From Ceraceosorus guamensis (Eukaryota > Basidiomycota > Exobasidiomycetes > Ceraceosorales > Ceraceosoraceae): 64,000 bases of DNA. The stretch covers positions 32,662 to 96,661 of the forward strand of contig NW_020290060.1 of the NCBI RefSeq assembly GCF_003144195.1, written 5' to 3'. The notes beneath the pieces are model-generated. The model was not told where the DNA came from, searched no databases, and was given only the letters and a program-made list of their open reading frames with translations. Positions 1 through 64,000 of the stretch are shown here, one piece after another (the stretch's first letter is position 1; each line of letters opens with the position of its first letter). The position numbers and the translations under genes are program-made.

Positions 1-2723
1 ACCACCCTGACCCATGGGCTGCTTCGATCCTCGCGGAGCCTGTGATGTCTCTTGAGAGCGCTCCTGCTGCTGATTGGGGTTGATCTGAGATAGAGCTAGG
101 CCTGATCCAAGGGGACGATGGCGCAAATCTGCTGCTGAGGCGTGCGGGCGACCTTTCAGCTGCCCAGGCGGAGGGTGGGGCGCTGCTTCGGGATGGAAGA
201 TGGAGCTCAGTAGGCCTCGCACCGGCGGAGATTCGGCAGCAAAAGCCGCATGATCGCCAGCTTTGTCTCCACCCTGTGCGCCTTGCCTCCCATCGCCTGC
301 CTCGTCAGCATGGCGCAAATCGGCCGCAGATTGAGACCGCACAGGAATCTTCTGAAACATGGCTGCTTGCCGCTGCTCTTCTTGCCGCTTCAAAGCCGCC
401 AACCGCTCCTTCCGCTCCTGGGCGCTATCCACAGTAGAGTCGGATGACCAGTCACCATCATCATCGTCTTCATCTTCTCCCACGACTGGTGCCTCAGTTG
501 CACTGATGGGCCCAAGCGCTTGTTGAACAGTCTTGTCATCTTGCGTCGCACCTCCACTGTCAGTCTTTACAGGTCTTTCATCTACCTCCCACCCGTCCTC
601 TTCGTCCGAATCATCGTCGCCCATTGTAAAGGTAACAGGCTTTCCTTTTTGCGCTTTTGGTGCTACCGCGACTACTTCGTTGGCAGAGGCTCGTGGAGCT
701 TCAGTAGTCGAGGGTGGTACTGCGCTTGTGCTTGGGGCTGCATCGCCCTTGCGATCCGCAGATGCATCTTTAGCACGCCCTTGCGCTTTTGAAGACGGCT
801 GATATGGCTTGTGTCCACTTGCTGATCGTCCATGAGCCCGGCCACGTAGCGCTGCAGAGCTGTGGTGCCCCGGCCCCCGATGAAGCGCTATTCCTGAGCG
901 GTTGCGTTGGTGGTGTGTGCCAGTAGCATGAAGCGCGTGCCGGGTGCTTGAGGTGGTGCTCTGCTTCCCGTTACTTGGTGCAGGCGAAGACGCTCTGGAG
1001 CTCTTGGCTTCATCACCATTGCCAACATCGTTGCTGCGATCTTGTACGCTCAATCCACGGTCCACGTCTGCGCGGACTGCCGCAACGGCGCGCTGCGAGT
1101 CCTCGAGAAGTGCCGGTTGACGTGGTGCAACCGGGGTTGCAGGGCTCGGTACTCGAGTGCTGCTTTCGCTCATATCCTCAAAGCCGTCCTCTGCTCTGGA
1201 CGTAGAGCCTGAAGGCGCTGCCGATCTTGCATCCGGCATGACTACGTCGTCTTCAAAGCTCGAAGGCTGAACAAAGAATTTCTTCCTCTTTTGTTCGACA
1301 GTGCTGTCTTGCTGGTCAGGCTGCTTCCCTGAACTACTTTGCACCACAGGTGCAGGATCTTTCGAGACGTTTTGGCCAGCTCCTGAATCGGCAGAGCCGC
1401 GCTCATTGGGGGCAGTTGGAAATTTGGTTCCAATTGATGTGGACTCACGAGAGCTCGTATTTCCTTGTCCAGCTACGTCTGGAAGCTCACTAGGTCTAAG
1501 CCTCGGTGACAGAGACTTGCGAAGTTCTCTGTAGGCGCGAGCCGCCGCCGTCGTCGGAGGTCGGCGTTTATGAGCAGAAGTACTAGCCGTAGACGGACCA
1601 GCTTCTGACGCCCGATCTCGCGAAGAAGAACGAGACGGCCCGATCGCTGAACCTTGATTTGGCACTGCCATGTCGGGCTTGATTGGCGGTCTTTCGTCCC
1701 TGAACGCGCCCGCACTTTCTCGCCGCTTCGACTCTGCGCCCTCATTTGCTCCAGCGTCCGCCGGCGCAGACTTGGTGCTCGCCACTGATGGCGTGGCTGT
1801 TCGCTCATAGTCGCTGGCTCGAGACTGGGTCTCCTTTCTCTGTCCTGCATCGGCGCTGAGGGCGCGACCCAAAGCAGGACGGAGTTGCGAGCTATCGGAG
1901 AAAAGTGCCCTCCCAGGGATGAGATTGCTGATCTCGTCCCGAGCCAGACCAGCAACGGCAGCCGTGAAGCTAAGAGGTCGTCGCTGACGACTGTATTGGG
2001 AGCTTTCTGTAGCAGCACAGGAAGTCTCGCTGGAGATTGAGTGACGAGAAGCTTCGATGTGATGTGGAGGCACCTCTCGAGGTTTGTCGGAGCCTGACGA
2101 CGACGGCCTTCTTGACAAGATTGGCTCCAGCGTCGTTCGGCCTCTTGTACTCAGAGGTTGCTCGCCATTCGCCAGAGGTCCGCGTACAGCAGCCCTCAAG
2201 GTGGGAAATCGTGCAGACGAAGCTCCTAAACGAGAAGCGCTGATTGTCGGTGGGGTTGCTTTAGGGGAATCGATGCTCTCTGTCTCGCTGCTCCACTCTC
2301 CTTCTTCCTCTTCATCCACCGCGGCTTCGGAGCTGCGTGACGTTGCAGCCGGACTCTTACTAGTTGATTCTGCACTTGCTCTCGGTGATGATGTTTCTGT
2401 CAGCGAGGCAATGTCTGTATGCAGTAGATCGAGAGGTTCGGGCACCAGCTGAGCTTCACGGAACCAGAGCCGCCAACTCAGGTTTTCCAGCCTGCGACCG
2501 CTTTCGAGGGATGGTGCGCACTTTGTGAACACTTCGAGCAAGTTAGATGGTTAGCAAGGGGGCAGGAGGGGATGCAGGCGCAGGCGTAGCACAGGGCGGG
2601 CATAGAAAGTCATGACTCACAGCTCCATAAACTGGCCAATTGGTGTAATGTGAGGTCGTCGAGCTTGCTGATCGAAGAGGTGGACAAGCTCAGCACTGGG
2701 GCTGGCAAAGTGTTGGACAGCAT
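1..2723 (-). CDS. GATA-like (PF08550) N-terminal domain regulator, 3' partial
   Basis: Two exons: 2621-2723 and 1-2531, the second running off the left edge with an open frame, so the C-terminus is missing. About 877 residues are visible. ATG at 2723 opens a short exon ending at a GTGAGT donor; the acceptor follows two CTAAC-type branch points. The joined start reads LWSLFTKCAPSLESGRRLEN and then LSWRLWFREAQ (residues about 33-63), the hallmark of the fungal areA GATA-like N-terminal domain. The rest is Ser/Arg/acidic disorder, with an acidic VTFTMGDDDSDEEDGWEVDE block near residue 667 and a basic/coiled RKERLAALKRQEEQR stretch, as in DUF3295-type fungal proteins. No GATA zinc finger lies in the visible part. 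Members are thought to be nutrient-signalling or transcription regulators; the role here is inferred from that domain only. Confidence 0.85.
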
Positions 2724-3110
2724 GACGTTGCTGGTGTTTGTGAGACCCTCTGTGTCTGCTACGCCGAGGAGGCGATTTTGCTACCTTTGTCGTTGATTTG
2801 ATGCCGCTGTACTAGTCATGTCGAAGTCTTGCCGGGTCGCTTCATCAAAAGAGCGATGGCTCTGCGAGCTAGACTTGAAAATAGGGAAGAATGGTGGTGG
2901 TGCAGATCTTAATGGAAGGGCAAATTGAAAGCTTGCATCTACGAAGGGTCGGGATCGAGTTGCTATCACGCAAGATGGACACCAGATACCCTCTAGCTGC
3001 CTTGCGTGCGGTGCTGAGACTTTTAAGAAGCGTGAATCAGTGCACAAATTGGCGTGTTGGGGCTGATGAAGACGCAGTGTGTGAGTAGAATCAGTCTTGA
3101 GCAGATGCCG

Positions 3111-3146
3111 AAGTGGAAGTGGAAGTGGAAGTGGAAGTGGAAGTGG
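3111..3146. repeat. Hexanucleotide repeat (AAGTGG)6
   Basis: Six perfect tandem copies of AAGTGG followed by one degenerate copy (ATGTGG). It is in noncoding sequence upstream of the GATA-like regulator. Confidence 0.95.
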
Positions 3147-3404
3147 ATGTGGATCAGTCGCCGTGAATGCGGGGCAATGCTCACCCTCGTTCGACCGCAC
3201 GACGAGTCTCAATCAAGTCGAGAGAGGGCGCCGCGACTCCTGCTGATGCGCTCGCTGCTGCATGCCCGGCAGGCTTGTGGCTGAGGATGATCTTGACCGA
3301 GAAGGGCCCTGCCGCGCTTGACTGCGCAGCTTTTTCAGACGCGCGGGGTCACCAGGAAGGAGGTGCCTGATGCTGCCTGCCTGCCTCACCGTGTAGGCTG
3401 CGTC

Positions 3405-3425
3405 GCTGCTGCTGCTGCTGCTGCT
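3405..3425. repeat. Trinucleotide repeat (GCT)7
   Basis: Seven perfect GCT units in intergenic sequence, probably a simple microsatellite. Confidence 0.95.
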
Positions 3426-4768
3426 CTTGGCCACTTCTGCTACTTTACGGTACGGTACCGGCAGATCGTCACGCAAACACACACGACTCTCATCAAGCTG
3501 CACCCTTGAGCGAGGCCATGCACAGTCAAGTACCGGTGCTGGGTACGTATACCTACAGCATGGGATCAATAAGGCAAGTCACCGCCTTGTTGAATCACAG
3601 ACCGGGTTGTCTCCTGCGGAGCGCATCTCTCGATCATCATCGCGGCACGCAAATTCACTGATTGAGTCAACATGTTTCCCTCGCTTCAGCACCTTGTGTC
3701 CGACGCCGCTGTCAGAAATATAAGCTCTGTGCGTCGCGGGAAGGGGCTCGAGCGTGAGCTTCGTGTTGCATGTGGAGCTTCGCGCTGGTCCTTCATGTTC
3801 ATATCCTATATAGCGAGTGTTACAGAAGTCACATGCCATGCACGCAATTAAGCAGCAGACTGGGACGCGGTGCGATGTTGATGTGTATTGCATGCCTATG
3901 TAGCTTTACAAGTTGTATGAGCACATGAAACACAGCTAGGTTTCGACAATCACAATTCCGGACCAGTCGTGCGTTGAGTACGTGGTTCAATCAATCACGA
4001 ATGTGAGTCAGAATGAACCCCACACCGCGTTGTTTTTTTAGCCGGAAACGGGAGCGCCCACGGCCGCCGTCTTTCACCTCCCCATGCACCCAAAATCAGC
4101 CGCCGCGTACCTCAGCAATCACGAATGCTGATGCTTCTGCTGCTGCCCAGGCCCGTCTCCCGCACTGTTTCAAACCTCTCTCGTGCGAGACGTGTGCGCG
4201 CCACGGCAGCAGGGTGCTCGGGCGCCTGATATACACGCGCATTTCATGGAGCACGAAATTTGGATCGTGCGAATAAGCGTGCGCGCGTGCGCGCGTGCCG
4301 CGCCCTATGTAACAAGCTCGATCAGCATGCAGCAGCAGGTCGTTAGTCTGCCGCGGCGCCCGGAGATCTAATCAGCAGCAGCAGCAGCAAAGCAAAGCAA
4401 ATAAGCAAGCATGCAGCCGCGCTCATCAGACTTTGCTCTTCCCCTTTCCGGGTGCTGAATCGTATCACCTCTGCGCACTCGCAACTGTCATCCGTATACC
4501 TTTGCTGTGCCTCCTGACATCCTCATGGCGTGCATGCACGGCTCATTCGTGATTGGGCTTCTCGCGCCCATCGATCCACGATTCGACTGAAAGAGGTTCG
4601 GCACACACCAACACCCACACCCACACCACTCGTCGCTCCACATCCGCTTCTTGGGCAATCGTCTCTGACCGCCCCCAGAGCAATCGCTCTACACATCGCA
4701 ACAGCTCAAGCACACCTTCCACCGACATTCCGCATTCGGTCCACAATCGCAGCTGACCTGCCATCATC

Positions 4769-5558
4769 ATGTCGACAGAAAAGGGAGACAAGAGTGAGTG
4801 AAAGGGTTTCCGAGCTCGAAATTGAACGCGACCTGAAGCCGCTTCTCACGCTTGGGCCGACGACCACTTTCAATGACTGGCATAGGCTCCGAGCCCGTGC
4901 TAGATTTCAGCCAATTCCCTGCCAAGGCCTTGCATTCTTACATCGTGCATCACGGTCTGGGAAAAGGCTATCCTCCTATCCCGGACCGTCCAGAAGCGGA
5001 AGAGGAGGAGGAGGAGGAGGAGGAGGAGGAAGAAGACGGAGAGGAAGGTGACGAAGTGGTGGGCTCAGAGGAACAGGGAGAGCTCTCGACTGGTCCCAGC
5101 ACTTCCAGAGCGGGTCGAGCATCAGTGAAGAGGAGGAGATCGCGCAGTCCTGCAGAGCATCCCAGCTCATCCAAGCGCAGCCGTTTGAGAGCAAGAAGTC
5201 CGCCTGGTCAAGCAAATGCCAAGAAGGGCTCAGGTGTCGATGCCGCGTTGGGCGCTGGCAGCGGCACGGGTGCAAATGATGAAGATGCGGAAGATATCGA
5301 GGCCCCTGCGCACTTTGCGGACTCTGATGCCGCGGCTACACATCTAGGGGCAGTGGCAGGAAGACACTTTCAATCTTTGCCAGCTCCCAAGGAGGGAGAG
5401 GTGGTGGTCAACTTCCTGTACAGGTGCAGAGTTGGAAGTGAGTTGCGAATGGCACCTGCGCCAGCTTCCGCGCATTTCCTGTCCGCTGAGGCCGCTAAAT
5501 CTCATCACGCTGTGCAATTTGGGGAGCAGACAAGACGCTCAGGGTTGCAGCAAATTGA
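4769..5558 (+). CDS. SAP30: SAP30-type Sin3-binding protein (histone deacetylase complex)
   Basis: Exons 4769-4793, 4886-5437 and 5530-5558; 201 residues. The start is the ATG of MSTEKGDK, with a GTGAGT donor eight codons later. The first half of the Sin3-binding domain is residues 10-37 (VLDFSQFPAKALHSYIVHHG) and the second half is about 158-192 (HLGAVAGRHFQSL...VVNFLYRCRV), matching the family pattern of an LxxxVxxHF helix followed by EVIxxFLY. Between them sit a run of about 14 Glu (residues 46-60) and a basic Ser/Arg region with KRRRSRSP, unlike compact animal SAP30. The last exon adds only NKTLRVAAN. The family bridges Sin3 to Rpd3-class deacetylases. The identity rests on the two half-domains; the large insert keeps it from certainty. 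Its 3' end faces the WRAP73 gene 129 bases away. Confidence 0.72.
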
Positions 5559-5687
5559 CATAGCAGCAGGTCCAAGCGATTTCGACATCTCTCTTTTCCT
5601 TCGGGTCGGCGATCTTCACATTGTATTGTACATCTTGCAAGCGATTCGGTCAGTACTACCAAGGCGTGAGCAAGACTAGGTAGACGA

Positions 5688-8058
5688 TTAGCGGCTCTCG
5701 TCTGCGATCGAGACGGAGCGCGATCCGTCTTGGCCATCAGCATCAATGGCACAGCAGAATGCGCCTGCTGTGGCGTCGGCCAAGAGTAGGTTAGCACCAT
5801 CAGGCGACCAGCGAAGCACGTGTGCTGCGAATCCGTCTTCGAGGTACAAGCGAAGGATTCGAGGAAACGTCAAGACCTGGGCGTTCGCCTTTGCGCTGAC
5901 CTCGATGAGCTCGCGCTCTGAACTCACCAATGGGAATCGGAATGGCTTCAGCATTCTGACTCTTTTCGGGGTTTCTTGACCATTGATAGATGGCGCTTGT
6001 CCCGCAGACGAGGCCAAGTGTAGCTCCTGTCGCAGCGATGGCAGAGTCTTCTCTAGTGCCCGCTGGTTGCCAGCACGCGCGAGTGACTGGGGCAGCGAGG
6101 AGAAGCATAGCCAGCAAAATTGGTGCAGAGGCGCTTTGTGGCTCCACCAGCCAGATGTAAATGGTTCCCGGCACATTCTCTGCGCGGTGAGTCGAAGACA
6201 GTGGCGGTGGGCTCAGTGCGGAAGGGAGAAAAAGCGGCAGCCTCATCCCTTACCATTGCGGGATGCGATCAAAGAGCCGTCAGGCGACCAGGATAGCCAG
6301 GAGACGCCGCTCTTTGGAAAGGGCTTGGTGTGATCGACGCGCACTGCGGGGGGCGCCACGGGCAGGGTATTTTGCTCCACTATGGCATGGCGGTCGTCAG
6401 CCTGTGACTTGTCAACAAGGAAGCTGCCTCGACGCGCTCAACATCATCCACGCACATGTGATGATGCCACGGCCTCCCGTTTCTTCAATCCACCGATGCG
6501 GCTCTCGCCACGCGATCTGGTGCGGTCGCATATCGATCAGCCCTTTGTCAATGTATGCCCAGATTTACCAGACGAGGAGATTGGCAACTCACGAGCTGTT
6601 CTGACGTGCCGTTGCTTTTGCTAGATGCGCCGTACGATTTTTTTGAGTGGTCCAGCACAAAAAGCTGCTGTCCGTCGGTCGCGTCTAGGATCCAAAGCTA
6701 GCTCGAGTGAAGAAGTGATCAGCATGGAGCATGTATCTACCTCTGAAACCCAAACACACCTTTTCGTCTGCACCTCCAACAGCAAGGTACTTGCCACTCG
6801 GTGCGAATTCCACGCAGCGTATGCCTAGCCCGCCGCCGGCAATGCTGCGATTGTCCGAAAGGTGCTCCTGCGCCTTGCGATTTCTGAGCGAAGAGCTCGG
6901 ACCCAGACTCCCCTGTTGGGTACTCGCAAGAGATGTTCCATTGTTGGCGCGAGAGCTGGTCGGATACACCGTGGTCGGCTCTTCGGCACCAGCTTCTATC
7001 GCAAAGGTTGCTCTGAGTTGTCCAGCGATCGTGTAAAGTTGAAGCTTGTACTACAAAGGCAAGGCAGCGGGAGGAGGCGTCACCATGTGAGGGCAGGACC
7101 GGTCACGTCGCAACATCTGCGGGCGCACCTCCAGCAGAGATTCCCAAACAGCGATGTGCAAACCTGTCGGCGACCACGCCAAGCCCGCGGCGTCATTGGT
7201 TGCGATGAGAAAGCTCTGCGAAGAGCACATGCAATGGTCAACAAGGGACGCATGTCAAGTCCAACGGTGAAACTGCTTACCTTCCAGAGTCTCCAACCTT
7301 GCCCATCCCCATCTGGATCGGCCAATTCCAGATGCCGTTCTCTCTTGGCATTGCCATGCGAGCCTTGGACGAAAAGCGACACAGCCTCTTTACTGTCGTG
7401 CCTTTGCAGCAGCGCGAAGATGTTGGACTGAGCGTTCGAATACGCTGTCACGCAAGGAGACATGTGTGTGTCAATATCACGGTGTCCAAGCACACCAAAC
7501 GTGAAGCATGCCCACCTCTAGCAGTCTTTGGCGAGTCGATCAGAGTAGGTGTTTCGCTTGCCAGTTGCCATGCCGTCACGCGCATCTGAGAGGAAGTGGC
7601 ACAGTGATGTAAGCGTTTTCAGAACGGGTTCGGGAACAGTCGAGACAGCGTGAAGCTCTTGCGCTCACATCGTTCTCGCTGAAGCACAGGACGGTGTGAG
7701 GTCCATCGTTGGGAGCCCACTGAGCGTGAACCAATCCTTCAGCGCCAGCCTGTAGCCTAGCGATCCATCCTTCGCCTGCATCTTCGCCGTGTCGCGCCTC
7801 CCTCTTGGGATCGAGGCTGAGCACAAAGACGGTAGCATCTTCGAGGGCCGTCACCAGCAGAAAGGCTCCGTCTCCTGACCATTGTAGGGAATGCAGCGTC
7901 AAGGGTAGGTCCCACGATCTGACGGGTGTCAAGCTTAGAGCTGAGCGTACCACCACTGTTCGCGAGGGATTTCCAACCAACGATGCGAGGAAAGTGGAGC
8001 CAGGAGAGAAACGAAGGGAGGAGGTGGATGCATGGGCATAAGATGCAGTGAAGTCCAT
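5688..8058 (-). CDS. WRAP73: WRAP73/WDR8 WD40-repeat protein
   Basis: Ten exons (from the start): 7669-8058, 7516-7585, 7281-7444, 7129-7215, 6760-7050, 6593-6664, 6456-6516, 6254-6379, 5928-6179, 5688-5836; 553 residues against 460 in human. Phases agree at every junction. The N-terminus MDFTASYAHASTSSLRFSPG matches the family's MNFSEVFK..CKFSPDG. Later blocks align in order: AEGLVHAQWAPND, AAGLAWSPTGLHIAVWES, RCVEFAPSGKYLAVGGADEK, VSWLSWSPDGSLIASRN, and the terminal IDGFAAHVLRWSPDGANLLL. Known relatives (animal WRAP73, fission yeast Wdr8) act at centrosomes or spindle poles with an Msd1/SSX2IP partner and minus-end kinesin-14. An acceptor choice at exon 6 (CAGCAG) could add one Gln. Extra length lies in linkers, such as the Ser-rich region of exon 5. 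Confidence 0.9.
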
Positions 8059-9657
8059 CTCGAAGAGGCGCAGATCTGCGCCAAGTCTTTGGTCCGTGAT
8101 GAAGGAGCTCGACTTGCGCGCACTTGATCCAGTCCTGTTGCGAAGGCCTTGCGCCGATCGGAAGCTTGAATGGCTCTTGGTCTAGCAAGTCTCTTTCTTG
8201 TCCAAGGCTCTCCTCAGCATGTCTTCCGAGCCTCGGCTTTTGAGCCCAATCGCAACATCAAACTTGTACGCGCGATGACGCTTGAACACGTAACAGTCAC
8301 GAGCGACCGGCTTCAATTCAAGATTCAGGTTACCTCGAACGAATCACTTTGTGATTTAAGAGGTCACTTCTCGAAGACGTGCGTGCAATTCTGAACAATC
8401 AGCGAAGAATCACAATGCGGCAAGGCGGTGCATGCACCCAGCATGCACGCGTCGTGTTGCTTGCGCGTCGCGCCTACACGAGTCGCCCCCGCACCACGTG
8501 ACCACGCCTGAACTTGCGTATAAGAAGCCTCGATCCACGTGATCGTTTCGATCCTCATCGGCTTCGCCATAGACGTCCTCATACCTGTCTCTGAATCCTT
8601 GGCTTGACGTGCTTGACTGCTTGCGTCCATCTCTTCCGAGCCATACGGCCGGCGGTCGAGGGTCTAAAGAGGAGCCTGGGTGAGTTAGCAATTAAGCTCT
8701 TGATGATTCCTCGTTCAGATTGAGATGGTGCTGCTTGGCTTAGCCGGCTTCCGGCCTTCGATCAAGCCGAACGCCTGTCCTACAACATCAGCAGGTGCTG
8801 CTGGGCGGCGTGTGTATACTGCAGGCAGGCAGCCAGGCGCGCGGCTTTTCTTATTCAAATACCAGCACGCGCGGGCTTCTGATGCTTGCGCGCGCATCCG
8901 GCTCCGGCAAAGCAAGATCGAATTTCATCAATTAATCTGCGAATCAAATCAAGCGGCTCGGGACAGGTCTCGCTTTGCCAGCAGTCTGAGTCCTGCGCGC
9001 GTGCACGGATGCGCGGGGGGGAGGGCCGCGCTGCTGCGATGCGGATCTTGCGCTCGCTTCCCCGCATTCGTGATTCAGCAACGGAACCGCTGCTGGCCAC
9101 GGCAGTCGTGCGTTCAATTCACGATTTCTGCATGGATGCTGACCCCTCCCTCACGCCTGAATCCGCTCGTGCAAGTCATGAGTGACTGATTGATTGTGCA
9201 CGGCTTCGGTCGCAGCTCAACGCGCCGTACAGTCTGTTGGGATAGGAAGCTTGTGGACCGGGATATGTCAGCTGAATCCGGCTGTCCGACGCAATCGTGA
9301 ATGGGAATAGACTTTTCGACCTTGTGTGGTCAAGCGAGCGGCTGTTGAACGGGTAGTGGGATCGTAATCGCTGCGCGGTTGTGTACTGTATGTATGCACA
9401 GGTGGAGGAGACCGCCTGTCTTGCACGGGCAATCTACTTTGCCGAGGCACCGGTCCGAGTTGCTCGATGAAGCGACCAAGGGGAATGCACTAGTGCCTCA
9501 TGCAGCTTTCGCGATGCAGCAGAGTCCAGCCATGATATAAAATCTGATGCGCTCAAGCTAGGCAATATCTTTCATCTCGCCACCACATCCTCTGCCATCC
9601 TCACACTTCCGAACCACGCACACACGCACCGCACACACACCACACACTTGGCCAAAC
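8059..9657. other. Intergenic, 1.6 kb, divergent promoter region
   Basis: Separates the outward-facing WRAP73 and SCP2-thiolase genes. Open frames here are short, overlap on both strands and show no family resemblance. Copies of the dispersed element lie near 9066, 9117 and 9293. A CCGAGG hexamer at 9442 is discussed among the rejected items. Confidence 0.6.
9535..9542 (+). promoter_or_regulatory. TATA-like box of the SCP2-thiolase gene
   Basis: TATAAAAT about 120 bases upstream of the thiolase ATG, followed by a C/A-rich leader typical of fungal 5' UTRs. No transcription start is shown by sequence alone. Confidence 0.5.
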
Positions 9658-11193
9658 ATGCCGTACACTCCTCACAAAGCTTACGTCGTAGGCGTCGGCC
9701 TTACCAAATTTGACAAGCCCCGCGGCGAGCGTGATTACCCCGAGCTCGGTCTGGAAGCCACGGTCAAGGTGAGTAGCGATGCTCAGCATGCCTACTCTTG
9801 CACTCGCGTGACTGTCTTCGCATTGCCAGTCACAATCGAGCTGACCCGACATCACCTCTACAGGCACTCATCGATGCCGGCATCACTTACGATGATGTCG
9901 AGACTGCCGCTGTGGGGTACTGCTGTGAGTCTAATGACGGGTCCCTTGCAGCGTCCATACTGTACGCTGATTGCGACCACTCCCTTCCTACCAGACGGTG
10001 ACTCGACTTGCGGACAGCGCGCCCTGTATCAACTTGGTATGACCGGCATTCCCATCGTCAACGTCAACAACAACTGCTCCACTGGCTCTTCTGCCTTTGT
10101 CCTTGCTGCCAACAGCATCATGGCAGGTCAAGCCGACTGCGCACTGGCACTCGGTTTCGAGAAGATGGCACCAGGCTCTCTCGGATCCGCATGGAACGAT
10201 CGAGCGCCTCCTATGGAGGGCACCATGTCTCAGCTGTTTGAAATCGAAGCCGAAAAGGAGTACAAGACGGATGACTTTGGACCTTTTGCTGCTCGCATCT
10301 TCGGAGCTGCTGGTCAAGAGTATGTGGAAAAGTACGGCGCCACTTGGGATCACATCGCTGCAATCGCTGCCAAGAACCACAAGCACAGCGTCAAGAACCC
10401 CTATGCGCAGTTTAGGGTCTCTCCGAGCCCACAAGAGGTAGCCAAGGCCCGCAAGATCACGCGCGAGGTGACATTGCCCATGTGCTCCCCCACCTCTGAT
10501 GGAGGCGCCGCTGCAATCGTCGTGAGCGAGGACTTTATCAAGAAGCACAATCTCCAAGACCGAGCAATCGAGATCGCCGGTCTGGGAGTGTCCACCGACT
10601 CTCCAAGACTCTACGAGGATCGCTCTAGAATCGAACTTGCCGGTGCCGACATGAGCCGGCGTGCGGCAACGATTGCTTACAAGCAAGCCGGTCTGACCGC
10701 CAAGGACATTCAGGTCTTGGAGCTGCACGACTGCTTTGCTCCCAACGAGCTCGTCACCTACCCTGCTTTGGGATTGTGCGCCGAGAATGAGGCTCACAAA
10801 ATTGTCGAGGCTGGCGACAACACTTTTGGTGGAAAGTGGGTCGTCAACCCTTCTGGAGGTTTGGAATCCAAGGGTCACCCGCTCGGCGCGACAGGTCTCG
10901 GCATGGTGGCCTACATGGCTTTGCAGCTGCGCGGCGAAGCGGGTGCGCTGCAGGTCGAAAACGTCAAGGCCGCATTGACGCACAACATCGGTCTCGGTGG
11001 TTCTTGCGTCGTTTCCATCCTCAAGAAGGCCTCCTTCTACAAGGATGGCGCTCACAACAAGGACCGCTTCGGATACGACTTTGCCAACGAGTGCAGGCGC
11101 ATGACCGAGGAGGAGCTCGAAAAGGTCAAGAGCAAGCACTTCTCCGATTACTTGCCCGCTTCTATCCCCGAGCCGCAGACCTCCAAGCTGTAG
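9658..11193 (+). CDS. Peroxisomal SCP2-type 3-ketoacyl-CoA thiolase (SCPx thiolase domain)
   Basis: Exons 9658-9768, 9864-9924 and 9995-11193; 456 residues. The start MPYTPHKAYVVGVGLTKFDK is the usual beginning of the SCPx thiolase family. The nucleophile Cys lies in NNNCSTGSSAF, and the catalytic His in SKGHPLGATG, followed by HNIGLGGSCVVSIL. The last residues are TSKL, a canonical type 1 peroxisome signal. In animals this thiolase is fused to a C-terminal SCP2 carrier domain; here the protein stops after the thiolase, and a separate SCP2-domain gene lies 26 kb downstream. Expected role: thiolytic cleavage of 3-oxoacyl-CoA (branched or sterol side-chain substrates in animals; fungal substrate unknown) in peroxisomal beta-oxidation. 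A 414-residue antisense open frame over it is judged a shadow. Confidence 0.93.
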   Translation: MPYTPHKAYVVGVGLTKFDKPRGERDYPELGLEATVKVSSDAQHAYSCTRVTVFALPVTIELTRHHLYRHSSMPASLTMMSRLPLWGTAVSLMTGPLQRPYCTLIATTPFLPDGDSTCGQRALYQLGMTGIPIVNVNNNCSTGSSAFVLAANSIMAGQADCALALGFEKMAPGSLGSAWNDRAPPMEGTMSQLFEIEAEKEYKTDDFGPFAARIFGAAGQEYVEKYGATWDHIAAIAAKNHKHSVKNPYAQFRVSPSPQEVAKARKITREVTLPMCSPTSDGGAAAIVVSEDFIKKHNLQDRAIEIAGLGVSTDSPRLYEDRSRIELAGADMSRRAATIAYKQAGLTAKDIQVLELHDCFAPNELVTYPALGLCAENEAHKIVEAGDNTFGGKWVVNPSGGLESKGHPLGATGLGMVAYMALQLRGEAGALQVENVKAALTHNIGLGGSCVVSILKKASFYKDGAHNKDRFGYDFANECRRMTEEELEKVKSKHFSDYLPASIPEPQTSKL

Positions 11194-11609
11194 AGCGCTG
11201 TTCACGTCATGTGCGCGCGTGAGCTCATCCATACATGTGCTGTCGTAGCCAAATGCATACCTTCACGCCTACCGGCTCGAGTCTCAGCTTGATGCATTTC
11301 AGCAGTCAGCTTTCGCTCCCTCACTGATGTCTCGGAGACTTTCAGCTTTTGAGGCGGACAATGGCATTACGTGAGCCAGAATACGATATTCAAATAGGCG
11401 GGTGAAAGAGTGACGGCTGTGTGGACGGGACAGAGCCCAAAGTTGCTTGAGCAGTAAGCAATGGTCGAGAGTGATGAGGTGACCTGCACCGACGAATCTA
11501 TTTGTATCTAGTTGGTCAACAGCGCGAAGAGGATATGAGACAACAGGTGGCGAGACCGGGAGGCATAAGTGGTAGAAAGCATGTCTATACAGACGTCGTC
11601 TTCCGGCTG
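11194..11609. other. Intergenic 3'-3' spacer
   Basis: 416 bases between the convergent SCP2-thiolase and protein kinase genes. It is expected to hold both 3' UTRs and poly(A) sites. I see no gene in it. Confidence 0.6.
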
Positions 11610-14600
11610 TCAGGTGCGCGGTGCAACGGCGCGAGCCATCCCAACGTCACGTAGCCGCTTCCACAAGCTCTTGCCACTAGGAGCTGGGGTACCCGGGTCC
11701 TCTCTCATTTGACGACTCCGGAAGTCGTCCCTGCTCGAGACGCCAAGAGCTCCTGGTCCAGTATGAGGCGCTTTGGGAGTGAGTGGAGCCGCAGATGCCG
11801 GAGTCGAAGGAGTCCGTGAGCTCAAACGTGGAAGACGTCCTGCAGAGGCCATCCGAAGCAGACTAGGCCGATTTGGCACCGCGGAGCTGTTCTGCTTTTC
11901 GTCAGCTAGACTCTCATTGTGCGCATCTTTGCGTCTCAGCGAGCCGGTCGCGCTTCGCAGTCCTCCATGAGATCCTCGGAATGAAGGCGAAGTCATGAAG
12001 TCTGCAGTCCTTGAAGCGCTTGGCGGTCTGCTGATTTGCTTGGAAAGGCGGCGCTGGCGCTGAGCACTCGTGGTGGTCGCTCGCACCTCTACCTGGACAG
12101 GGCTCAACAAGCTGGTCAAGCGGCCAAATTTGCTAGCCCTTTTGCCGCCATTATGATGTTCATCCGGACGCTCAAAGGACGTAGAGAAACGAGAGTCAGG
12201 GGCGGGGGGCAATGCAGGAGAGCCTACGGAGCCCTGTGCAGCACTGGCGCCTACAAGACATAAGGAGTGCCGTGCTTTCAACGCATCTGCTTTGGGGTCA
12301 GTGGTGTGGGGCGCGAGGTCGCGATTGATGGTCGAAGCAGTGGTGTTGGGGTGCTGCGTCCGTGACAGAGTCAAGCCCAGACTTTGTGCTTCGTCGATTG
12401 ATGGCCCCAACGGTGCTGTTGAGCCAGTGCTGGCCAGCGGCTCATTGGTACCATTCGTCAAGGGCGAGTAGTCTTTTGCAGCTGAATGAGACGCCAAGGC
12501 TGCTAGATTGGGCACAGCTGCGGCAAGTTGTAGGTTCGATTGACTGACTGACCTCACCATCTCGTTTGCGGCAGCTATTACCTGCGCAGAAGACGCATAA
12601 GCTGCGCTGCTCGAGTGTGCCGATATCGACGAGAGACTCGCGGTAGACTCTTCGACCAAGCGACTTAAGCGTTGAGCCATTTGACCAATCTCGGCCAGGG
12701 AAGCTCGTACGCGTGCCAGAGAACCGCCTTCTTCTCCAGCAGATGCTGCTGATACGCGATGTTCGTTGGCATCAGGGCTCAGTTGATTGGCTGGGTAATT
12801 CGGATTGCTACACTCACGACCGACGCCGTCTGCCATCTGCTCTATCTCCATACTGAGCTCAGCAGACGTGTAGCCTTCGTTGATCTTTTCTAGAGACATG
12901 GTCGCTGGACGAGGTGGCGGCGGCGGCTTCGTCGCATAAGATTGCAAGTGGGTGGAGTGCGTGACGTCAGAGATCATTTCGACGTCGTTGGCGTGATCGC
13001 CGATTGCGTTTCCTAAGTGGCACAGGCTGAGAGATGGTCGCCCAGCTTGTGCTGTGACGACTGAGCACATCGAGGATTCTTCCGAGCATTGACGGGTAGG
13101 ACACGGTCTATTTTTCAGACCGACAGCGGAATTGCCGGGCGCGCATTCACGATCCCGGCGGTCGTCGCTCGATCTGCCCATAGCACTGTTGACCAAGAGC
13201 CCTCTACTGCTGTGGTGATCGACGCTCGAGCTGACCTGACGTGGATGTGCTGCCTCGCTAGGCTTTGTTGCAGCAACTTCTCCTGCCCAAGCGGACTGGA
13301 ATTGCTTCGTACCCGGCTTCGCGTGATCAAAACTCAGTAGAGCACACCTAAAATGCTGGCCTGATTGACTATCCGTCTTGAGCGAGACCAAGTCTCGCTG
13401 CGTAATGGCAGCCGAAAAAGGTCTTGCACCTTTGCCTCCCTGGCCAGCACTTGAGGAAGGCACATCGAGAGTTCTGGATGGCTCAAAATTCTTGGCTGTG
13501 GCGGGCGGCAAATTGGCTGCGGGATCTGTAATACAGTGGGATCCATTCGCAATGAGCTATCCGACCCTTTGCGCCGCAGATCTCCCAACGTGAGGCACGT
13601 ACCGACGGATGAGAGAAACGGTGACCCCTGAATTGTGTGAGAGTACGAGGTGGACTCGCCCGTGGGCACGTCGTAGGTGCTGTCGCCCCAGGCACCCTCC
13701 GACACTTGCAGGGATTGCACAGATCGCTCATCGGAAAGCTCACTAGCGGTACTAGACATGTCCAGGGTCGATAAGCTGGGTTGCTCGTCCTCTGCCGGGG
13801 TTTCATCAGGAACGAGGATGCGAGGTGTTGTAGGCGGGCGGCAGGGCTCGCGCGAGCGGTCGCCGTTCCGCTGGTTGAGCCAAGGCGTCCGATGGTGTTC
13901 CGAGTTCTCTATGGCAAAAGTTGTTGTCGACGCAGGCCAACTTGTCAGACTGTTCGGCACGACAACAACCCCGGAATCCAGGGGTGTCAGATTGAGCAGG
14001 CTCGGCGCTGCTGAATTCCGGGTCATTAGCTGTTCAAGCGCTGTGCTGTCGCTCGACTGACTGCTACGGTCGTGGGCCTCAGAATTGGGAGGTGGAGTTG
14101 CGGCAATGTCGTTGAGCTCCTCAACGGCAGCCATCGACTGGTGCATTTTTTCGGAGTCTTCATGCTCCGACAAGACATTTGACATCCCTGCTGTGGCGGG
14201 AGGCTGTTTGTCTTGCTGCTTGGACGAGGCATTCTTCGCATTAGACTTTCGATCTCCAGCCTGTCTTACTCGCTCGCTGACCCGAAGAAGCTCGATCAAG
14301 CTGTCGTCGAGGTCGGACGTCCTCCCACCATTGTGATGCTTATCTCGTCGCTGGGCGCCAGGGGCGTTTTCGGGCCAGAAGAAGGGATGATTCAAGGCGT
14401 CTTTCGCTTGTATGCGTTTCTTGGTGTCTGGTTCGACCATGGCGCGAACGAGACTTTCGCAGTGCACGGATATCATGTCCCAATTGCCTTGCCAAGCGGA
14501 CATGACAGTCCTCTCGTAGTACAGAGTGAGAGATTCGGTGTCGAGGCTGCACAGAAGAGAAAAGATGTAGTCAGGCGTGGGGATTGACGCTAATGTTGTG

Positions 14601-16506
14601 GCCGTCCTCGACTCACAATGTCTCGTTGACGTTCTCAAACGGTGTGCGACCAACGGCGATCTCGTAAAGGCTGACTCCGAGGGCCCAGACATCGGCGAGT
14701 CGCTCGTCGTGATCATCGCCGCGAGCTCGCTCTGGCGAGAGATACTCCGGGGTACCCCACCTTGCATTGGTGATGAAGCCGGAGTTGGGATCATGATTCT
14801 TAGCAAAGCCGAAGTCGAGCAATATCGGCCGCTCTCGACCGTCTGGGCCAGGGTGTACCATCATGTTCTGGACCTGCACAGTGGTTGAAGGCAGAGAGGC
14901 AAATGTTCGGCGTCGGCAGTCAGGTCAGCCTGCAGCCATGTAGTGCAGTCTTCCTTACCTTGATGTCACAATGCGTGATGTTACGTGCGTGAAGCCACGC
15001 GACGGCCGACGTGAGCTGCTGGAAAAAGCCATCCGGCCCCGCGTACACCCAGCGAGAGAGGCACACTTGCATAGCCTTTGCAGTAGGGAGCGAACGCGGG
15101 TCAGACGCCCAGAGCAGAAAGCAGCACCTCAGCAGCACGATACAGAGCTCACCTGATCAAAGAAGTCCATCGTCAAGCACGCGTAGCTTGGACTGAAGAG
15201 GAACTGTTGTAGAAGAGAAAGTGTGTGGGAAATGGTTATTAACTTGTGCTGGTGACGGGTCGGCATACCACTCACCTCTCGAAAGACGACGAGATTGGGG
15301 TGCATTTCTTCGAAGCTGCAAGCCGATCTCATGACTTTGAACTCATTCCAAAGAGCTTTGACTCTGGACTTGCTCGCAGAGGAGTGATCGCGCACGACCA
15401 GTTTGACCGCCACTGTGCGTCGTTGAGGCTTGCCCGAAGCGTCTTTGACCACAGGCAGACCGGCTGCGGGAGGCCACCGACCGGTGTCAGATCAAGCCCA
15501 GTCACAGTGGAAAGAGGTGAAGCACAAGGGTATGACACTCACGCAAAGAATGGGTGATGACTGCTTTCCAGCAGCTTCCCCAATTACCGCTGCCAATCTC
15601 CTTTTCAAATCCGTAGCGCTCTCCAAGCTCTTCGTCAGTGAGGCAATGCATGCCTTGCTGTTGTCGACGCTCGTACCAAGCACGCTCGGCAGCAGCGACT
15701 TCTCTAGCTTCCTTTTCTCGTCGAGCTGCTTCTGCTTGCGCCGCAGCAGCGTCCGCAGCGGCCTTTGCCTTCTTTTCCTGCTTTTCGAGTCGCATGAGTG
15801 AGTCAAGCATCGACAATGGCGACTGTGTGATAGACTCTGACTGCTGACTCCGTTTGTGTTTGCCCTTTACGGCGGCTGCAGCTACAGCAGCGAGGCGCTT
15901 GCGTGGTTCTCGAGCGGGGCTGCCACCTACCAGGGAGTCGTCGAGCTCTTGTGCTGGAGCGTCGCTATCCACGTCGTCGTCTTCCTCTCGCCGGCGCTTG
16001 TCGTGTGCAGAGTCGCGGACCGAATCGGCGGTGTTCTCCCCTTCTTTGCCCAATCTCCCGGGCGACTTGGCCGACCTGGGCGACAGAACCTCCATCGTGC
16101 GAACCTTGATACGATTTGTTAGGCCTCCAATGCCGCTGCGTGCTGAGGTTGGCGAGATGTTGGAATTCTCTGTCGGGCTATGAGGAATATTTGCGCGGAG
16201 AGAGACTGTCGTGCTACCATGGCGTCCATCGATAGTCGCATTGGAAATCGATTCCGATGCGCCTCCATCGCCACCCGAGAAGGATGGTAAAGTCTGACCA
16301 CCGGTGTGTGAGGTACGCTTGCCAGATGTCGAGCTGTCTCCGTGAGTAGTGCGCTGTTGTTTGTGCGAAGCCACCGTTGGTGAGCGCGATAAAAAGGACG
16401 GTGGCGGATCTTGCGTCGACCCCCGCGACGACGCTTGAATTTTCGCAGGTACGTTGACTCGCTTGTCCCATGGCGAGGAGACACCGCTCGAGACTGACGA
16501 GACCAT
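11610..16506 (-). CDS. Large Ser/Thr protein kinase with disordered flanks, non-RD type
   Basis: Seven exons: 15543-16506, 15276-15463, 15153-15203, 14959-15075, 14617-14873, 13603-14546, 11610-13525; 1478 residues, all phases consistent. Residues 1-300 are Ser-rich, then an Ala/Glu coiled segment. The kinase domain runs from about 300 to 570: glycine loop GSGNWGSCW, VAVK lysine near 341, Glu in ALWNEFKVMR, catalytic loop THCDIKVQNMM (436-444), DFG near 460, GTPEYLSPER near 478, then DVWALGVSLYEI. All catalytic residues (K, E, D, N, DFG) are present, but the Arg before the catalytic Asp is Cys (HCD). About 900 residues of low-complexity tail follow, with no recognised domain. A fungal-specific kinase; I cannot name its subfamily or substrate. 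Confidence 0.87.
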
Positions 16507-19485
16507 TCCACCACGGTAAGTAACACTTTTAGCAGGATGCGTGTCCTTTCCGGTGCAGAGGGAAGATGGAGTGCTGCGTGAGGAGTTGTGGCGTGCGCCT
16601 CATTCACTCTACAATGATGTTGTATGCTGTAGTAGAGTCTGCGAGCAAGTGCGTAAGCGAGAGCTTGGAAGCGGACGGTCAGACTTGTGGCAGGCATCGG
16701 TCAAAGGAAGTGACGGCGTGAGAGCAAACAAGTCTCGGATGTGGCTCGAATAGCTTCAGCGCTGTACGTGAGTGATATGAGCTGGCAGCGAACGGCAGGG
16801 CAAAGCGGTAAGCAAGAGCAGGTCGTCCATCACTACCGAGGGACACAGTGGGCCGCGCTCTATGAGATAGCGTAGGTGAAGTGCCCAGAAAGCAATGCAA
16901 GGCACCACGCTGCTGACGTCTATATCGTCGTGAGGTCGCGCTGAGTTGGGCGTCGCGCCGACATTGCAACCCTTGGCACCGCGTGCCACAGATGGAGAAC
17001 GCGGTCTGGTGTCGGTGGTGCTGGCATTAGCGTAGCCTCCGCCCTGGAAAGTGTGATGATTCAGTGGTCAGATTGGTCATCCGCGGCATCTTCCAAAACA
17101 CGTCGGTGCACGCTGATCGAGGTGACCTATACCCTCAAGCCCGTACGCGGTGCACACTTGATTTGTCTCTATATGAGCACTCGCGACTTTTAACGTTCGC
17201 CTCGTAGCACATAGCTCCTCTATGTGGCGCCGTTGATAGCAGCTCGCAAGTTCACATGCGGTGCCGAGTGTGAATCATTACCTGCAGCTCACCGTGGGCT
17301 GATGTACAGCCGACACAAGGGAAAAGGGACGAATTGCGACCGCTGCCGTGATGAGGAGCTCCGTGCTACCATGCAAGCATTATGTATACTTGGTCAATAT
17401 ATGGCTCAATTAGCCCATACAGCAGCAGCAGCATGACGGTGATGACTCACCATTATATACAAAACTCAGCACGATGTGCGCTCCCGAGCCACCTATCCAT
17501 ATGTGTGCTAAAATGGATTGAGAAGAGATTCCGGCCGCCGCCGCCGCCGCCGCCGCCGCCATTGCGCGGGTAGCTATAGCTGCTGGAGTAAGAATATGTA
17601 GGTAGCCGAGATTGATTGATGCCGAGCGGAGGAGCGCTGCTGCTGCTGCTAAGATGCAATGCCCAAACTCAATCGCTTTGCGGACGGAAGCTTGCGCTCG
17701 ATTGCGATCAGTCAACCAGTGAGACCTGCATATGCTGTTTTGTATGCTGCATATGTGTGTCTGCTCTTGATGAAAGAAGCTGAGCAGAGAGACGCGTTTC
17801 GACCTCGATATGAGTAGACGCGGCTATTCAAGTGATTGTACGCTGGTTGCATGCACACTCACACTCGTGGCTCTTGAATCGCGACTCCAACTACTTCCTG
17901 ATGACATTCTCGGTTTCGCCTGTGTATATGCGGTACTCCGCGTACACATTCTTCTTTATGGCAGCCTCCAATCTAAGCGAGGCAGGGCACCTGACCACAT
18001 AAATCTTGATGAACACTGGACGCAAGACTCGGAACAATAATCAGAATAGTGGTGGATCAGTAAGGATAACGCATTTGCTCGTGGGCCACGTCGAGTCCAT
18101 GCAGGCAAAGGCGTGTGTATCGACGATAGTCAGCTGGAGCTCGACCGTCGTGGCTCCCTATGACGACGGATGCTGGACGCTCGTTCGCCGCCACATGGAC
18201 GTGTTCAAGCCTTGAGTGACGTACACGGGGGGCTACATAGCTGTTGTGTCTTATCCCTCTATCGATCACATGTAGAATCGCGATTCGGAGTGCAGCATAG
18301 CGAGCGCATTCAAAAAGGACCTCAGAGCCGCATCATGGGTCGCTGCCCACTGCACGGGTCTGCGGATGGTACCTTACTCCAGGCGCATGTTGGGCAGGCA
18401 TGTTTTGAGGACATGCCGCCGTCGCTGCGGATGCCATCCGCACGGGGCTGTGTGACGAGGGACAGCAGCCTCCGATGCATCCATCCTAGGGAGCATCTGC
18501 GCGCAATACGCGAAGGTGTAGTACAGTAGTGCACCGCCGTAAGGCGATGGTAGGCTTCTGTACTGATTCAGGAACCACCACACCAGTAGTACCTTGGACG
18601 AGGGATTGTGGAGCTTCTTCATGTATTATCTCAACAGTGCATGGCGTGGCAGGGGCTCCTTGACATTCGCTTATGCTGGCAAAGACCATCATCTTGGTAC
18701 CGGCCTCACTCGTGCGCACGATGCGCTCGGGTCGTAGTTCTCCTCCATTGCAGGGGCAGCAAGGTCTAGGTCAAGACCGTTTGGATCGCGTTTCTAAAGC
18801 GTCTCCTACCCTGAACCGGTGCAGCATCGAGTAGACAGGTGTGCTTTGCTGGAGTATCTCACAGAGCCCGGATGTGTGGATGTGTGAATGGTTCAACGTC
18901 GTCTCGTTGCGAAATCTGGTCAGGGTCTTGATTGATGAGTGGGTTGTGGGTGTGTTGGCCGGGTGGTGAGTCTGCGGTGTTGCATGCATGCCTGCTGGTG
19001 CGTGATCCGCGCCGCGCATCATCAATCACGCACGGCGCAAGGGCACGCGCAGGCCTAACGGCCCACGTGTCTGAATCTCAACCAGAAGCCATGCTTGGAA
19101 AGCGCGCGCTCTCGTTCGTTGGCGGGACGATGCAGGCGCACGGTCAAGAACGATCGTCACTCGTGACTTGTGACTTGTTGACTCGCGGAAGCGCTCATCG
19201 GTCTAAGTCTTGAGTCTTGATTCGTGAGTCAAGCAATTATGAATCCAGCCGAGTTTCTACGAGGTGTCAAGAAACTTCGCGATCCGTGATCCTACATTCT
19301 TTGATACGTGAACTCGATCTCGCAAACGCTCGGCTCACAGCACCACCCTGGCTTCCTTCGCTGTTCCCCTACAGCCGGCTGTTGCCTTACATCGTTGGCG
19401 CTGGTAAATCGGCACCTCGCTCGGCACCTTCAGGAAACGATCCTTCCCACTCCTTCCTACCCTCGGCCAGATCGATCGAGTAACG
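16507..19485. other. Intergenic, 3.0 kb, divergent promoter region
   Basis: The longest gene-poor stretch, between the kinase and complex I genes, which both start outward. No exon chain with credible splice signals was found. It holds a CCG microsatellite (17535-17560), a CTG-rich patch near 17640, and element-like sequence near 19155 and 19217 with alternating GTGACT/TTGACT words. A long upstream leader or noncoding RNA for the kinase cannot be excluded. Confidence 0.5.
17535..17560. repeat. CCG microsatellite
   Basis: About 8.7 perfect CCG units in noncoding DNA upstream of the protein kinase gene. Confidence 0.95.
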
Positions 19486-21154
19486 ATGGTGCTCTTGCCT
19501 GCTGCTCAAGCTACCTCTAGGCAAGCTGCCTCATCGGTTCTGCGCCCAGCTACCGCGGCCGCGTCTCAGCAATCCAGAGCTGTTCACGACTTGGTCATCA
19601 AACGCCGCACCGGTCAGCCTATCATCCGCGCTGGCCCATACGGAGGTGGTCGGTGAGTCGAGCTTGCTCATGGGTAGAGATCATGTCCCCATCTTCTTGC
19701 TGATACTTGCATGTGCGGCTCTTGCCACGTCAGATCGTCGGTGTCGGGTCATGTCGCGACGGTGTTCGGCTGCACTGGCTTTCTTGGCCGATACGTAGTG
19801 AACAGATTGGCGCAGAAGGGCACTCAGGTCATTGTGCCCTACAGAGATGAGGACGAGAAGCGACACTTGAAGGTCATGGGTGACCTTGGACAGATCGTGC
19901 CGCTTGTAAGTCAGCAATGGACAGGTGTGCAGGCTGCCTCTTGCTTGCCGATGAAGCACGCCGCTGGGCGGAATGGCCATGCGAAAGGCAGCCCTGAGCT
20001 GACTGAGCTTCAACACGTCGTGCTTAGGAATGGGACATTCGAAGCGATGAGCAAATCGAAGAGTGCTTGCGTCACTCTGATGTGGTGTTCAACTTGACGG
20101 GGAGGAACTACGAGACCAAGTGAGTGCAACGCCAGAGCCTCGCACAGGTGAAGTCGTCTCAGACGACTGACATCCAATTTGCTCGCGTTCAGGAACTTCT
20201 CCTTCAACGACGTCCACGTCTCTGGAGCTCAGCGAATTGCAGGAGTGGCGGATGCATGCGGAGTCTCGAGATTGATTCACGTGTCCCACCTGAATGCCGA
20301 CAAGAACAGTCCATCCGCATTCTTGCGCACAAAGGCAGAAGGAGAGGAAGCTGTGAACAGAGTCTTCGAGGGCGCGACTATTGTGCGACCAGGATCTCTG
20401 TACGGCCACGAGGATCGCTTCCTGAATCAAATGGCAAGTAAGTAGCGAATCGCGGCAGGCTTGTTACAGTCTTTGGTGCGTCAGGGTGACAGGTAGCATG
20501 TCAACTGGGACGTTGCGACGGTCCAGTGCGCAGGAGGTGCCGAATGTCGGCCGGGGCGATGCTCTGCGAGCAGCGCTTTGAAGGCCGCATAGACTGCATT
20601 CGACGTTTCTTTGGCGCATTTGGTCTTATTGACACACAATCCCGTTTCTTTTCTTAGGCTGGCCAATCACCTGGCACGCAAACCACGGCCGAACAAAGCT
20701 GCGGCCAGTCCACTCTCTCGATGTCGCGCAAGCCCTCGAGGTGATCATGGATGCAGAAAATACGTCCATCGGACAGACATTTTCTCTGGCAGGTCCGAAG
20801 ACCTACACTGTCTCTGAGCTTCTCAACCTCGTCCAGTCTTTAACCTTCAGGAAGTTGGTTCGCCCCTCTTTGAACATCCCCAAAGCAGTGCTGATGCTCG
20901 CTGCCAAAGCAGGCGACAAGGTGTGGTGGCCCATGCTCTCGCCGGATGAGGTGACAAGACGCTACATCGACGACTACCCCGACGCGCCTGGCACCAAGAC
21001 CTTTGCCGATCTTGCCATCGAGCCAGACACCGTCGAGGAAGTTGCCATCACGTATCTTCGCAGATACAGATCTCAGCTGCATTTCGAGAGGCCCATCGAG
21101 ACGGGTGGCGCACGCCTCAAAGGTGGCAAGCAGCCCTACAGAGTGGTGGACTAG
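19486..21154 (+). CDS. NDUFA9: NADH:ubiquinone oxidoreductase 39/40 kDa subunit (NDUFA9 type)
   Basis: Exons 19486-19652, 19734-19905, 20028-20119, 20193-20437 and 20658-21154; 390 residues. The N-terminus is a basic, Ala/Ser-rich mitochondrial presequence, followed by [20 protein letters not shown] as in fungal 40 kDa subunits. The Rossmann motif is [13 protein letters not shown]; then come [48 protein letters not shown] and [15 protein letters not shown], all in family order. This accessory subunit is an extended SDR fold holding a tightly bound nucleotide and sits on the matrix arm of complex I. Intron phases close the frame exactly. Confidence 0.95.
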
Positions 21155-22729
21155 GCTGTGCGTGTTTGCGGGGCGAGAGTCGATCCGCTTTTCAGACCTC
21201 TGTTTGATTCGAAAAGCAGCCGTCATACAATGCAATCCATAGACTGAGTATGGGTGAGCGTGCCAAGCCTGATGTGGTCCTCGAAGATTGTGGCTAAGCC
21301 CCAGAGTCTCGAGCTGGCTCGTGGCTTTAGAGCCATGGTATTCTTTTTGAGTGAAAAGTCGAAGTATTTTTGGACAGGCTTCTTCCACGTGACTCTATGG
21401 GCACGTAAGTCGAGTAACCGATTTAAGATCGCTTCGATTCACGATTCATGATTCTTCGATAGTAGTCTTGAATTCTTCAAATCAAGAATGAGTCTTTTCG
21501 CGACTGGCGTCTCCTTGTCCAAATCCTGTGTGCAGCTGCTCGCGCGAAGTCTGCTAGTCTCTGGAATTGCGGCCCTAGCTCGATCGTGAAAGCTGATCTG
21601 AAAAGTGTGCGGGGTGCTGCAAAGCATTCAGGGGGGGGCGAATGACTCGTGACTTTGGCAGCGCGGATCATAGGTAGCGCGAATCAAGGGCAATGTGGCG
21701 GTCAGTGGCAGGGTACCAAGGGCTCAGGTAGCACGGGCACGACAGCCTTCTGTTTGGGAATCATTCACGATTGATGAGGCACCAGGAGCGGTCGCGCGAG
21801 ACTCTTCCTGCACTCTTCCCCACACACAGGGCGGCGGCAAGCGCGCAAGCTGCGAGAGAAGCACCGTAGGCCAGGCTCCCTATCCCCGATGATGCGCCGA
21901 CCTAGCCAGCATCCGGCTCGATGACCATGTCGAGTGAAAATTGAAAGTGCGAGGAAACAAAGTCTGGCTTGCTACTACTTACCACTGTGACTTCTGTACT
22001 ACTGCGCACAGTCACAGTCACAGTTCAGGCAAGGCTGCAGTCGCTGCGGGGGAGGCACCTGCTTCCGCTCTTTCCAAGAGCGCCTAGCCCGCATGCAGGC
22101 CTTGCCCTCAAGCTGCAGGAAGCTCCACGAGCCGCATGAGGTTCCGCGCACCTCGTCATGTGTCTGGGTGCCCGGGGCGGGGAAACACTTATTACCCCGA
22201 CCAAGGCAGGCATATGAGCAGCCCTCATCAAGGGAAGCTTCATGCAAGTCGACGAACCCCACCCCGCGTCAGTCGTCCGCCGTTCAGCTAGACGACGACG
22301 GTTGGGTTTCTGCTGCGTGATTTGCTCTTTGCGCGCGCGCGCGCGACGGCGGTCGATCGTGAACAGGCAGAGAGAAAGAGGCGAGACGGACACCGGATTG
22401 GTGCGAGGTCTCACGCTGCTGCTCCTCCTAGTCGTCATCAATTTCACAGATGCTCGCGGCTGCCTCTTTTGCGCACGGCTGGACGCTCATCCAGCGTTGA
22501 TCTTACACGCTCTCAACCCCCTCACTCCTTGTCCAACCCTTTCCTTCGCCGTTGCCGTGAGCCTCACCGTCTCCATTCCCTTCTACCGGTCCAGTTCGCG
22601 CTGCAACTGTTATTCCCAGCACGTGCGACTGTTTCACCTTGCCAGCTCCCCACTAAGCAAGTGCCCCAACCTGGAACATAAGAGCGTCGACTTCTACTGC
22701 CCCCCTCGCCACCCTTCATTATCATCAAG
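21155..22729. other. Intergenic, 1.6 kb
   Basis: Lies between NDUFA9 and the GPI-anchored wall protein gene, both on the plus strand. No supported gene. It carries copies of the dispersed element at 21436-21454 (GATTCACGATTCATGATTC) and 21773-21782, and a CG-alternating run near 22330-22344. The last few hundred bases are pyrimidine-rich, as expected of a promoter and leader. Confidence 0.55.
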
Positions 22730-23896
22730 ATGCAACTGTCTTTCGCTTTGGCCCTTGCAGGCGCTGGTGCGGTCGCGGTCTCCGCGCAGAGTGAGTTTTT
22801 GGAGGGTTCACCGCTAGACTGGGCTGGCCAAAAGTTGCAAAGCGCGTGGAAGGAAGGAGGCGAGGTGCTGGTGAGATCCATGACCAGTGCACGCACCCGA
22901 GCATCGTTGCGCATGGCGGCGTTTCGCGCAAGAGTCTTGTTGGTGCGACGGAGACAATCTGCGGTCAAGAGTTGCGTCCTCGAAAGATCGCGCTTGCGAT
23001 TCATCCCAGGTCGAATGCCAGGCAAGGCATGCCTACCTCACGTTTGCCGGCTCTGCGCTTACCCATCATTGCCCACTCCTCCCACTTCTTCTTCTCTAGA
23101 CTTGACTACCTACTCGATGCTGGCGCCAGCGACCACACCACGAATCTTGTCCACCGACACGGCTTTCACGCCACCTGTCACCTCCTCGGCATCTGGCACC
23201 ATCCCCACGCCACAAGCCACGGTCAAGTCGTTTGACTGGAGCTCCGCTGCATCAGCAGCCGCCACGTCGGCTGCAAACCGAACCGCGTCCTCCAACTTCA
23301 CCCTGCCATCTGCTACGGCCACCGCACCTTGGGTGGCCAACCTTGTGGTCCAGCAATCCAATCCTTACGTTTTCCAACAGCTCGACACGACTGACCTTCC
23401 CACTCTCAACTGGAACCTGGCCAACGAGACGGTGATCAACCGTGAAGCTATTTGTGCGCAGCAGACCAAGTTTTGTGCCACCGCTGGATGCGCAGAGGAA
23501 GGTGCGGTGATCAAGGAGAACTTCTGCGATGTGCAGAATCTCGGCACTCGCTGCACTTGCGACAAGGGGGCCACCAACCTGTCTCAGTACAAGTGGCCCG
23601 TCCAATTTGCGGACTGTCTCAACAGAGCGACTGCTTGCGGCGATGCTTGCGCATTGCCCGGCGGAACGACGGCGGCGAGGACAGCGTGCAAGAAGGCTTG
23701 CCAGAGCAACTTCCGCGAGACTTGCGGTCTGCCCGGACAGTACAGCGCCAACTACGCCGTCAACAAGCAGGGAGACAAGCCCAACCTCAAGATGATTCAA
23801 GGTGGATCGGCTGGCGACTCTGCCAATGCCGTCCGTACCAGCGTCGCCACATTGTTCGCAGCTGCCGCCGTCGTCGCTGTCGTGCTGGCAGCATGA
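22730..23896 (+). CDS. Secreted GPI-anchored Cys-rich wall protein (DUF7707-like)
   Basis: Exons 22730-22790 and 23100-23896 around a 309-base intron; 285 residues. Residues 1-19 are a signal peptide (MQLSFALALAGAGAVAVSAQ). Then comes a Ser/Thr/Ala-rich stretch with N-glycosylation sequons (NRTASSNFT, NET), then a module with about 14 Cys: INREAICAQQTKFC, AGCAEEG, NFCDVQNLGTRCTCDKG, FADCLNRATACGDAC, ACKKACQ and ETCGLPG. The end is GDSANAVRTS plus a hydrophobic tail (ATLFAAAAVVAVVLAA), a GPI-anchor signal. The Cys spacing resembles the DUF7707 family of fungal GPI proteins of unknown function; that assignment is from memory. Likely displayed on the plasma membrane or wall. Confidence 0.8.
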   Translation: MQLSFALALAGAGAVAVSAQSEFLEGSPLDWAGQKLQSAWKEGGEVLVRSMTSARTRASLRMAAFRARVLLVRRRQSAVKSCVLERSRLRFIPGRMPGKACLPHVCRLCAYPSLPTPPTSSSLDLTTYSMLAPATTPRILSTDTAFTPPVTSSASGTIPTPQATVKSFDWSSAASAAATSAANRTASSNFTLPSATATAPWVANLVVQQSNPYVFQQLDTTDLPTLNWNLANETVINREAICAQQTKFCATAGCAEEGAVIKENFCDVQNLGTRCTCDKGATNLSQYKWPVQFADCLNRATACGDACALPGGTTAARTACKKACQSNFRETCGLPGQYSANYAVNKQGDKPNLKMIQGGSAGDSANAVRTSVATLFAAAAVVAVVLAA

Positions 23897-24340
23897 AAGG
23901 CGCGACCTTCGCCCCGTAGTCATCTCATCACTTTCTCGTCACCTCATCTTTGCACCTGAATCGTCCTTGGCAAGGCGGTGTCGGGCTCATCGCATCTCCA
24001 ACGCTGTTCACTCGATATCACGCTCGCTTGTACCGAGCACCTTCTGTTCGCCTACTCTTGATACCGCATCCACTTCTTTTTAGCACGCACTCCCTGCTCA
24101 CTCTAACCTCTTTGTCGTCCTTTTTATTGTACCGCCTGCTTCGTCATATTTGGACGACACGGACTCATTCGATGCGCCTCTCGATGTGCGCTTGCTGCTC
24201 CGTGAATCTCATGCACATTCTGCATCGACCAGTAATTGGATCGAGCTACGCGCTGCGATGAATAGAGCTCGTGGGGGCCCGATGATCATAGCCTGTCCGG
24301 GACAGAGAATGCACAGCCTTCTGTGCAATGCACAACGAAT
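23897..24340. other. Intergenic 3'-3' spacer
   Basis: 444 bases between the convergent wall-protein and HMG-CoA lyase genes. It is T-rich near 24060-24130, fitting 3' UTR and termination sequence. No gene seen. Confidence 0.55.
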
Positions 24341-25601
24341 TCACAGCTTGCTTTGCTTTGCGCTCTGAGATTTGACTTTCGCGCGAGCAAGGATAGCGCG
24401 ACCTGCGCTGCTACCATTGGGTCTATCGAGCTGTTGTGAGATCCAGGCGCCAATTTGCGCCAAAGCGTCAAGATCGAGGCCAGTGTCGTACCCTGATTCG
24501 TGAAGCGCATAGACCACGGACTCGACGTCAACGTTGCCGCTAGCGCCTGCAAAGGGCCAGAGGGGTCAGCCTTCCTTGCTTTCTTACAGTCAATCAGGAG
24601 GGCACACTGGAGCGAGCGTTGCTCGTGCACTGCAGCCCACTCACCCGGCGAGTACGGGCAGCCACCGAGGCCACCAACAGCTGCGTCGACCACTCTTACG
24701 CCTGCATTGACCATCGCTAATACGTTTGCCACTGCTGATCCAAAGGTATCGTGGCAGTGCGCGGCGAAGCGCACAGAAGGTGCATGACGCGTACACTCGT
24801 TCAGCACATTGAGCATCTGACCTGGTGTCCCTGCACCAGTAGTGTCGCCTAGGCTGATCTCGTAACATCCCATCTCCAGCAGCGTCTTTGCAATTTTTCC
24901 GACGTCTGCAGGATTGACCTTTCCCGAGTACGGACAGTCCGCGACGACACTGATGTAACCCCTCACCCGAATCCCATGCCCTAGCGCTTTGCTGGTCACC
25001 TTGGACAACCGCTCCAAGGATTCATGGATGGTACAGTTCGTGTTGGCTTTGGTGAAGGCGTCGGTCGCGGCTGTGAAGATGGCAATCTCGTCTGAGCGTC
25101 CGGCCGCTCGACCTTTGGGCCCGACCATGTCCAGGAAGTTGACCAAGCCCCTGTCATTGGGCACCAAGAAGGGATAAGAGACGCCTTGCTTGACCGTCAT
25201 TTGCTCTAGCACAGCTGCAGAATCTGCCATCTGGGTGGCCCTCTGTGTAAGCGCTATGGCTCTCGCACCTCATGCGCGCACCCTTCTCGCTGCGTATTCA
25301 CCTGAGGAACCCACTTGGGACTGACGAAAGAGCCCGCTTCCACAGTCTCGACGCCCGCTTCCTCAACCAGCCTTCGAATCAGCTCAAGCTTGGTGGTCAG
25401 CGGGACGACTTGTTTCTCGTTTTGCAGTCCATCTCGAGGAGACACTTCTACAATCCGCACGTGATGAGGGCTATCCTTTCCCAGGCCTGGACTGAGCGCG
25501 ATGCTGGCAAGGGCTCGAGAAGTAGCGCACGGCAGCAGGCTGTAAGCATCTGCTCTCGGGCGTGCCATGCTCAGGGCTCGAGTGACGCTTCTTGAAATCA
25601 T
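24341..25601 (-). CDS. HMGCL: Hydroxymethylglutaryl-CoA lyase with C-terminal SKL
   Basis: Exons 25302-25601, 24645-25230 and 24341-24546; 363 residues. It splits HMG-CoA into acetoacetate and acetyl-CoA, the last step of leucine breakdown. Residues 1-45 form a basic, Ser/Arg/Ala-rich presequence (MISRSVTRALSMARPRADAY), suggesting mitochondria. Family blocks follow: VEVSPRDGLQNEKQ, EAGSFVSPKWVPQMAD, GYEISLGD-type CYEISLGDTTGAGTPG, FAAHCHDTFGSAVAN, and the active-site Cys loop GGCPYSPGASGN, interrupted by the last intron. The protein ends QSKL, a type 1 peroxisome signal (vertebrate lyase ends CKL), so dual mitochondrial and peroxisomal targeting is likely. It is head to head with a peroxisomal thiolase 559 bases away. 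An upstream-extended start in the same frame exists but lacks ATG support. Confidence 0.94.
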
Positions 25602-26160
25602 CTCGAGTTCTTCGGCGTTATGGATTTGCTGGGACGCTTCTTGGGTGAATGCAAGCCAAAGACATCGAACCTGTGACCCTATGTATCGGACATTGCTTAG
25701 GTGCGCAACCGCTTCGATCGTCACACCCACCAGCACTTTGGGATGTAGCTGGGATGTGTGGAGTGGAAGGCAGGCAACGCGCACCGTATATACACAGCGT
25801 GCTAGCTGAGAGGAACCCGCACGGGGAGCCGAATTTGCCGTGATGCCAGTTCTCGCGCGAGTGAGCCCAAGCCGCTGTCCATTCCCCACGCAAAGGCATG
25901 AAAGTCGGCCCGGAAGTGCCGGCATGCCCTCCGCGCTCGTACGGACGTGGATGTGCTATAGGTGTGCCCACGACCCGAACCATATGATCGATGCGCATAC
26001 AGCCAGCGGGGTCGGCCCAGCAGGAGAATATGCAATGTCCAGGAACCAGTCTCGAGGTCAGATCCCCTTTCCTTTCTCCCTAACACCCACAAGCCCGCGA
26101 TTCTGGTAGCTAGGTTTCGAGCTTCTCTTCTGGAAATCAAACTAAAGCTGTGACACGACG
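25602..26160. other. Bidirectional promoter region, HMG-CoA lyase / thiolase
   Basis: 559 bases between two outward-starting genes whose products both carry peroxisome signals. No credible gene inside. I found no strong palindrome or TATA box placed symmetrically for both genes. Confidence 0.6.
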
Positions 26161-27948
26161 ATGGCGCAAAGGCTTCAACAATTTGCTTCTCACCTCGATC
26201 CGCGCACATGGTCAGGCAAAGGTTTGGCCCACGCCAAGCTGAAGAACGATGACGATGTGGTCATAGTGGCGACAGGCAGAACGCCCTTCTGCAAAGGGTT
26301 CAAAGGTCAGCTCAAAGACACGCCCTTCGACCTGCTCTGCCTTGAAATCTTCAAGGGCATCATTTCCAAATCTCAGGTCGACCCCAAGCTCATCGAAGAC
26401 GTCGTGGTGGGGAATGTGAGGAACGACTTCAACGCGTACCACATTCGAGCTGCTGCTCTCGCCGCCGGCATCCCCAACTCAAGTCCCACCCTGGTTGGTC
26501 AGTCATCGGCGGCACCCGATCAGCATACATGGCTCCGAGTTGTTCTGACAGCTTCCTTCTCATCCCTCAGTCAACCGCTTCTGTTCCAGCGGTCTCATGG
26601 CTATCCGCACCGTTGCAAACCAGATTCAGACGGGCGAAATCGACTGTGGACTGGCGGTCGGCATTGAATCGATGAGCCAAGGCCCCTCGCCAAAGCTCAA
26701 CTTCTCGCCCGAAGTGGAGAATGGAAGTCAGGAAGCGTTCGACTGCAAGTACCCCATGGGCTGGACAAGCGAGAACGTTGCAGGTGAGAATGATTTCATA
26801 CTTCTTCAGCGCATCGAGCGAACGTTCAGTATGCTGAGTTGTGTCACGTTGCTAAGGCGACTTTAACATTTCGCGGGAGAGGATGGACGCCTGGGCGGCG
26901 CAGTCGCACCAGCGGGCAGCAGCAGCGCAAGCCTCGGGTACATTCGACGCAGAGATAATTCCAATCACGGCAATCGAAAAGCAGGGCGAAGCGCGAGTGC
27001 ACAAAGTAGTCTCTGCAGATGATGGCATTAGATCAAACAGTTCTGCGGAGAGCTTGGCAAAGATCAAGCCTGCCTTTCCCCAGTGGCAACCGGCTCATAC
27101 CACTGGCGGCAACGCATCACAGATCACGGACGGTGCGGCTGGCGTATTGCTTATGAGACGTAGCTTGGCCAACAAGCTGGGCAAGAAGGTCATTGGCAAG
27201 TACGTGTCTACCGCAGTCAGCGGTCTTGCTCCGAGGATCATGGGCATCGGTCCTAGTCTGGCTATTCCGAAAGTGGGTACAGTATTTCCCATCGTTTTAC
27301 CCTCCGACCAGGCTGACGTGCACATGGGGTCGGCTCCTTCCAGGTGCTCGAGCTGAGCGGCATCTCCAAGGACCAGGTGGACCTGTTCGAGATCAACGAA
27401 GGTAAGCTGTGTTCCTGCGACTCAATCGCCATTTGCGCTGACACCTCATGCTGCATTAAATAAGCTTTCGCTTCGATGATCGTCTATTGCAAGGACAAGC
27501 TCGAGATTCCGGATGACAAGCTGAATGTGAATGGTGGAGCATGCGCTCTCGGTCATCCGCTTGGTGCAGTGAGTATCGGCGTGGGCATCTTCTTGCCGTC
27601 AATCCACTGATGGCTACTCTATTCGCAACATTAGACTGGTGCGCGTCTGGTCGTGACAATTTTAAACGAACTGGAAAGGCGCAATCAGCACGTCGGCGTC
27701 GTCTCCATGTGCATTGGTCTGTGAGTGCTGTGCACAGTCCGTCGGAAGGCGATCATGCAGCCGAGTGCGAACTTTTCTACAACTACATCGAACGCTGACA
27801 ACGACCCCGTCATCTCTCTCCTTGTTCTCATTAGCGGTATGGGCGCTGGTGAGTACCGCGAGGCCAACGTGCGCGAAGTGACGAGTCCGCTGAAAGGTTG
27901 CTCCGCGCTCTCTTCTCTTTAGCTGCCGTAATCCTTCGCGAAGACTAA
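26161..27948 (+). CDS. POT1: Peroxisomal 3-ketoacyl-CoA thiolase (PTS2 type)
   Basis: Eight exons: 26161-26497, 26571-26783, 26857-27272, 27344-27401, 27465-27568, 27635-27720, 27835-27848, 27923-27948; 417 residues. Residues 4-12, RLQQFASHL, fit the PTS2 consensus R-L-x5-H-L, so import by Pex7 is expected. Catalytic features: nucleophile Cys in [17 protein letters not shown], the His in [11 protein letters not shown], and the second Cys in CIGLGMGAAAV. It cleaves 3-oxoacyl-CoA in the last step of straight-chain beta-oxidation. Exon 7 is a 14-base microexon inside the CIGLGMGAAAV motif; without it and the next exon the motif is broken. The first donor is the less common GTCAGT. Confidence 0.93.
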
Positions 27949-30340
27949 GGATTGTCTGGCCAAGTAGCTCGCTCCTTACGAATGGGGCTTGGCGCCTGCG
28001 ATCGGCAGATGTAGGGTTAAGCTACTGTATTCATCATTGCCCCAATTTCTCAGAGTGTGCGCAGCTGAAGATGCAATTGTTGCAGCTGGTGTGGGGCGGG
28101 GATGTCGCAAATATGGGCATTCTTCACTCTGATTGAGATTCGAGCAGCATTTGATCAGGAGCAGAGGCATCGCTTAGTCTCTGTGAAGCTTTCATGTATC
28201 AGTCGTCGGATCTCCATGCGTGTTCTCATGTCAAGCGAGGTCTGTCGCTACCCGTCCGACGCGAGGTCGAAAGCCACTCTCGGAAGCCTTCATGCTTGGC
28301 TTGAATGCGACATTTCTTGGATCATTCGATGGAGCTTGGGACTATTCTTGCCAGTCAGCATTCAAGAGGTCCTCACTTGAAGTTCTGGGAACATCTGAAG
28401 CCACACGTCCGGTGTGGATGAGGTACGACTTGAGGTGATCGGCTGCCCTCTTTACCTTGCCAAGCCTACCGGTCAAGCCCCCGTCAACGCACACACGTTT
28501 TCATGGTCTTCTCCTCTCTCCACTCATCAAGATTCGGAATCGAGCAGGTCTTGTGATTGTGCAAGCAGTAGTCTCGCTCCAGAAGAGTCGCGAGTCCGAG
28601 TCTGCGCTCAAGAGTACATACCCCTACTGAAACAACGCGATTTGAAATTGCGCGCTGCACAAGATCGCGAGCCAAGAATTGATTCCTGAATAAATCAAAT
28701 GCGATCAAATGATTTGATGTTTCTTGCGCCGCCATTTGAATGCCGAGAAATGGGGCACGGTGAAGATGGTTCTTTTGCAGCTCTAGGCAGTACGAGATGC
28801 CGAAGACCGCAGATAGGTGATGCAGAGTCTGAAAGGTTTCAAGATCGAAGGATCCGGTTCGTGGAAGCAGAGGCCGCCGCCGCCATCACGCTTCATCCTA
28901 TACATCAATAACAATTCGCCAAGAACACACTCATCACTCTGCGGCCGTGTTCTGACGTTCTCATCCAAAGCAACAAGAAAGCAACACTCAGACTGCTCCA
29001 TCGCCCTGTCGCCTCTGCTGCTTATTCTGCACGGTTCGCGCTTCTCTAGATCGAGAACGAGGGATGAGCAGCCTAGCGGCAGCACGACCCGCAGGTGAAT
29101 GCGCAAGGGAGCGTCATCGGATGGACGAGGCTGCGCTCTGGGCGCTGCAGCAGCACATCAAGAATGCAGAGGGAGGTCAATCCATTCGACTCGTCTCCAT
29201 CGTCCATTTGTGCTCCGCTCCAAATCGCTGATTACGCGCTAAAACTTTGTAGGTGTAGGCTTGAACATCAGTGGTGCAAGTGCGCCGTACGCGAGTCGAA
29301 GAGTAGAGCCCGGCCCCTACCTTGCTCACACCGAGATGCCGGCCGTAGCTTCGGAAGCTGCGCCAGACGGCAGAACGGATTCAGCGCGCGGACTGCTGCT
29401 GCGAGTCGCGACTCTAAAGAGGCGGACTTGGGATTTGGCTGTGATCGAGCACTGTAGCGCGACTCCTCGCACATCTTCGTTGACGGTGTGGAAATAGGGA
29501 TGGGATATGAGCAAGCCGCCGCCCCTTGCCTCCTGCTACGGGTTCATGTGCCTGCTGATCTGCGTGATGCCTACCACAGACATTCACGATTCGTGATTGG
29601 AGCTGCATGTATGCTGTGTGCAGCTCGGGATGCAGAGCAGCTCTTGGTCGTTTCTGCTAGCGCGTCGGCGCGTCGTTGGTCTTGGCCCTTCGATCGCGTC
29701 TCCTATACAGCCCCCTCCCAGCAATGAATGTTCGGCTGCGCTCGACACGACTCTTGAGCAAGAATAGAGACGCGGGCAAACACAATCCCTGCATCGCCGG
29801 TACGGCAGGAAGGGGCTCGTCGCCCGCCCAGAACAAGCTCGCCCGCCATTTGCGTTCTTAAGTTGCCCTGGCACCAGCCCAATAGGCAGATCCGCTCGAT
29901 GGTATATTCAAGAAAGCCGGCTTTTGAGTTTCAATGTCAAGAACTTTTTTTTTGAAATAAACTTTTCGAATCCTCCGCGGATTTGTAAGGGAAGGGATGC
30001 GCGTGCGCGCTCCCTCCTCGCATGTGTTTCAATCTGCTGCTGTAAATACTCGTGACTGGTGACTTCTATAGACAATAGTCAAGAGGGGCTCGCCATCACT
30101 CCATCACCATCCCTCCTCAACCCTCTTCACTCACCCATATCCGACACTCCCTCACCATCACAACCTACCTCCCACACGCGCAGCCTCCAAACCGCACCAC
30201 CACCACAACCTCTGGACCGCATAATTAGTGATCTCACGTAACGCGACACGACCTGTCCAGTCTCACTTTCTTTTCGACCTTTCTGCTGTCTCCAAGCTCG
30301 TATTCGATCACGCTCACCTTCCTCCCATCACAATCTCACG
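27949..30340. other. Intergenic, 2.4 kb
   Basis: Between the thiolase and Kre9-like genes. Many short open frames occur on both strands but none shows a domain or splice pattern. A clean dispersed-element copy lies at 29582-29598 (ATTCACGATTCGTGATT), and a T9 run near 29947. The last 300 bases are C/A-rich with a CTCACCATCACAACC-like leader. Confidence 0.55.
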
Positions 30341-31218
30341 ATGAAGTTCAGTCTGGCAGCCGTTACCGCGCTCCTTGCCGTCGCTCAAACTGTGACCAGT
30401 ACGGCAGTGATTACTCAACCGGTCGCATCCACGGACAAGAACGGTGGCAGTCGCCTCACCATTGAGTGGCACGACGACAACAAGGCCCCCACGCTGAAGG
30501 ACTGGGGAGACATCAACATCTACCTCGCTGCTGGATCCCAGAACGTCCAATTCAAGCTCCAAGAAGTGGCTGCTGGCGTCAAGAGCACCGCTACTTCGAG
30601 ACGTTTCAAGATTGACCCTAGCATCGGCGAGACTGGACAGTACTAGTGAGTAGAGCAGAGGCACCCGGATCAATGTACAGGGCGCGTTGGCTGGCGAGGC
30701 GATGCCGGTTGCGAGGACGCCGAGACTCAATTTACGGCGTTGGTCGCATGGCGCTTTGTTTAGCATGCTGCCCGCACGGACATTCATCCAATTACGAATA
30801 TAGTCGCCGCGTCCCCTACATATTTGCTGACACTTCTCTCACTGCACCTCCTGTGTCCAGCTTCATCCGCATGGAGGGCACCAAGCTCGGAGCCAACAAC
30901 CTCCCGCCCATGTCCTTCTCTGCCCGTTTCAAATTGGACAAGATGACTGGTCACTTCAACTCAACCGTCCTTGCGGCAGCGAAGGGCCAGGAGGGCGCTG
31001 CATCTCCTACTGCCGGCGCGGCAAAGGTGTCGTCTACCTCGACTCTCAGCACTCAGAGAGCCTCTGCGACCCCTCTCACCGGCAGCGCTTCTGCCAACCG
31101 TAGCTCTTCTAACACCTCGGGCTCGAGCTCGGCTGCTGGAATTGTCTTGCCCGCTCACTTCTTGAGCGCAGCTGCCGGTATCGGAGCTGCGGCTGTGGGA
31201 GCCGTGATGCTCTTGTAA
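30341..31218 (+). CDS. Kre9/Knh-like GPI-anchored Ser/Thr-rich protein
   Basis: Exons 30341-30645 and 30861-31218; 220 residues. A signal peptide (MKFSLAAVTALLAVAQTVTS) is followed by VITQPVASTDKNGG and LTIEWHDD (about 25-50), then IYLAAGSQNVQFKLQEVAAG and YYFIRMEGTKLG. This pattern, a beta-rich Ig-like domain beginning with P and W near the start, matches the Kre9/Knh1 N-terminal family. Residues about 145-195 are Ser/Thr/Ala-rich and probably O-mannosylated; the end is hydrophobic (FLSAAAGIGAAAVGAVMLL) after a small-residue site, indicating a GPI anchor. Relatives affect cell wall beta-1,6-glucan or are wall proteins of unknown role. Confidence 0.75.
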
Positions 31219-31853
31219 AGACAGAGACGGAGCCTAGTGCCAAAATTTCTCTGGTCATCTACAAACGCCTGGTCTATCCTTGATTCGTCTCTCTCATCTT
31301 GGTTCCTGGTCATCCATGCATCCCTCTAGTACACCGGTCCGACGGCATCAGTCCCCATTTCGAAGCTCGTGGCTCTGCGACGTCCGCACATTTGCGCACA
31401 CACACTCTCCCTCTTCTCCATGGCGCAGACTACCCGCCTTGTCTTTCGCGGATAACAATCGTGCATCCAACGTCTGACCGCATCGCTTGACACACCACGA
31501 CTTCCGCTCGACGCTTTCGCTTGTGCATGCCCATCCACTACTGCCAGCTGTACATAGCTCGTCCTCTCTATACTCCCTTCGCAGTCGCTCTCGCACGAGA
31601 GCCTTGCCCTTGCATCTTTCCGTTGACCGGAAAGACCCACCGCAATAACATCCAACGCTCTCGCGCAACCATGATCACGGTCGTGTGAGTGCGATTTCAT
31701 GGGCCTTGGCGTCAGGAAGTGACGAATGTGTGAGCAAGAGTAGATCTCAGAGGGGGGATCCGACGCAAAGTATGTCATTCGAACAGGTCCGCGGCGAAGT
31801 CTGGGCTAATTTGTTGTGGAGACATCTAAGTACACGCGAAGGGGATTTCGGCA
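31219..31853. other. Intergenic 3'-3' spacer
   Basis: 635 bases between the convergent Kre9-like and zincophore genes. Open frames here lack domains; it probably contains both 3' UTRs. Confidence 0.5.
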
Positions 31854-32913
31854 TCAAACACAGTGGACAGTGCCGTCAGCGTGAGTGTGGCAGTCCTGTG
31901 CTGCAGCTGTGGCGCTGGCTGAGGTGCTCGTCGCTGAAATCGTGCTTGTGGGAGAGGCGTCGTGATCGTGATCGTGATCGTGATCGTCATGTTCGTGCTC
32001 GTGGTCGTGGTCCTCGTGATGCCTATCCGCAGGGCAACCCTGCTCGTCGATGTTGGCGCGCACAAACGCTTCAAACGCAAAGTCTTGCAGCGAATGCTGG
32101 TTCTTGACGCTCTCCGTCACGTTGTTCCTGGCCAATTCTAGAAGGGCCGGATACTCGTCTGCCGTGTGGCCGACGTGGTCGTTGGTCATCGTTGGCAGGT
32201 GCATGGCGCGGTGCAGCAGATCGGTGGCCCAGTACACATTAACATTGTCGTGAATCAGCGAAAAGCCATTTGCGCAAGCCTTCTCGATGGGCAAGCGAGT
32301 CTGGAAAGAGAGAGGGCAAATGACCGTCTCTCCGGTGGCGCTACGATCGGAGATGCAGAGGAATGCAGAGGAGACGCTTCGGTCAATGACTTGCCATGCT
32401 GACACTATGGTCAACTTTCTCGACTCACTTGTTTCCGCGCCAATGACCATTGTAAGTTGGCTGCGTCTCGCAGTTGCGATCCGGGTCATCGCAGCGGAAA
32501 AGAGTGGCACTCTTGTCCGACTCGAGAACTCGCAGGTAGATCCCAAGAGGTACGCTAGGATCAGAACCTTCTCCGAAGTAGGTTTGATACACTTCCGACT
32601 GGTTGCCGTGCAGCAGAATGTGGTCCGCAGCGCCTCGCAACAACCTCTTCAGGTCGAACAGACCGCGCTCCAGCTGCATACGTTGCGACTTGTTGCACGA
32701 CTCGTGAATGGGAAAATCAGGCTGCAGGGAACGAGAGGCTGGGCTCGTGATAGTAGGAGGGACGAAGGTTTCGTTGGAGGCGACGGCCTCCTGACGCGCA
32801 AAGACCCCAAAGTTGGCACCGTCTACGATGGGTTCAGCAACATAGGGGCGAGCAATGGCGGTCGTGACCACGGTGGCAGCCAAGGTGCTTAAGAAGGTGA
32901 CAGTCAACTTCAT
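31854..32913 (-). CDS. PRA1: Secreted zincophore, Pra1 / Asp f 2 family
   Basis: Exons 32429-32913 and 31854-32340; 323 residues. The start is the ATG of MKLTVTFLSTLAAT, a signal peptide; an upstream in-frame GTG is not used. The family core is present: CDDPDRNCETQPTYNGHWRG (about 142-161), ETVICPLSF, and TDLLHRAMHLP with the two zinc-site His (205 and 209), then a conserved DEYPALLELA helix. Residues about 269-289 are almost only His, Asp and Glu, followed by a Ser/Thr linker and the terminal Cys/His motif CHTHADGTVHC (312-322). In Candida albicans Pra1 captures zinc outside the cell and docks to the cell; in Aspergillus fumigatus aspf2 is divergent from the zinc transporter gene zrfC. The same divergent arrangement is seen here. 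A role in zinc scavenging is inferred from these. Confidence 0.9.
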
Positions 32914-33012
32914 TTTGAGAGTCACGATGGATCGGGGTGACTTTTGAATGGGGTGGGGGTCGAGCTACGTTGGACTGAATGGATGTGCTCGAAAGGTTAC
33001 ATGGAGGACTTA

Positions 33013-33019
33013 CTTTATA
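33013..33019 (-). promoter_or_regulatory. TATA box of zincophore gene
   Basis: TATAAAG on the minus strand, 100 bases upstream of the zincophore ATG. Confidence 0.55.
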
Positions 33020-34302
33020 CCTGCCAAAGTGAACCGCTATCCCAGCTAGTACTATTTAGCAGCACTCAATGATCCACGAAAAGCTTCTTTGCGCGTGCAG
33101 CTGGACGCTCAACATGACACATGAACGCGCCCACAATTTGGACTCTTGTGTGTCGTCGCTCGAAGGACTCAGAGTACCTTCACAACCCCGTCGAACGTGG
33201 CTGACGGTCGCCAAGACTTCCTTCGAGGACCTTGCGGGTGTGACTGTGAGCTCAAATCGCGCGTGAGAAACCGCAAATTTTGCTCCGGCGCGAGATTCTG
33301 CCAAGGAGGGTACCTCATGGGCACCGACATCTCTCATCGACCGAAGAGATGTTGGCGGCTGGCGGCATCCAAAGTGGTGATAGCTGCTGATCCCGGCGGG
33401 GCCGAGCGGATCAGGACGGGCTTGGGCGGCAAGGACCCGCAGCGAGGGCTGCCTGATTGTCGTTCGACCTTGAATGACCACCGCTCATCTTCGACGGAGG
33501 TACATGTCTTGGCGCATGAAACAAACGTTAGAGTACCGAAGTGCGTTCCTGGCGGACGAATGCTAAGGATGGACTCGCTGAGCACGCTTTGATTTGTACT
33601 CGAAGCCCAGGCTATCGTGCGGTGCAGCTATGGCACGCTTGTGCGCGCATGGAGAGTAGCTGTGCCGCGATGGAAAGGCAGGTAGGTGCCTTACTTGCTG
33701 CAGCCACGAACCACTGGGCCCTACTACTGATGACAATCGTTGATCGTGTGCGAGTTGTAGAGAGCATGCGCTGCTGCTGGAAACGGTGCTGCTCAGGGCT
33801 AAATGGATGCTTCGCATGGGTCGCGGCGAGGTGAGTGAGCTTTTTTGGACGCGCTTAAAGGCGAAGCTTGGCATGCACGACCGCGAGGGTCCTCTTTGCG
33901 CGTCTTTTGGTGCAAGAGCTGGATTTTCCCGCAAAGATGCTCCTGCTGCGGTCTTTCGTGAATCGATCAGGCTTGAGTCTAGGTCGTGGCCGGGGAGCGA
34001 TTGTACTTGCGGCTTCTGTGAGAGTCAGGGACTCTCGGGTTGCGCGAGTCATCCACGACGGACTCAGCTGGGGGCTCACCCTTGGCCTGTATACCAAATG
34101 AAAACGCCAAGACCGAGACCCCGAATATCAGGCACGAGGGAGCAGAGAGCAGATGGTAGGAAGATGAGCGAATTCCTCCGCCATTGCGATGGCCATGGGT
34201 GCGCGAGACCAAGCCAGGACTGGGAAAGGGAGCCGACGGCCGCGGAAAGCTATGGCAACCCCGAGAGCCCTCTTTGATTGAGATCACAGCCGGCAGAGTC
34301 TC

Positions 34303-34309
34303 TATAAAG
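34303..34309 (+). promoter_or_regulatory. TATA box of ZIP transporter gene
   Basis: TATAAAG on the plus strand, 92 bases upstream of the transporter ATG; the same heptamer at a similar distance as in the divergent zincophore gene. Confidence 0.55.
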
Positions 34310-34400
34310 ATCAGTCACATTTGCTTGCAACCTTACATGGACCCTCTGGCACAGAAGAGGTGCTGTTGACATCCTTTCGTGACATCAACTTCTACACGTC

Positions 34401-36009
34401 ATGAAGCTCCAGATCGTTTTCTTGTGCGGTGCGCTCGCCGCGAGTGCCGTCTCAGCGGCCAATGTTCTCGCAGCTCGCCAAGCCGGTCCGTCACCGACTG
34501 GTCGCGGGGCCTGCGTGCTCTCCGGCGGCGCCTGGACCTGCGAGCTCGCCGCTAGCGGCGCAGCAGCAGCTCCGATTGCAACCTCCGTCAACTCCCTGAG
34601 TGGCGCAGGTGCTGCCTCTCCGACTGCTACGGAAGCTTTACCGCCGGCTACAGTGACAGTCACCGAAATGGTAGAGCCCAGTCCGACTGGTCTGGGTGCT
34701 TGCCATCTTCACGGCGATCATTGGCACTGCGACGAAGAAGGCGAAGAGGGTCATGACCACAGCCACGAAGGACACGATCACAGCGGACATAGTCACGCCG
34801 GTCATAGCCATGCAGGCCACAGGTGAGGATTGTTGCGTCCGGTTTCGCATGCTGTGTGCTGACAAGTGACAGTGGCTCCCCCTGATGCAGCCATGGTCCA
34901 TCCGAGGAGTTTGGTTGTGGGCTTGCACCTCTGGAAGAGTACAATTTACCATTGCACGTAGCTGCAGTCTTCATTCTCCTGGTCGCCTCCATTGCAGGAG
35001 TTGTCTTGCCTTCCTTTGGGAACCTTCTGGAGCGCGCTTTTGCTACTACAGCCTCGCAATCCGCTACCTTTCGACGTTGGACTGGAAGCTTCACCTTCGC
35101 CATGCGCCACTTTGGGGGTGGGATCATCTTGTCCACCGCCTTCATTCACCTGCTCTTCCACTCCTTCATCTACTTCAACAACAGCTGCATTGGCGAGCTC
35201 CAGTACGAAGCTGCATCAGCGGCAATTGCCATGGCAGCCGTATACGTCATGTTTCTTATCGACTTCCTCGCCCTTCGACCGTTGCGACGTCAAGCGTACG
35301 CCGCCCAGGAACGCGCATTCGCGTCTGGAGCGAGGAGTACTTCCGATGACGACTCTGTCGAAAAACCCAACGAGCGCGCCTTGATACCTGAGGAATCAGA
35401 TGGACATGCGCACGAGTCGATTGACCTGCTCAAGCATAGCGAAGGTCGCATGGCCAAATGGAACGTTCTCGCTCTGGAAGCTGGCATTGTCTTCCATAGC
35501 ATCATCATTGGCGTGACGATTGGCACCGCTTCTGGTGAAGGTTGGGTGGTGAGTGTCCATGTCTCAAAGATGATTCAAAGAAGTGAAACATATTGAACCC
35601 GTCGCCGCTTTGCCTTTAGCCGCTGTTGATCGCCATTGTATTTCACCAATTCTGCGAGGGTCTTGGCTTGGCGAGCCGAGTGGTCCTCCTTCCTTCCTCC
35701 GTTCTGAGCAACACTTTGAAGTTCGTCATGCACCTCGTCTTCATCGTGACAACGCCCGTGGGCATCGCCATCGGCATTGGCGTGCGACAGTCCTACAACG
35801 GGAACAGCCGGGGCACTCTTCTAGCAGTCGGCATCCTCGACGCGATCTCGGCCGGCATTCTGATCTACGCGGCCCTCGTTCAGATCATCGTCAACGACTA
35901 TATCTTCAATCGCGAAATGACGCGCGCTTCAATGAAGCGCTGCGTTGCCGCCCTGACGTTCTTCACGCTCGGCCTGTTCGTCATGTCCGTGCTTGGATAC
36001 TGGGCTTGA
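34401..36009 (+). CDS. ZRT1: ZIP-family plasma membrane zinc transporter
   Basis: Exons 34401-34822, 34891-35548 and 35620-36009; 489 residues. A signal peptide (about 1-19) precedes a 130-residue extracellular N-terminus. This holds two copies of a PSPTG(R/L)GAC... module: residues 30-47 (AC-VLSGGAWT-C) and 93-110 (AC-HLHGDHWH-C), then a GHDHSHEGHDHSGHSH-type tract to about 140. Eight membrane segments follow; the metal-binding ZIP signatures are HSIIIGVTIG (TM4) and HQFCEGLGLAS (TM5), plus RHFGGGIILSTAFIHLL. The cytosolic loop before TM4 is acidic and long. It should carry Zn2+ inward. The neighbouring divergent zincophore supports a high-affinity zinc uptake role. Signal-anchored N-termini are not universal in this family. 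Confidence 0.93.
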
Positions 36010-36989
36010 AAAGTCTGGAGCGGCTGCAACACTCTACCGCCTCATTATTCTCGGATTTGCTCTCTCGGATGAGATTCTCATTTTCACGTTCAATCCACGA
36101 TTATTATAGTAGATACGTCCTCTGATGAATGGCGGAAGTATTCTCGTTCATCATCATCAAGGACTTGACTCTTCATACGCAATTCAAAATTTGCCAAAGC
36201 AAGCAAAATGAATGGCTGGGGTTGAATAGCAGTCACGTGAAGATGTCTCGTTGCGAGTCTCGCACGCAGTTCGGAATCCCTGACGGCTTCCCCGCACTCT
36301 GTCAAAAGTCAATTACCGAAATTCTCCTGCACTTCGCTCATGATGGCGCATGGCGTCAGCCACCCGTGACTCATCAGACTGCTTGTGACCGCGGAGCGTT
36401 ATATTAGCCAAGTCCTAGCTGCAGCAGAGGCGGCGTCTCTCAGCGCAGGGCACCCGCTGCAGCTTTCCATGCATCGTCACTCAAGACTGCTGCAGCCATG
36501 CATGGGACGCTCGCGACAGGCGCACGCGTGAGCGCTGCGTGAAACCTACGCACCATGCAGCAGAGCTTGCCGGCCTTGCCCCGCATTTCATGCCTGAGCA
36601 TCACGCACAGCAGTCTCGCACGTCCCTCTGAAGATCCTCTCCCTGCTTTCTCTCTTCTGTTGTGCTGATTCGCCAAGAGGGATGCACGAATTGTGATGGT
36701 TGTGCTAGGAAAATACACTCCGATCGGCTGCTGTTTGCCGTTGAATCAAGAGTTCAGGTCTCTGACCTATCAGAGCGTGGAGCCAGATGTTTCATGCTTG
36801 TAGTCACGCTGTCGAGTGATCACGAGTTACGAGTACATGTGGCTTTGTACATGTTACCAGGCACACCTCCCGACTTTCTACTCATCAACATAACCATCGT
36901 CTAACGCCCTCTCATACGTCTTGGTCCCAGCAAGTTTGTGTAAGGATTTGCTACTATTCTCGCACCGATTCACGATCCAACTCGCCAAC
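36010..36989. other. Intergenic, 1.0 kb
   Basis: Between the ZIP transporter and SCP2 genes, same strand. No gene supported. It carries element-like words near 36367 (CGTGACTCATCAGACTG) and 36967 (GATTCACGATC), the latter just 20 bases before the SCP2 start. Confidence 0.55.
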
Positions 36990-38006
36990 ATGGCCTCACA
37001 ACAACAAGATGACCGTATGCGGTCCGAGGCGGATGCTGCGCTGCGTGAACACAGTCACCTCAACTGTGACGGTTTCGAGAGCAGCAAGGTGAGCTGTATG
37101 CGTAGCGCAGCCAATGATAATGAATCCACAACTGAGCTCGAGCCCACCTTGCCTTCTTCCCCCACCTCTCTCTCCCCCGGAAAGGTGTTTGCGCTAACAT
37201 CGGCCATCCTAGCATCACCAAAGCCGGGAGGCATGACTCGGTCACGTCTGATCAGAAACATCAACGCGATCTTCCTATTCATTGTGCACCCGACAACACC
37301 CCTGGACGCTAGTAACCCCCGGACGAAGCCCACAAAGTCGTCGAGCGGAGGGGCTCTGCGGCCTGCACTCTGGCACGTCGACATGAGGCGCTCTGGGCAG
37401 ATTGGAAAAGGACAACCACCTACTACTCTGTTGGGTCGAAAGCGAAGGGCAGACATTGTGGTGGAGTGCCGTGAGTAGCTTTGGCGCTCCTCTACAGCCA
37501 CAGGGGCGACTTTGATGATGCTCCGTGGGGCTCAGACTGATCAGTCTTGCTCGGGCATCAATCATTCAGGCGATCGCGACCTCGTGGACCTCGCTACTGG
37601 CAAGCTCCATCCCGCGAAGCTTTACAACGGCGGTAGGGTGAGTAGCATTTGATGGACCTTTTTGAGTGGCACAGGACACGACTTGCCGTAAATGGTGGGG
37701 GATCGTCACCAGGTTGGCGCTCCAAACAGGGGGTCAGGCCGCCTTTGACTTCCAGCTGACCACCTAGTGCGCTCGTACCCTGCCCAGCTCAAGATTAAAG
37801 GAGACCTCGATCGCGCTCTCCGCATGGCCACAGTTCTCAGTCACGAGCGCAGCAAGATCTTTGGTGCCCCACCTGTTCCTTTGACCGATCCAAACTTTGG
37901 TGTCCAGGACGCTCATCAGGGCTCTGTGCTCAATGGCCAAGCAGACTACTCTGATGGCGCTCCAGCCCCATTTTCGGACGTCAACCCACCTCGTTCGAGA
38001 CTCTGA
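36990..38006 (+). CDS. Stand-alone SCP2 sterol-carrier-domain protein ending SRL
   Basis: Exons 36990-37088, 37185-37470, 37570-37637 and 37788-38006; 223 residues. The SCP2 fold is readable across exons: DGFESSKVFALTSAIL, INAIFLFIV, ALWHVDMRR, RADIVVECRDRDLVDLATGK, LHPAKLYNGGRLKIKGDLD, then RALRMATVLSHERSKIFG. The core LATGK...LKIKG is the most conserved part of the family. A Lys/Ser/Pro-rich loop enlarges the middle. The last three residues are SRL, an accepted type 1 peroxisome signal. SCP2 domains bind acyl-CoA or sterols in a hydrophobic tunnel and assist peroxisomal beta-oxidation. Intron 1 (96 bases) is a multiple of three with no stop, so retention would insert 32 residues in frame; the splice chosen restores the family's SSxVF helix. 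Confidence 0.88.
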
Positions 38007-40765
38007 ATGGGTCTGCAATGCTGTTGCTACAGTCATATTTGGAATGGGCTCTTCGAGCTTACATGTCGGTCTGCGAATGCCCAGACTCGTGTTCCTTTGT
38101 CATGAGCGCCGCCCTCTCTTCTGACTACCGCTTCGTGAAATGGATGCATTGGTCACAGCCTCGAAGCGACGGCCTGCTGTCGTGATACTTCACCGAGCAT
38201 CCATCGGCTGTGGAGCGTCTACCGCGGATTGTTCGAGGGCAATGTTGCAGCTCATTCCTTCGGCCAGCCCTGGCTGTGATACTCGTGACTCTATAGGACG
38301 CGGATACTTTGTGGGATCTTCCAGGAGGGTAAAGTAGTCTGCTGCCTGCCTCATAAACGTGAGCGTTCGTGAATTGAGGCATCTGCAAGGGACTCGTCGA
38401 GCGCACATACATTATGCATCAGCAGGTGCTCGTCTTCTCCGTCTAGCGCGCGTAAAAGCGGCCGACCTGACTTGGCAGCTGCGCTTTGGCACACCTGCTC
38501 AGCTCCTGACGGCCACGGTACATTCGCAGTCAGTCGCAGCACACAGAAAAAAGGGTCTTGCGGCTGATTCAAAGGAAAGGTGAAGACGCAGTCACCATTG
38601 GGAGACACGCCAGTTGGTGTCCTGAACTCAAGACAGATCTCGCAGCAAGTCCCTTCGCGCTAAGCCGTTGCTTGAGCGCGTGATGGGCCAATTCGCCATT
38701 CCTTGCTCCTTGCATATGTTGTTGCTGCGCGCCCGAGACTCACCGGCGCAGATAGTTGGTGGTCGTGGATGACAGCTGATCAGGCCAAGCCTCTCAAGCA
38801 CATACATGTCTTCGGATCGATTACAGTATCGACATGCATTCACGGATTATCTGGCCGGGAGGAAATTCACGAATATGAATTTTGAATGGCAAACAATCAC
38901 GAACGGTGAGTCACGAGTGCACGCATGCCCGCGTATGAGCATCAGCCCCCTCAAGTCCCAAAATCAGCTTCGATGATATCACACACGCATCACCAAGAGT
39001 CTCGCGGGCGCCGGCGCGCGCGCGGCTGCTGATGCTGCATGGGATTTGGTTTGCGCGCAGGATGTCTGAAACCGTTGTCTGCATAAAACACGCGCGCCCT
39101 TGCTCCTTGCTATACATACATGATGCGTAGGCAGCCCCTGATTTGAGCTTCGCCTCGATCGCGGACGTTCGTCTGCTGAGGCAGCCTTGTTCACCGTGAC
39201 TGTCTCTTATTGCTTACAGGCACGCTGGAGCGAGTCTAGTCATATGAGCGCTGCTCTTTTCTGCTTCAAATTTGTCTGCCTCCCGGGCCGTCTCCCCTCG
39301 ACTCTTCACCGCGCTCTCAGGCTACATCACATGTACTGGTCGAGCTGGCAGCCGGAGAGTGCCGATGTACAACGATGCCAGGAGGTTGTCGCTGGCCGCA
39401 GAGCGCTTTGACACGGAGATCCAACGGTGCCGAGGTCTGATCTCACGTCCAGACGAAGTTGCGCACTATTTTCAAGGGTCGTCGCCCACACAGATGCTTA
39501 CATACTTTCCCGAGCAGGTCGCTTATATGCAGGGGTCATGTTACAATCTCAAGCACGAATCGTGATCGAAGAGGAAGTAGAGCAACGTCCGTAGAGCGAT
39601 TCAGTGATTCACGAATCGCGGCTTGGCTCGACGCTCGTCATGATCTCATCGCTGGCGTTATAGAGTCCTGATCTGCCCCGTGCCTTGCTCCGGGAAGAAT
39701 AAGATGCGGTCCCGGACACGGCTTGGCTACTGTAAGTCATCGAATGGCTGCTCGAAGCTGTACCTTGCTTTCCGTTGTGATGGCTGCGGCTCGCGACGAT
39801 CGTGGTGCCTAGCCGGCGACGCGGTCCACCACCTGCAGCGACCCGAGCTTGGGCCTCCTCAGCATACAACAAGCACAAACAGGCTTTTAGGGGGTGATCC
39901 ACCTCATCTACCTTTCCTCGCTCCCTTCTTCGCAATAGGGTCCGGATCAGAGGGCCAAGAAAAGTTCGTAAGCCCTCACCCACGACCCTCACCTTCACAA
40001 TTGAAGAAAGACAGGGACTCCTTCGGTATTCCTTCCACCGTCCCTGCCATTGCCCTTACCACTGTTCCTCGCGTTCACGATTGTCCCTCTCCCTCACGTA
40101 GCCCTTATTGCCAAGTCAGGCACCTTGAACGCCCGTCACCGGCCCTTAAGCTTAGGTCAGAGGTACAAAATACGCCAGCCAGCCCGAGCCTGACCACGCT
40201 CCCAAACATATTTCCGCCCCTGATCAAGCCCACATTGACGATACGCAACACCCCTGCCTCGTCCGCCGGTGCTCAGCCAAAGCTTCGCCGAAACATCTTG
40301 GTGAGTCCGAACGAGGATCTGTGTTTGTACGGCTGCCCATCGTGAGACCAGCGTTCATTCGCTAGAGGTGTGGGCGCAGGACCGCTCAGCTTCGCTCAAC
40401 ATCAGAGCGTTGCAGAATGGGTCACAGGGTAGAGTGGGATGCTGCGCCGGCGCAAGTGCCGCAAGCTTGCCTCGTCGAAGTTTGTTCGCGCAGCTTTTGC
40501 ACGCCTTTCATGGGCGCACGGCTCCTCAGAGCTGAGCATTGCGTGCGCTCTGCCTGTACCGGACCTCTTTGCAAACCGACATGTGGTCGTCTACGACGGA
40601 GAGCAGTGGCGCTGCCCCAACCCATATGCGCGGGTTGTGTCCATCAAATGCGGCGTGGCGTGGTCATGAAGACTACCATCATCTCACAAAGCCACGACCA
40701 ATGTTTTGCGAGTGCTCTTCTTTCGTTCGGCCGCTTTCGATCTCGCATCGCTGGTCGCAAAGGCA
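38007..40765. other. Intergenic, 2.8 kb
   Basis: Between the SCP2 gene and the Ser-rich giant open frame. It holds the densest set of dispersed-element copies (38865, 38895-38918, 39554, 39606). A 221-codon open frame at 39680-40345 has Pro/Ser/Thr-rich, database-like low complexity and no ATG context or domain; it could be a leader exon of the next gene, but I cannot support it. Confidence 0.5.
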
Positions 40766-43700
40766 ATGGAGCGCAGAGGAAGCGGCGAGAAGCTCAGCCA
40801 AGCTGGTGCATCCAGTCGTGAAGCCTCAGTCAAGCGGCGTGCAGCGGTGCAAGCTGCCAACGACCTCTCCCTGTACTATTTGCATTCACTGGCTGGTGTC
40901 TCTGTCCGAGCACACACGAAGGACAGACGCGCTGATGCTGGCTCTCCACATTCATGCAGGCTTCACTCCATTAGCCAGCGTGCATCGTCCATCGCGTCAG
41001 ACTCTTTACTGGCTCCAGGCTCAAACTCTAACTCATCCACACGATATCGACGCTCGACGGTCTCCTCTACCTCCTCATCCCGGCAGCCTCGAGCGAAGGC
41101 GGAACCTTCTCTTGTACCGACGTGCGATCTCCAAATCCCTTCAACGCTCCAACATCAGTGCCGACTTCCCGATCTACATTCTCGAGAACGTTCACTTCAG
41201 CAATCTGCTTCTCCCAAAAACTGCGAGTTCAAGGGCAGCGAGCCAAGACTCTCTACCACTCTTCACAAAATCTCGCAGTCCAGTCCATCCGCTTCAGCAG
41301 AGCTTGCTCCCATTCGTGGTCTCGCAAAACGCTGCTCCGCTTCACATTGTCGTGGTGAGGATCTTCAGGAACTGCTGTCATTGCCTCGCGCTTCCGAGGC
41401 CACGCGTCCCTCACCTTCTCAGGAGACCTGGCCGCTAGCTCTGATCTCCACCAGCTCTCACTCGGCAAGTGCTGGCAGTCCCAACCCCTCGCGTCGTTCT
41501 CCCTCAGCTTGTGACGTCCAATTACTTACCCTCGTCTCGACGAGTGTGAGGCACCGACGGGGCCGTAGTCACGGTCAAGACCAACGAACACCCGCGGCCA
41601 GTCGCTCTCAAGGGACCACGAGCTCTCAGCTACTTTCTGGTATAGCCGGTGACAAAATAGCTCAAACTTGGTATCACTCCAGCATGCTCATTAGGAACGG
41701 TTGTGCTGCGACTGCATTCCCTCCCAAGCTCGGCTCTTTGAGCAGCCCTCGGCCACTGTCTGCAATAGACATGTCATCCACTTGCGGAGACCGCGTGTCA
41801 GAGCCAAGCACCATCAGCGGTGCAATGCCGACGGTCTCTGAAGATGCTGGAAGTGCTACGGAGACAGAGCGTACACCGACACCTCATTGGCGATCAAAAT
41901 TCGAGCAATCACCTGTGGCGCACCAACGTCAAGCTTCTCGTATCACAGTACAACTCCACAGACGAGGTCAAAGCGACGTCGGCGTGACGTCGAAGTCTCA
42001 GCTTGCGGGCGACGGTGATATTCAGAACCGCAAGCATGAATTGCCAAGAGGTCCGACTCAAAGCACTGATGGAGAGTGCATGGAGGTGCTGATCATGGGC
42101 AGCCTCCAAGCAGCGGGACCAACTCACCCTTCAGAGCGCACTTCTCGCTCTCGACCTCGCGCCAGCACGTTCAGCATTCCTAGTTTCCACCCGTCTGTCG
42201 CAGATCCTGCGCCAGAGCGAGAACTTGCCAGCGAGCACCGCAACCGACGTCGCAGCAAAGTCCTCTTTCAACAAAAGCTTGTTGCTCGACACGCACGCAG
42301 CGCGTCAAGAAGTGAGACGGGTGAAGTGGTCCACACTGCTTCGTCGCGACCTCGGCGGAGAACGAAGAAGCCCTTACCATTGGAGCGCCCAGCCGTACCA
42401 GCACGTCGAGCATCGAAGAGCAACGTGCTTGACACTGCTGAAGTCAGGCTCCACAAAGATCAGCTTCAGCTTGAGTGGGAAGATCACACGCTAGCTACCG
42501 CCAAGCTGTTCATCGACTGTGGTTACGGCACGCTTTCGGCCCCATCTAACCTCCACGAAGCTGGCATGCGATGGCCGAGCGTCGCTGGACAAGGTGCTCC
42601 AGCATGCTGGAGCGCGAGAAGTACAGGACTGGCGACGCCCATGTCACGCATCACCTCGGAATTTGCAGAAGAGGTAGAGGCGTGGAGCAGCTCGGATGAA
42701 GAGGGGCATAGCCAAGACCAACGCAGTCGACGTCAGCTGGAGGCTTTCAGCACTCCTCTGTCTAGTCCGCGCACCGCTTTTGACTTCAGCGCTGTCCACC
42801 AGGCTCAGGGTAGAAGCCGCGCTGCCCTTCGTAAATTGCCGCCGTCTTCATCCGCGACTCTATACGAGCGAAGGCCTCTACCTCTGCCGCCTGTGTCTGG
42901 GTGCGATGGATCTGCACTCATCCCACACTGCACGAGTGATCTTCTGGAAGTAGGCAAGGAGAGCTCACTTCTTCTCCACCTTGGGCAAAGGAGCACGTGT
43001 CAAGATCTGATGTCACGAGCCGTTGACCAAGCGGCTGCTCAGAACATGCTGCGAGTCCGCAGTAGCTCTAGCGTATCTTCCAACTATAGCGAATCAACCT
43101 GCGCTTCCAGCTTGATGTGTATTCCTGGGGACGAGGTGACGGTAGCGAGGGAAGGCCTATCGGACTGGTCATCACCAGCCAGCTCTCTTCCATCTCTATA
43201 CTCACCTGATGCCTCGCCAAGCAGCTTCAGGGGACGCGATCTACCTCCCGTGCTCACTATCAGCCCCGGGGACTGTGCCGACCTCAACAGAACTAGCCTT
43301 CAACGGGACTTCTTCGCTGCGCCGGGCAAACACCGTAAGACGTCGGACCATAACTCAGGCACAGCAGCCCGGCACCTCACCGCCTCACGAGAAGGCGAGA
43401 GCAGGCTGGGACCTCACACCCCAGTGCGCGCCGGTAGTCTGCACAGACCAGCACCACAATCCTGGAACCCTAGCGCCACACTGCTCGGTGCATGGCTGAG
43501 TGACAGTGATGATGCCTCGAAGCCCCGCTTCATCGACCCATTCTCGGCGGGGCGCGAGCCTCTCAAACACGAGCCAATGCCGGTGGTGCCTCCCAAAGGC
43601 TCTGCCATGTTGCGACTACATTCTACCCCAGTCACGGGCACTGGCCCCGCGGCAGGATTTGGAGATTCGCGCTCGCTCGCTGCTTTCGTCGCCGATGCTG

Positions 43701-44311
43701 AGCAGAGCGCAGCAAGGAGCCAGTCGACCCCAGACGCTGCGCCCACCAAGACGGGCTCCACCTTCTTTCGCCGCTTCGAGCGTGCACCTCGAAGCGCAGC
43801 ACCTCTACGTGCCCGAGCGTCGGATGCGTCAATTGATATCTCTCGGAGACACTGCGATTCGGTCATATCAAATCATCCTGTGTCGAGGTCATCGAGCCCC
43901 TATCTTCAGCCATCTGCGGCGGCTTCGCAATCGCGGCTAGGAGCCAAAAGCTTCGGGCGTAGCAGCTTCTCACGTCTCCGAACATCTGGTACCGCTGGTC
44001 TTGCTGCACTCGCATCAGTTATGGACAAGAACCCGGGTGAAACAAGATCGGCCGGCCGAGCACCAGACGATAGTGGGTATATCACCGACTCCCAGAATCG
44101 AGAGCCGGCAGCTGCCAAATCAAGTCATAGTCTATTATCAGTTGCTGGAGAGCCAAGCAGTCTCCGACTTGGAGTGAGCCGATCGGGATCTCGACTTGGC
44201 CTCACGAACTTAGGCTGGTCGCGAGATCGCAAAGACTCTAGCAGGACATGTGTCGACCAAGACCCAACGCGCTCCCGCACACCTAGCATATCACGTGCGC
44301 TTTGGGCTTGA
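40766..44311 (+). CDS. Large Ser/Arg-rich disordered protein, unknown
   Basis: A single uninterrupted frame of 1181 codons from the ATG of MERRGSGEKLSQAG; the frame stays open 60 bases further upstream but without ATG. I recognise no domain. The sequence is rich in Ser, Arg, Pro and Ala with patches typical of phosphorylated regulatory or scaffold proteins (SRSRPRAST, RRSKVLFQQK, SSSVSSNYSEST, SRSSSPYLQ). The most ordered-looking stretch is EVRLHKDQLQLEWEDHTLAT near residue 560-580. The C-terminus has recurring GSRLGL/SRLGAK words. The length of the open frame in 56-60% GC DNA and third-position bias favour a real gene, but 5' exons may be missing and the first 100 codons are the least certain. 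Confidence 0.65.
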   Translation: MERRGSGEKLSQAGASSREASVKRRAAVQAANDLSLYYLHSLAGVSVRAHTKDRRADAGSPHSCRLHSISQRASSIASDSLLAPGSNSNSSTRYRRSTVSSTSSSRQPRAKAEPSLVPTCDLQIPSTLQHQCRLPDLHSRERSLQQSASPKNCEFKGSEPRLSTTLHKISQSSPSASAELAPIRGLAKRCSASHCRGEDLQELLSLPRASEATRPSPSQETWPLALISTSSHSASAGSPNPSRRSPSACDVQLLTLVSTSVRHRRGRSHGQDQRTPAASRSQGTTSSQLLSGIAGDKIAQTWYHSSMLIRNGCAATAFPPKLGSLSSPRPLSAIDMSSTCGDRVSEPSTISGAMPTVSEDAGSATETERTPTPHWRSKFEQSPVAHQRQASRITVQLHRRGQSDVGVTSKSQLAGDGDIQNRKHELPRGPTQSTDGECMEVLIMGSLQAAGPTHPSERTSRSRPRASTFSIPSFHPSVADPAPERELASEHRNRRRSKVLFQQKLVARHARSASRSETGEVVHTASSRPRRRTKKPLPLERPAVPARRASKSNVLDTAEVRLHKDQLQLEWEDHTLATAKLFIDCGYGTLSAPSNLHEAGMRWPSVAGQGAPACWSARSTGLATPMSRITSEFAEEVEAWSSSDEEGHSQDQRSRRQLEAFSTPLSSPRTAFDFSAVHQAQGRSRAALRKLPPSSSATLYERRPLPLPPVSGCDGSALIPHCTSDLLEVGKESSLLLHLGQRSTCQDLMSRAVDQAAAQNMLRVRSSSSVSSNYSESTCASSLMCIPGDEVTVAREGLSDWSSPASSLPSLYSPDASPSSFRGRDLPPVLTISPGDCADLNRTSLQRDFFAAPGKHRKTSDHNSGTAARHLTASREGESRLGPHTPVRAGSLHRPAPQSWNPSATLLGAWLSDSDDASKPRFIDPFSAGREPLKHEPMPVVPPKGSAMLRLHSTPVTGTGPAAGFGDSRSLAAFVADAEQSAARSQSTPDAAPTKTGSTFFRRFERAPRSAAPLRARASDASIDISRRHCDSVISNHPVSRSSSPYLQPSAAASQSRLGAKSFGRSSFSRLRTSGTAGLAALASVMDKNPGETRSAGRAPDDSGYITDSQNREPAAAKSSHSLLSVAGEPSSLRLGVSRSGSRLGLTNLGWSRDRKDSSRTCVDQDPTRSRTPSISRALWA

Positions 44312-45150
44312 GGCGGGTCAAAGTCAACAAGTGCCCTCGGGTCGTGTAGTGTTTTGATTGGCTAGTCTTGCTCCTTATGAAGCTACTCCCATCCCATTGC
44401 CTTCAGATTGTGCCGGCCCCAGGGTCAGCATCCGCCTGTAACGATACCCTTCCCTGCTTCGAGGGGGCGAACGCATATTATACTTGTGACCGCACGAACC
44501 CCTTCTCTGACAAACTTGCTGAAGTTGTGACCTATGTCGTATGAGCTTAGTAGCCAAACGCAGGATGTACGAGCGATAGGTGCGGGATGCGGGATGCGGG
44601 ATGGTGGGTCGAAGTCAAGCAGATATCGTGACTGGCACCCGTACCGGTACCGCAGCTGAAGCTCAGCATAGTCAGTAAGTCACGAATGGTGAGTCAAGCG
44701 CGTCGCAGCTTGCATGCCTGCACAGCATGGGGCTGCAAATGGAGCGCGGCCGCATGGGCGTATGCGCGTCTGGTGTTGCATCCGTGCTCAGCGTGCGGTT
44801 CACAAGTACAATCGCGGCGGGTTGAAGCGCTTGGCAGACTTTGGACGCACAGCACTTTGAGGCCCTGAGATCTCACAGACCATTCCCTTCTTGACCCGTC
44901 GCGCTGCTTGTCGTTGCGTTGAGCTACGCCGTACTCTATAGCACCAACTCATCGCCACGTTTCAGGCGCACCAGGCGAAGCTCGAAACGCCTCTCAGAGT
45001 CGGCTCCCTGGACAGCATTCAGAGAGTACCGACCACTCTACGGCTGGCGAGAACATCGGATCTCAACAAGCACTGGGCATTGCTCCAGGCTCTCAGCTTC
45101 GTGCCTCCAAGAGAGACTGACGAGCACTCTCGCTCCTTTCCTTGGTCATT
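44312..45150. other. Intergenic, 0.8 kb
   Basis: Upstream of Atg18. It includes three GGGATGC-type tandem words near 44583-44602 and a dispersed-element copy (AGTCACGAATGGTGAGTCAAG) at 44678-44698. No gene supported. Confidence 0.55.
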
Positions 45151-46823
45151 ATGGCGGCTCCGAAGCAGGCTTCAAGCCTGCTGTCAGTCGCATTCAACCA
45201 GACGCAGGACTGTCTTAGCGTTGGCACTAGGAATGGCTATTCGATCTATGGTGTGGAGCCGTATGGCCGACTTTTGAGCGAAAAGGGGGATGGCCGGGCG
45301 ATTGTGGAAATGCTGTTTCAAACAAGTCTGGTAGCGCTGGTGGGAACGGCCGATTCGTCACCTCAAAGCTCGCCCAGGAGGCTGGAAATCGTCAACACAA
45401 AGCGGCAAACAACGATCTGCAGCTTGCTGTTTCCCACTGCTGTGCTCGCTGTCAAGCTCAACAGGCAGCGCGTAGTAGTGGTCACAGAAACAGAGATATT
45501 CATCTATTCGATCTCAACCATGAGACTGCTGCACACCATCGAAACAAGCCCCAATCCTCAGGCTGTATGCGCTCTGACGCCCTGCTCCGAACCTTGCTAC
45601 CTCGCGTACCCTTCCCCCGTGCCTTCTCCCACATCTCCTTTCGCCAACAACACGACGAGCACCACCTCGATGCCGGGCGACGTACTCATATTCGATCTGA
45701 CCAGCTTGACTGTGGTCAACATCATTCAAGCACACAAGACACCCATCTCGTGCCTCGCCTTCAACTCGACAGGAACCATGCTTGCAACTGCGAGTGACAA
45801 GGGCACTGTTGTGCGCGTCTTCTCAGTCCCTGGAGCACAGGTGAGTTTCGACTATCCCAGATTGCTAGGTGCCATGTCCACGCCGGTTACCAGGGGAACT
45901 GAGGCCTATTCGTTGCGGGATCACCCTCTCTTCAGAAATTGTACCAATTTAGGCGCGGTAGTCGACCAGCCAGAATATATAACATCAGGTACGTCAGATT
46001 CTGAGCGCGGCGCCTTTTGACCGCTTTCTTAGCTCATTCGACTTTTTGATCTCTCAATAGCTTCAATGCAGTCAGCACGCTTCTCTGCGTCTCTAGCGAC
46101 ACCGAAACAGTCCACATCTTTAAGCTTGCTGGCCAATCATCAAGCAATGGCAACACTGCGAGGCCTGCGATTGGACCAGACAGCGGCTCCAGTCCCACGC
46201 CCAGTTTTGAAGGCAGCGAAGCTTCGAGCGCTGGACCAGGAGGCTACGAGGCATTCATTAGCGACAAGAAGAAGGGTGGAGGTCTCAGGTGAGTGTTACT
46301 AGAGACCGGGTTCCTCGGGCCTGGAATTTCGGTCGTTGAAACACACTCTCTTGCTACCCGTCAGCGGTACGTTGCGAAGACGGTCAATGGCCATGGCCAG
46401 GGCGGCCGGTGGCGTGAGCAGCTACCTGCCTGGAGGTCTGTCAGAGATGGTAAGTGGTGTGTCATGCGAAGCTTCGAGCAAGCGTGCTGAAATCACAGTC
46501 TCTTCTTTGCAGTGGGAACCAAGCAGGGACTTTGCGTACTTGAAATTGCCCACTGCAGGAGTATCTTCGGTCGTCGCGCTCAGCAGCACGACTCCACAGG
46601 TACTTGTGGCGACAAGCGAGGGTTTCTTCTACTCGTACAACATTGACCTCGAGAACGGAGGAGAGTGCTCTTTAACACGACGTAAGTTTTGCTGTTCCTT
46701 TTCGACGACGTTCAAGGCAAGAAGGGTGCTGAAGCCCCTTTCTTCCCTGCGGCTTCACCAGAATACTCTTTACTGGAGAGCGAGGAAACATCCAATGGCG
46801 CGGCTTCTTCCATGGCGGAATGA
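45151..46823 (+). CDS. ATG18: Atg18/WIPI PROPPIN, phosphoinositide-binding autophagy protein
   Basis: Six exons: 45151-45840, 45936-45988, 46061-46288, 46365-46449, 46513-46681, 46762-46823; 428 residues. The beta-propeller reads [21 protein letters not shown] (blade 1), [47 protein letters not shown], then [16 protein letters not shown]. The short second exon encodes [17 protein letters not shown], containing the diagnostic FRRG phosphoinositide-binding motif. A Ser/Gly-rich blade 6 loop follows in exon 3. The last exon supplies QYSLLES, the family's C-terminal signature. It binds PI3P and PI(3,5)P2 and recruits Atg2 to the autophagosome and regulates vacuole size. An earlier in-frame non-ATG codon was ignored. 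Confidence 0.94.
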
Positions 46824-47207
46824 TTCGCTCACTTGCAACCTCTGAGTGGTTGTCGCGCACCCGAGCATCGTTATAGCCCGTCATCTTGCCATTCTGATCT
46901 GTGCGAATTTCGTCTGTGCTTCGCTCAGTCGTTCACAGCCTTTCTCAATTCATACCTGTCACGATACTTGCACGAGCAACAAGAGCTTGTCAGTCGATTT
47001 TCTTGTTTCGTGTCCATCATTCACGGTGATGCATTTGAGTAAGAGTTGAAGCAAATTGAGTGCCATGGGTTCCAAATGTGGCGGAAGACTGGGAATAGTA
47101 TGAGCAATGCCGAATGATTGAGACTCGGAGATCTTGTGTACCGAAACGAAGCATGCAGCGCCGCACAGCTTGAATATTTGGACGAAAGCTGCTCCGTAGA
47201 TTGCGCG
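46824..47207. other. Intergenic 3'-3' spacer
   Basis: 384 bases between convergent Atg18 and the XPG-type nuclease; T-rich, presumably 3' UTRs. No gene seen. Confidence 0.55.
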
Positions 47208-49656
47208 CTATTGGCGCTCAGGATTCCAGCTTGCAGTGTGTTGAGAGTCTTTAGGTGAGTCATCGAACATGTTCTTGCCAAAAGAGCCGGGCGTGTCAGG
47301 TCGTCGACGCCTAGCAACCTCGCTGTCACTGTGACTGTGTCCGTCAAACATGGCGTAAGCTCGCTCATCGTCCTCATCTATCACGTGTGTGCGCTTCCAA
47401 AATTCCGCAAGAGCCTCTCCGTCGGGAGAGTTCCATTCCTGCGAACGAGGAGCAGCGGACCAAGCTTGCAAAGTCTTCCTGTCCCTGTGCAAGGTCGGCC
47501 GCCTCTTGAAGACTCGCTTGGCGCTCGTCAGCTCCTGCTTGTATTCCGCGATGGAAAGCCCGTCCGGAGGTACGAATTTAGCTGGGGGCAACGGTGCCTT
47601 GACCTTTCTCCCTTGCTCGGGCAACAGCTGGGTGCCCTTCTCCTTTATTGGCGAGCGCAAGAGCTCCTTGTCGCCTTCAGCCGGCTGCAAGATGCGCTCG
47701 ATCCGACCGTATTCACGGATGAATTGCAAGCCTCGCTTGATGGAGATGCTGGGCACTGTCCTGTTAAAGTCAGTGCCGCACAGAAGGGCAAGCTCCATGA
47801 AGCGAGCAGAACTCTCCATATCCCCTTCGAGACTGATCGCACCGCCAGTGACCGACACTAAGGGACTGTCTGAAGTTGAGTCCGCGTCGTGCGACTGCGT
47901 CCCAATTTCTTGTATGTGATGAGCGCTGGACGTGCTCGCGAGACGTTCAGGCGGAAAGAATGCTCGACGCACGGCTTGAGCATCCACCATCTGTAGAGGA
48001 CCCCCAAGAGCGCCTCGTAACATCGGCACGTCGTACAGCAGTGTATCGCTATCTTCGGACACCACAGCATCTGCAAACCCCTGCTTAACGATCTCTGCGC
48101 ACAACGCTTCGGCTTCTCCAGGTCTCTGGACACCTGCCACACCCGATCCCGTCCAGATGACTGGTACACCATGCAAGGAACACAGCTCTGCCGCGGTCTG
48201 CGAAAGATTGGGCGGGAGTGGGCGCGTTGCTCGTTTGTAGCCTGTGGTGATCACGTCATGCGCTTGAGTCATCTCTTGAAGCAGGGTGGTGAGTGGGCGC
48301 TCCTGCTTCGCCGGCGAAGACACGAGCTGACCTTGCTCAGGCTGCGCGACCTCGAAGCTTGCCTCGTCCGCTGGCGTAGTATCCTTTGTCCCACCAGCCA
48401 CCTCTGCGCTCGATGGCGCAGTAGCCCCTATAGAGTGCGCAGTGCGCTCGCCTCGCGACGCGAGCTCATCGGCAAGCTCGATCTCGGTGATCTTGTCTGT
48501 CCACGCATGGGTCTCGGCAATCGCTGGCTCTACTTCTGGCTCGGGATGCGTCTCTAGAGCCTCATGTACCGCTTCTTCACTACTGATGGTAGAAGCGTCG
48601 AGCCTTTTGCTGACAGAATAGGCTAGAGACGTGGAACCAGCTTGGAATGCTCCATGCATTTGGCCTTCGGTGAGGGACAAGAGCCTTTGTCTACGCGACT
48701 CCTTCAATGGCTTGGACGCCGCAAGATCTTGCAGATAACCTTCATCGTCCATCGCGGTTTCCTTGCACATCGCTTCGAGAAAGTCGATTTGTAGCCGCAG
48801 AATGCGCTTGGCAAACGTAAGACCTTGAGAAGCCTGGATGGCAGAAATCGAGGCTGACCGAGCTTCGGTGTCCTTACCCGTGTCATTGATTTGGTGACTA
48901 GTGTTGATCGCAGATAGTGCATCAGAAGAGCTAGGCTGGCCGTCCAAGCGTGCAGCCAAGGATTTAAGAGCCTGAACTTCGCTTCTTAGCTCTGCATCAT
49001 GAAGCTCTGTCAGGATTCGTGGTTCATTGCTGCTTGTCAGCTCTTCACTAGCGGCAGCCGCATTGGAATCTGCGCCGGCGTCCACGTGCCAGGTGGATCG
49101 CCGTGTCGGCGTGGACCACTGCTGAAGATATCTTGCACACTCCAGCCTAGAATTCTCGTCCATATCAGCCCACTCTGGCACCAACTGTTTGATGACCGCA
49201 ATCCTCTCCATCCTCTTGTTTTCCTCTCGCAGCCTGAGGTTGAGTCGAGCTCGATGCAGCTTCCGCTTCTGGTGTTCCCGCAGCTTTTCTGGAACCCGCG
49301 CGGTTGGCTCTGGATTATCAAAGACGAAGACGGGCTGGATTCGATGACTGCGCAACGTCCTGAGCAGGTTTGAAAGACCCAGCATATGCCGATTGTCACT
49401 TTCGCTCGGAGAGAAGTGTAGCCTCATGAGCATCAGAGTGCCGTCGCTGTGCAATAAAGTGGGCGATACGCGATTGCGATCATGAGCGAACGATGTTCTG
49501 CGGTGTGCATGCGCCCGATGGGCATGTCAGGCGCGACTCTGGGCAGGACACTCACAAGGCGAGCTTTGATCCTGCTAGCTCTTCCCATCCCCTGACCTCG
49601 CGCACGGCATGAGGCGCGTGGTCCTTGATCAAGCGGAAGATGTTCTTGATCCCCAT
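47208..49656 (-). CDS. XPG/Rad2-family structure-specific nuclease (FEN1-like)
   Basis: Exons 49556-49656 and 47208-49446; 779 residues. The first exon reads MGIKNIFRLIKDHAPHAVRE, as in FEN1/XPG N-domains; the splice then gives KLAFDGTLMLMRLHF, supplying the first catalytic Asp, and later PVFVFDNPEP. A competing acceptor upstream of 49446 would lose that Asp. About 350 residues of Ser/Glu-rich linker separate the N and I regions. The I region, residues about 470-510, has GEAEALCAEIVKQGFADAVV followed by SEDSDTLLY, keeping the metal-binding acidic residues; MELALLCGTDFNRTVPSISI-KRG adds the helix-hairpin-helix. The long spacer resembles XPG/Rad2 more than FEN1, but it is not the DNA-repair ortholog by length. 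A basidiomycete-type PIN nuclease whose substrate is unknown. Confidence 0.85.
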
Positions 49657-50450
49657 CGTGTCCAGAGAAGGAGTGCCGCCCTGTATCAAACAGTTAAGAT
49701 GGAGCCCGGGCAGCTTGTGATGGCGGTCATGCCTCAATCTGGAGTGGCGAAACGTTGAATGAGCACGTCCGAGATGAGGCCCATTGCGAAATCGATCTGG
49801 GAATTGAGGGAGGTGCGCGCCTTCTTATGTTGCTCTGCAGCATAGCAGTTGCAACGCCAAAGTGCTCGTGAGCTCGAAGGAGGGCAAACAATTTAATGGC
49901 ATCGGCGACCTACACGACGATGAAGGAGCGAAAGGTGTCGCATGAGTAGCGAGTGCTAGGTGACAGCAGGATAGGCGCGCAGCAGACCAAGGACAAAAGA
50001 GGGCATCATCAAGGGTCTCGGCGAAATCTTGACATCACGTGTGCGGTACCTGAAGCGTCTGGCCGAATCACGTGCGCCATGCTTGGCCCGCCGATCGCTC
50101 CGCCTCCATGAAGACCGCCGCCGGCACTCGTTACTCGTGACTCATCAGACTGTGCTCGACAGGCTTCTCCACACTTGACTCTTGGATCTCGACACACTCA
50201 AGACTGCTCACGGCTTCGCATTCGCAATGAGCATCGCAAGCGAAGCACGGACAGTCCTTCAACTCACTGCTCTGCCACTGACCCTTGATGCGGACTGGCG
50301 CAAGATCGATTGACCTCGCCCTAATCTTCTCCGCATCTCGCATGCAAGGCTTGCTGAGCGGAGTTGGCTTGCTCACCGGGCTCTCGCCAAACCACCTTTC
50401 GACATCCTCTGGAATCGCCTTGACTAGACCGCCTTTGCTACCGCACCATC
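49657..50450. other. Intergenic, 0.8 kb, divergent promoter of two DNA-repair genes
   Basis: The XPG-type nuclease and the MAG-type glycosylase start outward from this stretch. It contains the word CGTGACTCATCAGACTG at 50136-50152, identical over 17 bases to 36365-36381. No gene supported. Confidence 0.55.
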
Positions 50451-52156
50451 ATGCCGCGCACAAATGTCAAGTCACAAATGCATTCTGGTACCATCATCGC
50501 GTCCCGTAGCTCGTCTAGACTAGCATCCGTTGCTACCTCTGCTCACATCCAAGATGGAAGGTCGAAAGCGCAGAGCGTAAGCACACTGGTGGGAGCTGTG
50601 AGTCAAGGCAAGCGCACATTCTCCAACTCCAGCGCCTCCGACATCTCCAACAAGAGGACCAAGATCAAGGGCGAGTCCTCGCTACCTCTTCCTCCCAAGA
50701 AAGCCGCAGCGGACAAATCGAGCAGGTCGCAGGCGGAGGCTGAAGAGGGCGGACGTGTAGATCATCTGGCTCGTCATGCGCAGAACAAAGACTTGCCACC
50801 TCTGCTCAGCGAGGCCGAGATCCGTCTTGCGACGACGATGAAGCGACCTCGCATGACGTACTCTTTCGAAGTGGCTAGGAGACACCTGGAAGAGGCAGAT
50901 GTGCGATTCAAGAGCATGTTCTCCACAGTCGACATGACTAGATTCAAGCCTTTCTTGGCAGCCGCTCAAGAAGGTGCACCTGAGCCGGCCATCTCACAAG
51001 ACGATGACCAGTGGAACATGATCTCGGGCAAGGACGACGCAGAGGTTCAGCAAGATCGAGCGAACGGAGTGGAAGAGATTGATCTATTCAGGTGTGTGAG
51101 AACGACACGCCCGTCTGTGTGTCATGGGCTCATCGAGGCAATCTTCCACGCAGAACAATGACGACGTCCATCATCGGACAGCAAATTTCGTGGAAAGCTG
51201 CCAAGGCTGTAATTTGGCGTTTCTGCTCCATCTTCCACCCTGAGCTCGGCCAAGCGCCTTCTGATCGAGAGCAATTCAAATCCCAGCTCGTCTTTCCGGC
51301 TCCCCTGCAGGTCTTGTCAGAGGATCCTCGCAAATACAGAGGTGCTGGTCTAAGTGAAGCCAAAGCTCGATCCGTCGTCGATGTCGCAAGAAGATTCGCT
51401 GATGGACGTCTGAACGTTAGGAGATTATCCGCTGCTAGCACTGAAGGGTGCACCGATGAACTCGTCGAAGCTAGAGGTGTGGGACCTTGGACCGCGCACA
51501 TGGTCCAGCTTTTCGCTCTTCGGGAACCAGACGTGCTGCCAGTTGGTAAGTGTCTGGCACCCGACGTGGCAAGTCTCGTGCTGAATGTCTGTCTCCTGTC
51601 CTAATGCAGGTGACCTTGCGGTGCAACGAGGCATGGTGGAGTTCTTTCTCTCAGATCGCAGAGGACCGAAAATTGCAAGAAAAGAAGGAGGGATCTACGA
51701 GCGGGACTCGCCGCCCCCCGACATTTATACTAGAGAAATTCCCTTGCATCCGGCCGGGATCAGCCATGAGTTCCTGCGCTCTCGGCGGAACTTAGAATTC
51801 AAAAAGCGCAAATACTTTTTGTCGTGAGTCGGGGCGTGTCGCACATTCCCTGCCATCTCTCCAAGCTTATAGACCCATCACCTACTGCCGAGCTGCAGGC
51901 CTGAGCAGATGGAGCTCCTCACAGAGACTTGGCGACCTTACCGAAGTGTCGGCGTTTTGTTAATGTGGTGAGTGTATACTCCAGATCCTACCTCCTGAGG
52001 TGTATCCGCGCTAAGAAGTCTTGCCTTCCGCCCTTCTCCAAAAGGTGCGTGGTGGATGAGGCAGGCAAGAAGCCAGCCCCGAAACCTCAGCCGAAGGTAG
52101 AGCCTGTCCTGGAGCCGGCTTCGAAAGATACTGCTGCTGTCATCAATGATCAATGA
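50451..52156 (+). CDS. MAG1: DNA-3-methyladenine glycosylase, HhH-GPD (MAG1/AlkA type)
   Basis: Exons 50451-51091, 51154-51545, 51610-51823, 51899-51967 and 52045-52156; 475 residues. The first 150 residues are disordered and basic with KRTKIKG, a likely nuclear signal. The glycosylase domain includes TSIIGQQISWKAAKAVIWRF, YRGAGLSEAKARSVVDVA, the helix-hairpin-helix VEARGVGPWTAHMVQLFAL, and PVGDLAVQRGM with the catalytic Asp. The end, ETWRPYRSVGVLLMW and CVVDE, matches the family's WxPYRSxGxxxLW helix. It removes alkylated purines to start base excision repair. The third exon encodes an unusual charged insert (DRRGPKIARKEGGIYERDSP) before that helix. Confidence 0.92.
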
Positions 52157-52290
52157 TCTTGACCAGCCGACTTCTTCATAGCTTCCACGCGCTCGTACAG
52201 CAATGACTGGCAATGCGATCCACAGGGGTGTCGTCGTATGTGCGAAAAGCAGTGTGAATAACAACGAGTGAATCCTGATGCCCCGCTCTG

Positions 52291-53925
52291 TTACTGCGTT
52301 GCTCGGTCTATCGTTCCTGATGCCTGCTCCAGCAGGTCAGGCGCGTCCATTACCCGTCGAGGAGCCACTTCGACGCTAACATACTTGCTATTCACGCCAA
52401 GCTTTTCGAGGAAACCATCCCAAAGCCCCGTCTTGCAAACCATCGCCAGGATGATGACCGCGGGCAGATGCACCAGGCTGACCCAGAAGCACCATCTTGC
52501 ATCCTTGTCGTTTTCGAACTTCCAGAATCTCCAAGCAGCGTGAGCAAGGACTAGATTCGGCGGTAAGCTCAACAGAGCGTAGATGGGTGAGAGTGCGCCT
52601 GTGTATGCAAGGGCGATGCATAAAGGTGTGCACGCTATCGCGTATCGCAGACTTGTGCGTCGATTGAGCAGAGGGTGCGATGCTGACATCATCCGGTATC
52701 CTCCTCGCGCGTACTCTGATCGAAGGTTGTGAGAAAGAGCATTGAAGTGCGGAAATTGCCAGGCGAAGAGCAAGGCAGCCAGCAGCCAGCCTGGCGAGTC
52801 ACCAAAGGAGGAGAGTGACCCGGTAGCTGCGGCCCAGCCCATTAAGGGAGGCAGGGCGCCAACGAGCGATCCGATCCAGGTGTTAGCGATGTGGATACGC
52901 TTCAAAGGGGTGTAGACGAAGGAGTAAAGTACGATGTTGGCCGCCCCTAGAGCAGCAGTGAGAGGATTGACGGCAAGGGCAAGGGTTGTGATGCCCGAGA
53001 TCGAGGCAACACTGGCAAAGCAGGCCGCATGTAGTGGAGTCAACATGCGCGCTGGAAGAGGTCTGTTGCGCGTTCGTGGCATCTGCGCATCGTATGGAGC
53101 CTCGATGAGCTGGTTGAGACTGTTGGCTGCCGCGCTGCAGGTCGCTGTGCCAAAGGTGAGAGCGAGAAGAGCAGTAGGTCCAGAAGCTACGGCCAAGCTT
53201 GCGGGACACAGCGCGTAGCCGGCCATCGCTGTCAATGTGACTAGCAACGTCAGATTGGCCTTGCTCAATGCCACGTAGGCCTTTCTGAGCACTCTTGGAG
53301 TGAGTGAGGGCACTGGCTGATACCCTGCTGCAATTGCCGCTGATGGAGTTGTGGGCAGCATCAACGGTCCGGAAAGAGGCGCCCTCGTTGGATCGTCAGA
53401 TGGGGGCTGATGCGCGGATGGTGCGTAGGGAGATGGCGCAATTCCTCGTGAAGGATCAAAGAAGCTGACAGGAAGCGCTGCCCCGTTCGGAGCGGCGCAC
53501 TTCGTAGTGGCAGAGGTATAGCATCTGTACCGACTCGGCGTACATGCACACCTCTGGTGCTCGGTCAGCTTGGCATTGGATCGAACGCCTGGGAGCCCAA
53601 CAATCGAGGCCCGCGATGAATGCGAATAAGGGCGCCTTGAAAAGCTCATCAGACAGCTCTGACACCCGATGCCTTGCCTGGCGCGAGAGTTGAAGCCCGA
53701 TGTCGCTAAGCGATTGAGAACAGGTCCAGGCCGAGAGACACTGTCTTTCGCGTAGTGTGCCGCGCAGGTCCTTGAGACCGCCATCGATGAGAGCGATTGA
53801 ACAAAATGGCTGTGTGACTTGTCCCGGCTCTCGAAAGCAGTGCGCAATCTGGGGACTTGAGAGGCGACCGGAAAACGCAGAGCACTCGAGCCGAGGACGA
53901 GACGCGATGAGACGAGCAACGACAT
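52291..53925 (-). CDS. COX10: Protohaem IX farnesyltransferase (haem O synthase)
   Basis: A single open exon of 544 residues from ATG at 53925; an alternative in-frame ATG at 54057 would give 588. I prefer 53925 because it begins a Ser/Arg/Leu-rich, acid-poor presequence (MSLLVSSRLVLGSSALRF). The UbiA prenyltransferase core shows the Asp-rich site NQLIEAPYDAQMPRTRNRPL, later YTPLKRIHIANTWIGSLVGA and LPPLMGW, and FAWQFPHFNALSHNLRSEYA, with eight or nine membrane helices. It adds the farnesyl group to haem B in the inner mitochondrial membrane for cytochrome oxidase assembly. It converges on MAG1, 134 bases away. Confidence 0.93.
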   Translation of the reverse strand: MSLLVSSRLVLGSSALRFPVASQVPRLRTAFESRDKSHSHFVQSLSSMAVSRTCAAHYAKDSVSRPGPVLNRLATSGFNSRARQGIGCQSCLMSFSRRPYSHSSRASIVGLPGVRSNAKLTEHQRCACTPSRYRCYTSATTKCAAPNGAALPVSFFDPSRGIAPSPYAPSAHQPPSDDPTRAPLSGPLMLPTTPSAAIAAGYQPVPSLTPRVLRKAYVALSKANLTLLVTLTAMAGYALCPASLAVASGPTALLALTFGTATCSAAANSLNQLIEAPYDAQMPRTRNRPLPARMLTPLHAACFASVASISGITTLALAVNPLTAALGAANIVLYSFVYTPLKRIHIANTWIGSLVGALPPLMGWAAATGSLSSFGDSPGWLLAALLFAWQFPHFNALSHNLRSEYARGGYRMMSASHPLLNRRTSLRYAIACTPLCIALAYTGALSPIYALLSLPPNLVLAHAAWRFWKFENDKDARWCFWVSLVHLPAVIILAMVCKTGLWDGFLEKLGVNSKYVSVEVAPRRVMDAPDLLEQASGTIDRATQ

Positions 53926-54777
53926 CGTGGCCAAGCTGTCGTGACCGAGGTAGCGCGACGCCGAGTGTGCGGACGATGACTTGCGTGCAGATGTCGATGA
54001 AGCGTTGTGCGTGAGGTGCAATGGAAGACTGAGGAGTAGGTGTTGTAAACAGAACATGCAACACTTGCGAAATAACTCGACCTCGAAGAAATTGTGTGCC
54101 TGTAAGGCGGATCGCGGCCGCTCTGAAAAGCCCAAACGCGTGCCAAGCTGCTTTTGCTTCTTGCTGCCTCTCGGAAGTTCTCGGCCGGATGAGCCGAGCT
54201 ACGCGCCATCTCAATCTCGAACGCCCGCACCATGCAGCAGCACCAGCATGCGATACCCGCTCAACGCGCAGCAGCACCCATGCGGTCGATCCACTACTTT
54301 TACGCCGAATCGAGCTCGCCTGTCATGCATGGACGGGGTCACGAGTGTGATGAGGTGTGTATGGCAATTTGACTCACGATCGATTTGTGATGGCGCCTTC
54401 TGCCTCATCGCTGTGCCCCCCAACTCCACCACTACGTTCGCATTCATTCGCCATTCTACAGTCTAACATAAGAGGCATCCTGCTACTGTGACCCTGTGAC
54501 AGGCTCGGATCTTTCGCTGGCGACACCCTTTCGCCACACCAGTCACTCGAGAGGCTTGGAAAGCTGCAGCCAGGTGCACGCGACCTTGGGGGTGCGCGCG
54601 GTCATTGGAGATCGTCAGCACTTGAAAGAGATTGCCTCTCAATCCTCCAACCAGAGCTCTACTGAACACCCCGTGGGGTTCTAGTGCTGTCCAAGGAGGA
54701 AGTCGATCGCCTTCCACAAAATAATCTGATCACTCAGTTTCAGCACCTGCTCTGTCGGGTTGCACGCGGATTACAAG
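53926..54777. other. Intergenic, 0.85 kb, divergent promoter region
   Basis: Between COX10 and cullin-1. It includes the possible upstream extension of COX10 to 54057. Otherwise only overlapping short open frames, no supported gene. Confidence 0.5.
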
Positions 54778-58008
<3,231 letters not shown>

Positions 58009-58158
58009 AGGGGTGCGCGCAGCCTTCAAGGGGACTCTTTTTCAGGTGCGTGCTGGCAACGCACAGCACTGTGTCGCATGCTAGTGGCCACGTGTCTCAA
58101 TGCATTTGTATCAAATCATCGCAAAGTAGTGGCTCGCACCCGACAAGCCAAGGGGTCA

Positions 58159-59808
58159 TCAAGGGCTGCACCAATTCTGGAATGCATCGAGTGCATTTGT
58201 GCCTCGTGTGGCTGCCGCTGGCAAGCCTGTAAGTCTTTCCCTTGCAAGTCCCTGCAAGCCCCAACCGAGCAGCAGGATGCAGGTGGAAGAGACGGGCGAG
58301 CGCGGAAGTATGACTGGAATCGTGGCGATTGTATCATGGGTCAGCTTTGCTTCGATGTTGAAGTATGGCGACTGCTCACCTCCCAGCCCTACGCCCGCAC
58401 TTAGACCTCCAAGCAGCGATCTGACGCCCCACTCTGCAGCCGTACCAGTGTCTAAGTCCAGCTCCAACCAGGTGAAATCGATGAACCATTCGCCGATGAT
58501 TTGAAGCTGCCCGACTGCGCCTCGGCTTGATGAAGTGGCTAGACTTTCGGAGGAGGCGCTCGAAAGGTGCTGCGCCCGGCTCCTCCAGAGCAGAAGAAGA
58601 GTGAGCAGCAATATTTGTGGAATGGAGGCGAGAATTAAGGATGCGTGCAGCGCTTGAGCTGGCAGATGAGCTCTGCGGCGTGCAGAGCATCATGAAGGTC
58701 GCAATCAGCTTGCCTCGCTTCCGGGGCAGCGCGTTCTTGTGTGATCCGCACAGTCAACTCACACACTAGATGCGCCTCCTGTCGCTTCTTTTGCACCTAT
58801 TCTTGAACCATGACCACTCCGAGATGTCCGTGAAGCCCATGTGGCAGCTTGACGTTTGATGGCTAAAAACAAAAGGCACAAGATGTGGATGGTCGAATGA
58901 AAGACGACGGCTTCGAGCGCTACAGCGGCGAGCACAGATAGATAGGAGTGCAGCAAATCTGAAAGTGTAGCGGGAAGAGAGACGGAAAGGTGAGACGGCA
59001 AGCCTGGACCGGGCGGAGCATGGGTGCGAAGAGACGGCTGTCAGATCTTGGACCCGCGTGGCTGCTTTCCCTTGCGACGATCATTCACTCACAGAGATCG
59101 TGCCAGCGAACATCTGCGGGCGCGGGTGGACCGAGTAAAGCGAGTGTCAGATTTCGTTTTGCCTAGCTTGGGACAAGTGCTCTGGGCAGCACAGCAAGCA
59201 ACTCACAGGCGTCCACCAAAACCAACGCAGTGCCTTGTCTCAGCGTTCTCCATGATCTGGACTTCATACTTGATGCCGTGTCACTTGCATTCGCCGCTTT
59301 AGCTCGGGAGCCCCGCAACGGCAAGGCTTGCAGATGATGTCTGTTGAAGATGAGGTGCCGATAAGCAGATGGCTTGACAAGAACCTGTCATGGTACAATG
59401 ATTGCGTAGAAGGGCAGTTCAGCTCGTTGAGACCGCTTTCAGCATTTCTCCAGTTGTGCGCGCTTCACTGACCAAGTCCAGCAAGATGATAGGCAGCTCG
59501 AACTCGACGTAGGGATCGACAGCTTTGCTGTGACAATTGTTGCACGGTGTCAAGGCTACATGACCGGGCGAGTACTCGAGATAGAGAGAAGCGGCTTCTG
59601 CTGAGCAGTGCACGCAGACCGGACCAAGGTCACGAGGCGGCGAACCAGAGCGTCCGCGTGCGTCCGACTCGACGGTTGCGTGCCGATCATTGATAGCTTC
59701 TGACGTCTTGGTACGCAATCGTGATCTCATCTCGTTCTTGCTTGCTTCTTGCATCGCTCTTGACTTTTGCTCATCGAGGTGAGATACGTGCGAGGCAGAT
59801 GGGTTCAT
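58159..59808 (-). CDS. ARV1: ARV1 sterol/lipid homeostasis protein
   Basis: Five exons: 59473-59808, 59207-59384, 59093-59113, 58763-58958, 58159-58672; 414 residues. The ARV1 homology domain has the zinc-binding CVHC...CNNC pair (residues about 63-91) around AEAASLYLEYSPGHVALTP, then VDPYVEFELPIILLDL, continuing after the intron as VLVKPSAYRHLIFNR. The middle encodes the membrane helices ALVLVDAYVRW, SYLSVLAAVALEAVVFHSTI-HILCLLFLA, and LHASLILASIPQILLLTLLL. Exon 3 is only 21 bases. ARV1 acts in the ER on sterol and GPI-intermediate traffic. The C-terminal 100 residues after the last helix are less certain and a further intron there cannot be excluded. It ends 150 bases from the cullin-1 3' end. 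Confidence 0.85.
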
Positions 59809-62963
<3,155 letters not shown>

Positions 62964-63311
62964 TCCCCGCCTCCGCTCTCATACGGAGTGGTGCATCATG
63001 CGCCCTCAAAATGTACATCTACCCAAAATTAGTTGCTGCCGATGCAATCGATCTCTCCTCGTCTCGGCAAAGTGTCAGGTTGCGGCGCGTGAGATGTGCA
63101 CCGTGCAAAGATACGTGCCACCTAGCGCGGATCAGACTCATACGAGCGTCGACAGCCAAACGTGTTCGCAGCCAAAGTTATTGCACACTGCATTGATTTC
63201 CTCTGTTCTCGATTCCAGCCGTTTTGACCTCATTCGATTGAAGCTCACTCCCACGTTCTGCCAAAAGCCCGATTTTGCTAAAGAGAGACATGTCGAGGCC
63301 GGCGCCATTGC
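62964..63311. other. Intergenic 3'-3' spacer
   Basis: 348 bases between LEU4 and the convergent MAPEG gene. Nothing but 3' UTR-type sequence is seen. Confidence 0.55.
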
Positions 63312-63880
63312 TTACTGGAGAGCAAGCCCAGCGCTAGAAGTCATGGCGCGATGATTCATCGAAACGAATGTGAGCGTGCTTCTCTCGCCGCAATTCGCCG
63401 CGCGACGTGTGCTCGAATGAAAGACTCACCGGATGAACAAGGTGAAGCAGGTCGATACACCAACAAGAAAGATGGCACTTCGAAGGTTCGCTGAACGAGG
63501 ATCGGGAGGGGACGGTTGCGCGAGCACATGAGTCAACCGGGCTCGTGGAGCGCGAGAGACAAATCGCCAAGGCGACTTACAGAGAGGCTCGGAAGTGGTG
63601 GAAATATAGGCGACCGAGTAAAAGATGCGAGAAACGACGTAGATGATGGCTGCCGTGTTCAAAAAGTCGACTGTGGGATCGTCGCGAGGGCATTAGGTGC
63701 GAAGTGATGGAGAGTGAGCACGCGCGCGACGCCTCGCGATGTTCCTCGCTGCCCGCATACACTACGAAAAGGTCGAAAGACGCACCTGGAAGCTTGGCAA
63801 CGTTGCCCGCGATGATGGCAGCCGCGAAGAAGGGCAGGTTCTCAAAGCCATTTTGTTGGGCTGCTTCAGCGCGGATGTAG
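63312..63880 (-). CDS. MAPEG-family membrane protein, 5' partial
   Basis: Visible exons 63786-63880, 63581-63670, 63430-63490 and 63312-63333, about 89 residues. The 5' exon is missing: the pyrimidine tract and CAG at 63881 form an acceptor, and no ATG is read downstream of it. The visible part begins YIRAEAAQQNGFENLPFFAA, the MAPEG family's glutathione-binding helix (RxxxxxQNxxE), then AAIIAGNVAKLPGVDFLNTA, AIIYVVSRIFYSVAYI, NLRSAIFLVGVSTCFTLFIR, ending AGLALQ. The family includes glutathione transferases and eicosanoid enzymes with four membrane helices. The exact activity here is unknown. An alternative last acceptor would give KQWRRPRHVSL instead. Confidence 0.78.
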
Positions 63881-63966
63881 CTGGGGAGGAAGGGTGGAGG
63901 CGGGGGCAGGACACAGAGGTGTACGACGATCCCAAGCATCAGTGCAGACATTCAAAAGCTCGTAGC

Positions 63967-63967
<1 letters not shown>

Positions 63968-63998
<31 letters not shown>

Positions 63999-64000
63999 TT
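63968..64000. repeat. C9-T24 homopolymer at the right edge
   Basis: A run of about nine C followed by T to the window end, beside the broken MAPEG gene. Such a junction can be a real low-complexity tract or a sequencing/assembly artefact. Confidence 0.9.

Follow-up and report, generated by a model that had tools for sequence, protein, structure and literature searches.

A divergent PRA1-ZRT1-type gene pair of Ceraceosorus guamensis, a well-preserved example of the known fungal zincophore locus

The closest described systems are the PRA1-ZRT1 (ZRT101) pair of Candida albicans and the aspf2-zrfC pair of Aspergillus fumigatus. The head-to-head arrangement was published in 2012 for C. albicans and for all Aspergillus species then sequenced, and in Ustilago maydis and Sporisorium reilianum the PRA1 and ZRT1 orthologues were reported to have their upstream region in common; the linkage was considered older than the split between Ascomycota and Basidiomycota, and soluble Pra1 was reported to need Zrt1 in order to bind the cell (PMC3386192). 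A survey of 102 species in 2017 recorded Pra1 orthologues in 87 of them and linkage in 61 of these 87, so that the linked arrangement is common and often absent (PMC5751234). The pair has also been traced through Cryptococcus and Kwoniella, being lost in all pathogenic Cryptococcus (PMC11185503). The novelty of the linkage implied by an earlier note on this DNA is therefore not borne out, and the comparison of gene order in smut relatives that it proposed is in part already in print (PMC3386192).

The locus described here lies in a window of 64 kb, by which we mean the whole stretch of DNA analysed. It is a clean and well-preserved example of the known fungal zincophore locus rather than a new system, and it is as such that it adds to the catalogue of these loci; the small additions made here are a histidine-free sister of the transporter cassette and a moderate enrichment of GCCARG hexamers. 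With the C. albicans pair the locus shares the head-to-head orientation, the HRxxH+H triad, the CHTHxxGxxHC tail, and the CHxHxxxxHC site of the ZIP protein. With aspf2-zrfC it has in common the divergent common promoter, a zincophore with a Cys/His tail, and a transporter with a long N-terminus carrying zinc motifs, which is extracellular in ZrfC and probably so here. Basidiomycete cases of the same divergent pair are found in U. maydis, S. reilianum, and non-pathogenic Cryptococcus and Kwoniella (PMC3386192, PMC11185503). We regard it as highly probable that this is the PRA1-ZRT1 (aspf2-zrfC) zincophore locus, with its function as a pair taken from the homologues.

The Pra1/Asp f 2-type gene on the minus strand and the ZIP gene on the plus strand stand head to head, with 1,487 bp (32914-34400) between their start codons. 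Spliced models of both genes were built by hand with GT-AG borders and preservation of the reading frame, and the intron of the Pra1-type gene is required, as stop codons are met when it is read through. The homology of both proteins to their families is far beyond chance. Together with Pfam and PDB matches, the spliced models bear out the coordinates, gene identities, divergent orientation, and common upstream region given in the earlier note, and the joint role in zinc capture that it suggested is likely, backed by the sequence and by the published homologues. The main features of the two genes are as follows.

31854..32913, minus strand: zincophore gene of the Pra1/Asp f 2 type, with two exons encoding 323 aa (spliced model, Pfam, PDB 9n47)
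32429-32913, minus strand: exon 1 of the Pra1-type gene (spliced model)
31854-32340, minus strand: exon 2 of the Pra1-type gene, stop included (spliced model)
32341..32428, minus strand: 88-nt intron, GTGAGT...TAG, of the Pra1-type gene (spliced model)
32166..32213, minus strand: histidine-triad codons, HRAMH (aa 205-209) and H220 (alignment to C. albicans Pra1)
31956..32021, minus strand: linker rich in His and Asp, aa 269-290 of the Pra1-type protein (translation of model)
31860..31892, minus strand: C-terminal zinc cassette CHTHADGTVHC, aa 312-322, matching CHTHxxGxxHC (translation of model)
34401..36009, plus strand: gene for a Zrt1/ZrfC-like ZIP zinc transporter, three exons, 489 aa (spliced model, Pfam)
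34401-34822, 34891-35548, 35620-36009, plus strand: exons of the ZIP gene (spliced model)
34823..34890, plus strand: ZIP intron 1, 68 nt (spliced model)
35549..35619, plus strand: ZIP intron 2, 71 nt (spliced model)
34701..34730, plus strand: ectodomain zinc cassette CHLHGDHWHC, aa 101-110 (spacing as in CHFHAGVEHC of C. albicans Zrt1)
34731..34820, plus strand: acidic His-rich run, exon-1 part, aa 111-140 (the run continues to aa 143)

The Pra1-type protein matches the Pfam family PF13933 (HRXXH) with an E-value of 7.4e-72 and 242.3 bits (cut-off 27), covering positions 23-242 of the 245 in the profile. Among solved structures it comes closest to C. albicans Pra1 (PDB 9n47; 2e-50, phmmer), with identity at 99 of 256 aligned residues, and at 76 of 198 in the core. 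For the mapping onto 9n47, an offset of 13 was applied between chain and full-length numbering, upon which the triad and the C-terminal cysteines fall at their published positions. Residues H205, R206, H209, and H220 align to H178, R179, H182, and H193 of C. albicans Pra1 and are all identical; H178, H182, and H193 constitute the zinc triad defined by cryo-EM (PMC12663325). All six core cysteines, which form three disulfides in C. albicans Pra1, are identical in the alignment, the same disulfides being putative here, and the two cysteines that the C-terminal cassette contains are likewise identical to those of the solved protein. Of the four asparagines reported to be glycosylated in C. albicans Pra1 (PMC12663325), three are kept (N48, N135, and N208, but not N89); in the Pra1-type protein they correspond to N74, N162, and N235, each within an NxS/T sequon. 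By analogy with its homologues the protein is putatively secreted, and hydrophobicity windows detected a single hydrophobic segment in it, at aa 3-21.

Several features distinguish the Pra1-type protein from its C. albicans counterpart. The HAXXH motif is absent, the corresponding residues being G94-A-A-D-H98 with G94 in place of H68. In the available text of PMC12663325, HAXXH is reported as an ascomycete feature missing from all basidiomycetes analysed there, and it does not define the family. The C-terminal CHTHxxGxxHC, by comparison, is a feature of most Dikarya zincophores, and its presence along with the lack of HAXXH fits the basidiomycete pattern outlined in PMC12663325, a correspondence that is suggestive only. 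The basidiomycete motif HNSIXHXL, known from a figure legend in PMC3386192 and compared by its description, has as its counterpart GAADHIL in the protein studied here. The residues that build the hexamer ring of C. albicans Pra1 (PMC12663325) are mostly changed, with 3 of 14 aligned contacts identical (Q54, D71, and D107) and five N-terminal contacts falling outside the alignment, so that a ring of this kind is no more than putative here. The linker carries a long His/Asp run, whereas the aligned stretch of C. albicans Pra1 is without one.

The ZIP protein matches Pfam PF02535 (Zip) over aa 162-485 with an E-value of 1.3e-43 and 149.9 bits (cut-off 35.1), and the metal-site motifs HSIIIG and HQFCEG are located at positions 343 and 369. 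An N-terminal hydrophobic segment (aa 1-25) is followed by an N-terminal domain extending to about aa 150, which is probably extracellular, and by eight further hydrophobic segments of the core (two overlapping windows being counted as one), the first of which starts at aa 157. The PDB search with this protein returned one match (E 0.077), covering the His-rich run only. To judge from its cassette and its linkage, this transporter probably belongs to the Zrt1 clade and not to that of Zrt2.

A pattern of the form CHxHx3-5HC occurs only twice in the six-frame translation of the 64-kb window, once in each gene of the pair. Upon shuffling, a pattern of this type appeared in 67 of 200,000 trials for the ZIP ectodomain and in 468 of 200,000 for the Pra1 tail. 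When the two cassettes are aligned (CHTHADGTVHC and CHLHGDHW-HC), their score is reached in 39 of 5,000 shuffles. In C. albicans Zrt1, the equivalent CHFHAGVEHC lies within a peptide that was put forward as the likeliest zinc site of that transporter, with a more stable binding of zinc than is seen for Pra1 (PMC9780748; see also PMC8773511).

The common upstream region was searched for six types of motifs. Among these, GCCARG is what we take to be the PacC/Rim101-type core, and the consensus strings for the yeast Zap1 element (ACCTTNAAGGT) and for the TATA and GATA sites are likewise our working assumptions. The following sites were considered.

32914..34400, no strand: divergent upstream region, 1,487 bp, with 8 GCCARG hexamers (motif counts)
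33014..33019, minus strand: TATAAA of the Pra1-type gene, 101 bp ahead of its start codon (motif scan)
34303..34308, plus strand: TATAAA of the ZIP gene, 93 bp ahead of its start codon (motif scan)
33225..33239, minus strand: best ZafA/ZR-like site, 14/15 of the A. fumigatus consensus, core CAAGGT (consensus from the available text of PMC6070888)

The GCCARG hexamers are moderately enriched. Their number (8) was reached in none of 200 shuffles (mean 2.3) and in 4 of 1,000 on repetition (mean 2.2), values to be read with the six motif types in mind; equal-length windows elsewhere in the 64 kb contain 2.9 on average, and none of 1,191 reaches 8, although these windows overlap and are worth roughly 40 independent ones. 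GCCAAG alone is mildly enriched, with 6 occurrences (reached in 27 of the 1,191 windows; 37th of 982 hexamers). The two TATAWA sites are matched by 14 of 1,000 shuffles, and GATAAG is absent from the region. Control of the pair by pH may be considered weakly supported by this motif content; in U. maydis, a zinc gene called ZRT2 is reported to be induced under alkaline conditions (PMC12692688).

Candidate sites for a zinc-responsive regulator do not stand out. The region contains 2 ZafA-type CARGGT cores, which is not above chance (384 of 1,000 shuffles reach this number, and 41.5% of 200 in another run), and zinc control by a conserved site therefore remains putative. The yeast ACCTTNAAGGT, with up to 2 mismatches, gave 4 matches over both strands, corresponding to 2 places that both lie over CAAGGT cores; this count was equalled in 70 of 1,000 shuffles, which is borderline and is not claimed. 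The A. fumigatus ZR motif with up to 2 mismatches was found 5 times, against a mean of 2.6 in 200 shuffles, 9% of which gave at least as many. Three ZR motifs are described for aspf2-zrfC in the available text of PMC6070888, whereas the ZR core is not enriched here. Hidden genes in the upstream region were considered and rejected, as none of the 5 ORFs of at least 100 aa reaches a Pfam cut-off; three of them gave two weak sub-threshold matches between them and the other two gave none, and 2 antisense ORFs had no Pfam match above the cut-off.

Taken with the published homologues, the locus very likely encodes a zinc capture-and-uptake pair, for which the following course of events can be proposed. 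Scarcity of zinc, probably combined with a neutral to alkaline pH, would turn on both genes from the common 1.49-kb region. The Pra1-type protein would be secreted and would capture zinc with its histidine triad and Cys/His tail, after which the zinc-loaded protein would go back to the cell surface. There, it would pass the metal to the N-terminal domain of the ZIP transporter, which presumably faces outwards and carries the matching Cys/His cassette and the His-rich run, and the transporter would import the zinc so received.

A rival reading is a lost pairing. If both genes are as identified but no longer cooperate, then the Pra1-type protein would have some other surface or secreted role, the ZIP transporter would import free zinc alone, and the adjacency would simply be inherited. 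The linkage is missing in 26 of the 87 PRA1-bearing species and is therefore dispensable (PMC5751234), and the chance-level frequency of ZafA-type sites in the upstream region also agrees with such a loss. Nonetheless, neither protein has lost its known zinc ligands, and their matching Cys/His cassettes are hard to explain unless both have a zinc role, so that we consider a loss of pairing quite unlikely.

That the HRXXH protein is an active metalloprotease, secreted and with no relation to the neighbouring transporter, is far less plausible and deserves almost no credence. Pfam labels PF13933 as a putative peptidase family, and the fold of Pra1 resembles deuterolysin (PMC12663325), but the first histidine of the motif is followed by an arginine (R206) instead of the catalytic glutamate, and the third ligand is a histidine (H220), as in C. 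albicans Pra1, which "does not exhibit proteolytic activity" according to the title of a supplementary figure in PMC3386192. A protease function of the HRXXH protein was rejected because of the replacement of the catalytic Glu by Arg. That two zinc-related genes adjoin by mere chance is scarcely credible, given that the same pair in this orientation is on record from Ascomycota and Basidiomycota alike, two smut fungi included (PMC3386192).

Returning to the transporter of the zincophore pair, its ectodomain contains a second, divergent copy of the module that carries the cassette.

34512..34541, plus strand: histidine-free sister of the cassette, reading CVLSGGAWTC (aa 38-47), within a PSPTGxGAC module that is repeated (local alignment)

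The segment PSPTGRGACVLSGGAWTC (aa 30-47) is a sister of PSPTGLGACHLHGDHWHC (aa 93-110), with a local alignment score of 74 that none of 5,000 shuffles reaches (mean 22) and with 33 of 54 bases identical. In the first copy, all four cassette histidines are gone, and both cysteines as well as the tryptophan are kept. ZrfC has four putative N-terminal zinc motifs (PMC4343018), as compared with one intact cassette, one histidine-free copy, and the His-rich run in the protein studied here. A protein secreted by Beauveria has repeats of a similar element, CxxHxDHWHC, according to PMC12099005, which was the sole match of a literature text search for HGDHWHC, HGDHWH, or DHWHC. Given this repeat and the zinc motifs of ZrfC, the ectodomain module therefore has relatives; in the available texts of the cited literature, we found no description of a histidine-free copy. 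It is conceivable, albeit doubtful, that the zincophore would dock on this copy, closed by a disulfide, and that the other copy would accept the zinc, the two tasks being divided between the sister modules. Should the histidine-free copy prove to have a function, it would give a way into studying how the zincophore docks on its transporter and hands zinc over to it.

The 64-kb window gave no matches in tRNA and Rfam scans. With the Pra1-type protein as a single query, a search that detects close relatives only, 48 stretches of bacterial and archaeal genome contigs and 1 of viral contigs matched the pattern, and 0 were confirmed in either set. The description of the zincophore pair as the best candidate for a functional gene pair in the window is fair, with the qualification that the window holds another candidate. 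This is a pair of HMG-CoA lyase-like and thiolase genes, also arranged head to head, at 24286-27353.

Another head-to-head gene pair in the window, in addition to that of the zincophore and ZIP zinc transporter genes, is located at 24286-27353 and comprises an HMG-CoA lyase-like gene and a thiolase gene:

24286-25925, minus strand, ORFs of the HMG-CoA lyase-like gene (top PDB match hydroxymethylglutaryl-CoA lyase, 3.5e-50)
26161-27353, plus strand, ORFs of the thiolase gene (top PDB match peroxisomal 3-ketoacyl-CoA thiolase)

The two genes are separated by 235 bp, as measured from the ORF ends, and acyl-CoA thioesters are substrates of both enzyme families. A second thiolase-family gene (Pfam Thiolase_C_1 and Thiolase_N) is found at 9658-11193, and an exon resembling 2-isopropylmalate synthase (Pfam IPMS_D2, LeuA_dimer, and HMGL-like) at 61836-62963.

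An ORF with a Kre9/KNH-like N-terminal domain, followed downstream by a Ser/Thr-rich ORF (together 30341-31218), is convergent with the zincophore gene; the two ORFs are probably exons of a single cell-surface protein gene. For the 1,201-aa open frame at 40706-44308, a Pfam search at an E-value threshold of 0.01 yielded no matches.
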